41,303 nt of DNA from an uncultured Bacilli bacterium (lineage in GTDB: Bacteria; Bacillota_I; Bacilli_A; RF39; UBA660): contig CANQHM010000005.1 in assembly GCA_947623845.1 (NCBI GenBank), positions 1-41,303 of the forward strand. Direction: 5' to 3'. The notes under the pieces are model-generated. The model saw only the letters and a program-made list of their open reading frames with translations, was not told where the DNA came from and searched no databases. Made by a program: the position numbers and the translations under genes. Of the stretch, positions 1 through 41,303 are shown piece after piece (the stretch's first letter is position 1; the number at the start of each line of letters is the position of its first letter).

Positions 1-1793
1 TATTTACATTCTGGATAGTTACTACAAGCCACAAACTCGCCATAACGTCCTTTTCTTTTAACTAAAGGATTTCCACAGTTAGGACACATCTCCCCTGTTT
101 CTTCCGCTTTAACTTTTTCCATATCTTTAAATGCTGTTTCTACTAATGGTTCAAAAGTATCATAGAAATCTCTTAATACTTTAATATTATCTTTCTTATC
201 ATCAGCAATTAAGTCTAAATCACTTTCCATTTCACTAGTATATTTAACATTAACAATATCTTTAAAGAACTCTTGTAACTTATCAGTTATTTCAAATCCT
301 ACTTTAGTAGGAATAAATTTTTTATCTTCGACAGTTACATAATCTCTTGCTTTAATCGTTTCAATAATCGTAGCATATGTACTAGGACGACCTATCCCTA
401 AACTTTCTAATTCTTTAATTAAACTACTTTCGGTATATCTCGCTGCTGGTTTTGTAAAGTGTTGTTCTTTTAATACTTCTTCAGCTATAAATGAAGCATC
501 ATCTTTAATATCTGGTAATATTACATCTTCATTAGCTTCATATTCACTATATACTTTTAAATAACCATCAAATTTTAAAATACTACCTGTCGTTTTAAAT
601 AAATAATCATTATTCAATAAGCTAACACTAGTTGTTGTAACTACCGCATCACTCATTAAAGATGCTAAAGCTCTCGTATAAATTAATTTATATAATTTAT
701 ATTCATCATTAGTTAAATATTTCTTTAAATTTTCTGGTGTTCTTTTAATACTTGTTGGTCTTATCGCTTCATGAGCATCTTGGGAATTATCATTTTTCTT
801 AATCTTTTTAACATACCCTACATAATTCTTCCCATATTCTTCTTCAATATATGATAATGTTTCACTGATAAATGGCGGTGCAAGTCTTTCGGCATCGGTA
901 CGCATATAAGTAATAAGACCTACTGTTTCACTTCCAATATCAATACCTTCATATAACTTTTGAGCAATCCTCATCGTTTTTGAAGAAGCAAAATTTAATC
1001 TATTCGCTGCCATTTGTTGTAAGGTACTCGTTTTAAATGGTAATCTTGAAGCTTTCTTTTTATCTTTCTTTTCAACATCACTTACTTTATAAGTATCACT
1101 TAAACTACTTAGAATCTTATCTGCTTCATCATTTGATTTAATTTCAATTTTTTTATTTTTATATTTTTCTAAATCGGCGTCAAATTCTTTAAATTTTGCT
1201 GTAATCGTATAATATTCTTCAGGAACGAATGATGCTATTTCTCTTTCCCGATCAACAATAAGTTTTAAAGCGACACTTTGAACTCTACCCGCACTCTTAC
1301 CACCAGTTTTAGATTGCATTAATTTTGATAATCTAAAACCAATAATGCGGTCTAAAATTCTTCTTGTTTCTTGACTTTTTACTAAATCCATATCGATATC
1401 ACGTGGATTTTTAAAAGCCTCACTAACAGCATCTTTAGTTATTTCATGAAATACTACTCTTTTATAAGTATTATTTTTTAATGCTAAAGCATCTTTTAAA
1501 TGCCAGGCAATCGCTTCTCCCTCTCTATCGGGATCGCTTGCTAGTATTACTTCATTACTTTCTTTGGATAATTTTTTTAATTCCGTAATTTTTTTACTTT
1601 TCCCCTTTATAGGAACATAATTAGGCTTAAAGTCATTATCAACATCTACTCCTAATCCATATTTCCCAGATGTTGCTAAATCTCTAATATGTCCCATACT
1701 AGCTACTACTTTATAGTCACTACCTAAGTATTTTTCAATAGTTTTACTTTTTGCTGGTGACTCCACTATTACTAGATTCTTCAGATTCTTCAT
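1..1793 (-). CDS. topA: DNA topoisomerase I (3' part cut by window edge)
   Basis: Type IA topoisomerase that relaxes negative supercoils through a 5'-phosphotyrosine link. Only the first 597 codons are inside the window. The N terminus reads MKNLKNLVIVESPAKSKT, the typical Toprim start, followed by the acidic DPDREGEAIAWHL stretch that binds Mg2+. The catalytic Tyr lies in LITYMRTDAERL. The visible C-terminal end enters a C4 zinc ribbon (CPNCGNPLVKRKGRYGEFVACSNYPECK). I chose the ATG at 1793 because AAAGGA lies about 8 nt upstream and because the residues before VIVESPAK match the family. The start overlaps the end of the upstream gene by 50 nt, so the two are probably translationally coupled. 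The order rbgA-rnhB-topA is as in Bacillus. Confidence 0.97.
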   Translation of the reverse strand, partial: MKNLKNLVIVESPAKSKTIEKYLGSDYKVVASMGHIRDLATSGKYGLGVDVDNDFKPNYVPIKGKSKKITELKKLSKESNEVILASDPDREGEAIAWHLKDALALKNNTYKRVVFHEITKDAVSEAFKNPRDIDMDLVKSQETRRILDRIIGFRLSKLMQSKTGGKSAGRVQSVALKLIVDREREIASFVPEEYYTITAKFKEFDADLEKYKNKKIEIKSNDEADKILSSLSDTYKVSDVEKKDKKKASRLPFKTSTLQQMAANRLNFASSKTMRIAQKLYEGIDIGSETVGLITYMRTDAERLAPPFISETLSYIEEEYGKNYVGYVKKIKKNDNSQDAHEAIRPTSIKRTPENLKKYLTNDEYKLYKLIYTRALASLMSDAVVTTTSVSLLNNDYLFKTTGSILKFDGYLKVYSEYEANEDVILPDIKDDASFIAEEVLKEQHFTKPAARYTESSLIKELESLGIGRPSTYATIIETIKARDYVTVEDKKFIPTKVGFEITDKLQEFFKDIVNVKYTSEMESDLDLIADDKKDNIKVLRDFYDTFEPLVETAFKDMEKVKAEETGEMCPNCGNPLVKRKGRYGEFVACSNYPECK

Positions 1794-3837
1794 TCTCTTT
1801 TATCCTTTCTTTAAATTTTTTGTCTAGATAGTTAAAATAATTGGTTTTTATTGCTAGATTACTCATTTTAATTTTATTATTTACTTTAGTATTAATACTT
1901 ACTATTTCTTCACTAGTATATTCATCAGAAGAGAAATATTCTATTTTTGAAGATGAAGCATCATAATAAGCTTTATCACTTATCCATGAACCATTATTAA
2001 ATATTACTAAATTACTATAATCTTCACTAAAGATATCTTCTCCCGCATAATATCTTGGATCATAATCGATATCAAATAGATTTAATAATGTTGGTAAGAA
2101 ATTCATATAGGTTGTATATTGTGGGAATTCTTGATGTCCTAATCCTGGATTATAAATCATCATTGGTGTTCTATCAACATTAGAATATACATCTAAGTCA
2201 TAATCAAGTAATGGTTGTAATTGATCTTTAGATATTGCATATGGATAGTGATCAGCAAAGAATAATATTATGGTATCATCTAATAAATCAGCTTCTTTTA
2301 ATTCATCAATTAATACTCCAACCGCATTATCAAAGTCTTTTAATTTAGATAAATATCTTTTAACTGTCTTACTTACATCTAAATCTTTAAATAAATCTAA
2401 GTATTTATCTCCTAAAGTTGAAGATACTCTATATGGTTGATGTCCCGCAACAGTTGTAAGATAAGCCATAAATGGTTCTTCTTGACTAAATATTGGGAAT
2501 GCTTTTTCCATAAGTAATGTATCACTTGGCCATTCTTCATAAACTTTAGAATAAGGTATTCCTAAATTTGCGGCATTATAATAAGTTGTTCCCATATTCT
2601 TATGAATAGTTTTACGATAATAATACGCATCAATATAGTTATGATAACTACTTGTCGTATACCCGTTATTACCAAACATATTAAAGATACTATAAGGGTA
2701 TACATTCTTTTGATAAATATTGGCAGTACAACTTAAATTTTCTGGGAATAATGATATCATGGCACTCATTTCATTATTACCCGTAGCACAAGAATTTCTT
2801 GGCGAATACATATTAGGGAAAGTCCATGCTTCTTTATATAGTTTATTAAAGTTAGGGAAATATTCTTCCATTAATAATAGATTAGATATACTTTCCATTT
2901 GCACAATAATTAAGTTTTTGCCTTTAAACATACCCGTATATTCATTCTTTGGTGTTATAGCTTTACTTAAAAAATATTCATGTAAAGTTTTATAATTTTT
3001 ATTCTTTTCTTCGGCTAATATTTCTTCATAAATAGTATCATCTATTTCTCTTGTATAATCTACTTTTGGTTCATTTTCTTCTTTTTGGAAACTAAAATCA
3101 ACATCTTTATTAAAAAATAAAGCTCTTATATCTAATAAACCATAACCCATGGTCCCAAATTCTCTAATCGCTAAGTTAGGCATAGCGACATTCATAAATA
3201 AATCTTTATTATTTTCGGTTTGGTATTTATCTTGCATAAAACCTAGAGTTAATGTTAAATAATATAACACTGGTAAGACAATAACACTTACCACACTTAG
3301 GATAATGGCTATTTTTTTATATTTTTTATCTTCGGTTTCAATTCTTAATCTTTCTTTTTTAGTTATTCTCTTTTTCTTTAGAGGAACAACAACCTTTTTC
3401 CCCTTACGCCATAAATAAATATATGTTCCTACCATTAAGATAAAAGGTACAATAATAAAATAGAAATACCATTTAAAACTAGTAATATAATCAACGATAT
3501 AACTAGTTACAGCGCCAGCTTGATCACTTGTTCCAAAAGAAATATAAACTCCTAAGAAGTTCGAAAATCCTGCTTGAGCAATTGTATAAATGCTTACAAT
3601 AAATACTAAAATTGTATTAATTATTACCCGGTATTTTCTTCTTATAAGAGCTTCTGGTATACTTACTACTAAACTAACTAATAATATACCTAATAGTATT
3701 CTAAGAGTTGCCCACGTAAATAGATTTAAACCTGATACTAGTTTAAAAATTATTTCTACTAAAAATAATATTAATACTAAAATTCCATAATCTATTAATT
3801 GTTTCTTAAGTTTATTTTTCACTGCTATTACTTCCAT
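1744..3837 (-). CDS. LTA synthase family sulfatase (phosphoglycerol transferase type)
   Basis: Membrane-anchored alkaline-phosphatase-superfamily protein of about 697 residues, the LtaS/MdoB type that moves glycerol-phosphate groups to a lipid or glycan outside the cell. About five hydrophobic helices fill the first 200 residues. The extracellular catalytic domain starts near residue 308 (KNLIIVQMES, metal-binding Glu), has a nucleophile candidate Thr in NSCATGNNEMSAM and later AGHQPY and FFADHYPY, which fit the metal and substrate ligands of LtaS. It differs from classical LtaS around the Thr, so the exact substrate is open. Starts possible are GTG 3843, ATG 3837 (used here) and GTG 3822; the last gives MKNKLKKQ just before the first helix and has GGAAG 8 nt upstream. 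It overlaps rnhB upstream and topA downstream. Confidence 0.85.
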   Translation of the reverse strand: MEVIAVKNKLKKQLIDYGILVLILFLVEIIFKLVSGLNLFTWATLRILLGILLVSLVVSIPEALIRRKYRVIINTILVFIVSIYTIAQAGFSNFLGVYISFGTSDQAGAVTSYIVDYITSFKWYFYFIIVPFILMVGTYIYLWRKGKKVVVPLKKKRITKKERLRIETEDKKYKKIAIILSVVSVIVLPVLYYLTLTLGFMQDKYQTENNKDLFMNVAMPNLAIREFGTMGYGLLDIRALFFNKDVDFSFQKEENEPKVDYTREIDDTIYEEILAEEKNKNYKTLHEYFLSKAITPKNEYTGMFKGKNLIIVQMESISNLLLMEEYFPNFNKLYKEAWTFPNMYSPRNSCATGNNEMSAMISLFPENLSCTANIYQKNVYPYSIFNMFGNNGYTTSSYHNYIDAYYYRKTIHKNMGTTYYNAANLGIPYSKVYEEWPSDTLLMEKAFPIFSQEEPFMAYLTTVAGHQPYRVSSTLGDKYLDLFKDLDVSKTVKRYLSKLKDFDNAVGVLIDELKEADLLDDTIILFFADHYPYAISKDQLQPLLDYDLDVYSNVDRTPMMIYNPGLGHQEFPQYTTYMNFLPTLLNLFDIDYDPRYYAGEDIFSEDYSNLVIFNNGSWISDKAYYDASSSKIEYFSSDEYTSEEIVSINTKVNNKIKMSNLAIKTNYFNYLDKKFKERIKENEESEESSNSGVTSKK

Positions 3838-4447
3838 TTCCACTCTCTATTAAATCACGAACTGGCCCATATGTAAACCTATAATTTGCTAAAGGACCAT
3901 ATTTTTTTAATGCTTCTAAGTGTTGTTTTGTGGGATACCCTTTATGTTTTTTAAACCCATATTCCGGGTATTCTTTATCTAATTCATCCATCATTCTATC
4001 TCTTGTAACTTTCGCAATAACACTGGCAGCGGCGATAGATAAGGACTTGGCATCACCCTTAATTATCGGTAAATGTGGGACATCAATGTCCAATTTCATG
4101 GCATCAATTAATACATAATCTGGTTTAACACTTAGATTATTAATAGCTTCTTTCATTGCTACTTTTGTTGCTTCATAAATATTTATTTTATCAATTGTTT
4201 TCGCATCGCACATGCCAATCCCAATACTTATCGCATCTTTTTGTAATATATCGTAAAACTTATCTCTTTGTTTTGCCGTTAATTTTTTACTATCATTTAA
4301 TCCCGCTAATTTATAATTTTTAGGTAATATTACCGCCGCCGTAACCACCGGTCCTACTAAAGGACCTCGTCCTACTTCATCAACCCCCGCTATTAACTTA
4401 TAACCTTCTTTATAGAGAGCTTTCTCATATTTAAGTAAACTAACCAC
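3812..4447 (-). CDS. rnhB: Ribonuclease HII
   Basis: Cytoplasmic nuclease that cuts the RNA strand of RNA-DNA hybrids and removes misincorporated ribonucleotides. 211 residues, the usual length. The motif AGVDEVGRGPLVGPVV near residue 20 supplies the first catalytic Asp and Glu. YVLIDAMKLD carries another acidic residue, and SIAAASVIAKVTRDRMM with the HKGYPTKQH segment is typical of the C-terminal half. The start is GTG at 4447 with a strong GGGAGG 7 nt upstream. The start lies inside the last codons of the upstream unknown gene and the end overlaps the sulfatase gene, so these are co-translated units of one operon. Confidence 0.97.
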   Translation of the reverse strand: MVSLLKYEKALYKEGYKLIAGVDEVGRGPLVGPVVTAAVILPKNYKLAGLNDSKKLTAKQRDKFYDILQKDAISIGIGMCDAKTIDKINIYEATKVAMKEAINNLSVKPDYVLIDAMKLDIDVPHLPIIKGDAKSLSIAAASVIAKVTRDRMMDELDKEYPEYGFKKHKGYPTKQHLEALKKYGPLANYRFTYGPVRDLIESGNGSNSSEK

Positions 4448-5039
4448 GTCTTGCCCTCCCTATTTCTAATAAATTCTTTTGAATTTCTTGATTCTCATCC
4501 CATAGTAAAACTTCTTCTAAAGCTTCTCTATTAAAAGGATAATTTTCTAACAAACTATTTTTATCTATTCCATAACTAACCACAAATTCTTTATTAGTTG
4601 TCGTTATAACTTTTCTTCTATTAATAATATTATCTCTTAATACTTGAGGATTATCTTCTAAATATTTAACTCTAGCATATAAAAGACTCGTACTAATCAT
4701 AAAATCTTTCGCATGGTTTAATAAAGCATCATCTCTTATGCTTTCTAAGGTTTCATCTACTACTCTTCCCATAATTAAATATTTATAAAATAAATGATTC
4801 TTATCGGTATGAATAATCGCCGGCCATTTCTTTATAACGGCGATAACACTTTTGGTATCATATCCTAAAGTTTTAAAAAACTCTAAAAGTTCATCTAAGT
4901 TTTGAGCAAAATAAGCTAATGAGCTACGATTTTGTAAATATTCCAAAATTATTTTATAAAATTCTTCTTGTTCTTTCGTATTTAAATAAACACTAACTTG
5001 TAATTTTTCTTCTAAAACATTTTTAAAATCTTCACTCAT
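4440..5039 (-). CDS. Unknown helical protein, mTERF-like repeats
   Basis: 199 residues, predicted soluble and nearly all helical; I do not recognise a bacterial family. Residues about 50-90 (FFKTLGYDTKSVIAVIKKWP, then a linker and KYLIMG) follow the pattern of an mTERF helical repeat: a LGY/LGF turn, amphipathic helix, a conserved Pro, then a second helix. A weaker second unit follows around LLNHAKDFMISTSLLYARVKYLED. The mTERF link is inference from pattern only. The gene sits between rbgA and rnhB, overlapping rnhB by 8 nt and lying 8 nt after rbgA, so it is co-expressed with ribosome assembly and RNA-DNA hybrid repair genes, which would fit a nucleic-acid-binding role. Confidence 0.8.
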   Translation of the reverse strand: MSEDFKNVLEEKLQVSVYLNTKEQEEFYKIILEYLQNRSSLAYFAQNLDELLEFFKTLGYDTKSVIAVIKKWPAIIHTDKNHLFYKYLIMGRVVDETLESIRDDALLNHAKDFMISTSLLYARVKYLEDNPQVLRDNIINRRKVITTTNKEFVVSYGIDKNSLLENYPFNREALEEVLLWDENQEIQKNLLEIGRARRG

Positions 5040-5047
5040 AATAATTC

Positions 5048-5905
5048 TTATTCCTTCCTATCAAATGTAATATTTTTTATTTTATTCGCTTTTAAATCAT
5101 TATAAATAATATTACTTATTCTTTCATAATCTACTTCTCCATTAGTATAGGGAATATGTAAATACTTGGTTATTATATCATAAACAGCCTCATAATCGGA
5201 AGACATTTTTGTAATTCCATAACGATTTTTTAAAATATCCGGGTAATAATTACTTAAGGTCTTTAAAATATGGATTGCTACTTCATCTATTGGTACGACT
5301 TCTTCTTTTATGGCACTCATTGCTGCTAAGTTTAAAGCGACACTTTCTTGTTCTAATCTTGGCCATAAGATACCTGGAGTATCTAACAAAAGAATTCCCT
5401 CATTAGTTTTAAGCCAGTTAAGAGAAGTTGTAACTCCTGGTTTATTTCCTACTATTGCAACTTTTCTTTTAGTCATTTGATTAATTAAAGTTGATTTCCC
5501 TACATTAGGAACTCCTACTACTAAAGCCCTAATTTCTTTTCTATCTCCAACAATATTTTTAGTTATTTCTTTCGTCTTTTTAATTACTTCTTTATAACTA
5601 GTAGGATTATCTAAGTTGACTAATACTACTTCATATCCTAATTCTTTATAGTATGAAACCCATTTATTAGTTTCTTCTAAATCACATAGATCACTTTTCG
5701 TCATAATAATTAATCTTATTTTATCTTTTACTATCTCATCAAGTTCTAACACTCTACTACTAAAAGGAATTCTTGCATCTACTAATTCATAAACAACATC
5801 TATTAAATTAATATTTTCTTTAATTAATCTTTTAGTCTTAGCCATATGTCCTGGATACCAGTTGATACGGCTTTTTGGAAACTCTTGATTATTATTTTCG
5901 CTCAT
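5048..5905 (-). CDS. rbgA: Ribosome biogenesis GTPase RbgA/YlqF
   Basis: Circularly permuted GTPase needed for late maturation of the 50S subunit in Bacilli. 285 residues. The permuted motif order is clear: TKSD (G4) at 69-72, then GVPNVGKST (G1/P-loop) at 131-139, the GVTT switch at 157-160 and DTPG (G3) at 175-178. The N-terminal NWYPGHMAKTKR is the family hallmark, and a helical C-terminal domain completes it. ATG at 5905 has AAGGAG 6 nt upstream. Oddly, the start and its ribosome binding site lie inside the 3' end of the accessory nuclease gene, so the native promoter and any former upstream neighbour (rplS in Bacillus) have been displaced. Confidence 0.96.
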   Translation of the reverse strand: MSENNNQEFPKSRINWYPGHMAKTKRLIKENINLIDVVYELVDARIPFSSRVLELDEIVKDKIRLIIMTKSDLCDLEETNKWVSYYKELGYEVVLVNLDNPTSYKEVIKKTKEITKNIVGDRKEIRALVVGVPNVGKSTLINQMTKRKVAIVGNKPGVTTSLNWLKTNEGILLLDTPGILWPRLEQESVALNLAAMSAIKEEVVPIDEVAIHILKTLSNYYPDILKNRYGITKMSSDYEAVYDIITKYLHIPYTNGEVDYERISNIIYNDLKANKIKNITFDRKE

Positions 5906-6962
5906 TTTCTACTCCTTCTTCTTTTGATAATTCAAATAATTCTTTTTCATCCTTAATTATTTTAATCAATTCTTCTTTAGATGGCAAATATGTTAAATAT
6001 TTTGATGCATAAACATTTTTCACATTATCTCCTAAAGTCATTTCTACAACTGCGTCATCTTTATCTGCACATAATAAAATTCCAATAGGCTCATTTTCAC
6101 CTTTAATCATTTGGGTTTTTTTATAATAATTAACATACATTTGCATTTGACCAATATCTTGATGCGTAAGTTTGCCAATTTTTAAATCAATTATCACAAA
6201 ACATTTTGCTAAACGATTGTAAAAAATCAAATCTGGATAATAATATTCTGAACCTATTTTTATTCTTTGCTGACTTGAAACATAAGAAAAACCTCTACCA
6301 AGTTCAAGTAAGAATTCAGTTAAATGAGCTAACAATGCCTTTTCTAAGTCCGTTTCTAAATAATTTTTATTTTCTTTTAAACCAGCAAATTCAAAAATAT
6401 ATGGTGTTTTGAGTAATTCTTCTGGTTGCTTTTCTATTAAACCTTTTTTAGATTCCTCTATTATTAAATTTTTATCTGGTGATATTATATATCTATCATA
6501 TAGTTTAGTGTTGATTTGCCTACGTAATTCTCTACATCCCCAATTAGATTTTATGGTTTCTTGTTCATAAAAATCTCTTTCTTCTTTCCTATCTATTCTA
6601 ATTAGTTCTTGAAAGTGAGCCCAAGATAATTCGGTCGACACTGTCGACCAAATTGGATAAAACTCATAAAATCTTCGCATTCTTCTTAAACTAACAGGTG
6701 AAAAACCATTTCCAAATTCATTAGTAAGTCTATTAGATAAAACATTTATTACATTTTTACCATAGCTAGCTTTCGTACTATTTTCTGATAATTCATAAGT
6801 TATTTTACCCACATACCAGTATACTTCTGTCATTGTAGTATCTATATGTTTAAACATTTTTTCTCTAGCAAGTATTATTTTATTTCTAATATCTTGATAA
6901 ATATTTTCAATATCTACTAATTTTCCATCATTATTTTCTAAAATTAATTTATTATTTTTCAT
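5892..6962 (-). CDS. YhcG-type PDDEXK nuclease (DUF1016)
   Basis: 356 residues with two parts: an N-terminal DUF1016 helical domain (LREKM-like helix, SYGKNVI, GFSPVSLRRMRRFYEFYP, LSWAHFQELIRI) and a C-terminal PDDEXK-like nuclease domain. In the latter Glu207 (ETDLEKALL), Asp244 (YYPDLIFYN), Asp259-Leu-Lys261 (VIIDLKIG) and Gln272 (IGQMQMYV) match the YhcG catalytic set. The family occurs on mobile elements and beside restriction systems; its job is poorly known. Start: the ATG at 6962 has AGGAG 9 nt upstream, whereas the ATG at 6971 directly abuts that AGGAG. Codons 108-113 contain a perfect GC-rich 17-nt palindrome. It runs into the rbgA start. Confidence 0.9.
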   Translation of the reverse strand: MKNNKLILENNDGKLVDIENIYQDIRNKIILAREKMFKHIDTTMTEVYWYVGKITYELSENSTKASYGKNVINVLSNRLTNEFGNGFSPVSLRRMRRFYEFYPIWSTVSTELSWAHFQELIRIDRKEERDFYEQETIKSNWGCRELRRQINTKLYDRYIISPDKNLIIEESKKGLIEKQPEELLKTPYIFEFAGLKENKNYLETDLEKALLAHLTEFLLELGRGFSYVSSQQRIKIGSEYYYPDLIFYNRLAKCFVIIDLKIGKLTHQDIGQMQMYVNYYKKTQMIKGENEPIGILLCADKDDAVVEMTLGDNVKNVYASKYLTYLPSKEELIKIIKDEKELFELSKEEGVENERK

Positions 6963-6985
6963 TTTTCTCATCTCCTTTACAATAT

Positions 6986-7016
6986 TTATCCAAAATGTAA
7001 AGACTTTTTTGGATAA
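6986..7016 (-). repeat. 10-bp inverted repeat upstream of the YhcG gene
   Basis: Perfect arms TTATCCAAAA (6986-6995) and TTTTGGATAA (7007-7016) separated by 11 nt, ending 24 nt before the YhcG start. On the minus strand no U-run follows, so it is not a standard terminator. It could be an operator for a dimeric repressor or a 5' leader hairpin. Confidence 0.6.
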
Positions 7017-7022
7017 TTTTCT

Positions 7023-7100
7023 TTATTTATAAGGGTTTGTGATAGTGTTTCCATAAATCCGTATCGCACAATTAATATTAGTTTTATTTTCATTATTCAT
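7023..7100 (-). pseudogene. Truncated antirepressor N terminus (25 codons)
   Basis: ATG at 7100 with GGAAGTG 6 nt upstream encodes 25 residues: MNNENKTNINCAIR, then IYGNTITNPYK, then TAA. The (I)RIYG-T-NP pattern resembles the first strand of BRO-N domains, whose continuation (FVAKDIA and on) is missing. It lies directly under a copy of the promoter segment that precedes the intact BRO gene. Most likely the 5' end of a deleted BRO-type antirepressor; a genuine short peptide cannot be ruled out. Confidence 0.5.
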
Positions 7101-7129
7101 TTTTGTCACTTCCAAGTTCTTTTATTAAA

Positions 7130-7157
7130 ATTTTACCACATTTAAGGAATTTATCAA
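7130..7157 (-). promoter_or_regulatory. Promoter in duplicated segment (remnant copy)
   Basis: TTGATA (7152-7157) and TAAAAT (7130-7135) with a 16-nt spacer, inside a 52-nt block (7131-7182) that matches 8248-8299 at 45 of 52 positions without gaps. It would drive the remnant and the YhcG gene. Confidence 0.5.
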
Positions 7158-7337
7158 AACTTAAAATTAATAAAGTGTTTTGCTTTTTTAAAATTAACTT
7201 GATAATTAACGGCAATTACATAATAAGAATTATATTAATTAGTATTATATTCATACTACCACCTAAAGTTATCAAATACTTTTGGCAAACTGTATTTTCT
7301 TACAAATTAATAGTATCAAATAAAACAGTTGTTTTCA

Positions 7338-8222
7338 TTATTCATTTTTATTTTCTATTAGTTTTTCATCTATATATTCATAATTTAAATTATTACTTTT
7401 AGATATTGCCGACTTTTTAGTTTCTTTTTCATATAAAACTTTTGCTCCTTTAGCAACACCTCCACCTCTTTTTGCTACACTTAAATTTTCTTTTAAACCT
7501 TTTGGATGTTCTTCTTTAGCGATATCTCTTGTTGCAATTTCTCCAATATTTGTAAGAGCAACTTCAATATCAGTCATATTATCTCTTAAAGATTCTTTTC
7601 TAAGACCTTTAAGTTTTTTATATTCTTTAGCAGTCATGTCCGACCAACCTTTATATATTTCATTAGTTAAAAGAGCATACTCTAATGGTTTAGTAATTTC
7701 TCCTTCCTTCCATATATTAGTAAGTTTAAATCGGTCTACAATTCCATTTAATCTTGCTCTTATCCATTCATCAGTATATCCTTTTTTGTAATAATATTCT
7801 ACCGCTCTATTAACAGCGATTTCTGGATCAAATACTTCATCAATTCTTTCATTACCAAGATTTGCTAGCCATAATTTAAATGGCTCTGCTTTATTTGAAG
7901 GAATAGATTCAATTAATCTTAAAATACCTTTTGTATCTAACACGTCAGTCATATAATATTTGCCATCTTGAGCTTTCAATTTCAGTTGGTTAGCATTACT
8001 AACCAACTCACTTCCTTCATCATTTAATTTACTTTTTAACCATTTCCAGTAATTCCTAGATTTAGTATAATCATTATCAGTTAACACCATAATAACATCT
8101 ACTACGCTAAAATAGTAATCCTCTTTCTCACTATTCCAAATACTTCGTATTTCTTTACCTTCAAACAAGTTTAAAATAGTATCTAATTTAGTATTATCTC
8201 TTACCATTAAAACTTTACCCAT
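7338..8222 (-). CDS. BRO-N domain antirepressor-like protein
   Basis: 294 residues. The N-terminal two thirds is a BRO-N type domain: IRSIWNSEKEDYYFSVVDV (residues about 27-45), NYWKWLKSKL, YYMTDVLDTKGILRLIESIP and PFKLWLANLG. Such domains bind DNA and are found in phage antirepressors and in DinD-like proteins. The C-terminal part (LTNIGEIATRDIAKEE, then NLSVAKRGGGVAKGAK and a KSAIS motif) is typical of chromosomal members of this family in gut bacteria. ATG at 8222 has AAAGGAG 8 nt upstream. It has its own promoter in the duplicated segment upstream and is the middle gene of the accessory island. Its target is not evident. Confidence 0.85.
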   Translation of the reverse strand: MGKVLMVRDNTKLDTILNLFEGKEIRSIWNSEKEDYYFSVVDVIMVLTDNDYTKSRNYWKWLKSKLNDEGSELVSNANQLKLKAQDGKYYMTDVLDTKGILRLIESIPSNKAEPFKLWLANLGNERIDEVFDPEIAVNRAVEYYYKKGYTDEWIRARLNGIVDRFKLTNIWKEGEITKPLEYALLTNEIYKGWSDMTAKEYKKLKGLRKESLRDNMTDIEVALTNIGEIATRDIAKEEHPKGLKENLSVAKRGGGVAKGAKVLYEKETKKSAISKSNNLNYEYIDEKLIENKNE

Positions 8223-8246
8223 TTTTTCGTCTCCTTTACAAATTAA

Positions 8247-8274
8247 TTTTTACCACATTTAACAAATTTATCAA
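8247..8274 (-). promoter_or_regulatory. Promoter of the BRO gene (duplicated segment)
   Basis: TTGATA (8269-8274), 16-nt spacer and a -10 of TAAAAA(T) (8247-8252), within the 52-nt block shared with 7131-7182. Just upstream lies CAAAATA (8278-8284), 7 nt, TATTTTG (8292-8298), a perfect 7-bp inverted repeat next to the -35 that could be an operator; the other copy has only a degenerate version. Confidence 0.5.
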
Positions 8275-8299
8275 AACACAAAATAAACAAAGTATTTTG
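8248..8299. repeat. 52-bp direct repeat, copy 2 (copy 1 at 7131-7182)
   Basis: Ungapped alignment with 7131-7182 gives 45 identities in 52. Both copies contain the same -35/-10 pair in the same orientation, 1.1 kb apart, flanking the BRO gene. This is the mark of a promoter-plus-antirepressor duplication. Confidence 0.75.
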
Positions 8300-8362
8300 A
8301 TTTTTTTCTTGCTAAACCATTTTTAAATGAAAATATTTAAAATACTCTCTAATTCTTTTTTA

Positions 8363-9220
8363 TTATTTATTGGTATCACTATTATCTTTAGTTGCTTCTA
8401 CCAATTTTATTTTTTCAGCACTGTTAAGTATATCTAATTGATATTTGGCAATAGCACTTAATATATCAAATCTTTCTTCTTTGCTTTTGCCTTCCTTAAT
8501 TAATTCAGCATTATGTGATTCAAGATTTGATAATACTGTTAATTCATTTATAGAAGCATAATCTCTAATATTGGTGGTTTTTGCTAATAGAGGATTAAGC
8601 TCTCTCCATGTTTTAGCCGTTGTATGAAATAACACAACATTTAAAATATCAGCTTCTTCAGCATACTTTAACCATTCTCTATTTTTAAAATAATCATTAT
8701 CAGGTAATATATATCTTTTTATAGCATCAGTATGAATTAAATAATTATTTTTAGTAAGTATTCTTTTTACATCCCATTCTCTATTTTGATTTTCTAATTC
8801 TTTTAACCTTTCAAATTCTTTTATTAAATATAATTTAAATACCGGACTTATAGCTGAAGCAAATTCAAATGCAATATCTTTATGAGCATAAGTTCCACCA
8901 TTTTTACCCATTTTGGAATATATACCTATAGCACTTGTCTTTTCACACCATTCTGTAACGCTAGGAGTAAATGTTAATAATCCAACTTGTCTTCTAAAGT
9001 GTTCAGATTCGAACACTTTAAAATTAGGATTATAAATCTGTTCCCAAGTAGTTAAAAAATCCAATGTGCTCCTATTTCGTAACCAGTTTCTTATAATATC
9101 TGCAGCTCTCGAGTTACTACCTTTAGCTTTTGCAATATCTGAAATACAAATATAATCACTATCATTTAATTTTGTAACATTAACTTCTATATCTTGAACT
9201 TTTAATATTTTATTAGACAT
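8363..9220 (-). CDS. KilA-N domain protein
   Basis: 285 residues with a full KilA-N DNA-binding domain in the first half: YICISDIAKAKGSNSRAADI near 23-42, an NWLRNRSTLDFL segment, NPNFKVFE, WCEKTSAIGIYSKMGKNGGTYAHKDIAFEFASAISPVFKLYLIKEFERLK up to about 143 (given here as the run of family landmarks). The C-terminal half is helical (KRYILPDNDYF, LLAKTTNIRDYASINEL). KilA-N proteins are common in phages and large DNA viruses and occur singly in many bacterial genomes. ATG at 9220 follows GGAGGTG by 6 nt. It is 48 nt downstream of the unknown gene and shares its promoter. Function in the host is unknown. Confidence 0.9.
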   Translation of the reverse strand: MSNKILKVQDIEVNVTKLNDSDYICISDIAKAKGSNSRAADIIRNWLRNRSTLDFLTTWEQIYNPNFKVFESEHFRRQVGLLTFTPSVTEWCEKTSAIGIYSKMGKNGGTYAHKDIAFEFASAISPVFKLYLIKEFERLKELENQNREWDVKRILTKNNYLIHTDAIKRYILPDNDYFKNREWLKYAEEADILNVVLFHTTAKTWRELNPLLAKTTNIRDYASINELTVLSNLESHNAELIKEGKSKEERFDILSAIAKYQLDILNSAEKIKLVEATKDNSDTNK

Positions 9221-9237
9221 ATATTCACCTCCAATTT

Positions 9238-9264
9238 GAACTAATAAAGAATTCTTACTAGTTC
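9238..9264 (-). repeat. Inverted repeat between the unknown gene and the KilA-N gene
   Basis: GAACTA and TAGTTC arms around a central AAGAATTCTT palindrome, 18 nt before the KilA-N start and just after the stop of the preceding gene. No U-run follows. It may be a processing hairpin or an autoregulatory operator. Confidence 0.5.
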
Positions 9265-9268
9265 ACCA

Positions 9269-9664
9269 TCATAAATTACCTTTTACTTGCACACAACTTT
9301 TCAAAAATTCTAATATTTCATCACTTTCTTTATTGCGTTTAAACTGTTCTTTTTCATATTCCTCAACAGTATACTTTTTTAATCTCGATAAAACAAAATT
9401 TCTATTACATTCTAAAATATTCATAATATCACTAATCATTTTTAGTTCATCCATTTTTATTTCATTACAATATAAAAATTGAGTATCTAAAATAAATTCG
9501 TATTCCATAGTATCATCTTTTTTAACTAATTTCGCTGCAATAACTAAAGAATCTTTAATTTCAATTAAAAATTCTTTACTATTAAAATTCGTTTTATAAG
9601 AATATCCTGGTAACATAACTTGATCAATTAGCTTTTTAATATCTTTAACTCTATTTATTTTCAT
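9269..9664 (-). CDS. Unknown small protein, first gene of the accessory island
   Basis: 131 residues, charged, no membrane segment or motif I recognise. It alternates strand-like stretches (SKEFLIEIKDSLVIAAKLVKKD, then YEFILDTQFLYCNEIKM, taken as two separate segments) and ends in a lysine- and glutamate-rich helix. ATG at 9664 has AAAGGA 10 nt upstream. The stop is UGA. It is the promoter-proximal gene of a unit continuing into the KilA-N gene, so it may be a partner of that protein; that is inference. Confidence 0.75.
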   Translation of the reverse strand: MKINRVKDIKKLIDQVMLPGYSYKTNFNSKEFLIEIKDSLVIAAKLVKKDDTMEYEFILDTQFLYCNEIKMDELKMISDIMNILECNRNFVLSRLKKYTVEEYEKEQFKRNKESDEILEFLKSCVQVKGNL

Positions 9665-9733
9665 AAATACTTTTTCCTTTCTACGTTTCTATAATAATTT
9701 TTGAATTTATAGTATGAAAACCTATCTATTGGA

Positions 9734-9763
9734 ATTATACAACAGCAAATATTCGTTCGTCAA
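9734..9763 (-). promoter_or_regulatory. Promoter of the accessory island, with LexA-like half site
   Basis: TTGACG (9758-9763), 18-nt spacer and a perfect TATAAT (9734-9739), about 70 nt ahead of the first gene. Overlapping the -35 on the minus strand is CGAACGAATATTTG, which has one perfect half (CGAAC) and one degraded half of the Gram-positive LexA box. Confidence 0.6.
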
Positions 9764-9775
9764 GCAAAAACTAAA

Positions 9776-9803
9776 AAAATTGTCTTTTTTCTAAGACAAT
9801 TTT
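9776..9803 (-). terminator. Rho-independent terminator after cardiolipin synthase
   Basis: Perfect 11-bp stem (9776-9786 with 9793-9803), 6-nt loop, followed on the minus strand by seven U. The stem includes the stop codon of the cardiolipin synthase gene. Confidence 0.9.
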
Positions 9804-11307
9804 AAAACAATGGTGCAAATAAACGTAATAGAGCTTGCCATAAAGATTTTATAAATCCCGCTTTAACATCTTTATCTTCTAGTTTTTGGGATTCTCTAAA
9901 AGTTTCTTCAAAATCTTTATATATATCTTTTATTACTTTATCTTCTTCAATATAAATTCCATTTTCAAAATGCAAGTATAAACTTCGGTAATCCATATTA
10001 ATGGTTCCTACGACTGCTCTTACATCATCTGATACAAATACTTTAGAATGAACAAATCCTTTTGTAAACTTATAAATCTTTACCCCACTATCATGTAATA
10101 CTTTAAAGAAGGATGTTGTTTGCGTATACACCACCTTTTTATCCGGAATTCCCGGTACAATTATCCGAACATCGACACCCCTTTTTGCTGCTCTCGTTAA
10201 AGCATTAACCATATCCGTATCAATTATTAAATAAGGAGTCATAATATATACATAATCTTTCGCACTATTAATTATATTTATATAGACATCTTCCCCAATT
10301 AAATCTCTATGTAGTGGTGCTACCCCATAAGGTATAACATATCCTTTATTATCTTTCCTATTTTTAAATTCATATTTAAATTTCGTAATATCTTTATCAT
10401 AAGCGGTATTAGCATTCCACAAAGTTAAAAACATAACAGTTAAGTTCCACACGGCATTCCCAGTAATCTTTATACCATTATCTTTCCAAATACCAAGTCT
10501 ACTATTTATATTAATGTATTCATCGCTTAAATTAACTCCTCCTGAAAAGGCCACTTTTCCATCAATAATCGTCATCTTCCTATGATCTCTATTATTCATA
10601 AATATTCCTCTAAAAGGACTTAATTTATTAAACGGAATACATTTAATCCCATCCTTTGCTAAAAGTTTAGGATACTTAGTTGAAAGCATGGCAATACTTC
10701 CCATATCATCGTATAAAATCCTTACATCTACACCCTCTTTCGCTTTCTCTTTTAAAATATCTAAAATCCCATTCCACATAACCCCTTCATTAATTATAAA
10801 GTATTCCATAAAGATAAACTTTTCCGCTTTTTTTAATTCTTTTAATAATTCCGGATAAAACTTTTCGCCAAAATTATAATATGTAATATCATTATTCTTA
10901 CTTACCACATAATTAGTTCTATTAATTAAATATTTAATATTATCTAATTTTTTATCTTCGATTTCTTTCTTAACATTTTTATCTTGTTCTAAATATTTTG
11001 TATATTCTTTTTCATAAGCAAAAATATTTTTTAATAACTTATTTTTAGAGTAGTTCTTTCCTAAAGTAATTAATAAAATTGTTCCAAAGATGGGAAATAT
11101 CAAAATTAAAATAATCCATGGTACATCATTAGAAAGTCTAGTACTATCTTTTAATATACCTAAAACAATTAAGATACTAATTAAACCATATAATAGTGTA
11201 ATAATTCCTAAATATTTATAAAAGAATAATCTAATTAAAATTGCAAAACCAAATTGTAATACCACCCCTAAAAATACTACTAAGGCTCTTTTTACTGCCA
11301 TTACCAT
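9802..11307 (-). CDS. cls: Cardiolipin synthase (phospholipase D type)
   Basis: Membrane enzyme that joins phosphatidylglycerol molecules to cardiolipin. 501 residues from the ATG at 11307, the normal length. Two N-terminal membrane helices and a third hydrophobic pair (residues about 5-85) precede two HKD phospholipase D motifs: HRKMTIIDG at 242-250 and HSKVFVSD at 420-427, each with the following GG-N or G-NMD. I rejected the upstream GTG 11346 because it has no spaced ribosome binding site; AGGGTGG lies 4 nt before 11307 (10 nt before the alternative ATG at 11301). Downstream of the nucleotidyltransferase gene by 10 nt, so one operon. Confidence 0.95.
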   Translation of the reverse strand: MVMAVKRALVVFLGVVLQFGFAILIRLFFYKYLGIITLLYGLISILIVLGILKDSTRLSNDVPWIILILIFPIFGTILLITLGKNYSKNKLLKNIFAYEKEYTKYLEQDKNVKKEIEDKKLDNIKYLINRTNYVVSKNNDITYYNFGEKFYPELLKELKKAEKFIFMEYFIINEGVMWNGILDILKEKAKEGVDVRILYDDMGSIAMLSTKYPKLLAKDGIKCIPFNKLSPFRGIFMNNRDHRKMTIIDGKVAFSGGVNLSDEYININSRLGIWKDNGIKITGNAVWNLTVMFLTLWNANTAYDKDITKFKYEFKNRKDNKGYVIPYGVAPLHRDLIGEDVYINIINSAKDYVYIMTPYLIIDTDMVNALTRAAKRGVDVRIIVPGIPDKKVVYTQTTSFFKVLHDSGVKIYKFTKGFVHSKVFVSDDVRAVVGTINMDYRSLYLHFENGIYIEEDKVIKDIYKDFEETFRESQKLEDKDVKAGFIKSLWQALLRLFAPLF

Positions 11308-11317
11308 AAAACCACCC

Positions 11318-12226
11318 TTAATTCCATAAGTTATTTGGGTATTCACCCTTATTAACTAATTCTAAAATTCCTGCTACTAACTTTTCTTTATCTTCTTTAT
11401 ATGTTACCCCTTGCCATACGGCACTAGTAGGGATTACTCTTACTTTTGCTACCCCTTCAACAATACTATCATAAACTGCATCCGGTAATAAGCATTCACA
11501 TTTGCTTAAGTCATCTTTGTTCTTTTCAAAAAATTCTTTTAAACACTTTTCTAAATAAGGAAATATATCTTTTGTAAAACAAAACATATTCATTGATACC
11601 GGAGCATCTTCTCGAATTTCAAATTCTTTACTACCATCTAAAGGGAACGCTACTATCTTATCATTTACTCTTTCTACGGAACTTTCAATAATCTTCGTTA
11701 AATAGCCATCTTTTTCTTCACAAACTCCTCTTTTTACAGAGCCATTCTCCGTAAGCGTATTTTTTACTTTATACCCAATAATTGCATATTCTAAGCCCTT
11801 ATGTTCTAATTCAAAGAAATTTTTGGCTTGCACAAATGCATCATATCCATAAAAATCATCGGCATTTAAAACCAAGAAATTACCATCTACTTTGTCTTTC
11901 GCCGCATAAATAGCATGCGATGTTCCCCAAGGTTTTACCCGATCTTTTGGTACTTCATACCCCTTTGGAATATCTGTTTGTTTTTGAAATGCATATTCTA
12001 CTTTAATATGTTTTGCTATTCTATTACCAATTGTCTCTTTAAATATTTCATAATGTTCTTCTTTAATGATAAATACTACTTTCGTAAATCCGGCTCTTAT
12101 CGCATCATAAATTGAATAATCAATTATAAACTCCCCATTCGGTCCCACAGGTTCAATTTGTTTTAAACCTCCAAATCTACTACCCATTCCTGCCGCCATA
12201 ATTACTAATGTTAAATCTTTTTCCAT
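11318..12226 (-). CDS. Nucleotidyltransferase-family protein (sugar-1-phosphate type)
   Basis: 302 residues with a GT-A nucleotidyltransferase fold. The N terminus carries the signature VIMAAGMGSRFGGLKQIEPVG (20-residue core MAAGMGSRFGGLKQIEPVG), where the Gly-rich loop and Lys bind NTP and phosphate. LVLNADDFYGYDAF holds the metal-binding Asp pair. This family is usually annotated as NTP transferase; the sugar or other acceptor is not determined by the sequence. ATG at 12226 follows GGAAAGGAAG by 6 nt. It lies immediately upstream of cls, so a role in envelope glycolipid or glycan supply is plausible, as inference. Confidence 0.85.
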   Translation of the reverse strand: MEKDLTLVIMAAGMGSRFGGLKQIEPVGPNGEFIIDYSIYDAIRAGFTKVVFIIKEEHYEIFKETIGNRIAKHIKVEYAFQKQTDIPKGYEVPKDRVKPWGTSHAIYAAKDKVDGNFLVLNADDFYGYDAFVQAKNFFELEHKGLEYAIIGYKVKNTLTENGSVKRGVCEEKDGYLTKIIESSVERVNDKIVAFPLDGSKEFEIREDAPVSMNMFCFTKDIFPYLEKCLKEFFEKNKDDLSKCECLLPDAVYDSIVEGVAKVRVIPTSAVWQGVTYKEDKEKLVAGILELVNKGEYPNNLWN

Positions 12227-12249
12227 AAATCTTCTTTCCTTTCCTAATT

Positions 12250-12255
12250 ATTATA
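12250..12255 (-). promoter_or_regulatory. Extended -10 promoter before the nucleotidyltransferase gene
   Basis: TGaTATAAT 24 nt upstream of the gene start, placed just after the stop of the small membrane protein. No good -35 is visible, which is usual for TG-extended -10 sites. Confidence 0.55.
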
Positions 12256-12258
12256 TCA

Positions 12259-12384
12259 TTACTTTTCATTTAATTTATTAAAAAATTCATATTTTAGATA
12301 TTCTTCGAAATCATTTTCTGTATTTTTCTCTTTGGGATTTCGGCAAAATATCATTACTAATATCAAAAGAACTACTAATTCCAT
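12259..12384 (-). CDS. Small membrane protein, 41 residues
   Basis: A short gene with a clear GGGAAG 5 nt before ATG 12384. The product begins MELVVLLILVMIFC, one membrane helix, then RNPKEKNTENDFEEY and a charged tail. It sits 14 nt after the preceding unknown gene and in the same direction. I do not recognise a family. Hydrophobic head plus charged tail and a good ribosome binding site support a real gene; an accessory subunit or regulator of a membrane complex is possible. Confidence 0.6.
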   Translation of the reverse strand: MELVVLLILVMIFCRNPKEKNTENDFEEYLKYEFFNKLNEK

Positions 12385-12398
12385 AAATACTTCCCATT

Positions 12399-13097
12399 TT
12401 ATTCTTCTTTACTTATGCTATACTGCCAAAAACACATATCTAGTATTTTCATCCGCGGATATAATTTTATTTTCTTTCTTAATTTTTCAAATTCTTTATT
12501 ATCTAAATAAAATTCATAACATTTTTTTAAAGAGTTTATAAAATTTTTTCTTTTAAAATAACTTGGTATATTGCATATTCTTTGATTCTTTAAATATTTA
12601 ATGGTATTTCTAAATTCATTATCATAAGCCGGTGTTATTCCTAATGTTCCCATAAGTATTTTAGTTATTAACGTATTAGAAACATTTTTATTAATCTGCC
12701 CATTTTCATATTCTTCTTCTATTTTATCAATTAATTTTTTTAAACTTTCCCAAAATTCATCTAAGTTATTTAAGTCTTCTTTATTAAGTTTCCCTTCATT
12801 TAACAAATTTATAACTTCATCATTATTTTTTTGAAAATCATGAATTAATTTTACAATGGCAATATTTATTCGATAATTTTTATTAATAAGAAACGTTGAT
12901 CCCCGATACATTCCCCAACTAGCTAAATATAAGGATAATTGTAAAGATAAATAATCTATTTCTTCTTCCGTTAAATCTTTATCTTTCATCTTATAAAAAG
13001 CCATATAAACATCTTCCCAAGAAATAAATCTTGAAAATTTATCTTCATTTCTTTTTTTCCAAAAGATATTTCCCGCTTTTATTAACTCTTCTACCAT
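12399..13097 (-). CDS. Conserved-type unknown protein
   Basis: 232 residues, soluble, mainly helical. It has the landmarks FWKKRNEDKFSRFISWEDVY, a LSLYLASWGMYRGSTFL segment near residues 66-82 and a C-terminal FEKLRKKIKLYPRMKILDM. I have the impression of a widespread family of unknown role with a conserved ASWGMxRGSxxL core, but I cannot name it. Start choice: ATG 13097; the promoter -10 at 13120-13125 puts the transcript start near 13113, which excludes the TTG at 13115. GTG 13103 is an alternative. Confidence 0.8.
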   Translation of the reverse strand: MVEELIKAGNIFWKKRNEDKFSRFISWEDVYMAFYKMKDKDLTEEEIDYLSLQLSLYLASWGMYRGSTFLINKNYRINIAIVKLIHDFQKNNDEVINLLNEGKLNKEDLNNLDEFWESLKKLIDKIEEEYENGQINKNVSNTLITKILMGTLGITPAYDNEFRNTIKYLKNQRICNIPSYFKRKNFINSLKKCYEFYLDNKEFEKLRKKIKLYPRMKILDMCFWQYSISKEE

Positions 13098-13119
13098 ACT
13101 CACATACTTCCTCAAAACT

Positions 13120-13125
13120 ATTATA
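13120..13125 (-). promoter_or_regulatory. Extended -10 promoter of the unknown gene
   Basis: TGaTATAAT between the divIVA terminator and the gene. Its position fixes the start of the gene downstream of 13113. Confidence 0.6.
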
Positions 13126-13149
13126 TCATAACAATTCCATAATTAAAAA

Positions 13150-13177
13150 AATATCTAATCCCTTAAGATTAAATATT
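13150..13177 (-). terminator. Terminator after divIVA
   Basis: 11-bp stem with one G-U pair (13150-13160 with 13167-13177), 6-nt loop, then a U-rich tail on the minus strand. It touches the divIVA stop codon. Confidence 0.85.
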
Positions 13178-13606
13178 TTAATATTCTATTTTATCTATTT
13201 CATCAATTAATTCTAGTTGTTCATTAATAGTTTGTTTAACTCTTCTCTTATAGATTTCTACGCGTCTTTCTAGTTGTTCTTTCGTTTCTTCAATTTTATC
13301 CACTTTTGCTAAAGATTCACTAACTAAACGAGAAGCATTCTTCTTTGCTTCATCAATAATTCTTTGGTATTCTTCATGAGCAATTTTTTTAATTTGGTTT
13401 CCCGCTTCTTCAGCTACCAATATCGCACGGTTTAGGGTTGTTTCCATATTTTTATATTTTTCTAAATCATTTTCTAGTCTTTTTACTTCATTCTCCGCTG
13501 TTTTAAGACGATTTAGAATGTTTTCATATTCTTTAGTTACTTCCATAACAAAAGAATTTACTTCACTTTTACTATAACCCGATAATTCCGTACTAAACTT
13601 TCTCAT
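13178..13606 (-). CDS. divIVA: DivIVA-type cell division/polarity protein
   Basis: 142 residues, shorter than Bacillus DivIVA but with the family layout: an N-terminal membrane-targeting unit with SGYSKSEVNSFVMEVTKEYE, then an almost unbroken coiled coil (LKTAENEVKRLENDLEKYK, LVSESLAKVDKIEETKEQL). It would sit at septa and poles on curved membrane. ATG 13606 begins MRKFSTELS. It follows sepF by 35 nt and shares its promoter, the same pairing as in the ylm region of Firmicutes. A GpsB-like role is an alternative because of the small size. Confidence 0.9.
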   Translation of the reverse strand: MRKFSTELSGYSKSEVNSFVMEVTKEYENILNRLKTAENEVKRLENDLEKYKNMETTLNRAILVAEEAGNQIKKIAHEEYQRIIDEAKKNASRLVSESLAKVDKIEETKEQLERRVEIYKRRVKQTINEQLELIDEIDKIEY

Positions 13607-13641
13607 ATGCTAAACACCCTTTACTTTTTTCTTTGTTTATT

Positions 13642-14046
13642 TTACCATTCTACTTCTTCGTCGTCTTTATCTTTTCCTGATTGTGCGTCATCTGTTATTT
13701 TACCTTGAACATTAACATTCTTTGGAGCACATAAATATATCCCAATGCCGATTTTTTGCATAGTTCCATTAATGGCATAAACACATCCACTAAGGAAATC
13801 GATAATTCTCTTGGCTTGATCAGAAGTAACTCTTTTTAAGTTAACAACAACACTATTCTTCTTTTTAAGATAATCCGCAATTTGTTGTGATTCTGAATAT
13901 GCTCTTGGTTCTAGTAATATCATTTTATTACCAGTTTTATCCGCATCTTTTAAAGCTGTCTCCGCATCTCCCTCATAATAAACTTCATCGTCATCGCCAT
14001 CTGGATCTCCCATTCCCATTAATTTTTTTAACTTATTTAAAGCCAT
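13642..14046 (-). CDS. sepF: Cell division protein SepF
   Basis: 134 residues. SepF bundles FtsZ filaments at the division site and anchors them to the membrane by an N-terminal amphipathic helix, here MALNKLKKLMGMG. An acidic linker follows (DPDGDDDEVYYEGD), then the SepF core: MILLEPRAYSESQQIADYL, SVVVNLKRV, AKRIIDFLSGCVYAI and IGIGIYLCAPKNV. I chose ATG 14046 over GTG 14055 because GGAG lies 8 nt upstream and the product then starts with the membrane helix. First gene of a sepF-divIVA operon. Confidence 0.95.
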   Translation of the reverse strand: MALNKLKKLMGMGDPDGDDDEVYYEGDAETALKDADKTGNKMILLEPRAYSESQQIADYLKKKNSVVVNLKRVTSDQAKRIIDFLSGCVYAINGTMQKIGIGIYLCAPKNVNVQGKITDDAQSGKDKDDEEVEW

Positions 14047-14080
14047 ATCTAACACTCCTATTCTTCTTCTACTATTAATA

Positions 14081-14109
14081 ATTATAACTTAAATCACTTT
14101 AATGCGCAA
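14081..14109 (-). promoter_or_regulatory. Promoter of sepF-divIVA
   Basis: TTGCGC (14104-14109), 17-nt spacer and TATAAT (14081-14086), about 35 nt ahead of sepF. Confidence 0.75.
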
Positions 14110-14134
14110 CTAAAAACTCACCTTAAATTTAAAA

Positions 14135-14157
14135 ATAGTAATTAATTAAATCACTAT
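14135..14157 (-). terminator. Terminator after the 308-residue unknown gene
   Basis: 9-bp stem with one G-U pair (14135-14143 with 14149-14157), 5-nt loop, followed by UUUUUAAAUUU on the minus strand, ending the glyS operon. Confidence 0.75.
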
Positions 14158-14166
14158 CTTTTTATT

Positions 14167-15093
14167 TTATAAATAAGTTATATTATCTTCAATTAATAAA
14201 TTAGGCATTTCTTTAACTAATTTTCGAGACATATTAGGTTTATCTTCATTTAAAACACTAAATTTAAATTCATTATATTCTTCGAAATCTTCTTTCTTTA
14301 AGCCAAACTCTTCTAATATTAACTCATGACTAATTGCTGTTAATTCAATAGTACGTTTTTGTTCATCAGTTAATTCTATTCTTTCACTTAATTCTTTAAA
14401 TTTTCTTTCACATTCCGCTATATCTCTATCGTGTTCAAAAATCCAATTCGCCCCAGGACCTCCAATACGCACATAGGTCGCTTCTATTTGTCTTAATTCA
14501 GCTTGGCTAAATTTACCACCACGTCCCTTTATCCAATCAGATGCTTCTTTCTTGTTATCGGGATAAGGATTTTGAGTTCTCTTTAATCCTTCCAATCTTT
14601 GTCTTAATTCCTCTAATTCGGCTTTTCTTAACTCTTTACTTTCTAAAGTTTGATATAAAGAAATAGTTCCAATATTTAGTGAAGTATATCCTTCTAAAAG
14701 TTTAGAAAAATCTTCATGGCGAAAGAAACTAAAAACCTCTGTACTTCCTGTTCCTAATTTAGCTACTACTTCAAAATATAAATCCATTAAATCATTAGCA
14801 TTACCCCTACTTACCTTATATTTATCTTTTTGAGCAGAAAATAGCTTTCTAATTCTTTTACAGATATTATAAGTAGCTATTTGTTTATAAATATCTAACT
14901 TAGCTAAAGCTTTTCTATCAGTTTCACTAATATAATTTCTCACTACGGAAAACTCTAAATTAACTAAAGAAGTTAAATAATCTATCATAGCTTTATTAAG
15001 TATCCCTTTATATTCTTCTAATTCTTTTAACAAGTCTTTTTTAGTTAAAGGCTTTTCAAAACTACCAGTTAGTGGTCTTGCAACTTCAAACAT
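14167..15093 (-). CDS. Unknown protein co-transcribed with glyS
   Basis: 308 residues, no signal or membrane segment, highly charged and helical. Notable stretches are IRKLFSAQKDKYKVSRGNAN, EVFSFFRHEDFSKLL, a glutamate/arginine-rich coiled-coil region at about 145-170, and SDWIKGRGGKFSQAELRQI followed by YVRIGGPGANWIFEHDRDI. I do not recognise a family. ATG 15093 follows GGGAGG by 7 nt. It lies 30 nt after glyS with no terminator between, so it is under the same T-box control, which hints at a link to translation or to glycine; that is inference. Confidence 0.8.
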   Translation of the reverse strand: MFEVARPLTGSFEKPLTKKDLLKELEEYKGILNKAMIDYLTSLVNLEFSVVRNYISETDRKALAKLDIYKQIATYNICKRIRKLFSAQKDKYKVSRGNANDLMDLYFEVVAKLGTGSTEVFSFFRHEDFSKLLEGYTSLNIGTISLYQTLESKELRKAELEELRQRLEGLKRTQNPYPDNKKEASDWIKGRGGKFSQAELRQIEATYVRIGGPGANWIFEHDRDIAECERKFKELSERIELTDEQKRTIELTAISHELILEEFGLKKEDFEEYNEFKFSVLNEDKPNMSRKLVKEMPNLLIEDNITYL

Positions 15094-15123
15094 CCTTAAA
15101 CCTCCCTATAAATATTTATATTA

Positions 15124-16500
15124 CTAAAATTCTATCTCTTTTTCGATATAGTCTTTTAATTCACTTACCTTTAAAGTAATTTGTTCCATGGTATCTCTGT
15201 TTCTTATAGTAACAGTATCATTATTTAAAGTTTCATCATCAACAGTTATAACAAAAGGTGTTCCTACCGCATCACTTCTTCTGTATCTTTTTCCAATACT
15301 TCCCGCTTCATCATAACTAACATTAAAATATTTAGATAAATTTGCATAAATTTCTAAAGCTTTATCTTTATGAACTTTTTTAATTAAAGGCGTAATCATC
15401 GCTTTAATTGGGGCAAGATATGGATGAATTTTTAAAACTTCTCTTTCTTCGCCATTATCAAGTATTTCTTTTTCATAAGCATTGCATAAGAAAGCTAGTA
15501 TTACTCTATCAAGTCCTAAAGCGGGTTCAATAACATAAGGTAAATACTTTGTATTATCTTCAGGATCTAAATATGTTAAATCAACTCCCGATTTTTCTTG
15601 GTGTACTCCTAAGTCGTAATCGGTCCGATCCGCAATTCCCCAAAGTTCATCCCAGCCCATTGGATATAAGTACTCAATATCGGTTGTAGCGACAGAATAA
15701 AATGCTAATTCTTCTTTAGAGTGATCTCTAAATCTTAATCTATCACTTTTCATTCCTAAAGATTTTAAAAAGTCCATACAGAAATTTTTATAATAGCCAA
15801 ACCACTCTAAGTCTGTTCCTGGTTTACAAAAGAATTCTAATTCCATTTGTTCAAATTCTCTAGTTCTAAAAGTAAAGTTTCCTGGTGTTATTTCATTTCT
15901 AAAACTTTTCCCAGTTTGGCCGATTCCAAATGGTAATTTAAGTCGCATAGAACGTTCAACATTTTTAAAGTTTACAAACATTCCTTGGGCGGTCTCAGGT
16001 CTTAGATACACAATCGATTTTGCATCTTCCGTAACTCCTTGATGCGTTTCAAATAAAAGGTTAAACTTTCTTACTGGTGTAAACTCACTCTTCCCACAAT
16101 TAGGACAAGGAATCTTTTCATCCTTAATAAATTTCTCTAATTTTTCATTTTCCCAACCATCACAGTTACCTTCTTTTAAGTATTCATTAACTAACTTATC
16201 AGCTCTAATCCGCATTTTACAATGTTTACAATCAATTAGAGGGTCCGTAAAATTAGCTACATGTCCCGTTGCTTCCCAAACCTTCGGATTCATTAATATC
16301 GCACTTTGAATTCCATAGTTAAAAGGACTTTCTTGAATAAACTTTTTCCACCAAGCCCGACGTACATTTTCTTTTAATTCAATTCCTAAAGGACCATAAT
16401 CAAAAGTATTAGATAACCCTCCATAAATTTCACTACCTTGAAATATAAAACCATATTGTTTAGTGAATGCCACAATATCGTCCATCGTAATTTTTTCCAT
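15124..16500 (-). CDS. glyS: Glycyl-tRNA synthetase, single-chain class II
   Basis: 458 residues of the alpha2 (GlyQS-independent) type used by Mollicutes-like and many Gram-positive bacteria. Class II landmarks: IYGGLSNTFDYGPLGIEL near the N terminus, an inserted zinc-binding pair CKHC and CPNC, motif 2 around SFRNEITPGNFTFRTREFEQ, and the ending motif 3 in EPALGLDRVILAFLCNAYEKE. The anticodon-binding domain carries IKAMITPLIKK and GKRYRRSDAVGTPF. ATG 16500 has GAGGGA 5 nt upstream; a longer reading frame reaches into the T-box leader but cannot be translated as such, because it crosses the regulatory hairpins. Confidence 0.97.
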   Translation of the reverse strand: MEKITMDDIVAFTKQYGFIFQGSEIYGGLSNTFDYGPLGIELKENVRRAWWKKFIQESPFNYGIQSAILMNPKVWEATGHVANFTDPLIDCKHCKMRIRADKLVNEYLKEGNCDGWENEKLEKFIKDEKIPCPNCGKSEFTPVRKFNLLFETHQGVTEDAKSIVYLRPETAQGMFVNFKNVERSMRLKLPFGIGQTGKSFRNEITPGNFTFRTREFEQMELEFFCKPGTDLEWFGYYKNFCMDFLKSLGMKSDRLRFRDHSKEELAFYSVATTDIEYLYPMGWDELWGIADRTDYDLGVHQEKSGVDLTYLDPEDNTKYLPYVIEPALGLDRVILAFLCNAYEKEILDNGEEREVLKIHPYLAPIKAMITPLIKKVHKDKALEIYANLSKYFNVSYDEAGSIGKRYRRSDAVGTPFVITVDDETLNNDTVTIRNRDTMEQITLKVSELKDYIEKEIEF

Positions 16501-16518
16501 AAAATTCCCTCTTTCTAA

Positions 16519-16647
16519 ATAAAAACTCCTAAAAAACTTTGTAGGGGTGCATAAAAATTGCACGGTCCCACCCTACTTATTTCTTTAGGAGAAATCACTC
16601 TAATTCTATATAGCTCCGTGTTTGCCAAGACACATCATCGCTTGTAT
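16519..16647 (-). ncRNA. Glycine T-box riboswitch with ultrashort Stem I
   Basis: On the minus strand the leader contains the T-box core AGGGTGGGACCGTG, whose 3' partner TGCACCCCTAC closes the antiterminator helix with the UGGGACC bulge that binds the tRNA acceptor end. An outer stem CTCCTAAA/TTTAGGAG (16526-16533 with 16584-16591) followed by UUUUUAU is the likely terminator. Upstream, AGC-GAUGAU-GUGU and ACAC-GGA-GCU form a short helix with a K-turn-like GA motif and a terminal loop CUUGGCAA holding the glycine specifier GGC. The promoter lies so close that no longer Stem I is possible. The leader controls glyS and the gene after it. Confidence 0.85.
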
Positions 16648-16653
16648 ATCTAA

Positions 16654-16682
16654 ATTATATTATATTTTTTTTATTTAAGCAA
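16654..16682 (-). promoter_or_regulatory. Promoter of the glyS T-box leader
   Basis: TTGCTT (16677-16682), 17-nt spacer and TATAAT (16654-16659; a second overlapping TATAAT is at 16659-16664). Transcription would start near 16647, right at the first strand of Stem I. Confidence 0.75.
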
Positions 16683-16689
16683 TATAAAC

Positions 16690-17859
16690 TTATCTTAAAA
16701 TATTCTTAATCGCCGTGTAATTAACTTGATAAGAATTACATATATCTTCTACAATCATTTCATTTTCTTCTAATACTACCGCATATACTAAGAAATCTTT
16801 CCATAACACTATTCTTTCTTTCTCTGCCATATTTAAATTCGTAAAATCATGCACGAATCTTTTAATCGCTGCAACTTTTTCGGTTAATTCACTACCATAT
16901 GCGGTTCTTTTTAATTTATTTTTTAATGTTTTATACCTTATAATAAATACTAAAGAATATATTGGTAAGATAAATATTATAGCAATTATTAGTACTCCCG
17001 TGGCATTTCTTCCTATTTCAATAATAGTTTCTAAAAAATACTTACTATTTACAAATTCTTTATCACTCATTTTAGCAACTTCTTCGGCTACTACCGGATC
17101 ATCTAATGTCAAATTATCTACGAATATATTATTCACGATATTTGGAACCATAAAGAATAAAATTACCGAAATTATTAAAAATACTACTCGCGAAATTAAT
17201 TTATTTTTCCCATATTTTCTTACTACTAAATTTTTATTAACAGCATCATCAATAGCTTTTTCTTTCCATTCTTTTACGACCATTTCATTAAAAGTTCCAT
17301 TTTCTAAGCTTCTAGCTAAAGTAATATCATTTACTCTTCCCGGGTCTTCTCCTCGTACCATAACTTTATTATCTACCAGTTCAATTAAATTTTTATTATA
17401 TAAATCTAGTAAAACCGCCGAAACATCTTTCTTTTCTTCAATTCCTAAATTAACTAAAATACTCATATCTGTTGGTGTAACTTCCTTAAGCGCTTCCCGA
17501 TAATATACTATATCTTCTTCACTAGTATACGTTCTATTATCTAATTCTTTTTTTCTTTTCGCATATTTAATTCCAAAATATATTCCAATTACTGGAGATA
17601 ATACTACTAAGTTTGCAAGTATTAATGCTAAAGAAGAAAGAACAAATACTAAAAATAGCACTATCGTTACGAAAATATTTGCAATATCTTTAGCCATCAC
17701 TCCAAACATCCCCCATAAACTAATAATTAATTTACTCATTAAAAAAGGCATTCCCAGTACTGTCCATAGTAATTCTCCTAATAAATAACAAACTACTATT
17801 ACAATAATATCTTTAAAAATCCCTTTTTTCATTCCTTTAGTTTCGACACTTTTCACCAT
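16690..17859 (-). CDS. Membrane protein related to the DUF2207 C-terminal region
   Basis: 389 residues. Two or three membrane helices at 15-110, a cytoplasmic winged-helix-like segment (LVNLGIEEKKDVSAVLLDLY, LIELVDNKVMVRGED), then a second membrane pair around 220-310 and a C-terminal tail with IKRFVHDFTNLNMAEKERIVLWKDFLVYAVVL (spread over two family landmarks: FVHDFTNL and LWKDFLVYAVVL). The FxxDF...LWxxFLxYAV pattern is that of DUF2207 proteins, but the extracellular N-terminal domain of that family is missing. ATG 17859 or ATG 17832 may start it. Single-gene unit between its own promoter and the glyS promoter. Function unknown. Confidence 0.75.
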   Translation of the reverse strand: MVKSVETKGMKKGIFKDIIVIVVCYLLGELLWTVLGMPFLMSKLIISLWGMFGVMAKDIANIFVTIVLFLVFVLSSLALILANLVVLSPVIGIYFGIKYAKRKKELDNRTYTSEEDIVYYREALKEVTPTDMSILVNLGIEEKKDVSAVLLDLYNKNLIELVDNKVMVRGEDPGRVNDITLARSLENGTFNEMVVKEWKEKAIDDAVNKNLVVRKYGKNKLISRVVFLIISVILFFMVPNIVNNIFVDNLTLDDPVVAEEVAKMSDKEFVNSKYFLETIIEIGRNATGVLIIAIIFILPIYSLVFIIRYKTLKNKLKRTAYGSELTEKVAAIKRFVHDFTNLNMAEKERIVLWKDFLVYAVVLEENEMIVEDICNSYQVNYTAIKNILR

Positions 17860-17885
17860 ACATCACTCTTACTTTCCTACTTAAA

Positions 17886-17891
17886 ATTATA
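17886..17891 (-). promoter_or_regulatory. Probable -10 element of the DUF2207-like gene
   Basis: TATAAT 27 nt before the gene start, downstream of the recO terminator. The -35 (TTATGA at 17 nt) is poor. Confidence 0.45.
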
Positions 17892-17920
17892 CTATAGAAA
17901 AACCCATCTCATAAAAAAGA

Positions 17921-17945
17921 TAAAGTAATTTATACAATTACTTTA
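17921..17945 (-). terminator. Terminator after recO
   Basis: Perfect 10-bp stem (17921-17930 with 17936-17945), 5-nt loop, followed by UCUUUUUUAU on the minus strand. Confidence 0.9.
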
Positions 17946-17951
17946 CGCAAT

Positions 17952-18686
17952 TTACCCCATATCATTTATTACTTTATTTAAGAATTTCTTACTATTTAAA
18001 TAAAGTCCACTATATCTTTCATAATATCGATCAATAAAACTATTTATTTCGTTATACACATCTTCCTTAATATCAATCTTGGTTAAAGAGTTAATATCGA
18101 CATAATAATATAATCTTATTAATTTAATAGCTTTCGCACTCATTATTAACTCCCCCTGATAGCAATTACTACATATGTACCCACCAGCATCAGGATCAAG
18201 GGTTACGATACCTTTATTACTTCCACATTTAATACAACAATCTAAATTAAGTCCAATACCTAGATAATTTAAATATTTAATTTCTAAGATATTGGTTAAA
18301 ACTTTGGGATTTAACCCTTCTTCTAATTTTAATATCGTAGGAATTAATAAATCATAAATATTTTCTTCACTATGTTTTACTACTTGATAAGATAAATCAC
18401 TAAGATATGCAAGATACGATAATAAAGTTAAATCACTTTTAATATTAGTTAAAGGGTTTAAAATGTCTACAGCAATAAGCGTTGCTAATCTATTTTCATG
18501 GTAATTAATATGAAAAGTCGCATAGGTATATTTTTCACAACCTACACGTAAAGAACTTTTTAAAGATTTTACTCCCTTACAACTAATTCCGATAAGTCCA
18601 TACTCTTCTGTTAAAACATGAATTATTTTTGAAGATTCTTTATATGGTGTTTCTTTTAATATGAACCCTTTTACTGCCGTAACCAT
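17952..18686 (-). CDS. recO: DNA repair protein RecO
   Basis: Recombination mediator that helps RecR load RecA onto SSB-coated single strands. 244 residues, standard length. The N-terminal OB fold starts MVTAVKGFILKETPYKESS and includes LIGISCKGVKSLKSSL. A four-cysteine zinc site follows in the helical part: CCIKCGSNKG and GGYICSNCYQG. ATG 18686 has GGAAAGGG 5 nt upstream and follows yqzL by 2 nt. Last gene of the conserved ybeY-dgkA-era-yqzL-recO series, ended by the terminator at 17921-17945. Confidence 0.96.
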   Translation of the reverse strand: MVTAVKGFILKETPYKESSKIIHVLTEEYGLIGISCKGVKSLKSSLRVGCEKYTYATFHINYHENRLATLIAVDILNPLTNIKSDLTLLSYLAYLSDLSYQVVKHSEENIYDLLIPTILKLEEGLNPKVLTNILEIKYLNYLGIGLNLDCCIKCGSNKGIVTLDPDAGGYICSNCYQGELIMSAKAIKLIRLYYYVDINSLTKIDIKEDVYNEINSFIDRYYERYSGLYLNSKKFLNKVINDMG

Positions 18687-18688
18687 AA

Positions 18689-18778
18689 CTACCCTTTCCT
18701 TGCTTGTTTTTTATATTCTAAATAATACTTTATTTCGCCCGTTTCCTTAAACTTTTCCCAATACTTATTTCTTTTCAT
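18689..18778 (-). CDS. yqzL: YqzL-like tiny protein (29 residues)
   Basis: A 29-residue product, MKRNKYWEKFKETGEIKYYL plus a short basic tail, from ATG 18778 with GAGGTGAG 4 nt upstream. The W--F--TG-I--YL-YK pattern and its exact place between era and recO match YqzL of Bacillus. The role of YqzL is unknown. It is too short for most gene callers. The ribosome binding site is paired in an upstream hairpin (18783-18805). Confidence 0.8.
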   Translation of the reverse strand: MKRNKYWEKFKETGEIKYYLEYKKQARKG

Positions 18779-18782
18779 CGTT

Positions 18783-18805
18783 CTCACCTCTATTTATATG
18801 GTGAG
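18783..18805 (-). promoter_or_regulatory. Hairpin that pairs the yqzL ribosome binding site
   Basis: On the minus strand CTCACC (18800-18805) pairs with GGTGAG (18783-18788), an 11-nt loop apart; the latter is the Shine-Dalgarno of yqzL. No U-run follows, so it is not a terminator. It may hold back yqzL-recO translation until the era ribosome, ending 16 nt upstream, opens it. Confidence 0.5.
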
Positions 18806-18820
18806 TATTTTTCTTAAGTT

Positions 18821-19705
18821 TTATTCATTATCCATAAAACCTAATTCTTTTAAGTATCGTTCTTTATCTTTCCAATTTTTAATCGTCTTAACAAATAGTT
18901 CTAAGAATACTTTCTTTCCTAGTAACTCTTCAATATCTCTTCGAGCTTCAATTCCTACCCTTTTTAACATCTCGCCCTTACTACCAATAATAATCTTCTT
19001 TAAAGAATCTCTATCCACTATAATATCTACTCCGACTTTAATTAAGGTTTCATCTTCTTCATAATAAGTAGTTATACAGGTAATACTATAAGGAATTTCT
19101 TCATTTAAATAATTAAATAACTTCTCTCTTACATATTCACTAATTAAGAAATTTTTACTACTACTAGTAATCATATCATCACTAAAATATTTTATTTCAT
19201 CCGTTAAATATTTCTTTATCACTTCAATTAAATGTGTAGTATTATCTTTCTTTAAAGCACTAATTGGTACAATCTCTGCAAAAGGATATAAGTCTTTATA
19301 TTCGATAATTCTTTGCATAATCTCTTCATTAGTTAAATTATCAATCTTATTAATTACTAATATGACTGGCGAATCCGTATGTTTTAAAGATTCAATAATG
19401 AATCTATCTCCTTTACCTAAACCCGTTTTTGCATCAACTAAAAACAACACAACATCAATATCTTTGATATGAGCTTGCGCATTTTTATTTAAAATTTTTC
19501 CTAATTTATTAAGGGGTTTTGAAATCCCTGGAGTATCCACAAAAACAATTTGGGTATCTTTATCATTATATATTCCTTGAATAGCATTTCTAGTCGTCCC
19601 CGCTTTATCACTAATTATGGCGATATGGGCATTAATTAAGGCATTTAAAAGTGTACTTTTTCCAACATTAGGTCGTCCAATTAAACTTACAAATCCACTT
19701 CTCAT
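18821..19705 (-). CDS. era: GTPase Era
   Basis: Essential GTPase that binds the 3' end of 16S rRNA during 30S assembly. 294 residues. GTPase motifs: GRPNVGKST at 10-18, GTT switch near 36-38, DTPG at 57-60 and NKID at 119-122. The C-terminal KH domain has VDRDSLKKIIIGSKGEMLKR. ATG 19705 overlaps the end of dgkA by 4 nt. Member of the yqfC-recO series. Confidence 0.98.
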   Translation of the reverse strand: MRSGFVSLIGRPNVGKSTLLNALINAHIAIISDKAGTTRNAIQGIYNDKDTQIVFVDTPGISKPLNKLGKILNKNAQAHIKDIDVVLFLVDAKTGLGKGDRFIIESLKHTDSPVILVINKIDNLTNEEIMQRIIEYKDLYPFAEIVPISALKKDNTTHLIEVIKKYLTDEIKYFSDDMITSSSKNFLISEYVREKLFNYLNEEIPYSITCITTYYEEDETLIKVGVDIIVDRDSLKKIIIGSKGEMLKRVGIEARRDIEELLGKKVFLELFVKTIKNWKDKERYLKELGFMDNE

Positions 19706-20109
19706 ATAATTAATCTAAACATCTCCATTAAGTGCGGTACGAAAATCGCAAGTCCAATACATGCTGCAATCATCGCTAAAACAAATGTCGCTGCGGAACC
19801 ACAATCTTTTGCTATCTTCGCTAAAGGATGAACTTCTAATGTTACTAAGTCTACAACTGCTTCAATCGCCGTATTAATAAGTTCGGATGCTAAAACTACA
19901 CCAATCGTAATTAGTACAATCGCCCATTCTAATAAGGATATCTTACAAATAAAACCCATTATAATAACTAATATGGTTACAATAAAATGGATAAACATAC
20001 TTTGTTCATATTTATAAGCATATTTTAACCCATCAATTGAATAACCAAAACTCTTAACAAATCTTTTAAATCCTCTTACTTTAATCTTATCGCGTGATAT
20101 TTGCTTCAT
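19702..20109 (-). CDS. dgkA: Diacylglycerol/undecaprenol kinase family protein
   Basis: Small integral membrane kinase of 135 residues. In Gram-positive bacteria this family phosphorylates undecaprenol for cell-wall carrier lipid. Three membrane helices follow a basic amphipathic N terminus (RGFKRFVKSFGYSIDGLKYA). The hallmark ASELINTAIEAVVDL near 90-104 supplies the catalytic Glu and Asp, and LAKIAKDCGSAATFVLA follows. It overlaps ybeY by 23 nt and era by 4 nt, so it is tightly coupled. Confidence 0.95.
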   Translation of the reverse strand: MKQISRDKIKVRGFKRFVKSFGYSIDGLKYAYKYEQSMFIHFIVTILVIIMGFICKISLLEWAIVLITIGVVLASELINTAIEAVVDLVTLEVHPLAKIAKDCGSAATFVLAMIAACIGLAIFVPHLMEMFRLII

Positions 20110-20527
20110 TTAACACCAACTCCTGTAATCCAAACATTTCTTTTTCATCTTCTAAAGTCATATGATCATATCCTAATAAATGTAATAAACCATGCACTGT
20201 TAAAAATGAAAGTTCTCTTTTTTCGCTATGCCCGTATTCTAGGGCTTGTTCTTGCATTCGTTTAATACAAATATAGATATCACCTAAAACTCGTATATCA
20301 TTATACACTAAATCTTTACTATCTTCAAATGCAAATGATATAACATCCGTAACTCTATCGATATTTCGGTATTCCCTATTTATTCTTCTTATTTCTTCTT
20401 CCGTTACAAAGATAATCGAAAAACATGCCTTATCTACTTTTTCATGTTTTAAAGTAAGATTAATAACTTCCTCTAAATAACCATAATCGCTATATAAATT
20501 GTTATCAGTAATTACATATTCATTCAT
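20087..20527 (-). CDS. ybeY: Endoribonuclease YbeY
   Basis: Zinc-dependent RNase involved in 16S rRNA 3' end maturation and ribosome quality control. 146 residues. The metal motif HGLLHLLGYDH is at 112-122 (three His), and the upstream NREYRNIDRVTDVISFAF with LGDIYIC is typical of the family. It overlaps the VanZ gene by 4 nt and dgkA by 23 nt. Confidence 0.97.
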   Translation of the reverse strand: MNEYVITDNNLYSDYGYLEEVINLTLKHEKVDKACFSIIFVTEEEIRRINREYRNIDRVTDVISFAFEDSKDLVYNDIRVLGDIYICIKRMQEQALEYGHSEKRELSFLTVHGLLHLLGYDHMTLEDEKEMFGLQELVLNEANITR

Positions 20528-21141
20528 ACTAATACTCCAAATAATTTAGTTTGATAAAGGTATATCGCTAAAGCAATGATTATAATTATACAGAGCATAT
20601 TATAAAACCATTCTTTACGAAACATACTTGGTAAATGATTAACTATGGCATTAAATCCAATATAGATTAAAAATCCCATTAATGCTCCCGTCACATTTAA
20701 AATAATATCATCGATATCAAAAGCTCTCCCTATTTGTAACTGTACTAACTCCACGGTTAAACTTGTAACTAAACTAATAATAAATATTGGGGTGATTTTC
20801 TTCGCTCTAATATAGCGCGATACAAAATACCCAAATGGTACAAATATTAAAATATTTCCCACAACATTATACATAAACATTGTACTACCAAAATCATATC
20901 TAAGTATTTCGGTAAATGGTACTAAATTAAGTCCATATCTAGCACTTTCCGATGTTGTAAGTAAAGAAAAGAGTAGCAAAGCATAAATAATAAATCCTAA
21001 ATTTAATACTTCTTCATATAATAAGATTTTCTTACTATTAGAATTTAAATAAGCAATTCTTACGGATACAATAACGATTAAAAATATGACAATCATCGGC
21101 CAACTATTGCTTAATATGGCGGCTACAGACTTTTCTAACAT
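20524..21141 (-). CDS. VanZ family membrane protein
   Basis: 205 residues with about five membrane helices. The VanZ core is seen in LNLVPFTEILRYDF, NVVGNILIFVPFGYF and TVELVQLQIGRAFDIDDIILN. VanZ proteins raise teicoplanin resistance in some enterococci, but most chromosomal members have no known role. It lies where phoH and yqfF are found in Bacillus (between yqfD and ybeY), so those genes have been lost or moved here. ATG 21141, 2 nt after yqfD. Confidence 0.9.
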   Translation of the reverse strand: MLEKSVAAILSNSWPMIVIFLIVIVSVRIAYLNSNSKKILLYEEVLNLGFIIYALLLFSLLTTSESARYGLNLVPFTEILRYDFGSTMFMYNVVGNILIFVPFGYFVSRYIRAKKITPIFIISLVTSLTVELVQLQIGRAFDIDDIILNVTGALMGFLIYIGFNAIVNHLPSMFRKEWFYNMLCIIIIIALAIYLYQTKLFGVLV

Positions 21142-21143
21142 AA

Positions 21144-22283
21144 TTACTCTCCTTCTTTAGTGGTATCTTCTGGTATTTCCAAAATGGTGCTCATTCCAAT
21201 TTGTTCTTCCGTTGCGACAAACGCTTCTATAATCATTTTACTACCACTTAGGCTTTTTTTCAAAACTTTTTTATATAAAATGCGTTCTTTTTCTTGTAAT
21301 TTTAAATTTATCTTCTCGGCAATCAATAAATCCGCCTTTTTTAAGGCTTCTTCTTCCGTTAAATTTTTTCTATTTTCTTGGTACTCTATCTCCTTAGTAA
21401 GATAAAATTCATTTCCTAATAAACTAATTATTTTATAATCTTTTGTTTCATATTTTTTTAACCGACTTTTAAAAATAGGATAATCAATATTTCCTTTACT
21501 ATATTTTAAATTATATCGCGTCTTTCCCGTATAAATCTTTTCTTCTTCATAAAGCGGTATTTCCACACTTACCGTATACCATACCTCCGCATAAGCATTC
21601 CCTATAGCACAAGTATACCCCTTATTCTCGCCATTAAAACTAATGGCCCCCGAAATTATTACATCCCCCTTATTAACGTGCGAATTATTATGTACTAATG
21701 TCTCACCCGCAATATTGGTAACTTTAGTAATGATCCCCTCTTTCTTCGCCACAATATTACAAAGCCCTTTATCTTCTTCTTTTAAAGGAATAATTCTTTC
21801 TGTCACTTTTACTTCATAATCTAATCCTACTCTTTCAATTTCTAACCACTCTATCTTATCTTTATACTTATTAAGTATTTCTTCTTTTACTTTACTTATA
21901 TAACTAAAACTTTTTTTAAAGGTAAATCTTTTAATATGATATTTTTCTAATTCATCTAAAATTAAATTCCGCAGTTCTAAATCATTATGAATAACTTTTA
22001 CTTCCATCGTTAAATTTATAACCATAAGAAAAAAAATCCCCGCCCCCAACCATATCAGCATGTTAATTCTATTCCTTTTAAAAAAATTCTTAAACCTAGT
22101 AATAATATCCGCTTTAACTAACTTATAACTATAAAACTTCGGTATCTTTTCTAGATCTTCTTTCGGTATTTCTAAAATAAAGCCATCTTTCGTATTAGTA
22201 GTATTTATAATATGAATATCATATGTCCCTAACTTTAGTAAAGTATTTATATTCTTTTCTATTTTAATAAAAACATTATTCAT
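21144..22283 (-). CDS. yqfD: Sporulation-type membrane protein YqfD
   Basis: 379 residues with one membrane helix near 78-92 (MLIWLGAGIFFLMVINL) and a large outer domain. The region IEWLEIERVGLDYEVKVTERI, followed by CNIVAKKEGIITKV and GDVIISGAI, is the YqfD signature. In Bacillus and Clostridium yqfD and yqfC are sigma-E-dependent and needed for engulfment-stage sporulation. It overlaps yqfC by 8 nt. Its presence suggests a spore-forming past or present, or reuse. Confidence 0.92.
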   Translation of the reverse strand: MNNVFIKIEKNINTLLKLGTYDIHIINTTNTKDGFILEIPKEDLEKIPKFYSYKLVKADIITRFKNFFKRNRINMLIWLGAGIFFLMVINLTMEVKVIHNDLELRNLILDELEKYHIKRFTFKKSFSYISKVKEEILNKYKDKIEWLEIERVGLDYEVKVTERIIPLKEEDKGLCNIVAKKEGIITKVTNIAGETLVHNNSHVNKGDVIISGAISFNGENKGYTCAIGNAYAEVWYTVSVEIPLYEEEKIYTGKTRYNLKYSKGNIDYPIFKSRLKKYETKDYKIISLLGNEFYLTKEIEYQENRKNLTEEEALKKADLLIAEKINLKLQEKERILYKKVLKKSLSGSKMIIEAFVATEEQIGMSTILEIPEDTTKEGE

Positions 22284-22521
22284 AAGAAATTTCTAACTTT
22301 CTAATTATTCCAAATAATTGTAATTCTTTAGGTAACATACTTTTTATTTTAAAATTATCACCCTCTAAAAAAAGTACTCTTTTATCTAATTTAATTAACG
22401 CTTTATTTTCCGTTAAACTTACTACTTCTTGATAATTATAAATATAAATATATTCATTAAAAAGAGAGATTAAAGCATTTTCATCATATAAAAAATTTTT
22501 AATATTATTATAGATATTCAT
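22276..22521 (-). CDS. yqfC: Sporulation protein YqfC (YabP family)
   Basis: 81 residues, close to the usual size. YabP/YqfC features: VVSLTENKALIKLDKRVLFL, then EGDNFKIKSMLPKELQLFGIIRKLEI (two landmark strands around GDNFKIK and LFGIIRKLEI). Located directly upstream of yqfD as in spore formers. ATG 22521 has GGTGAT 6 nt upstream, and a TATAAT at 22537-22542 lies just after the yqeY terminator, so yqfC may begin its own transcript. Confidence 0.85.
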   Translation of the reverse strand: MNIYNNIKNFLYDENALISLFNEYIYIYNYQEVVSLTENKALIKLDKRVLFLEGDNFKIKSMLPKELQLFGIIRKLEISYE

Positions 22522-22549
22522 CTATATCACCATTAAATTATATGAAAAA

Positions 22550-22570
22550 AAGAACTATTTATAAGTTCTT
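22550..22570 (-). terminator. Terminator after rpsU-yqeY
   Basis: Stem AAGAACT/AGTTCTT (22550-22556 with 22564-22570), 7-nt loop, followed by UUUUUU on the minus strand. It overlaps the last codons of yqeY and separates it from yqfC. Confidence 0.85.
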
Positions 22571-23008
22571 CATTATTAATTCTTTAACTTTTTTACTTAC
22601 TTCACTCATATCTGCTCGTCCATGAGTCCGGTTTTTAACTTCTGCTACAACTTTACCCATATCTTTCATGCTACTTACTTCGATCTCCGCCATTACTTCG
22701 TTAATGATTTTATCGACTTCTTCGGCACTCAAATCCTCCGGAACATAAGTATTTAAAACTTTAATTTCTTCTTCTAGTTTGGCAACTTCATCCATCTTTT
22801 CATATTTAGTATATTCTAAAATACTATCTTTTCTTTGTTTAATTTGTTTTTTAATAACACTTATAACTTCTTCATCCGTAAGTTCACTTTTCTTATTAAT
22901 CTTTTCTAATTGAAGAGCACTCTTAAGCATTCTTAGCACTCCTAAAGTAAACTTATCTTGGGCTTTCATAGCATTGGTCATATCAGATACTATTTTATCA
23001 TTTAACAT
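22559..23008 (-). CDS. yqeY: YqeY/GatB-tail domain protein
   Basis: 149 residues, entirely one YqeY domain, the unit also fused to the C terminus of GatB where it contacts tRNA. Landmarks: MLNDKIVSDMTNAMKAQDK, VLRMLKSALQLEKI, IKQRKDSILEYTKYEKMD and LSAEEVDKIINEVMAE. Standing alone its role is not settled, but it is almost always downstream of rpsU, as here (11 nt apart). Confidence 0.95.
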   Translation of the reverse strand: MLNDKIVSDMTNAMKAQDKFTLGVLRMLKSALQLEKINKKSELTDEEVISVIKKQIKQRKDSILEYTKYEKMDEVAKLEEEIKVLNTYVPEDLSAEEVDKIINEVMAEIEVSSMKDMGKVVAEVKNRTHGRADMSEVSKKVKELIMKNL

Positions 23009-23019
23009 AAGTATTCTCC

Positions 23020-23202
23020 TTAATCACGATGATGTCTACGTGAATTTCTAATCATTTCTTTTTTTGCTTCTCTTCTTCTTACTCCTGGTTTAGAATAATG
23101 TTTTCTTTTTTTTAGTTCTGAAGGGATGCCACTTTTGGCTACTTTCATTTTAAATTTTCTTAAAGCACTATTAATATCGCCATTTACCACAACTTTAGTC
23201 AT
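23020..23202 (-). CDS. rpsU: 30S ribosomal protein S21
   Basis: 60 residues. S21 sits near the anti-Shine-Dalgarno end of 16S rRNA and is needed for initiation. The sequence starts MTKVVVNGDINSALRKFKMK and ends in a basic tail (KKEMIRNSRRHHRD). ATG 23202 has GGAGGG 5 nt upstream. First gene of the rpsU-yqeY operon, with a strong promoter at 23232-23260. Confidence 0.97.
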   Translation of the reverse strand: MTKVVVNGDINSALRKFKMKVAKSGIPSELKKRKHYSKPGVRRREAKKEMIRNSRRHHRD

Positions 23203-23231
23203 TTTATCCCTCCTTCCGGTTGCTACTTATG

Positions 23232-23260
23232 ATTATAACACTAGATATAAGGTATTTCAA
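23232..23260 (-). promoter_or_regulatory. Promoter of rpsU-yqeY
   Basis: TTGAAA (23255-23260), 17-nt spacer and TATAAT (23232-23237), about 30 nt before rpsU. Confidence 0.85.
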
Positions 23261-23269
23261 GCACTTATT

Positions 23270-23968
23270 TTAAGGTTTTGCTACAGATTTAGAATCTACA
23301 AAAAAATCAACACTATCAAGATAAGCTTTAAGGTTAACGACATTTGTTCCTTCGGTTATAAAATTTGTTATATCTGTAAAAACTAGTGAATCAATATTTA
23401 AATTACTATAATTTCCCCCAATTCCTGTCCCCGAAATATTTAGGGTATATGTTCCCGGTGTACTTACTTCAACAATAGAAGATAATAAATTCCAGTTAGC
23501 AACTAAATCTGGCGAATAATAACCTAAATTAAAATTATAACTAGTTCCTCCTGATGATAAAGTAACATTACTTGTTCCCGTAATCGTCCCATTTCTAAAT
23601 ACATAATAACGGAAATAATAATAATGATTTCTTTGTAAATTACTTATATTTTGTCTAATACTACTATTTCCTTTATAAATAGCAATACTTCTTACTCCAC
23701 TAAATGTTGAAAACGAAGGATTAAGATTGGCGGCATTTTCTAAAGTCCATCCACCGTCTTCTTCAAAGTCGCCATTTACTACTAAATTTTGTAATAATAC
23801 ATATTTATTTTCAATACTTTTATTTAAATCATCTACGACACCACTATTAACATTATCTACTAAAATCCTATTATGGGCATAGGTTGCTAAAACGGTGGCT
23901 ACTACGGCCACAAAAACTAAAAAAAACGCATAAATAAGTGATGTTGCTATAAACCCTTTATTATTCAT
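23270..23968 (-). CDS. Surface protein with pilin-like N terminus and CBM-like domain
   Basis: 232 residues. It begins MNNKGFIATSLIYAFFLVFV, a short basic leader and a long hydrophobic stretch as in type IV pilin-like proteins (NKGF in place of the usual GF-TLIE). The rest is strand-rich: NLVVNGDFEEDGGWTLEN and later a TPGTYTLNISGTG region, which is the look of a family-4/9 carbohydrate-binding jelly roll. It would be anchored at the membrane with the domain outside. ATG 23968 follows GAGGTGG by 7 nt. Single gene with its own promoter; ligand unknown. Confidence 0.75.
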   Translation of the reverse strand: MNNKGFIATSLIYAFFLVFVAVVATVLATYAHNRILVDNVNSGVVDDLNKSIENKYVLLQNLVVNGDFEEDGGWTLENAANLNPSFSTFSGVRSIAIYKGNSSIRQNISNLQRNHYYYFRYYVFRNGTITGTSNVTLSSGGTSYNFNLGYYSPDLVANWNLLSSIVEVSTPGTYTLNISGTGIGGNYSNLNIDSLVFTDITNFITEGTNVVNLKAYLDSVDFFVDSKSVAKP

Positions 23969-23988
23969 TTAAGGCCACCTCTAGTATA

Positions 23989-24017
23989 ATTATACCATTA
24001 CATTTAACTTTAACCAA
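23989..24017 (-). promoter_or_regulatory. Promoter of the pilin-like surface protein
   Basis: TTGGTT (24012-24017), 17-nt spacer and TATAAT (23989-23994), about 20 nt ahead of the start. Confidence 0.7.
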
Positions 24018-24034
24018 GTTTTTTATTAACAAAA

Positions 24035-24061
24035 AAGGAAGATTGTTTTAAAATCTTCCTT
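24035..24061 (-). terminator. Terminator of the bacteriocin operon
   Basis: Perfect 10-bp stem AAGGAAGATT/AATCTTCCTT (24035-24044 with 24052-24061), 7-nt loop, then a U-rich tail on the minus strand. It overlaps the stop codon of the last small gene by 2 nt, which confirms that gene as the operon end. Confidence 0.92.
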
Positions 24062-24212
24062 ACACAACAAAGGTACTTAAAAATGATCCAATATATCTTC
24101 CAAAATTTAATAATAACGTAATAATTAGTGAGCAAAAATTTAAAACTAAAGGAAGACATACTATCCCAATAACAATACCTAGTATCTTACTATTTTTTAC
24201 TTTAGTTAGCAT
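24060..24212 (-). CDS. Hydrophobic small protein, putative immunity protein or third peptide
   Basis: 50 residues from ATG 24212: a basic head MLTKVKNSKI and then almost wholly hydrophobic (LGIVIGIVCLPLVLNF and on) with NFGRYIGSFLS near the end. There is no double-glycine leader. Its second half lines up with the mature part of the preceding peptide: N-x-x-S-x-I-I, then GR-x-x-G, 7 identities over about 23 positions without gaps. The start overlaps the end of that gene by 7 nt, so they are made together. I infer a membrane-embedded immunity protein that mimics its bacteriocin, or a third peptide exported another way. Confidence 0.75.
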   Translation of the reverse strand: MLTKVKNSKILGIVIGIVCLPLVLNFCSLIITLLLNFGRYIGSFLSTFVV

Positions 24213-24355
24213 CTTCTACCACTAAAAATCATATTAATCGCCGTGCCAACTGTTCTACCTAAATCACAAATAGTATCGATAATTCTTGAAATGGAATTAA
24301 ACCAAGTAGCAGTAATAGCACCACCAACTGTTTCTATAAGTTCTTTTTCATTCAT
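24206..24355 (-). CDS. Double-glycine-leader bacteriocin-like peptide 2
   Basis: 49 residues. The leader MNEKELIETVGG ends in the GG cut by C39 peptidases and has the ELxxVxGG pattern. The mature part would be 37 residues: AITATWFNSISRIIDTICDL, then a GRTVGT segment and the ending SGRRC. It contains two Cys and a G-x-x-x-G (GRTVG), the helix-packing motif of two-peptide class IIb bacteriocins. ATG 24355 has AAAGGAG about 10 nt upstream. It follows peptide 1 by 21 nt. Confidence 0.85.
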   Translation of the reverse strand: MNEKELIETVGGAITATWFNSISRIIDTICDLGRTVGTAINMIFSGRRC

Positions 24356-24376
24356 ATATTTTCTTCTCCTTTCTAA

Positions 24377-24520
24377 TTATTTATTGCAAGCAAGAGGTCT
24401 TAAGATGCCATCAATTACTCCAATAAGGAATATGCCAGCAGCGACAATTCCTGCTACCAGGGCCGCACTAATACCTCCTCCTTTTACCATCATTAGTTCT
24501 TCGTTTGATAAAACATTCAT
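24377..24520 (-). CDS. Double-glycine-leader bacteriocin-like peptide 1
   Basis: 47 residues. Leader MNVLSNEELMMVKGG, a textbook LSxEELxxVxGG signal, then a 32-residue mature part that is glycine- and alanine-rich and hydrophobic (GISAALVAGIVAAGIFLIG) and ends RPLACNK. With peptide 2 it looks like a class IIb pair. ATG 24520 follows GGGAGG by 6 nt. Directly downstream of the transport genes by 2 nt. Confidence 0.88.
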   Translation of the reverse strand: MNVLSNEELMMVKGGGISAALVAGIVAAGIFLIGVIDGILRPLACNK

Positions 24521-24522
24521 TA

Positions 24523-24960
24523 CTATCCTCCCTTTCTAAATGGATTAATTTTATCAATTAAAGTATGCTTATTACTAAGAATATTTAGGGTAACTATCTC
24601 TTCTTTAAAATCTATTTTCTTTGCTAATTCATAAGTAATAGTTTGATAACTTTCTAAAGCTTCATAATCCGTTTTAATTTCACTAATATTTACTTTCTTA
24701 ATATCGTATTCTTTCTCTTCGAGATATATTTTATCGCCTTTTTTAAGTATTTCCGTATTTGTAGCATCTGTTGTAATGGAAATGGAACACTTAGTATCAC
24801 AGCTAATCACTCCCTTCACCGTATAAATATCATACTTATAAGTAAAGAAGAAAAGATAAAGAATTGTGACAATAATTATACTTAAAATCATAAATAATAA
24901 CTTAAAAGAAAATTTCTTGCGATATAATCCTTCTAGCGAATTACTTAAATCACTAACCAT
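24523..24960 (-). CDS. Minimal HlyD-like accessory protein for peptide export
   Basis: 145 residues: a short cytoplasmic head (VSDLSNSLEGLYRKKFSF), one membrane helix (LLFMILSIIIVTILYLFFF) and a strand-rich outer domain with GDKIYLEEKEYDIKKVNIS and TITYELAKKIDF. This looks like the membrane-proximal part and barrel domain of bacteriocin accessory proteins of the HlyD family, but the long coiled coil is missing. One CDTKC pair may form a disulfide. It overlaps the transporter gene by 8 nt and precedes peptide 1 by 2 nt, so it belongs to the export machine. Confidence 0.65.
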   Translation of the reverse strand: MVSDLSNSLEGLYRKKFSFKLLFMILSIIIVTILYLFFFTYKYDIYTVKGVISCDTKCSISITTDATNTEILKKGDKIYLEEKEYDIKKVNISEIKTDYEALESYQTITYELAKKIDFKEEIVTLNILSNKHTLIDKINPFRKGG

Positions 24961-27004
24961 AACAATCCTCTAAATTAATAATATTTCCTTCGGTATAATT
25001 ATTTCGATGAGTTATGTAGATAACTGTTTTACTTGGGTAATTTTCTTTTATCTCTTCAATAATTCTTTGTTCTTCCGCTTCTTCTAACTGTGATAGCGCT
25101 TCGTCTAAAATAAGAATTGGGGTGTTACGAACTAACGCTCTTGCTAAAAGAATCCTTTCTTTTTCACCACCAGATAGATTATAATTTTCTTTACTAATTA
25201 AAGTTTCATAACGTAACGGTTTATTTATAAATATTCTTTCTAAGCCACAAATCTTACTAATCATATCTAACTTTTTCGAAGATACTTGTTCTCCTAATAA
25301 AATATTATTTTTGATAGTATCCGTAAAAATACTTTCTTCTTGCGATAAATAAGTAATATTATTACGCAAAGTGTTTAAGGGATAATCTAAGATATTAATA
25401 TCATTTATCGTAATACTCCCTTTATTAGGAGTTAAACTTCTAAATAACATTTTACATAACGTTGATTTTCCACTCCCACTCTTCGCTTTTAAAATGGTAA
25501 AACTATTCTTTGGTATCATCATATTTACTTTATCAAGTATATAATCATAATCATTATAACTATAAGATATATTATTAAATTTAATATCCCCCGAAACAAA
25601 ATTACTTATTCCTTCTTTGGTAAAATCTTCTTCTTTAATACTACTAAAATCACTTACTCGGTTAAAAGAAGCACTAATTACCCGATATTCCGGAATAATA
25701 TTTATAATCGCTTCGATAGGACCTTCTAGATAACTTAATAGGGAAGTAAAAGTTATTAAATCAATTAACGTTAAATTTCCATTTATAATACTAATTAATC
25801 CATAACAATTTAAGAAATATATTCCTCCTTCTTTTAATATATTTTTAATTGTATTAGATTTTGTAACTTTTAAATAGAACTTAAACAAATTACTTTCTTT
25901 TTTAACAAATACTTTCTCTAAATTTCTAAAAAAATATCGATAGTTATTATTATTTTTTATACTCTTAATATTTGATACATACTCGGTTGTCAAATTATTA
26001 TAATTAGTCTCCGTATCAATATTAGCATTTATTTCTTTTGTAAGTAACTTACTATAAATAACCCCATAAATAATATATAAAAGATAAATTACAACTACTA
26101 TCATAAATAGTTTTCTATTTAACTTAAATAATATAATACTAGAAATTATCGCTAGAGTTAAATCTAATAGAATAGTTACTAATATCTTACTAAATAAATC
26201 TTTTATTCTTTCCAAGTCCCCTATTCTTGTAATTATATCACCGGTACTTCGCGATGATAAGATACTTGAAGGAAGTAAAAGAATATGGGTTAAAAACGGA
26301 TATATAACTTTAATATCAATGTTTTTATTTAAGTAATTTACTAGATTATCTCGTAAGTAATTACTAATTATTTTTATTACTAGAATCATACCAAAGATTC
26401 CTAATAATACATATAAATAATTTTTAGTACTTACATAGAGATTATTAATGACACTTTTTAAGAAAAAACTACCTAATATCGAACTTATAGTAAGAATTAT
26501 ACTAAAAATGATGGTTTTACTAATTAACTTTTTTTCATCATTAAAGATACTTTTAAAGATACTAGTAATTTTCATTTTCTTAGTATAAGTTATCTTTTTT
26601 ATTGGATACATACTAATTATAACTCCAGTCCATAAGTCTTTAAATTCACTTAGTTTCATAGTTTTTATTTTGTCAGCTGGATCCATAACTATAACTTTAT
26701 CTTTTCTAATCTCGTAGACCACTACAAAATGATTATAACCATTTTTTAAAACGATATGAAATATTGCCGGCAGGATTAAGTCATTAGGTATTACTTTGTC
26801 TTGACATTTAATACCTTTTGCAGAAAATCCATATTTTTCTAACGCTTTAATTAAGTGATAAGCGGTTGTTCCTTTAGTACTAGTAGCAGTATCTATTCGT
26901 AAATCTTCTTTATTAATGTACCCATTATAAGACATAATAATTGATTGTAAACAGGACACGCCACAGTCCGTTGCGTCACTTTGTCTAACAAAATACTTCT
27001 TCAC
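24953..27004 (-). CDS. Peptidase-containing ABC transporter for double-glycine peptides
   Basis: 683 residues in the order C39 peptidase, six membrane helices, ATPase. The protease part starts KKYFVRQSDATDCGVSCL with the catalytic Cys14; the His is in GYNHFVVVYE and the Asp in VIVMDPADK. The ATPase has Walker A AKSGSGKST (Ala at the usual first Gly), signature LSGGEKERI, Walker B ILILDEALSQLEE and an H-loop YITHRN. It cuts leaders after GG and exports the core. Start: GTG 27004 with AAGGGAG 8 nt upstream; the ATG at 27022 lacks a binding site and would lie before the predicted transcript start. It heads the bacteriocin operon. Confidence 0.93.
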   Translation of the reverse strand: MKKYFVRQSDATDCGVSCLQSIIMSYNGYINKEDLRIDTATSTKGTTAYHLIKALEKYGFSAKGIKCQDKVIPNDLILPAIFHIVLKNGYNHFVVVYEIRKDKVIVMDPADKIKTMKLSEFKDLWTGVIISMYPIKKITYTKKMKITSIFKSIFNDEKKLISKTIIFSIILTISSILGSFFLKSVINNLYVSTKNYLYVLLGIFGMILVIKIISNYLRDNLVNYLNKNIDIKVIYPFLTHILLLPSSILSSRSTGDIITRIGDLERIKDLFSKILVTILLDLTLAIISSIILFKLNRKLFMIVVVIYLLYIIYGVIYSKLLTKEINANIDTETNYNNLTTEYVSNIKSIKNNNNYRYFFRNLEKVFVKKESNLFKFYLKVTKSNTIKNILKEGGIYFLNCYGLISIINGNLTLIDLITFTSLLSYLEGPIEAIINIIPEYRVISASFNRVSDFSSIKEEDFTKEGISNFVSGDIKFNNISYSYNDYDYILDKVNMMIPKNSFTILKAKSGSGKSTLCKMLFRSLTPNKGSITINDINILDYPLNTLRNNITYLSQEESIFTDTIKNNILLGEQVSSKKLDMISKICGLERIFINKPLRYETLISKENYNLSGGEKERILLARALVRNTPILILDEALSQLEEAEEQRIIEEIKENYPSKTVIYITHRNNYTEGNIINLEDCYG

Positions 27005-27024
27005 TTCTATTTCTCCCTTCATAT

Positions 27025-27030
27025 ATTATA
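27025..27030 (-). promoter_or_regulatory. Probable -10 element of the bacteriocin operon
   Basis: TATAAT 20 nt before the GTG start of the transporter. No convincing -35 is seen; the upstream 60 nt are extremely A/T-rich. Confidence 0.5.
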
Positions 27031-27096
27031 TTAACAATTTGACCCCCAATTTCCTTTTTTTTTGCGAAATTTTTTTCAAAAATTTTTTACCAAATT

Positions 27097-27125
27097 AAAA
27101 ATTCCCCGTATTTATGGGAAATTTT
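27097..27125 (-). terminator. Terminator downstream of proS
   Basis: On the minus strand AAAATTTCCC and GGGGAATTTTT pair around an 8-nt loop (27097-27125), followed by further U-rich sequence. It lies about 160 nt after the proS stop. Confidence 0.65.
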
Positions 27126-27189
27126 CTCTTAAATTTTTTTTATAAATTTTATGAACTTTTATAAAGTAATTCTCCAATATACAAAAATG

Positions 27190-27216
27190 ACTCAGGGCTT
27201 CTAAAGTTTCCTGAGT
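27190..27216 (-). repeat. Inverted repeat in the proS 3' region
   Basis: Perfect 7-bp arms ACTCAGG/CCTGAGT with a 13-nt loop, followed on the minus strand by CAUUUUUG. It may be a first, weak terminator of proS or part of a 3' untranslated structure; the 260 nt between proS and the transporter hold no supported gene. Confidence 0.5.
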
Positions 27217-27284
27217 ACCACTCGCTATAAAGAATACCATCCTTACAGATAAGTGTCAATAGCTTATAATAAAAATTTTTTAAA

Positions 27285-28706
27285 TTAATATTGACGTCCA
27301 AAATATATTTTACAAGTGGCATCACTACCACAAATAGCACACTTACCATTTGCTTCTTCATCCATAATTGTACATCTTGTTTTAAGACCAGTTTCATCTT
27401 TTACTTTATCTTCACATTCTCTTTTACCACACCAATTAACTTTAATGAAGCCTGGTTTTTTAGCAAGACCCTTAAATTCTTCATAATTATCTGTTTCATA
27501 AATCATACTATTACGTCTTTTTAATGCTCTATTATACATATCTTCTTGAATCATATTAAGTAAAGTTGGAATTAATGTTGTTACTTCATCTTTATGTACG
27601 ACAATCTTATCTAAAGTATCTCTTCTTACTAAAGTAACATTATCATTAGCTAAATCTCTTTTACCAATTTCTACTCTTATAGGATATCCTTTAACCTCAG
27701 CTTCCGCAAACTTAAATCCTGGTGTCTTATCCCCATCTAATACTTTATAAGTAATACCTTTAGCATCTAATTCTTCTTTATACTTATTTACTAAACTTGT
27801 AATTTCTCCATCATTACTAATTGGTACTAAACATACTTTATAAGGTGCGATATTAGGAGGTAAAACTAATCCTCTATCATCACTATGAGTCATAATTAAT
27901 GTCCCAATCATTCTCGTTGTACAACCCCAAGATGTTTGATATGGTGTCTTTAATGTATTATCTTTATCTAAGAATTTAATATCAAAAGCTTTAGCAAAGT
28001 CTTGCCCAAAATAATGGGATGTTCCATTTTGTAATGCTACGCCATCATACATCATCGCTTCAATAGAATATGTTTCTTTCGCTCCCGCAAATTTTTCTTT
28101 TTCACTTTTTCTTCCTACAAAAACTGGTATTGCTAAATAGTTTCTTTGAAAGTCTTCATAAACTTTTAACATTCTTAAAGTTTCTTCTCTTGCTTCTTCT
28201 TCACTAGCATGCATTGTATGCCCTTCTTGCCATAGTATTTCTCTACTTCTTAAGAAAGGTCTTGTGGTCTTTTCCCATCTTACAATCGTACACCATTGAT
28301 TATATAAAAGAGGTAGATCCCGATAACTTTTAATAATCTTTTTAAAATGTTCACAAAATAATGTCTCCGAAGTAGGTCTTACACACATTCTTTCTTCTAG
28401 TTTTTCTTTACCACCATAAGTTACCCACGCAACCTCAGGAGCAAACCCTTCTACATGTTCCTTTTCAATATTAAGTAAGCTTTCAGGTATAAACATTGGC
28501 ATTTGGACATTTTCATGACCTAATTTTTTAAATTCTTTATCTAAAACACTAGTCATTTGTTCCCATATGGCATAACCATAAGGTCTTATAATCATACTAC
28601 CTTTAACATTACCATAATCTACTAAGTCCGCTACTTTACAAACATCCGTATACCATTTTGCGAAATCTTCGTCTCTACTTGTAATTTTTTCTACTTGTTT
28701 TTCCAT
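27285..28706 (-). CDS. proS: Prolyl-tRNA synthetase, archaeal/eukaryotic-like type
   Basis: 473 residues, the short type without the bacterial editing insert. Class II motifs: SMIIRPYGYAIWEQM and VRPTSETLFCEHFKK (motif 2 zone TRPFLRSREILWQEGHTMH) and HSDDRGLVLPP (motif 3 zone). The C-terminal extension carries a zinc-type cysteine set (CGKREC, CAICGSDATC) and ends KIYFGRQY, the typical tyrosine end of this type. ATG 28706 has GGAAGTG 5 nt upstream. It follows the Tam41 gene by 4 nt, so both are on one transcript. Confidence 0.97.
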   Translation of the reverse strand: MEKQVEKITSRDEDFAKWYTDVCKVADLVDYGNVKGSMIIRPYGYAIWEQMTSVLDKEFKKLGHENVQMPMFIPESLLNIEKEHVEGFAPEVAWVTYGGKEKLEERMCVRPTSETLFCEHFKKIIKSYRDLPLLYNQWCTIVRWEKTTRPFLRSREILWQEGHTMHASEEEAREETLRMLKVYEDFQRNYLAIPVFVGRKSEKEKFAGAKETYSIEAMMYDGVALQNGTSHYFGQDFAKAFDIKFLDKDNTLKTPYQTSWGCTTRMIGTLIMTHSDDRGLVLPPNIAPYKVCLVPISNDGEITSLVNKYKEELDAKGITYKVLDGDKTPGFKFAEAEVKGYPIRVEIGKRDLANDNVTLVRRDTLDKIVVHKDEVTTLIPTLLNMIQEDMYNRALKRRNSMIYETDNYEEFKGLAKKPGFIKVNWCGKRECEDKVKDETGLKTRCTIMDEEANGKCAICGSDATCKIYFGRQY

Positions 28707-28710
28707 TTTT

Positions 28711-29613
28711 TCACTTCCTAAATCTTTTCTTTACTTTAGCTAAAGCATATTTAACACTTCTCACTATACCATTAGTTTTTAACCCCTTAAGAGTTTGATA
28801 AGTACTTTCTTTTTTATTTAAATTAGATAAATATTCCATTACATACTTCGTTAATTCTTCTTGATTATTTAAATCCACATTATTAACAAATAAATAATCT
28901 TTTAAACTATCGGGAATCGTATTTAAGTCTTTCTTTAATTTTTCTGGTATAATCGTTACTAATTCATCTTGTAATTTCGCATATTCTAAGATTATTTCTT
29001 TATAAATATTTAAGAATTCTTTTTTACTACCATTAACAATATTAATAACTTTATGCGGATTTTCCGCAATCGCCATTCTAGTATCTCCTGCATATGATAA
29101 ATTACATAAAGTTACTAAAAGATCCGTTAAATTAATCTTTTCCTCACTCATTAACATGGAAACATACATTGCACTATGACGATTCTTTAAAATTAAATTT
29201 CTTATTTCATCTGTACTTACTACTTCTAAAATATTTTTATGAAATCTTCCTGTTAAATAGAAACTATTCCAACTAGATAAGCATTCAGTAAAGAATTCTT
29301 TATCTACTACCCCATATTTATACTCTCTATTTTTATATTTAATATTACTTAAATAAGTAACCCCAGTTCTTCCTATTAATTTACTTTTCTTAGTTATTTT
29401 ATAATATAACTTACTAGTAAAAGCATAATCCTTAGGATTTAACTTCATATTATCTTGATGCCATTTTTTTAAATCATCAACAATTAGTAATAAATCTAAT
29501 TGGGGCATGTCTTTTTCGGTATACCCTATTTGTTTAAATACTCCGGATCCGTAACCATAAGCGGCGACGACTTTAGGACGATGAGATAAAAAATCTAATA
29601 TTTCTTCTTTCAT
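28711..29613 (-). CDS. Tam41/Mmp37-type phosphatidate cytidylyltransferase
   Basis: 300 residues that match the mitochondrial Tam41 family along the full length. The enzyme makes CDP-diacylglycerol from phosphatidate and CTP. Landmarks: AYGYGSGVFKQIGY (GSG at 22-24), QLDLLLIVDDLKKWHQDNM (Asp40, Asp46-47, Trp-His 51-52), KLIGRTGVTYLSN, YKYGVVDKEFF, WNSFYLTGRFHK, NLSYAGDTRMAIAENPHKV and the ending LKTNGIVRSVKYALAKVKKR. No membrane helix; peripheral at the membrane. Heads the tam41-proS operon. The usual bacterial enzyme, CdsA, is an unrelated multi-span protein. Confidence 0.88.
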   Translation of the reverse strand: MKEEILDFLSHRPKVVAAYGYGSGVFKQIGYTEKDMPQLDLLLIVDDLKKWHQDNMKLNPKDYAFTSKLYYKITKKSKLIGRTGVTYLSNIKYKNREYKYGVVDKEFFTECLSSWNSFYLTGRFHKNILEVVSTDEIRNLILKNRHSAMYVSMLMSEEKINLTDLLVTLCNLSYAGDTRMAIAENPHKVINIVNGSKKEFLNIYKEIILEYAKLQDELVTIIPEKLKKDLNTIPDSLKDYLFVNNVDLNNQEELTKYVMEYLSNLNKKESTYQTLKGLKTNGIVRSVKYALAKVKKRFRK

Positions 29614-29639
29614 AATTAATCACTTCAAATCTAATCATT

Positions 29640-29645
29640 ATTATA
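29640..29645 (-). promoter_or_regulatory. Probable -10 element of tam41-proS
   Basis: TATAAT 27 nt before the Tam41 start; the -35 is weak (TTTTTC). Confidence 0.45.
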
Positions 29646-29762
29646 CTATTAAATAGCTAAAAGAAAAAGTAGTAAATATTGAAAAATACATAAGTTTTAA
29701 GAAAATAATCACTTAATTTTATTCTAAAAAATAAAAGTATTTTTAACTATACAAACCCTAAC

Positions 29763-29831
29763 TTTACGATTTGTACCATTTTCATTTTACGATTTGTACC
29801 ATTTTCATTTTACGTTTTGTACCATTTTAAA
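29763..29831. repeat. Three 23-bp direct repeats
   Basis: Units at 29763-29785, 29786-29808 and 29809-29831, exactly 23 bp apart with no spacer. The shared core is TTTACGATTTGTACCATTTT; the third copy has one A-to-T change and a different last 3 nt. They sit in the 237-nt gap between the pbpB terminator and the tam41 promoter. The rest of the gap is plain A/T-rich DNA. Confidence 0.9.
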
Positions 29832-29852
29832 AAGTGAGATTTTCTCACTTTT
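29830..29852 (-). terminator. Terminator of the mraZ-pbpB operon
   Basis: Perfect 9-bp stem AAAAGTGAG/CTCACTTTT (29830-29838 with 29844-29852), 5-nt loop, followed by a short U-run on the minus strand. It overlaps the pbpB stop codon. Confidence 0.85.
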
Positions 29853-31953
29853 ATGGTTCTAGATTGACATCTAATACTAAATCTTTAGTAATCGGTGTAT
29901 CTGGTGGAATGCTCTGGCTTGTTACTTTCCCATAACCATTTATGTTATAGTTAATACCCAGTACATTTGCCAGTGTAATAATTTCATTAGAAGTCCATCC
30001 CAAAACATCTGGCATCACATAATCTTTTTTATTTGTTTTTAAGAATACTTTAGTTGCACTAGTTACTTTACTTCCTGCTTTCGGGTACTGACTAGTAATT
30101 GTTTCTCCACTACCTAAAGTATAAACATTAAGTCCCATATTAGTTAAACTATCTTTAGTTATCGTAATATTTTTATTTAAATAACTATCTAACGTAATAA
30201 CATTAGTTTCTTCCGTTTCAGTTTCCACAATATTTTTATATTTGGCAATTTCTTCTACGACTTTAGCAACACTTTTTGATACTTCCGTAAAGTTTCCAAT
30301 GAATCTTTTAACAGAAATATAAATTATATATTGCGGATCTTCATAAGGAAACATCCCCGCAAAAGACTTAACATAATCATAACTCCCTCGTAAATAACCG
30401 CCCGTTTCAGGGTCTGGTATTTGCGCCGTTCCGGTTTTACCTATCACGGTCACATTATTTGCTTTAAAGTATTTTGCATCTGTTTTACCCGAATAGACAA
30501 CATCATACATCATATCTTTCATTTTATCCGTTGTACTTTTACTTACAACTTTACCATATTCCGTTCTTTTCCCCTCAAATACCGTTTCTTTAGTATTAGG
30601 ATCAACTATTTTATCAATAATATATGGTTTTAACATAACTCCATCATTAGCTATTGCTGTCAAAGCTTGTAAGTTTTGGACTGGTGTTGTGGTAACCCCT
30701 TGACCGAATGATGCTGTGGCAATTTCCGTCCGATAATTAAAACTTATATCACCTGCTACTTCTCCTGGTAAAGATATCCCTGTTTTCGCCCCAAAACCCA
30801 TTTGGGTATAAAATTTCGATAACTTTTCTTTTCCTAACGCAATAGCGAGTCTTGATGCTGCCGTATTAGAGGAATAAGAAAAACCATCATCATAAGGAAT
30901 TATACCCCAACCTACGTTATTCCAATCCTTAATCACCGCATCATCTACTTCATAAGTTCCAGATTCATAAGTGGAACTTCCATCATAAATCCCATTTTCC
31001 ATCGCCGCCATAAAAGAATATATCTTCATGGTTGATCCTGGTTCATATTGATAAGAAACTAAAGGATTTAGATAAGAAGTTATATCTAACTTATTAGGGT
31101 TAAAACTAGGACTTGAAGCACTACCTAATATCGCCCCCGTCTTCGCATCTAATACGGAGAATGTAATCCAATCCATATTATATGAATTGCTTAATTTTTT
31201 AATTTCACTTTCTAAGAATAATTGAATATTATTATCAATTGTTAAATAAATATCTTTCCCACTAATTGGATCAATCGTAACCGCCGGAATAGTAGGAATT
31301 TGATACCCATAAATATCTTGTTGGTATTCCGTATAACCATCAATACCTGTTAAATCATCATTAAAGTAGGATTCCACTCCTAACTCTCCCACCATCTTAC
31401 CTTCATCGTTCTTCTTCGCATACCCTACGATATAAGATGCAAAATTATCTTTTTGATAATATCTTTTGGTTGAAGAAGAAAAAATAATTCCTGGTAAATC
31501 TAAAGCTTCTATTTTACTTTTAGTTAGTTCGGTAATTCCTCTTCCCCCTGGTCCTAACTCTACTTGCCAAGCTTTATAATTTAATAAATTTAAAATAGCT
31601 TCTTCACTCATATTAATTAACGGAGAAAGTTCTTTTGCTGTTCTTACTTTATCGACAACGTGTTGCGGATTACTTGGGTCCGTTGTTCTACTACTATCTA
31701 AGACCGCAATAACCGTATAAGAATTAACATTACTAGCTAATGCTTCCCCATTAACATCATAAATATTTCCTCTTGGAGCATACAAAGTAACCTCCGCCGT
31801 ATTTCTATTTAAAGCGAATTCTTCAATATCAATTCCATCTACTTTATCCGCAATATTTACATATGAAACTTTTGCAATAATCGCTAAAAAAAGAAGAATA
31901 ACAGCTGCTAAAACAATATTAGGTATTTCAATAACTTTATTCTTCTTTGGCAT
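29851..31953 (-). CDS. pbpB: Division transpeptidase PBP2B with PASTA domains
   Basis: 700 residues, class B penicillin-binding protein (FtsI/PBP2B type) that cross-links septal peptidoglycan. One N-terminal membrane helix (14-32), a dimerisation domain with YAPRGNIYDVNGEALA, then the transpeptidase with STMK at 307-310, SSN at 361-363 and KTG at 506-508. About 110 C-terminal residues form PASTA repeats (ITKDSLTNMGLNVYTLG, YVMPDVLGWTSNEII). ATG 31953 follows AGGAGG by 8 nt. It is 14 nt after ftsL in a mraZ-rsmH-ftsL-pbpB operon. SpoVD, its sporulation paralogue, has the same layout, but the context favours the division enzyme. Confidence 0.95.
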   Translation of the reverse strand: MPKKNKVIEIPNIVLAAVILLFLAIIAKVSYVNIADKVDGIDIEEFALNRNTAEVTLYAPRGNIYDVNGEALASNVNSYTVIAVLDSSRTTDPSNPQHVVDKVRTAKELSPLINMSEEAILNLLNYKAWQVELGPGGRGITELTKSKIEALDLPGIIFSSSTKRYYQKDNFASYIVGYAKKNDEGKMVGELGVESYFNDDLTGIDGYTEYQQDIYGYQIPTIPAVTIDPISGKDIYLTIDNNIQLFLESEIKKLSNSYNMDWITFSVLDAKTGAILGSASSPSFNPNKLDITSYLNPLVSYQYEPGSTMKIYSFMAAMENGIYDGSSTYESGTYEVDDAVIKDWNNVGWGIIPYDDGFSYSSNTAASRLAIALGKEKLSKFYTQMGFGAKTGISLPGEVAGDISFNYRTEIATASFGQGVTTTPVQNLQALTAIANDGVMLKPYIIDKIVDPNTKETVFEGKRTEYGKVVSKSTTDKMKDMMYDVVYSGKTDAKYFKANNVTVIGKTGTAQIPDPETGGYLRGSYDYVKSFAGMFPYEDPQYIIYISVKRFIGNFTEVSKSVAKVVEEIAKYKNIVETETEETNVITLDSYLNKNITITKDSLTNMGLNVYTLGSGETITSQYPKAGSKVTSATKVFLKTNKKDYVMPDVLGWTSNEIITLANVLGINYNINGYGKVTSQSIPPDTPITKDLVLDVNLEP

Positions 31954-31967
31954 ATGTATTATTCCTC

Positions 31968-32264
31968 CTATTTATCGGTATCTATAACTTTAATATTATC
32001 ATTATTATATGACAAACCATTATCTTCTGCAATAGCTTCAATATTATCTAAAGATGCTAACTCATTTATTTTCATAGTAAGCGATTCATTTAAATTTTCT
32101 TGAGCATTAATATTCTTTTTTAGTTTTTCTAAAGCTAGATTACTTTCACTTAATTCGGCTTTAGTTAAAACTTGAATAACAGGACTAGCAACAATTACTA
32201 CCGCAATTAACAACCATAATAATTTTTCCCCTTTAAATACTTTTCTTTTAACTTGTTTTGTCAT
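31968..32264 (-). CDS. ftsL: FtsL-like division protein
   Basis: 98 residues, bitopic: a basic cytoplasmic head (TKQVKRKVFKGEK), one membrane helix (LLWLLIAVVIVASPVIQVL) and an outer coiled coil (LALEKLKKNINAQENLNESL) ending with the FtsL/DivIC-like EAIAEDNGLSYNN segment. FtsL is part of the FtsLBWI septal complex. Sequence conservation in this family is low, so the call rests on layout and on its place between rsmH and pbpB. It overlaps rsmH by 4 nt (ATGA). Confidence 0.88.
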   Translation of the reverse strand: MTKQVKRKVFKGEKLLWLLIAVVIVASPVIQVLTKAELSESNLALEKLKKNINAQENLNESLTMKINELASLDNIEAIAEDNGLSYNNDNIKVIDTDK

Positions 32265-33178
32265 ATATTCCTCTTTTCTATTACTCTTAATTTCGCACTT
32301 TTACTGCGACTATTAACATTTATTTCTTCTTCCGTTGGAAGTATTGGTTTCTTATTAATTAATTTAATTTTAGGTTCATATTCTTTAGGAATATTTGGTA
32401 ACCCTTTATATAGTTCATTTATTTCACTATATTTTTTAAAAGTTTGTTTAACAATTCTATCTTCTAAAGAATGGAATGTTATTACACAAATCCGTCCCTT
32501 AGGATTTAATAAGGAAATAGCATCTGGTAAAACTGTTTCTAAAACTTTTAATTCTTGATTTAGTTCAATTCTTAGAGCTTGAAATATTTTTCTTTCGGGA
32601 TGATACTTATTAAAGTATTTTTCTCCCACGGCCTTTCTTATTACTTCTACTAATTCTAAAGTTCTTTTAATTGGTCTTGCACTAACTATTTTTTTAGCAA
32701 TTACTTTAGATAAATTTTCTTCCCCATATTGATAAAAAATTTGTTTTAGTTCTTCTTCACTGTACTTATTTACAATATCACTTGCGGTCTTAGACATACT
32801 TTTATCCATACGCATATCTAAATCAGCATCTTTCATAAAACTAAATCCGCGTTCTTCATTATCAATTTGGGGACTAGAAAGTCCTAAATCAAAGATTATA
32901 CCATCAACTTTATTAATTCCTAGTTTTTCTAACTCTTCTTTTAAATTAACAAAGTTACTATGAATAATGGTAAAATTATTAGCAATATTTGAAAGTCGTT
33001 CTTTAGCATAGGTACATGCTTCTTCATCTTGATCAAATCCATATAAATGTCCTTTAGGTATTCTTTTTAGGATTTCACTAGAATGTCCTCCATATCCTAA
33101 AGTTGCATCCACATAAATGCCATCTTCTTTGATATTTAAGTTGGTAATTGTTTCATTAAGTAAGACACTTATATGCAT
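32261..33178 (-). CDS. rsmH: 16S rRNA (cytosine1402-N4)-methyltransferase
   Basis: 305 residues. SAM-dependent enzyme that methylates C1402 in the ribosomal P site. Landmarks: MHISVLLNETI at the start, VDATLGYGGHSSEIL (SAM loop), GFDQDEEA, DGIIFDLGLSSPQID, RGFSFMKDADLDMRMD and RICVITFHSLEDRIVK. ATG 33178 lies 1 nt after the mraZ stop; a TTG-started longer form is unlikely. Second gene of the dcw-type operon. Confidence 0.97.
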   Translation of the reverse strand: MHISVLLNETITNLNIKEDGIYVDATLGYGGHSSEILKRIPKGHLYGFDQDEEACTYAKERLSNIANNFTIIHSNFVNLKEELEKLGINKVDGIIFDLGLSSPQIDNEERGFSFMKDADLDMRMDKSMSKTASDIVNKYSEEELKQIFYQYGEENLSKVIAKKIVSARPIKRTLELVEVIRKAVGEKYFNKYHPERKIFQALRIELNQELKVLETVLPDAISLLNPKGRICVITFHSLEDRIVKQTFKKYSEINELYKGLPNIPKEYEPKIKLINKKPILPTEEEINVNSRSKSAKLRVIEKRNI

Positions 33179-33179
33179 A

Positions 33180-33611
33180 TTAATACTCACTTTCAAATAA
33201 TGTTTCGGCGATTTCTTCTAATTTATCTTCATTAGTTGTTAAGAAATCTTGCCATAATTCTTCACTCCATATTTCTAGACGGTTATTCGCTCCAATTAAA
33301 ACACAATTTTTTTCTAATTTAGCATAATCTAAATGCGTTTTAGTTAAAGCAATTCTTCCGGCTTTATCAAGAGTTACTTTCGAAGCAGCTGAGAATAAAC
33401 TACGTACCACAATACGAGCATCTTTTTTCGTGAAAGGAAGTGTATCTAGTTTAGCTACAAGTTTTTCCCATTCTTCTTTAGTATAAATGTATAAACATTT
33501 TTCTAATCCTCTGGTAATTATGAATTCACCATGTAGTAAATCTCTTAATTTTGAAGGAATAGTAATTCTGTTTTTTTCATCTAGGGTATGATAGTATTCG
33601 CCTAAAAACAT
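33180..33611 (-). CDS. mraZ: Transcriptional regulator MraZ
   Basis: 143 residues made of two AbrB-like halves, each with the DxxGR-type motif: HTLDEKNRITIPSKLRD and VTLDKAGRIALTKTHLDYA. MraZ forms a ring and binds repeats upstream of its own operon. ATG 33611, with ribosome binding site GTGGG overlapping the third MraZ box, so binding at the DNA and translation signals share sequence. First gene of the operon. Confidence 0.97.
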   Translation of the reverse strand: MFLGEYYHTLDEKNRITIPSKLRDLLHGEFIITRGLEKCLYIYTKEEWEKLVAKLDTLPFTKKDARIVVRSLFSAASKVTLDKAGRIALTKTHLDYAKLEKNCVLIGANNRLEIWSEELWQDFLTTNEDKLEEIAETLFESEY

Positions 33612-33618
33612 TTATACC

Positions 33619-33643
33619 ACCCACTTTCTCCCACTTTGCCCCA
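33619..33643 (-). promoter_or_regulatory. MraZ binding repeats
   Basis: Three TGGGN boxes on the minus strand at 33639-33643 (TGGGG), 33629-33633 (TGGGA) and 33619-33623 (TGGGT), each 10 bp apart with 5-nt spacers (CAAAG, GAAAG). This is the arrangement known for MraZ operators, between promoter and mraZ. Confidence 0.9.
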
Positions 33644-33655
33644 CTGCTTACCTTA

Positions 33656-33684
33656 ATAATACACTATAACCTTATATAATGTAA
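33656..33684 (-). promoter_or_regulatory. Promoter of the mraZ operon
   Basis: TTACAT (33679-33684), 17-nt spacer and TATTAT (33656-33661), placed 12 nt ahead of the MraZ boxes. Confidence 0.7.
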
Positions 33685-33697
33685 ATAAATAAAATAA

Positions 33698-33725
33698 AAA
33701 AATTGAGCTACTTTACTCAATTTTT
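33698..33725 (-). terminator. Terminator of the large surface protein gene
   Basis: Perfect 10-bp stem AAAAATTGAG/CTCAATTTTT (33698-33707 with 33716-33725), 8-nt loop, followed by UUUUUAUUUUAUUU on the minus strand. Confidence 0.9.
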
Positions 33726-33745
33726 ACACTATTAAATTTTAATTT

Positions 33746-35431
33746 TTATTCATTACCATCTTGAGCAGTTAGAACGATACGGAAAGTAGTTGAACCCCAC
33801 CCACCAGGTCGGTGAAAAAAACTTAAAAAACCAGCTCTAGGACTGTATTCCGCAGGTGCACCACGCGCCATCCAAGTATCCGAAGAAGTTACAAAGCCAT
33901 CATTATGTGAAAACCAACTTACCACTTCTTCAGTTCCATCTCCTAAATGTTTTCTTGCATTAGCACTTGACGTTGTTCCATAAGAATATATATCATAGTA
34001 TTTTGATTTGGGATTTTGTACGTAAGTTTCATCTAAAACATCAGAAAATTGAGCTCCAGAAGGATTAAACTCACCTTTTTCATTAACCATGTTTCCCATT
34101 ACAAATTCATAGCTTCCCCCAGACATATCATATATACCATAAATATTATCTGTTGTAGATGCATGAATTCCATTATGATTCCATTTATTTTGTTCTTCAC
34201 AATTTTCTACTGGCTTTTCGTCCACATAAGAACTAGAACACCCTGTAATATAACTTAAAGCATTATTGCTCCATACTGTAGCACCATTATTAATTTCATT
34301 TCCATCACTAGTATATCTTCCATAAACACTTAATACCAAGTATGATATTGCTCCCCATTCGATATTTTTTGCTACATGAGTATCGATTTTATCTTTATTT
34401 AAATTATATTGAGAAAAATATAATTCATCAATATCTCGTACACCCTTAAACATATAAGCAAAATTTATACTTTTGGTTAATGGATTTAAATTAGGGAGAA
34501 TTTTTAAATTTGTAATTTTTTTTGTGGAATTATCATATTCTCCACTAGGTTCAAACTTGCCTACCCATATACCTGTTAATTCTGTTTCACCAAATGTGAA
34601 TGCGGGATGTGTATACCAATCTCCATTATCAGCCAAATTTCCCTCTTGATCTAAGCATTTTTCCTTTATTTCCCCATTATTTTTATTTTCATATGAACAT
34701 TTTATATCTCCAGTGGATGACATTCCCTCTTCAAAAGCAACATTTATCACATGCTCTTTGACGTCATATGAACCTTCAATATTAAATAATTGATATTTAT
34801 ATCTTGGTATCCACACATACATTTGTAGAACTTCTTCCATTAAAACTTGATTACCCGCGATATCATCTCTTAAGGTATTATCTTCTTTAAAATATTTATT
34901 CTTTATTGTAGTATTAGATGCATCTACTAATACGGCATTAGCCCATCTATGATCTTGATAATTATACCAATCTTTACTTGTATCTGCTACATACATTAAA
35001 CCATTATCTCCATATACTATTGGTATCATTCCTTGGAATAATTCTGGGGCATTTGGTAAATTTCCAGTTTCAAACTTTACAGTACATTTATTTGGTCCAT
35101 CACTAGTAAAGTGTAATTTCCATTCGGTATTATCAAAATAAGCTTCACTATATTCTTTATCACATTCTATGCCACTATATATTTTACCTTCATTATTTTT
35201 TGGAAAATCTCCTTGGGTTTTACCATCTACTAATACTGACAAATAAATATCTCGTTTCTTAAAATCACCAACTGTTGTATAAACTAAACTCTTAGTGTGT
35301 CTTACTTGGTATAGCGCATAGGTACTTCCTACTGCTACAATTAATAAGAGTGCTATAATACTATATAGTATCTTATTCCTATTTCCATTCTCTATTTTCT
35401 TTAATTCTTTCTCTGGATTAAATCTTCTCAT
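33746..35431 (-). CDS. Large membrane-anchored surface protein with FGE/C-lectin-like end
   Basis: 561 residues. A short basic head (RRFNPEKELKKIENGNRNK) and a single membrane helix (ILYSIIALLLIVAVGSTYAL, near 20-39) are followed by a strand-rich N-terminal module up to about 125 with GIECDKEYSEA and GPNKCTVKFE, then a long outer region. The last 130 residues (IYGIYDMSGGSYEFVMGNM, then WMARGAPAEYSPRAGFLSFF and the ending TTFRIVL) look like the formylglycine-generating-enzyme/C-lectin fold also used as a display scaffold. Four Cys pairs could form disulfides. It has its own promoter and terminator and faces the HTH regulator. Ligand unknown. Confidence 0.7.
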   Translation of the reverse strand: MRRFNPEKELKKIENGNRNKILYSIIALLLIVAVGSTYALYQVRHTKSLVYTTVGDFKKRDIYLSVLVDGKTQGDFPKNNEGKIYSGIECDKEYSEAYFDNTEWKLHFTSDGPNKCTVKFETGNLPNAPELFQGMIPIVYGDNGLMYVADTSKDWYNYQDHRWANAVLVDASNTTIKNKYFKEDNTLRDDIAGNQVLMEEVLQMYVWIPRYKYQLFNIEGSYDVKEHVINVAFEEGMSSTGDIKCSYENKNNGEIKEKCLDQEGNLADNGDWYTHPAFTFGETELTGIWVGKFEPSGEYDNSTKKITNLKILPNLNPLTKSINFAYMFKGVRDIDELYFSQYNLNKDKIDTHVAKNIEWGAISYLVLSVYGRYTSDGNEINNGATVWSNNALSYITGCSSSYVDEKPVENCEEQNKWNHNGIHASTTDNIYGIYDMSGGSYEFVMGNMVNEKGEFNPSGAQFSDVLDETYVQNPKSKYYDIYSYGTTSSANARKHLGDGTEEVVSWFSHNDGFVTSSDTWMARGAPAEYSPRAGFLSFFHRPGGWGSTTFRIVLTAQDGNE

Positions 35432-35456
35432 ATAATTATCTCCTATCTTTGTTATT

Positions 35457-35462
35457 ATTATA
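35457..35462 (-). promoter_or_regulatory. Extended -10 promoter of the surface protein
   Basis: TGaTATAAT 25 nt before the start; no good -35. The 108-nt gap is shared with the divergent HTH gene, so a regulator bound here could affect both. Confidence 0.55.
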
Positions 35463-35539
35463 TCACAACTTGAACGTATTTTCTCTACTTTTTTAAAAAA
35501 TTATGCAATTTTTGACAAAATTGTACTTGGTGAAGAACT

Positions 35540-35971
35540 ATGAATTTAGAAAGATTATTTTTCTTAAGAGAAGAACAAGACCTAACTCAAGAAGAAATGG
35601 GTAAAATTGTTGGTACTAAAAAATACTCTATATATAATTGGGAAAGTGGTAAAGAAATTATTCCTTTAACAAAGTTAAATATATATGCTAATTATTTTAA
35701 TGTTTCAATGGATTATATTTTAAAATTAACTAATTCTAAAGGAAGTTCTAAAAATAACTGTGAATTAGATAAAAAAATAATTGGTCAAAATATCAAAAAT
35801 ATTCGAATTGAAAATCATTTAACCCAACGTGATCTCGCGAAAATCTTACATACTACTCAATCTGTAATATGGGCTTATGAAACAGGTAAAAACCTTATTC
35901 TTACCGCCTTTGCTTATGAACTATGTAAAAAATTTCATATATCTATGGATTTCTTATGTGGAAGACAATAA
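35540..35971 (+). CDS. Tandem HTH (XRE-family) regulator
   Basis: 143 residues with two Cro/C1-type helix-turn-helix domains and nothing else. The first (residues 4-62) has LREEQDLTQEEMGKIVGTKK and IYNWESGKEIIPL. The second (78-141) has IRIENHLTQRDLAKILHTTQ and IWAYETGKNLILT, each followed by the usual NVSMDYIL or HISMDFLC ending. The only plus-strand gene in the window. It starts 108 nt from the divergent surface protein and has GGTGAAG ahead of ATG 35540, so it is the obvious candidate regulator of that gene. Double-headed HTH proteins could bridge two sites. Confidence 0.93.
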   Translation: MNLERLFFLREEQDLTQEEMGKIVGTKKYSIYNWESGKEIIPLTKLNIYANYFNVSMDYILKLTNSKGSSKNNCELDKKIIGQNIKNIRIENHLTQRDLAKILHTTQSVIWAYETGKNLILTAFAYELCKKFHISMDFLCGRQ

Positions 35972-36005
35972 AAAAATTGAGCAACCGAAATTGTTCAATT
36001 TTTTT
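35971..36005. terminator. Bidirectional terminator between the HTH gene and tyrS
   Basis: Stem AAAAAATTGAGCAA (35971-35984) with TTGTTCAATTTTTTT (35991-36005), one G-U pair, 6-nt loop. It has U-runs in both directions, serving convergent HTH and tyrS transcripts. Confidence 0.9.
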
Positions 36006-36026
36006 ATCATATAGATTTTCATTACT

Positions 36027-37223
36027 CTACTTAATAACAACCTTTTTAAATTGTTTTTTACCTTTTTGAATAACTAAACAATTATCTTTAAAATCATCAA
36101 GAGTTATTAAACGAGCAAGGTTATTTTCTTTATTGCCATTTATACTTATACCATTTTGTTCAATCATTCTTCTTCCTTCAGATTTAGATGGAACAATTTT
36201 AGAAAGTAATAATAAATCTGGTAATAAAATTCCTTCTTCTACATCTTTCTTTTCTACTACTATTTCTTCTATATCTTTTGGTATATCTCCACTAGCAACA
36301 GTTTTATATCTTTCTTCTGCTTGCTCTATAAATTCTTCTCCATGATACATTTTAATTATTTCTTTAGCATATACTCTATGAGCTTCTACTACATCTTTTT
36401 CAATGATTTTTTGGACTTCATCTAAATCTAAATCTGTTGTAAGTTTAAAGTAATCCATTAATACACTATCCGGAATTCTCATCGCTTTTTCATACATAAC
36501 TTCCGGACTTTCATCAACTCCAATATAATTTCCTAATGATTTACTCATTTTTTCTTTTCCGTCTAATCCAACCAATAATGGGAAACACATAACATCTTGA
36601 GGTTCTTGTCCATAATCTCTTTGCAATTCTCTTCCTACTAATAAATTAAATGTTTGATCTGTCCCACCAATTTCAATATCAGCATGTAATGCTACAGAAT
36701 CGTACCCTTGCATTAATGGATATAAAAATTCATGAATTCCTATTGGAATATTATTTTTAAATCTACTATTAAAATCGTCTCTTTCTAAAATTCTTGCTAC
36801 TGTATATTTTCCAGTTAAACCAATAACATCTTCAAAAGTCATTTTTCCTAACCATTCTGAATTATAAGCAATTCTAATCTTCTTAGGATCTAATATCTTG
36901 GCTACTTGTTTAAAATAAGTTTCCCCATTTTTTCTTGTTTCTTCAAAACTTAAAGATGGTCTAGTTTTAGATTTACCAGATGGATCTCCGATCATTGCCG
37001 TAAAATCTCCAATAACAAAAACTATTTCATGTCCTAATTCTTGTAAAATTTTTAAAGCTCGAAGTGGAACTGTATGTCCTAAATGCAAATCTGGTCTTGA
37101 AGGATCTGCTCCAAATTTAACAACTAACTTTTTCCCACTATTTAATTTTTCTATCAAAGTTTCTCTGTTATGAACTTCTACTGTTCTTCTTAATATTAAA
37201 TCAATTTGTTCTTTCTTATTCAT
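36027..37223 (-). CDS. tyrS: Tyrosyl-tRNA synthetase
   Basis: 398 residues, class I. HLGH (HIGH motif) at 47-50 within GADPSRPDLHLGHTVPL, FVIGDFTAMIGDPSGKS, the Tyr-pocket region GYDSVALHADIEIGGTDQ and EKMSKSLGNYIG (KMSKS motif). A C-terminal S4 RNA-binding domain has SEGRRMIEQNGISING. ATG 37223 follows GGAGG by 5 nt; the frame also has an ATG 12 nt earlier, but that GGAGG is then inside the gene. No T-box is present in the 100 nt upstream. Confidence 0.97.
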   Translation of the reverse strand: MNKKEQIDLILRRTVEVHNRETLIEKLNSGKKLVVKFGADPSRPDLHLGHTVPLRALKILQELGHEIVFVIGDFTAMIGDPSGKSKTRPSLSFEETRKNGETYFKQVAKILDPKKIRIAYNSEWLGKMTFEDVIGLTGKYTVARILERDDFNSRFKNNIPIGIHEFLYPLMQGYDSVALHADIEIGGTDQTFNLLVGRELQRDYGQEPQDVMCFPLLVGLDGKEKMSKSLGNYIGVDESPEVMYEKAMRIPDSVLMDYFKLTTDLDLDEVQKIIEKDVVEAHRVYAKEIIKMYHGEEFIEQAEERYKTVASGDIPKDIEEIVVEKKDVEEGILLPDLLLLSKIVPSKSEGRRMIEQNGISINGNKENNLARLITLDDFKDNCLVIQKGKKQFKKVVIK

Positions 37224-37284
37224 AATGTCCTCCATTTAATATAATAATATTAGTTTTATTTAATAACTAAAACAAGATATAGAC

Positions 37285-37290
37285 ATTATA
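37285..37290 (-). promoter_or_regulatory. Extended -10 promoter of tyrS
   Basis: TGtTATAAT 62 nt before tyrS. Between it and the gene a GTTTTA/TAAAAC hairpin lies in the leader. Confidence 0.6.
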
Positions 37291-37326
37291 ACATACATTC
37301 CACTTACATTGGTAGCAGAAATTGTT

Positions 37327-37860
37327 TTATTCATTAATTATTGCATAAACATATGCATCTTCATGCTTATTAGTTTTGCAAAAGTATTTCTTTTTTAAAA
37401 TTCCCTCTAATTTAAATCCACATTTTTCTAACAACTTCCTACTAGCTATATTAGGTTCAATTACTTCTGCTGATATTCTTACTAATTCATATTTTTTAAA
37501 ATAATAATCTACTAACAAATTAATTGCTTCGCTCATTATTCCTTTTCTCCAACTTTTCTTACTTAAACAATAAGCAATATCTCCTGTTTTATGTCTTTTA
37601 CTCGTTACAATATTTATTGATCCAACTACTTCACCATTATATTCAATAGCATATTGTTTAAAAGGATCATCTTTCTCGTAGCAATCAATATAATAATTTA
37701 TAGAATTTATTGCATCATCTATACTTTTATAATTTTTCCAAAGCATATACTTTGATACCTCTTCATCTGTTCCCCAATTTTCATATAAATCTTTAGCATC
37801 CCTTAATTCAAACTCCCTTAATATAACTTTTTCCCCTTTTATTGGTTCTAATTTTATCAT
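37327..37860 (-). CDS. GNAT-family N-acetyltransferase (RimJ/RimL type)
   Basis: 177 residues, one GNAT domain. It starts IKGEKVILREFELRDAKDLY, with GEVVGSINIV in the central strands, DIAYCLSKKSWRKGIMSEAI holding the acetyl-CoA loop (here KKSWRKGIMSEA in place of RGxGxxxEA) and NIASRKLLEKCGFKLEGIL near the end. The acceptor (amine of a protein, antibiotic or small molecule) cannot be told. ATG 37860 follows AAGGAGG by 7 nt. It lies 39 nt after thiE. Confidence 0.93.
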   Translation of the reverse strand: MIKLEPIKGEKVILREFELRDAKDLYENWGTDEEVSKYMLWKNYKSIDDAINSINYYIDCYEKDDPFKQYAIEYNGEVVGSINIVTSKRHKTGDIAYCLSKKSWRKGIMSEAINLLVDYYFKKYELVRISAEVIEPNIASRKLLEKCGFKLEGILKKKYFCKTNKHEDAYVYAIINE

Positions 37861-37899
37861 TTTATTTCCTCCTTAATATTTTTTATTTTACTAAATTAT

Positions 37900-38517
37900 T
37901 TAACTTTTTATTATTCTTTTTAATTTTCTAGTATTGTCTTCTATATTGACATTATCTAAAATAGGTCTAATCATAGCAAAACCTTGCACGCCAATTCCTT
38001 TAAATAACGGAATAGTTTTTTCATTAATTCCCCCTATTAAAACTATTGGTAAACAAGTAACTTCCCGAATCTTAATTAATTCTCCATATGAAACTACTTT
38101 AGCATCCGGTTTAGTTTGTGATTTAAACATTGCTCCTACCCCTATATAATCCGCTCCCTCTAAAGTAGCTTTAATCGCTTCCTCTACAGTAGTAACACTT
38201 ATTCCAATTATTTTATCTTTTCCTAAAATTTTTCTCGCTTCTAAACATGGCATATCTTGTTGTCCTAAATGAACCCCTGAAGCATCAATTATCTTAGCAA
38301 CTTCCACATCATCATTAATAACTAAAGAAATATGATATTTATCAGTAACATTTTTAACTCTTAAAGCTACACTTAATAATTCTTCTTTATCATTACTTTT
38401 ATCTCTTACTTGTACAAATGTTACTCCCCCTTTAATTGCATCTTCTATCTTACTTTCTAATTCATTTTCTGGTAAATATCTAGAATCAGTACATAAATAT
38501 AACGAATAATCTAACAT
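37900..38517 (-). CDS. thiE: Thiamine-phosphate synthase
   Basis: 205 residues. Joins HMP-pyrophosphate and thiazole phosphate to thiamine phosphate. Landmarks: GGVTFVQVRDKSNDKEELL, VINDDVEVAKIIDASGVHLGQQDMP, IGISVTTVEEA, GADYIGVGAMFKSQTKPDA and LIGGINEKTIPLF. All match ThiE. No thiD, thiM or TPP riboswitch is seen next to it, so it may serve salvage. It overlaps the nucleotidyltransferase-like gene by 7 nt and so is part of the RiPP-type operon at the right edge, an unusual place. Confidence 0.95.
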   Translation of the reverse strand: MLDYSLYLCTDSRYLPENELESKIEDAIKGGVTFVQVRDKSNDKEELLSVALRVKNVTDKYHISLVINDDVEVAKIIDASGVHLGQQDMPCLEARKILGKDKIIGISVTTVEEAIKATLEGADYIGVGAMFKSQTKPDAKVVSYGELIKIREVTCLPIVLIGGINEKTIPLFKGIGVQGFAMIRPILDNVNIEDNTRKLKRIIKS

Positions 38518-39467
38518 TTTTCCCTCTTTAAAGTTAATACTTCTTCCCCATTAATAAATTTTCTAATTTCTAAATTATTAACTTTATGCACTTCATTAGG
38601 TTTATTTTCTAAAGTTGCTTTTTTAAGTTTTTCTAATTTTGCAAAATCTACAAATGGTTTTATAATTTCACAATCATATCGATCCTTAGGTCGTCCTTTA
38701 TCCTTACACAAATATAAAGCTTCTAAAGTTATTGCTTTATACATTATATTATTATGAAAATGTTTTGTATCACTAAAACTTAATCTTGCACATTCCCTTG
38801 AATTATATATTTCTTCTACTAATAATTCTCCCTTACCATAGAAAAAGTCATACTGTGTGATTGAGTCATCTATCTCTTTATTATACATAAATAAAGTTAT
38901 GGGAATATCATAATCTTTATAATACATTTTTAAAACTCTTCTTTGAGTCCCATCTCCTCGTTCGCCCAATAATCTTCTAAATCTAAAATTATATTTAGGC
39001 CCAATTTTTTCTAATTTTTCTAAATCCGAAAATCTTATAAAGACATCTATATCATGATGTAACCGTTCTAATTCTTTTCCTACTAAAATATATGCTAATA
39101 CTCCACTAGTATAATAATATTCTATTTGATTTTCATTTAACATTTTATTAAAATCATCAAATATCGTAAATAATTCTAAATGGTTTTTATGAATATTATA
39201 TATTCTATCTAAATTCATTTCTTTTAGCCATTTATATCTTTTTTCTATTTCTAATACTGATTTATTTAATACCATTGCTAATATTTGTAAATTAGTTTCT
39301 AAATCTTCTTTACTAATTATCCCCTTATTAGCTAATTCTTTAAAATTATCTACTAAGTAATCTCCTAAATCTTCAAGATAAATTATATCTAATTTTTCTA
39401 TATTATCTATAATTGTCTTTTTAGTATCTTCTGAAATTTTTAATTTTTCTATTATTTCTTTAAACAT
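38511..39467 (-). CDS. Nucleotidyltransferase-fold protein
   Basis: 318 residues. The N-terminal third is helical (KLKISEDTKKTIIDNIEKL). The centre has a nucleotidyltransferase-like core: YYYTSGVLAYILVGKELERL, then HHDIDVFIRFSDLEKL with the Asp-x-Asp metal pair, as in antibiotic and minimal nucleotidyltransferases. FFYGKGELLVEEIYNSRE and YLCKDKGRPKDRYDCEIIKPF follow. Substrate unknown. ATG 39467 has GGAGTGAG 4 nt upstream; it is 15 nt after the YcaO gene. It may modify the RiPP product, give self-protection, or be an unrelated passenger. Confidence 0.8.
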   Translation of the reverse strand: MFKEIIEKLKISEDTKKTIIDNIEKLDIIYLEDLGDYLVDNFKELANKGIISKEDLETNLQILAMVLNKSVLEIEKRYKWLKEMNLDRIYNIHKNHLELFTIFDDFNKMLNENQIEYYYTSGVLAYILVGKELERLHHDIDVFIRFSDLEKLEKIGPKYNFRFRRLLGERGDGTQRRVLKMYYKDYDIPITLFMYNKEIDDSITQYDFFYGKGELLVEEIYNSRECARLSFSDTKHFHNNIMYKAITLEALYLCKDKGRPKDRYDCEIIKPFVDFAKLEKLKKATLENKPNEVHKVNNLEIRKFINGEEVLTLKREKC

Positions 39468-39482
39468 ATTCTCACTCCTTTT

Positions 39483-40757
39483 TTATGGAAATGGATGAGG
39501 TTTATTATCTAATACTTCTCCATATTTTAATCCTAAGTTTTTAGGTACACTCCAAAATCTTTCTGCTCCTAACCGTGGTAATAAATGGGTCTTATTTAAA
39601 TCAATAAGCCCTGGTACTATTACTTTTACTACTTTTAATTTTGTTGGTTTAATATCAGCAGTAGTTAATTCTTTATAATATACTTCTAATCCCTTTTCTT
39701 TTAAATTTTCTAATACTTTTTTTAAATTAGTTTTTTCTTTTTTATATTTTACTACTTTACTAGTAAATAATAACTCTTTAAACTTATCTCCTTGATAATA
39801 TAAGAAATGTTCATATAAAGCTTTAATCTCTTTAGGATTATCTACTCGTGCATCAATAATATTTTTTGAATAAAAATGAGTAAATAAACATTCTTTTAAA
39901 GCTTTATTAATCGCATAATCCGAATCAAAATGGGCACACGCTCCAATTCCATAATGAACCTTTTTCCCTTCTTCTTGCCATATATAAGCTAAATAAATAG
40001 GTACTTTAATATCACTATACAATCTATAAATTTTAATATTATATTCTTCTTTAATCTTATTAATTAATTCTTTATTATTACCATCTATAGTTTCTATATC
40101 AATCTCTAAAGGATTTAATCTTTGTAAGAAATTAATCATTAAAGCATCTCTTTCTAATAGTTCTAAGAGTCCACTAGTAATACAATCTTCTATACTAAAT
40201 CCAGCACTCATACCTGTTGAGGTATTTTCCGCTACAGGTAATGATATACTAAATGGCAAATAAATTAAACTAGCCGGATAATACATATATTTTTTTGGAT
40301 TATTAATGCTATATATTTTAGTCCAATGTATCTTATCTTTATAAGGATTAGTAAAATTTCTATTTTCTTGATATTGTTTTTCATTATATGTTGCAAAAGA
40401 CTCAAAAGTTTTACTTTTATCTAATTCATCTTTTTTAGCATAAATAAGTTCATCTTTAGGAATAAATGACATGCAATATCTTTCAATGCTTTCAGCTAAA
40501 CAACTAATAATTGCTCCTGTTCTTGTTTCGCTTATTCCCAGTCCCCCACTAGATACTTCTCTATCTAAATTGAATAAAACTGAAGCATTAGCACTTAAAC
40601 ATTGATACATATATAAATCATATTTTAAAAGTTCTTTTCTTTCTAGTATGGCATTTACAATACCAAATTTATCACTAATAATTCCACATAACGAATGATA
40701 TTCTTTATCTAATAAATCTAAAATATCTTCTTTTTTTAATATTAATTTATTTTTCAT
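39483..40757 (-). CDS. YcaO-domain cyclodehydratase (TOMM/azole RiPP type)
   Basis: 424 residues. YcaO proteins use ATP to activate backbone amides of a precursor peptide, forming azolines from Cys, Ser or Thr. ATP-site motifs: SCLAESIERYCM, STGMSAGFSIEDC with LLELLERDALM, and NKALKECLFTHF. The end, LLPRLGAERFWSVPKNLG and then KPHPFP, shows the PxPxP motif typical of azole-forming YcaO enzymes. ATG 40757 follows AGGAG by 8 nt; the frame extends 24 nt further up inside the partner gene, but the site is better here. It overlaps that partner by 11 nt. Confidence 0.9.
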   Translation of the reverse strand: MKNKLILKKEDILDLLDKEYHSLCGIISDKFGIVNAILERKELLKYDLYMYQCLSANASVLFNLDREVSSGGLGISETRTGAIISCLAESIERYCMSFIPKDELIYAKKDELDKSKTFESFATYNEKQYQENRNFTNPYKDKIHWTKIYSINNPKKYMYYPASLIYLPFSISLPVAENTSTGMSAGFSIEDCITSGLLELLERDALMINFLQRLNPLEIDIETIDGNNKELINKIKEEYNIKIYRLYSDIKVPIYLAYIWQEEGKKVHYGIGACAHFDSDYAINKALKECLFTHFYSKNIIDARVDNPKEIKALYEHFLYYQGDKFKELLFTSKVVKYKKEKTNLKKVLENLKEKGLEVYYKELTTADIKPTKLKVVKVIVPGLIDLNKTHLLPRLGAERFWSVPKNLGLKYGEVLDNKPHPFP

Positions 40758-41070
40758 TGCTATAACTCCTAGGTACTTCAATAATTTGATGAATTACTTT
40801 CGACCCATCTTTATATAATTCTATAACTTCATTATCATTTAACTTAATATTTAATTTTTCTAATTTTTTAAGTTTGCTCTTTCTAATTTTCTTATAAATA
40901 TTAATCTTATAAATACTATTAGATTTTACCCTTAAATAGAAAGAATCTTCTAAAAAATTCTCATTAATTTTTGGCCCAATTAAATAACTATTTCTAGTTT
41001 TAGCTACCAAAATATCTTTACCTAAAGTATTTCTATTCTTTAAATATTCATTATAAAATAAATACTTCAT
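40747..41070 (-). CDS. Degenerate E1-like/ocin-ThiF partner of YcaO
   Basis: 107 residues, basic. The stretch KDILVAKTRNSYLIGPKIN followed by FLEDSFYLRVKSN recalls the middle of TOMM leader-binding (ocin-ThiF) proteins, where a GP...CxxCxxxR pattern is found. The end VIHQIIEVPRSYSNEK recalls their H...PxCxxC ending. Both Cys pairs that bind zinc in those proteins are absent here (Ser/Asn in their place), and the protein is far shorter. The match is by pattern only. Gene position directly ahead of YcaO, with overlap, supports a partner role. Confidence 0.55.
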   Translation of the reverse strand: MKYLFYNEYLKNRNTLGKDILVAKTRNSYLIGPKINENFLEDSFYLRVKSNSIYKINIYKKIRKSKLKKLEKLNIKLNDNEVIELYKDGSKVIHQIIEVPRSYSNEK

Positions 41071-41303
41071 TATTTAACCTTTTTTCTACTTTGTTTATCT
41101 ACTATATCTAATTTTTCTTCTGCTACTTTTTGAAATTCATCTAAATTTTCTAATAGTTTTTCTTTTTCTTGTTTTAAAGAAGTTACTGCAATACACCAAT
41201 TACCTATATCTGTTTTCATAAAAGACTCAATATCTTCTTTACTCCATTTTTGTTTTTCTTTATATAAAGGATCACATACAATAAAATCATCTTTATCATA
41301 ACC
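41070..41303 (-). CDS. C39-like peptidase/BtrH-type protein, 3' end only
   Basis: The last 77 residues of a gene entering from the right edge. GYDKDDFIVCDPLYKEKQKW followed by SKEDIESFM is the look of the C-terminal half of papain-like C39/BtrH_N domains (the GYDxxxFxVxDP strand pair), and a charged coiled-coil tail follows. The stop overlaps the ATG of the next gene by 1 nt. In this operon it could be a precursor-processing or condensing enzyme. The catalytic Cys would lie outside the window. Confidence 0.6.
   Translation of the reverse strand, partial: GYDKDDFIVCDPLYKEKQKWSKEDIESFMKTDIGNWCIAVTSLKQEKEKLLENLDEFQKVAEEKLDIVDKQSRKKVK

Follow-up and report, generated by a model that had tools for sequence, protein, structure and literature searches.

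A core two-peptide bacteriocin-like cassette of an order of gut Bacilli sometimes encodes a third small protein that resembles peptide 2

We analysed a cassette in a 41,303-nt stretch of DNA, hereafter the window, from an uncultured Bacilli bacterium (RF39, UBA660; contig CANQHM010000005.1 of assembly GCA_947623845.1). It encodes a C39 exporter, an accessory protein, two peptides with GG leaders, and a further small protein that we call protein 3. Rather than being a sporadic island, the cassette belongs to the core genome of a whole order and is mostly inherited vertically, and protein 3 represents a genuine family that annotation has mostly passed over. By profile comparison, the C-terminal half of protein 3 is homologous to the mature part of peptide 2. 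The reading we prefer, to which we give roughly even credence, is that this is an order-specific, core, class IIb-like two-peptide system in which protein 3 would serve as a decoy that protects the producer. The literature searches showed no publication on this cassette.

The five genes run in the order exporter, accessory protein, peptide 1, peptide 2, and protein 3, followed by a hairpin terminator (Table 1). A sequence-only reading of this DNA had described a compact operon, and this is borne out by gaps of 2 nt (accessory protein to peptide 1) and 21 nt (peptide 1 to peptide 2) and by overlaps of 8 nt (accessory protein with exporter, 24960 versus 24953) and 7 nt (peptide 2 with protein 3), all on the minus strand. 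The last overlap sets the protein 3 start across the Cys codon and the stop codon of peptide 2. Folding also supports the terminator claimed for the end of the operon, although a simple terminator scan by itself was not above chance (2 found versus 1.0 ± 1.1 expected). Comparable hairpins lie downstream of protein 3 in loci L001 and L002. An Rfam search of the window returned zero families.

Table 1. Positions of the cassette genes, terminator, and flanking genes in the window
Feature	Position	Strand	Description	Basis
yqeY	22559..23008	-	next neighbour after rpsU	PF09424
rpsU	23020..23202	-	ribosomal protein S21; common downstream neighbour of the cassette	PF01165
Terminator-like hairpin	24035..24061	-	intrinsic type, with T run	folding, -10.2 kcal/mol, z -2.6
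Protein 3	24060..24212	-	50 aa, without GG leader	sequence and profile comparison
Peptide 2 precursor	24206..24355	-	49 aa, GG leader, mature part AITATWFNSISRIIDTICDLGRTVGTAINMIFSGRRC	family of 109
Peptide 1 precursor	24377..24520	-	47 aa, GG leader, mature part GISAALVAGIVAAGIFLIGVIDGILRPLACNK	TIGR03949
Accessory protein	24523..24960	-	145 aa, one N-terminal membrane helix and a beta domain	AlphaFold model
C39-peptidase ABC exporter	24953..27022	-	689 aa from ATG at 27022	Pfam and NCBIfam profiles

Pfam confirmed the exporter as a C39 protein with PF03412 (C39, 118.5 bits), PF00664 (ABC-membrane), and PF00005 (ABC-ATPase) domains. Its best NCBIfam match is TIGR01193 (peptide cleavage/export ABC transporter) at 390 bits, under the cut-off of 523.85. 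Translation might instead begin at an in-frame GTG at 27004. A Pfam search with the accessory protein gave zero families above cut-off. The AlphaFold model of this protein (pLDDT 89.9) has a helix at residues 3–39 and strands at 41–133, and its best Foldseek match, the membrane fusion protein Spr0693, is weak (probability 0.96 but E = 0.069).

The sequence contains both GG leaders noticed in the sequence-only reading, LSNEELMMVKGG and NEKELIETVGG. Peptide 1 of the window barely exceeds the cut-off of TIGR03949, the class IIb lactobin A/cerein 7B model (22.1 versus 21.5 bits), and 56 of 63 peptide 1 members match it at E ≤ 0.1, with the leader contributing in both cases. Across the 63 members GxxxG, a Pro, and a Cys are at least 90% conserved, the second G of GxxxG being invariant. 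In 109 peptides 2 GxxxG is invariant, and the Arg after it and a Cys are at least 90% conserved; the window's peptide 2 has Asn in place of this Arg. It matches no named family in Pfam or NCBIfam, and a search of 5.8 billion proteins with it gave 6 matches including its own copy. The Lactococcin G-beta/enterocin 1071B model (NF038034) missed its cut-off (19 versus 37 bits required), and no convincing relative of either peptide was found among solved structures. Of 108 mature sequences each, 98 for peptide 1 and 100 for peptide 2 contain exactly one Cys; two occur in 3 of the mature peptides 2, the window's among them.

These features, namely two different adjacent GG-leader peptides, GxxxG in both, and a C39 exporter with an accessory protein, are those of a class IIb system, and they are shared with the lactobin A/cerein 7B type (TIGR03949). 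Unlike TIGR03949 systems, the window's peptide 2 is unmatched, both peptides contain Cys, the locus is core and mostly vertical, and no regulatory gene was seen beside the window cassette when the neighbourhood was inspected by eye.

Peptide 2 matches occurred in 359 of 385 genomes of one order of uncultured, small-genome gut Bacilli, and full-length matches were confined to that order in a class-wide sample. Its genome reduction suggests that the order fits the RF39-like orders outlined in PMC10868615. A C39 peptidase, mostly as a single full-length copy, was found in 91 of 97 order genomes, and the remaining 6 are precisely those without peptide 2. In two locus sets for which peptide 2 was the entry criterion (109 loci and 40 sampled loci), the exporter was found in 107 and 38 loci and peptide 1 adjoined peptide 2 in 108 and 40; the poorly conserved accessory protein was recognised in only 77 and 27. 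At L090, the one locus where peptide 1 is missing, peptide 2 and protein 3 adjoin a serine recombinase and the exporter is absent too. Gene order recurs across loci and the cassette usually occupies one genomic place, with rpsU present in 75 of the 109 loci (downstream of the cassette in 25 of the 40) and yqeY in 64 of the 109. Exporter distances followed yqeY distances over 61 loci (r = 0.77; 0/2000 permutations as high), and this agrees with vertical inheritance. No relative of peptide 2 was found in the viral contigs searched.

This distribution bears on what the cassette does. Rather than mainly a weapon, it might be a conserved system of physiological peptide export, for example for signalling or linked to sporulation, that protein 3 tunes. 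We consider this possible but doubtful. The near-universal, mostly vertical occurrence at usually one place fits it, as does purifying selection on peptides 1 and 2 (pN/pS 0.27 and 0.25, respectively), and sporulation-type genes flank the cassette (in the window, YqfD and YabP/YqfC on the downstream side; in L002, SpoIIIAH and GerM on the upstream side). However, these neighbours may be chance chromosome context, and the class IIb matches of peptide 1 and the GxxxG in both peptides argue against it.

The resemblance of protein 3 to peptide 2 had been read from an ungapped match in the window. For the window's mature peptide 2 this alignment scored 33 versus 19.5 ± 3.7 for shuffles (9/2000 as good), and the likeness of this pair alone is suggestive rather than decisive. 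Profile–profile comparison of the C-terminal half of protein 3 with mature peptide 2 gave a probability of 96% (E = 3.4e-9), and the mature-only score of 30.5 compares with a maximum of 15.3 in 200 column-permuted controls (0/200 as good). The profile comparison of peptide 1 with protein 3 gave a probability of 0.4. Over 51 operons, 41 peptide 2–protein 3 pairs reached p < 0.05 versus 3/50 for the peptide 1 control. GxxxGxxxR occurs in 17 of 19 proteins 3 found by position versus 0.09 expected, a level reached in 0/2000 shuffles. The Arg is missing in 9 of 51 proteins 3, and neither peptide 2 nor protein 3 of the window has it, nor do the proteins 3 of the window's protein-3-bearing kin. Chance likeness of hydrophobic peptides is rejected on the permuted, shuffled, and 51-operon controls, which the similarity far exceeds. 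Pair-specific matching beyond the shared motifs was almost absent (same operon 34.9 versus other operons 33.2), and pair-specific coevolution was hardly found (partial correlation given the exporter, 0.115).

Protein 3 was located by position in 12 of 40 genomes sampled independently of its presence. With about 70% of sampled carriers lacking it by this criterion, it cannot be the sole protection, and in loci with rpsU close after peptide 2 no replacement gene was seen. These absences, like the core and vertical status of the cassette, go beyond the sequence-only reading. Among the best 30 genome-wide protein 3 matches (E ≤ 1.1e-4), 29 directly follow peptide 2 (in genome G117 as judged by coordinates) and the other is a 26-residue partial alignment inside a 777-aa frame; protein 3 without peptide 2, an arrangement that would speak against the proposed relationship, was not seen. 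A single-sequence search with the window's protein 3 returned nothing, not even its own copy, whereas profiles recovered the family: a profile search of 5.8 billion proteins, which depends on shared short words, gave 18 matches at E ≤ 0.001. Small genes of this kind had been expected to escape notice, and protein 3 is seldom predicted.

The pairing with peptide 2 would also suit a membrane partner that peptide 2 requires for assembly, export, or display, with no part in immunity. The protein 3 start codon is formed on the codon of peptide 2's conserved Cys in 42 of 51 loci, which suggests matched output, protein 3 is homologous to peptide 2 only, and L090 keeps the two together with no exporter nearby. 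We nevertheless judge this unlikely: most of the 40 sampled genomes (28 are without protein 3) retain the exporter and both peptides in its absence, so that it is dispensable for them, and on the exporter tree its presence takes no fewer than 9 changes. It is very improbable that protein 3 is a functionless, decaying copy of peptide 2. Several losses and its faster evolution (mean p-distance over 47 loci of 0.70 versus 0.51 and 0.57 for peptides 1 and 2) are in line with decay, but pN/pS was below 1 in 13/13 pairs (0.14–0.80; pooled 0.465), fewer non-synonymous than synonymous changes per site marking it as a coding gene. Its open frame and overlapping start are also retained across deep divergence, with GxxxG in 62 of 63 proteins (51 of these selected for the motif). 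It is scarcely credible that an unrelated small membrane protein, such as a holin-like one, has come to resemble peptide 2 by chance. A weak match of the window protein to Hol_Tox in Pfam (E = 0.051, below cut-off) speaks for it, but none of the column-permuted alignments or GxxxGxxxR shuffles reached the observed similarity.

Judged from its sequence, protein 3 most likely confers immunity by mimicking peptide 2 while anchored in the membrane. We propose that the exporter cleaves each leader behind its GG and carries the two peptides out of the cell; these would then pair through GxxxG in a membrane and permeabilise it. Protein 3 would have been derived from the mature part of peptide 2, the homology being observed and its direction presumed. 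It consists of a basic N-terminus (net positive in 51/51), a hydrophobic helix, and the peptide 2-like C-terminal half, and is modelled as a single helix at 9–49. The first two parts would take the place of the GG leader, so protein 3 should not be exported by this exporter. Translated in step with peptide 2 and remaining in the producer's membrane, it could occupy peptide 1, or the docking site of peptide 2, as a non-functional partner and thereby protect the cell. The order probably had it early on, and several clades would then have lost it. In the wtf poison–antidote meiotic drivers of fission yeast, where one gene gives two transcripts, the protector reportedly shares the toxin's sequence and has an extra N-terminal part; protein 3 would work like a wtf antidote, but the wtf proteins are unrelated and eukaryotic.

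The sequence-only reading had offered protection by mimicry or a third component. Protection by mimicry remains the best reading, with protein 3 as a candidate for the immunity gene, but absence from 28 of 40 genomes does not fit a universal immunity factor. The lack of a GG leader makes protein 3 a less likely candidate for a secreted third component. Several observations count against the preferred reading: the strong conservation of peptides 1 and 2 is not what an arms race would give, and the genomes without protein 3, the scant pair-specific matching, the missing Arg in the window's own peptide 2 and protein 3, and the L090 locus weigh in the same direction.

Immunity through a peptide-like competitor has already been proposed for GIP of gallocin A, where it would block peptide pairing (PMC10100652). 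Mimicry immunity is thus in print, and the decoy proposed here would be a variant of that idea. The gallocin A operon of Streptococcus gallolyticus (gllA2-gllA1-gip) likewise has two GG-leader peptides and then a third small gene, and the peptides of both systems contain cysteines, a comparison drawn from the published description of GIP. As in gallocin-A-type mimicry, the third gene resembles a bacteriocin peptide, by sequence peptide 2 only. In gallocin A the likeness lies in helical hairpins modelled at low confidence, whereas here it lies in sequence (GxxxG, mostly GxxxGxxxR). Gallocin A peptides each have an internal disulfide (PMC10100652); here there is usually one Cys per mature peptide, and the two-Cys helical hairpin in each peptide was not found. 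Two further differences from gallocin A are the model of protein 3, a single helix with a basic N-terminus, and the place of the system in the core genome of an order. As a further comparison, the small class IIb immunity proteins CbnZ, BrcI, EnkIaz, and AbpIM have 42–55 aa, and CbnZ (42 aa) is a single helix with N-in/C-out topology (PMC6957408). Protein 3 is like all four in size and like CbnZ in its predicted single membrane helix and its expected N-in/C-out topology.

The mechanism of class IIb immunity proteins has been termed a mystery (PMC6957408). A decoy derived from the bacteriocin itself and kept across dozens of species could be tested directly by mutating the GxxxG that both share (followed by Arg in most). 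A core, order-specific bacteriocin-like cassette also raises the question of the peptides' role for the whole lineage. One further reading, which we find rather improbable, is an order-wide core two-peptide pore system in which a copy of one pore peptide became a membrane-anchored decoy protecting the producer. The start codon of this decoy would lie inside the conserved Cys codon of the peptide that it imitates, and the disulfide-linked pair would act in normal physiology (such as feeding on neighbours or sporulation) and not as a weapon used on occasion.

The single Cys that each peptide usually has prompted us to consider an intermolecular disulfide. In a clade of 8 loci the C-terminal Cys of peptide 2 has been lost, and 3 of the 8 carry a Cys within GCxxG instead. 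Peptide 1 of the same clade has lost its Cys tail and has a Cys within GxxCG. These joint shifts amount to about one event, so the disulfide is only a lead.

The sequence-only reading described a compact two-peptide bacteriocin operon with a look-alike third gene. This observation is confirmed, and the gaps and overlaps that it gave for neighboring genes are borne out on the window sequence. A hairpin and T run also lie 3′ of protein 3 in two related cassettes, with folding z values of –2.6, –3.1, and –3.8 (window, L001, and L002), stabler than most shuffles. The class IIb model TIGR03949 matched peptide 1 of the window at 22.1 bits, just over its cut-off of 21.5, and the family-model search placed no family above its cut-off for peptide 2 or protein 3. 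The accessory protein was modeled with confidence (pLDDT 89.9); the top hit in the structure search, a membrane fusion protein, reached an E value of only 0.069.

Features of the cassette and its surroundings in the window and in related loci
Feature	Location	Strand	Remarks
Operon of five genes, window	27022 to hairpin at 24061-24035	minus	C39 ABC exporter, accessory protein (145 aa), peptide 1 (47 aa), peptide 2 (49 aa), protein 3 (50 aa), in this order
Downstream protein, window	23270-23968	minus	Pilin-like N-terminus (by eye)
561-aa protein, window	33746-35431	minus	By eye, a single membrane helix at the N-terminus; no match in Pfam at E ≤ 0.001
YcaO protein with upstream 107-aa protein, window	39483-41070	minus	PF02624, 169 bits; TIGR03604 (SagD family), 210.5 against a cut-off of 219.25
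Peptide 2 and protein 3 pair, L090	G256:C3, oriented 3498-4858		No exporter or peptide 1
Extra GG-leader peptides	L006:12421-13007; L007:12636-12770; L008:12467-12604; L126; L209		One or two per cassette
Peptide 1 without ATG, GTG, or TTG start	L001:10945; L002:10512; L088; L093		Four related loci

An exporter-based scan of named genomes gave 14 loci, eight of which (L001-L008) are real relatives at 38-45% identity; all eight have the exporter, an accessory-like frame, and peptide-1-like and peptide-2-like genes. Together with the window and 100 fetched regions, a biased sample picked from score lists (about 60 from the peptide 2 list and about 40 from the protein 3 list), these make up 109 loci. 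The exporter is found in 107 of them. A recognized accessory gene is present in 77, rpsU in 75, and yqeY in 64; elsewhere these three are outside the fetched DNA, too diverged, or absent. Peptide 1 adjoins peptide 2 in 108 loci, and the recurrent order is exporter, accessory, peptide 1, peptide 2, protein 3 where present, rpsU, and yqeY. One locus (L127) has no exporter because its contig ends.

We scored protein 3 by position, as a frame of 35-75 aa starting between 26 nt before and 1 nt after the end of the peptide 2 stop codon. Position alone gave candidates in 52 of the 109 loci and 51 were kept; the one dropped, in L143, is a GG-leader-like frame without GxxxG, and a protein-3-like frame lies 133 nt 3′ of peptide 2 in that locus. 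A second sample comprised 40 of the 50 handles in G009-G061 in which the class-wide search found peptide 2, taken in handle order and not by score; the other 10 had been fetched earlier. Protein 3 occurs in 12 of these 40 genomes, with GxxxG in 11 and SxxxG in the remaining one, and in two of the 10, or 14 of 50 combined. A protein 3 profile matched 168 of 385 genomes of the order at E ≤ 0.01 and 104 at E ≤ 5e-6 (counted manually from the listing), many of the weaker listed matches lying instead in the C-terminal portion of peptide 2.

Sequence comparison shows a relationship between protein 3 and peptide 2. Profile-profile alignment of the two gave a probability of 96.1 (E 3.4e-9), and with leaders removed the score was 30.5 against a mean of 7.1 and a maximum of 15.3 in 200 column permutations. 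Peptide 1 showed no relation to protein 3 by this method (probability 0.4), and its likeness to peptide 2 lies mainly in the leader (mature parts, probability 0.2). Because the first collection of proteins 3 was gathered partly with a profile containing the motif, we tested the motif on 19 proteins found by position (12 from the second sample and seven from the 109 loci, these seven having been overlooked by the first profile), dropping none. GxxxG is present in 18 (2.6 expected) and GxxxGxxxR in 17 (0.09 expected), a count matched in none of 2000 shuffles. Across all 63 proteins 3 the counts are 62 and 52, the first 51 having been filtered for GxxxG. The arginine of the longer motif is present in peptide 2 at 102 of 109 loci; it is absent from both window proteins and from eight more of the 51 proteins 3. 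Same-operon pairs of peptide 2 and protein 3 beat shuffles at p<0.05 in 41 of 51 cases, compared with three of 50 for the peptide 1 control. The window pair alone is moderately significant (nine of 2000 shuffles as good; BLASTP E 5e-4 as a single comparison). Taken over the family, the resemblance first seen in the window is real homology, reached by 0/200 column permutations and 0/2000 motif shuffles.

Since pN/pS of protein 3 is 0.14-0.80 in 13 related pairs, these substitution patterns indicate that it is translated and under selection, less strictly than peptides 1 and 2 (pooled 0.465, compared with 0.27 and 0.25); the count omits the first eight codons, where the gene overlaps that of peptide 2. 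In 42 of 51 loci the start codon of protein 3 shares its TG with the conserved cysteine codon of peptide 2, the remaining starts lying at –23 (six), –17 (two), and +1 (one). Because loci without protein 3 also keep this cysteine, except for one clade of eight, the start codon is not the sole reason for it. In that clade (L004, L005, L006, L098, L102, L107, L120, and L126) peptide 2 has lost its C-terminal cysteine, and peptide 1 has lost its cysteine tail and carries a cysteine inside GxxCG. These joint changes hint at a linked role of the two peptides' cysteines.

With 14 peptide 2 sequences as queries, matches were found in 359 of 385 genomes of the order (that of the genome behind L002) at E ≤ 0.01. 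Among 395 genomes sampled across the class, 56 matched at E ≤ 0.001; 51 of these matches are full-length or nearly so, all within the 54 handles already in the order set, and the other five, out of 341 genomes inferred from their handles to lie outside the order, cover the leader part alone. In a phylum sample (n = 334) there were 39 matches at E ≤ 0.01, whole-length in 13 order genomes and partial in 26 others. Of 97 order genomes, 91 have the C39 domain, usually as a single full-length copy, and nine show additional weak, partial matches; the six without it (G033, G035, G039, G069, G072, and G080) are the same ones that lack peptide 2. The exporter adjoins peptide 2 in the fetched regions (except L127 and L090) and lies on another contig in some of the 97. 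At this sampling, the distributions of peptide 2 and C39 across order, class, and phylum argue for a cassette that is nearly all-or-none and order-specific.

Exporter distances correlate with those of yqeY (r 0.773, 61 loci), as do those of peptide 1 (0.42), peptide 2 (0.47), and protein 3 (0.35), with 0/2000 permutations as high in each case. These correlations are as predicted for mostly vertical inheritance. The cassette is flanked by genes of sporulation type: in the window YqfD and YabP/YqfC lie downstream, and in L002 SpoIIIAH and GerM lie upstream. Simple vertical descent is not true of every copy, given the exception in L090, where peptide 2 and protein 3 stand by themselves directly 3′ of a serine recombinase gene (PF07508). 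Further upstream are genes for a DnaQ-type exonuclease and a helix-turn-helix protein; this is perhaps an integrated element or mobile copy.

A FastTree phylogeny of 104 exporters, the short ones among the 107 being left out (47 loci with protein 3, L143 counted as lacking it), requires at least nine changes in protein 3 presence, five forced by well-supported branches, compared with 34 for shuffled labels. Protein 3 is found on either side of the midpoint root, which serves for drawing only. This pattern fits an old gene with several losses.

C39 exporters cleave after GG. Peptides 1 and 2 would pair through GxxxG and permeabilize the membrane as class IIb peptides do, whose GxxxG motifs are known to mediate contact between helices (PMC6957408, PMC8538875). 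Protein 3 has no GG leader, its N-terminal stretch is net positive in 51 of 51 cases, and it is modeled as a single helix (residues 9-49, pLDDT 85), so it should remain in the membrane of the producing cell. Sharing the peptide 2 motif, it could form a pair with peptide 1, or take peptide 2's place, with no pore formed. Protection by mimicry, proposed in the sequence-only reading alongside a third-component role, is partly supported: homology and the missing leader favor it, but by position protein 3 is absent from 28 of 40 sampled carriers. No replacement gene is visible between peptide 2 and rpsU in these 28 loci where the two are close. Carriers without protein 3 must have other protection or need none. 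Peptides 1 and 2 are strongly conserved, against an arms-race prediction, and signs of protein 3 being adapted to the peptide 2 of its own operon are slight (score 34.9 vs 33.2 in 302 other pairs).

Immunity by peptide mimicry is already known as a proposal from gallocin A. The gallocin A study (PMC10100652) describes cleavage after GG during export and a third operon gene, gip, that suffices for immunity; from the modeled shape of its product, the proposal is that it mimics the peptides and prevents them from pairing. Compared with gallocin A, new features here are homology at the level of sequence across many species, the embedded start codon, usually single cysteines, and order-wide core status. 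Protein 3 also resembles CbnZ, a small immunity protein of 42 aa with one helix, N-in/C-out (PMC6957408), in being small and, as modeled, of one helix. The main interest is that class IIb immunity becomes testable by mutation and that the cassette is core to an uncultured order.

For the downstream protein with the pilin-like N-terminus, no Pfam family was above its cut-off; similar frames occur in L001, L002, L124, L131, L132, L181, and L199. A 107-aa protein without a family lies upstream of the YcaO protein, and the two possibly belong to a second cluster for a modified peptide, truncated at the edge of the window. The extra GG-leader peptides include duplicated peptide 1/peptide 2 pairs. 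Where peptide 1 has no standard start in the four related loci, its frame opens at ATT, preceded by an AGGAG that resembles a ribosome-binding site; a standard start is also missing in L119 and L130, where ATA is possibly used.
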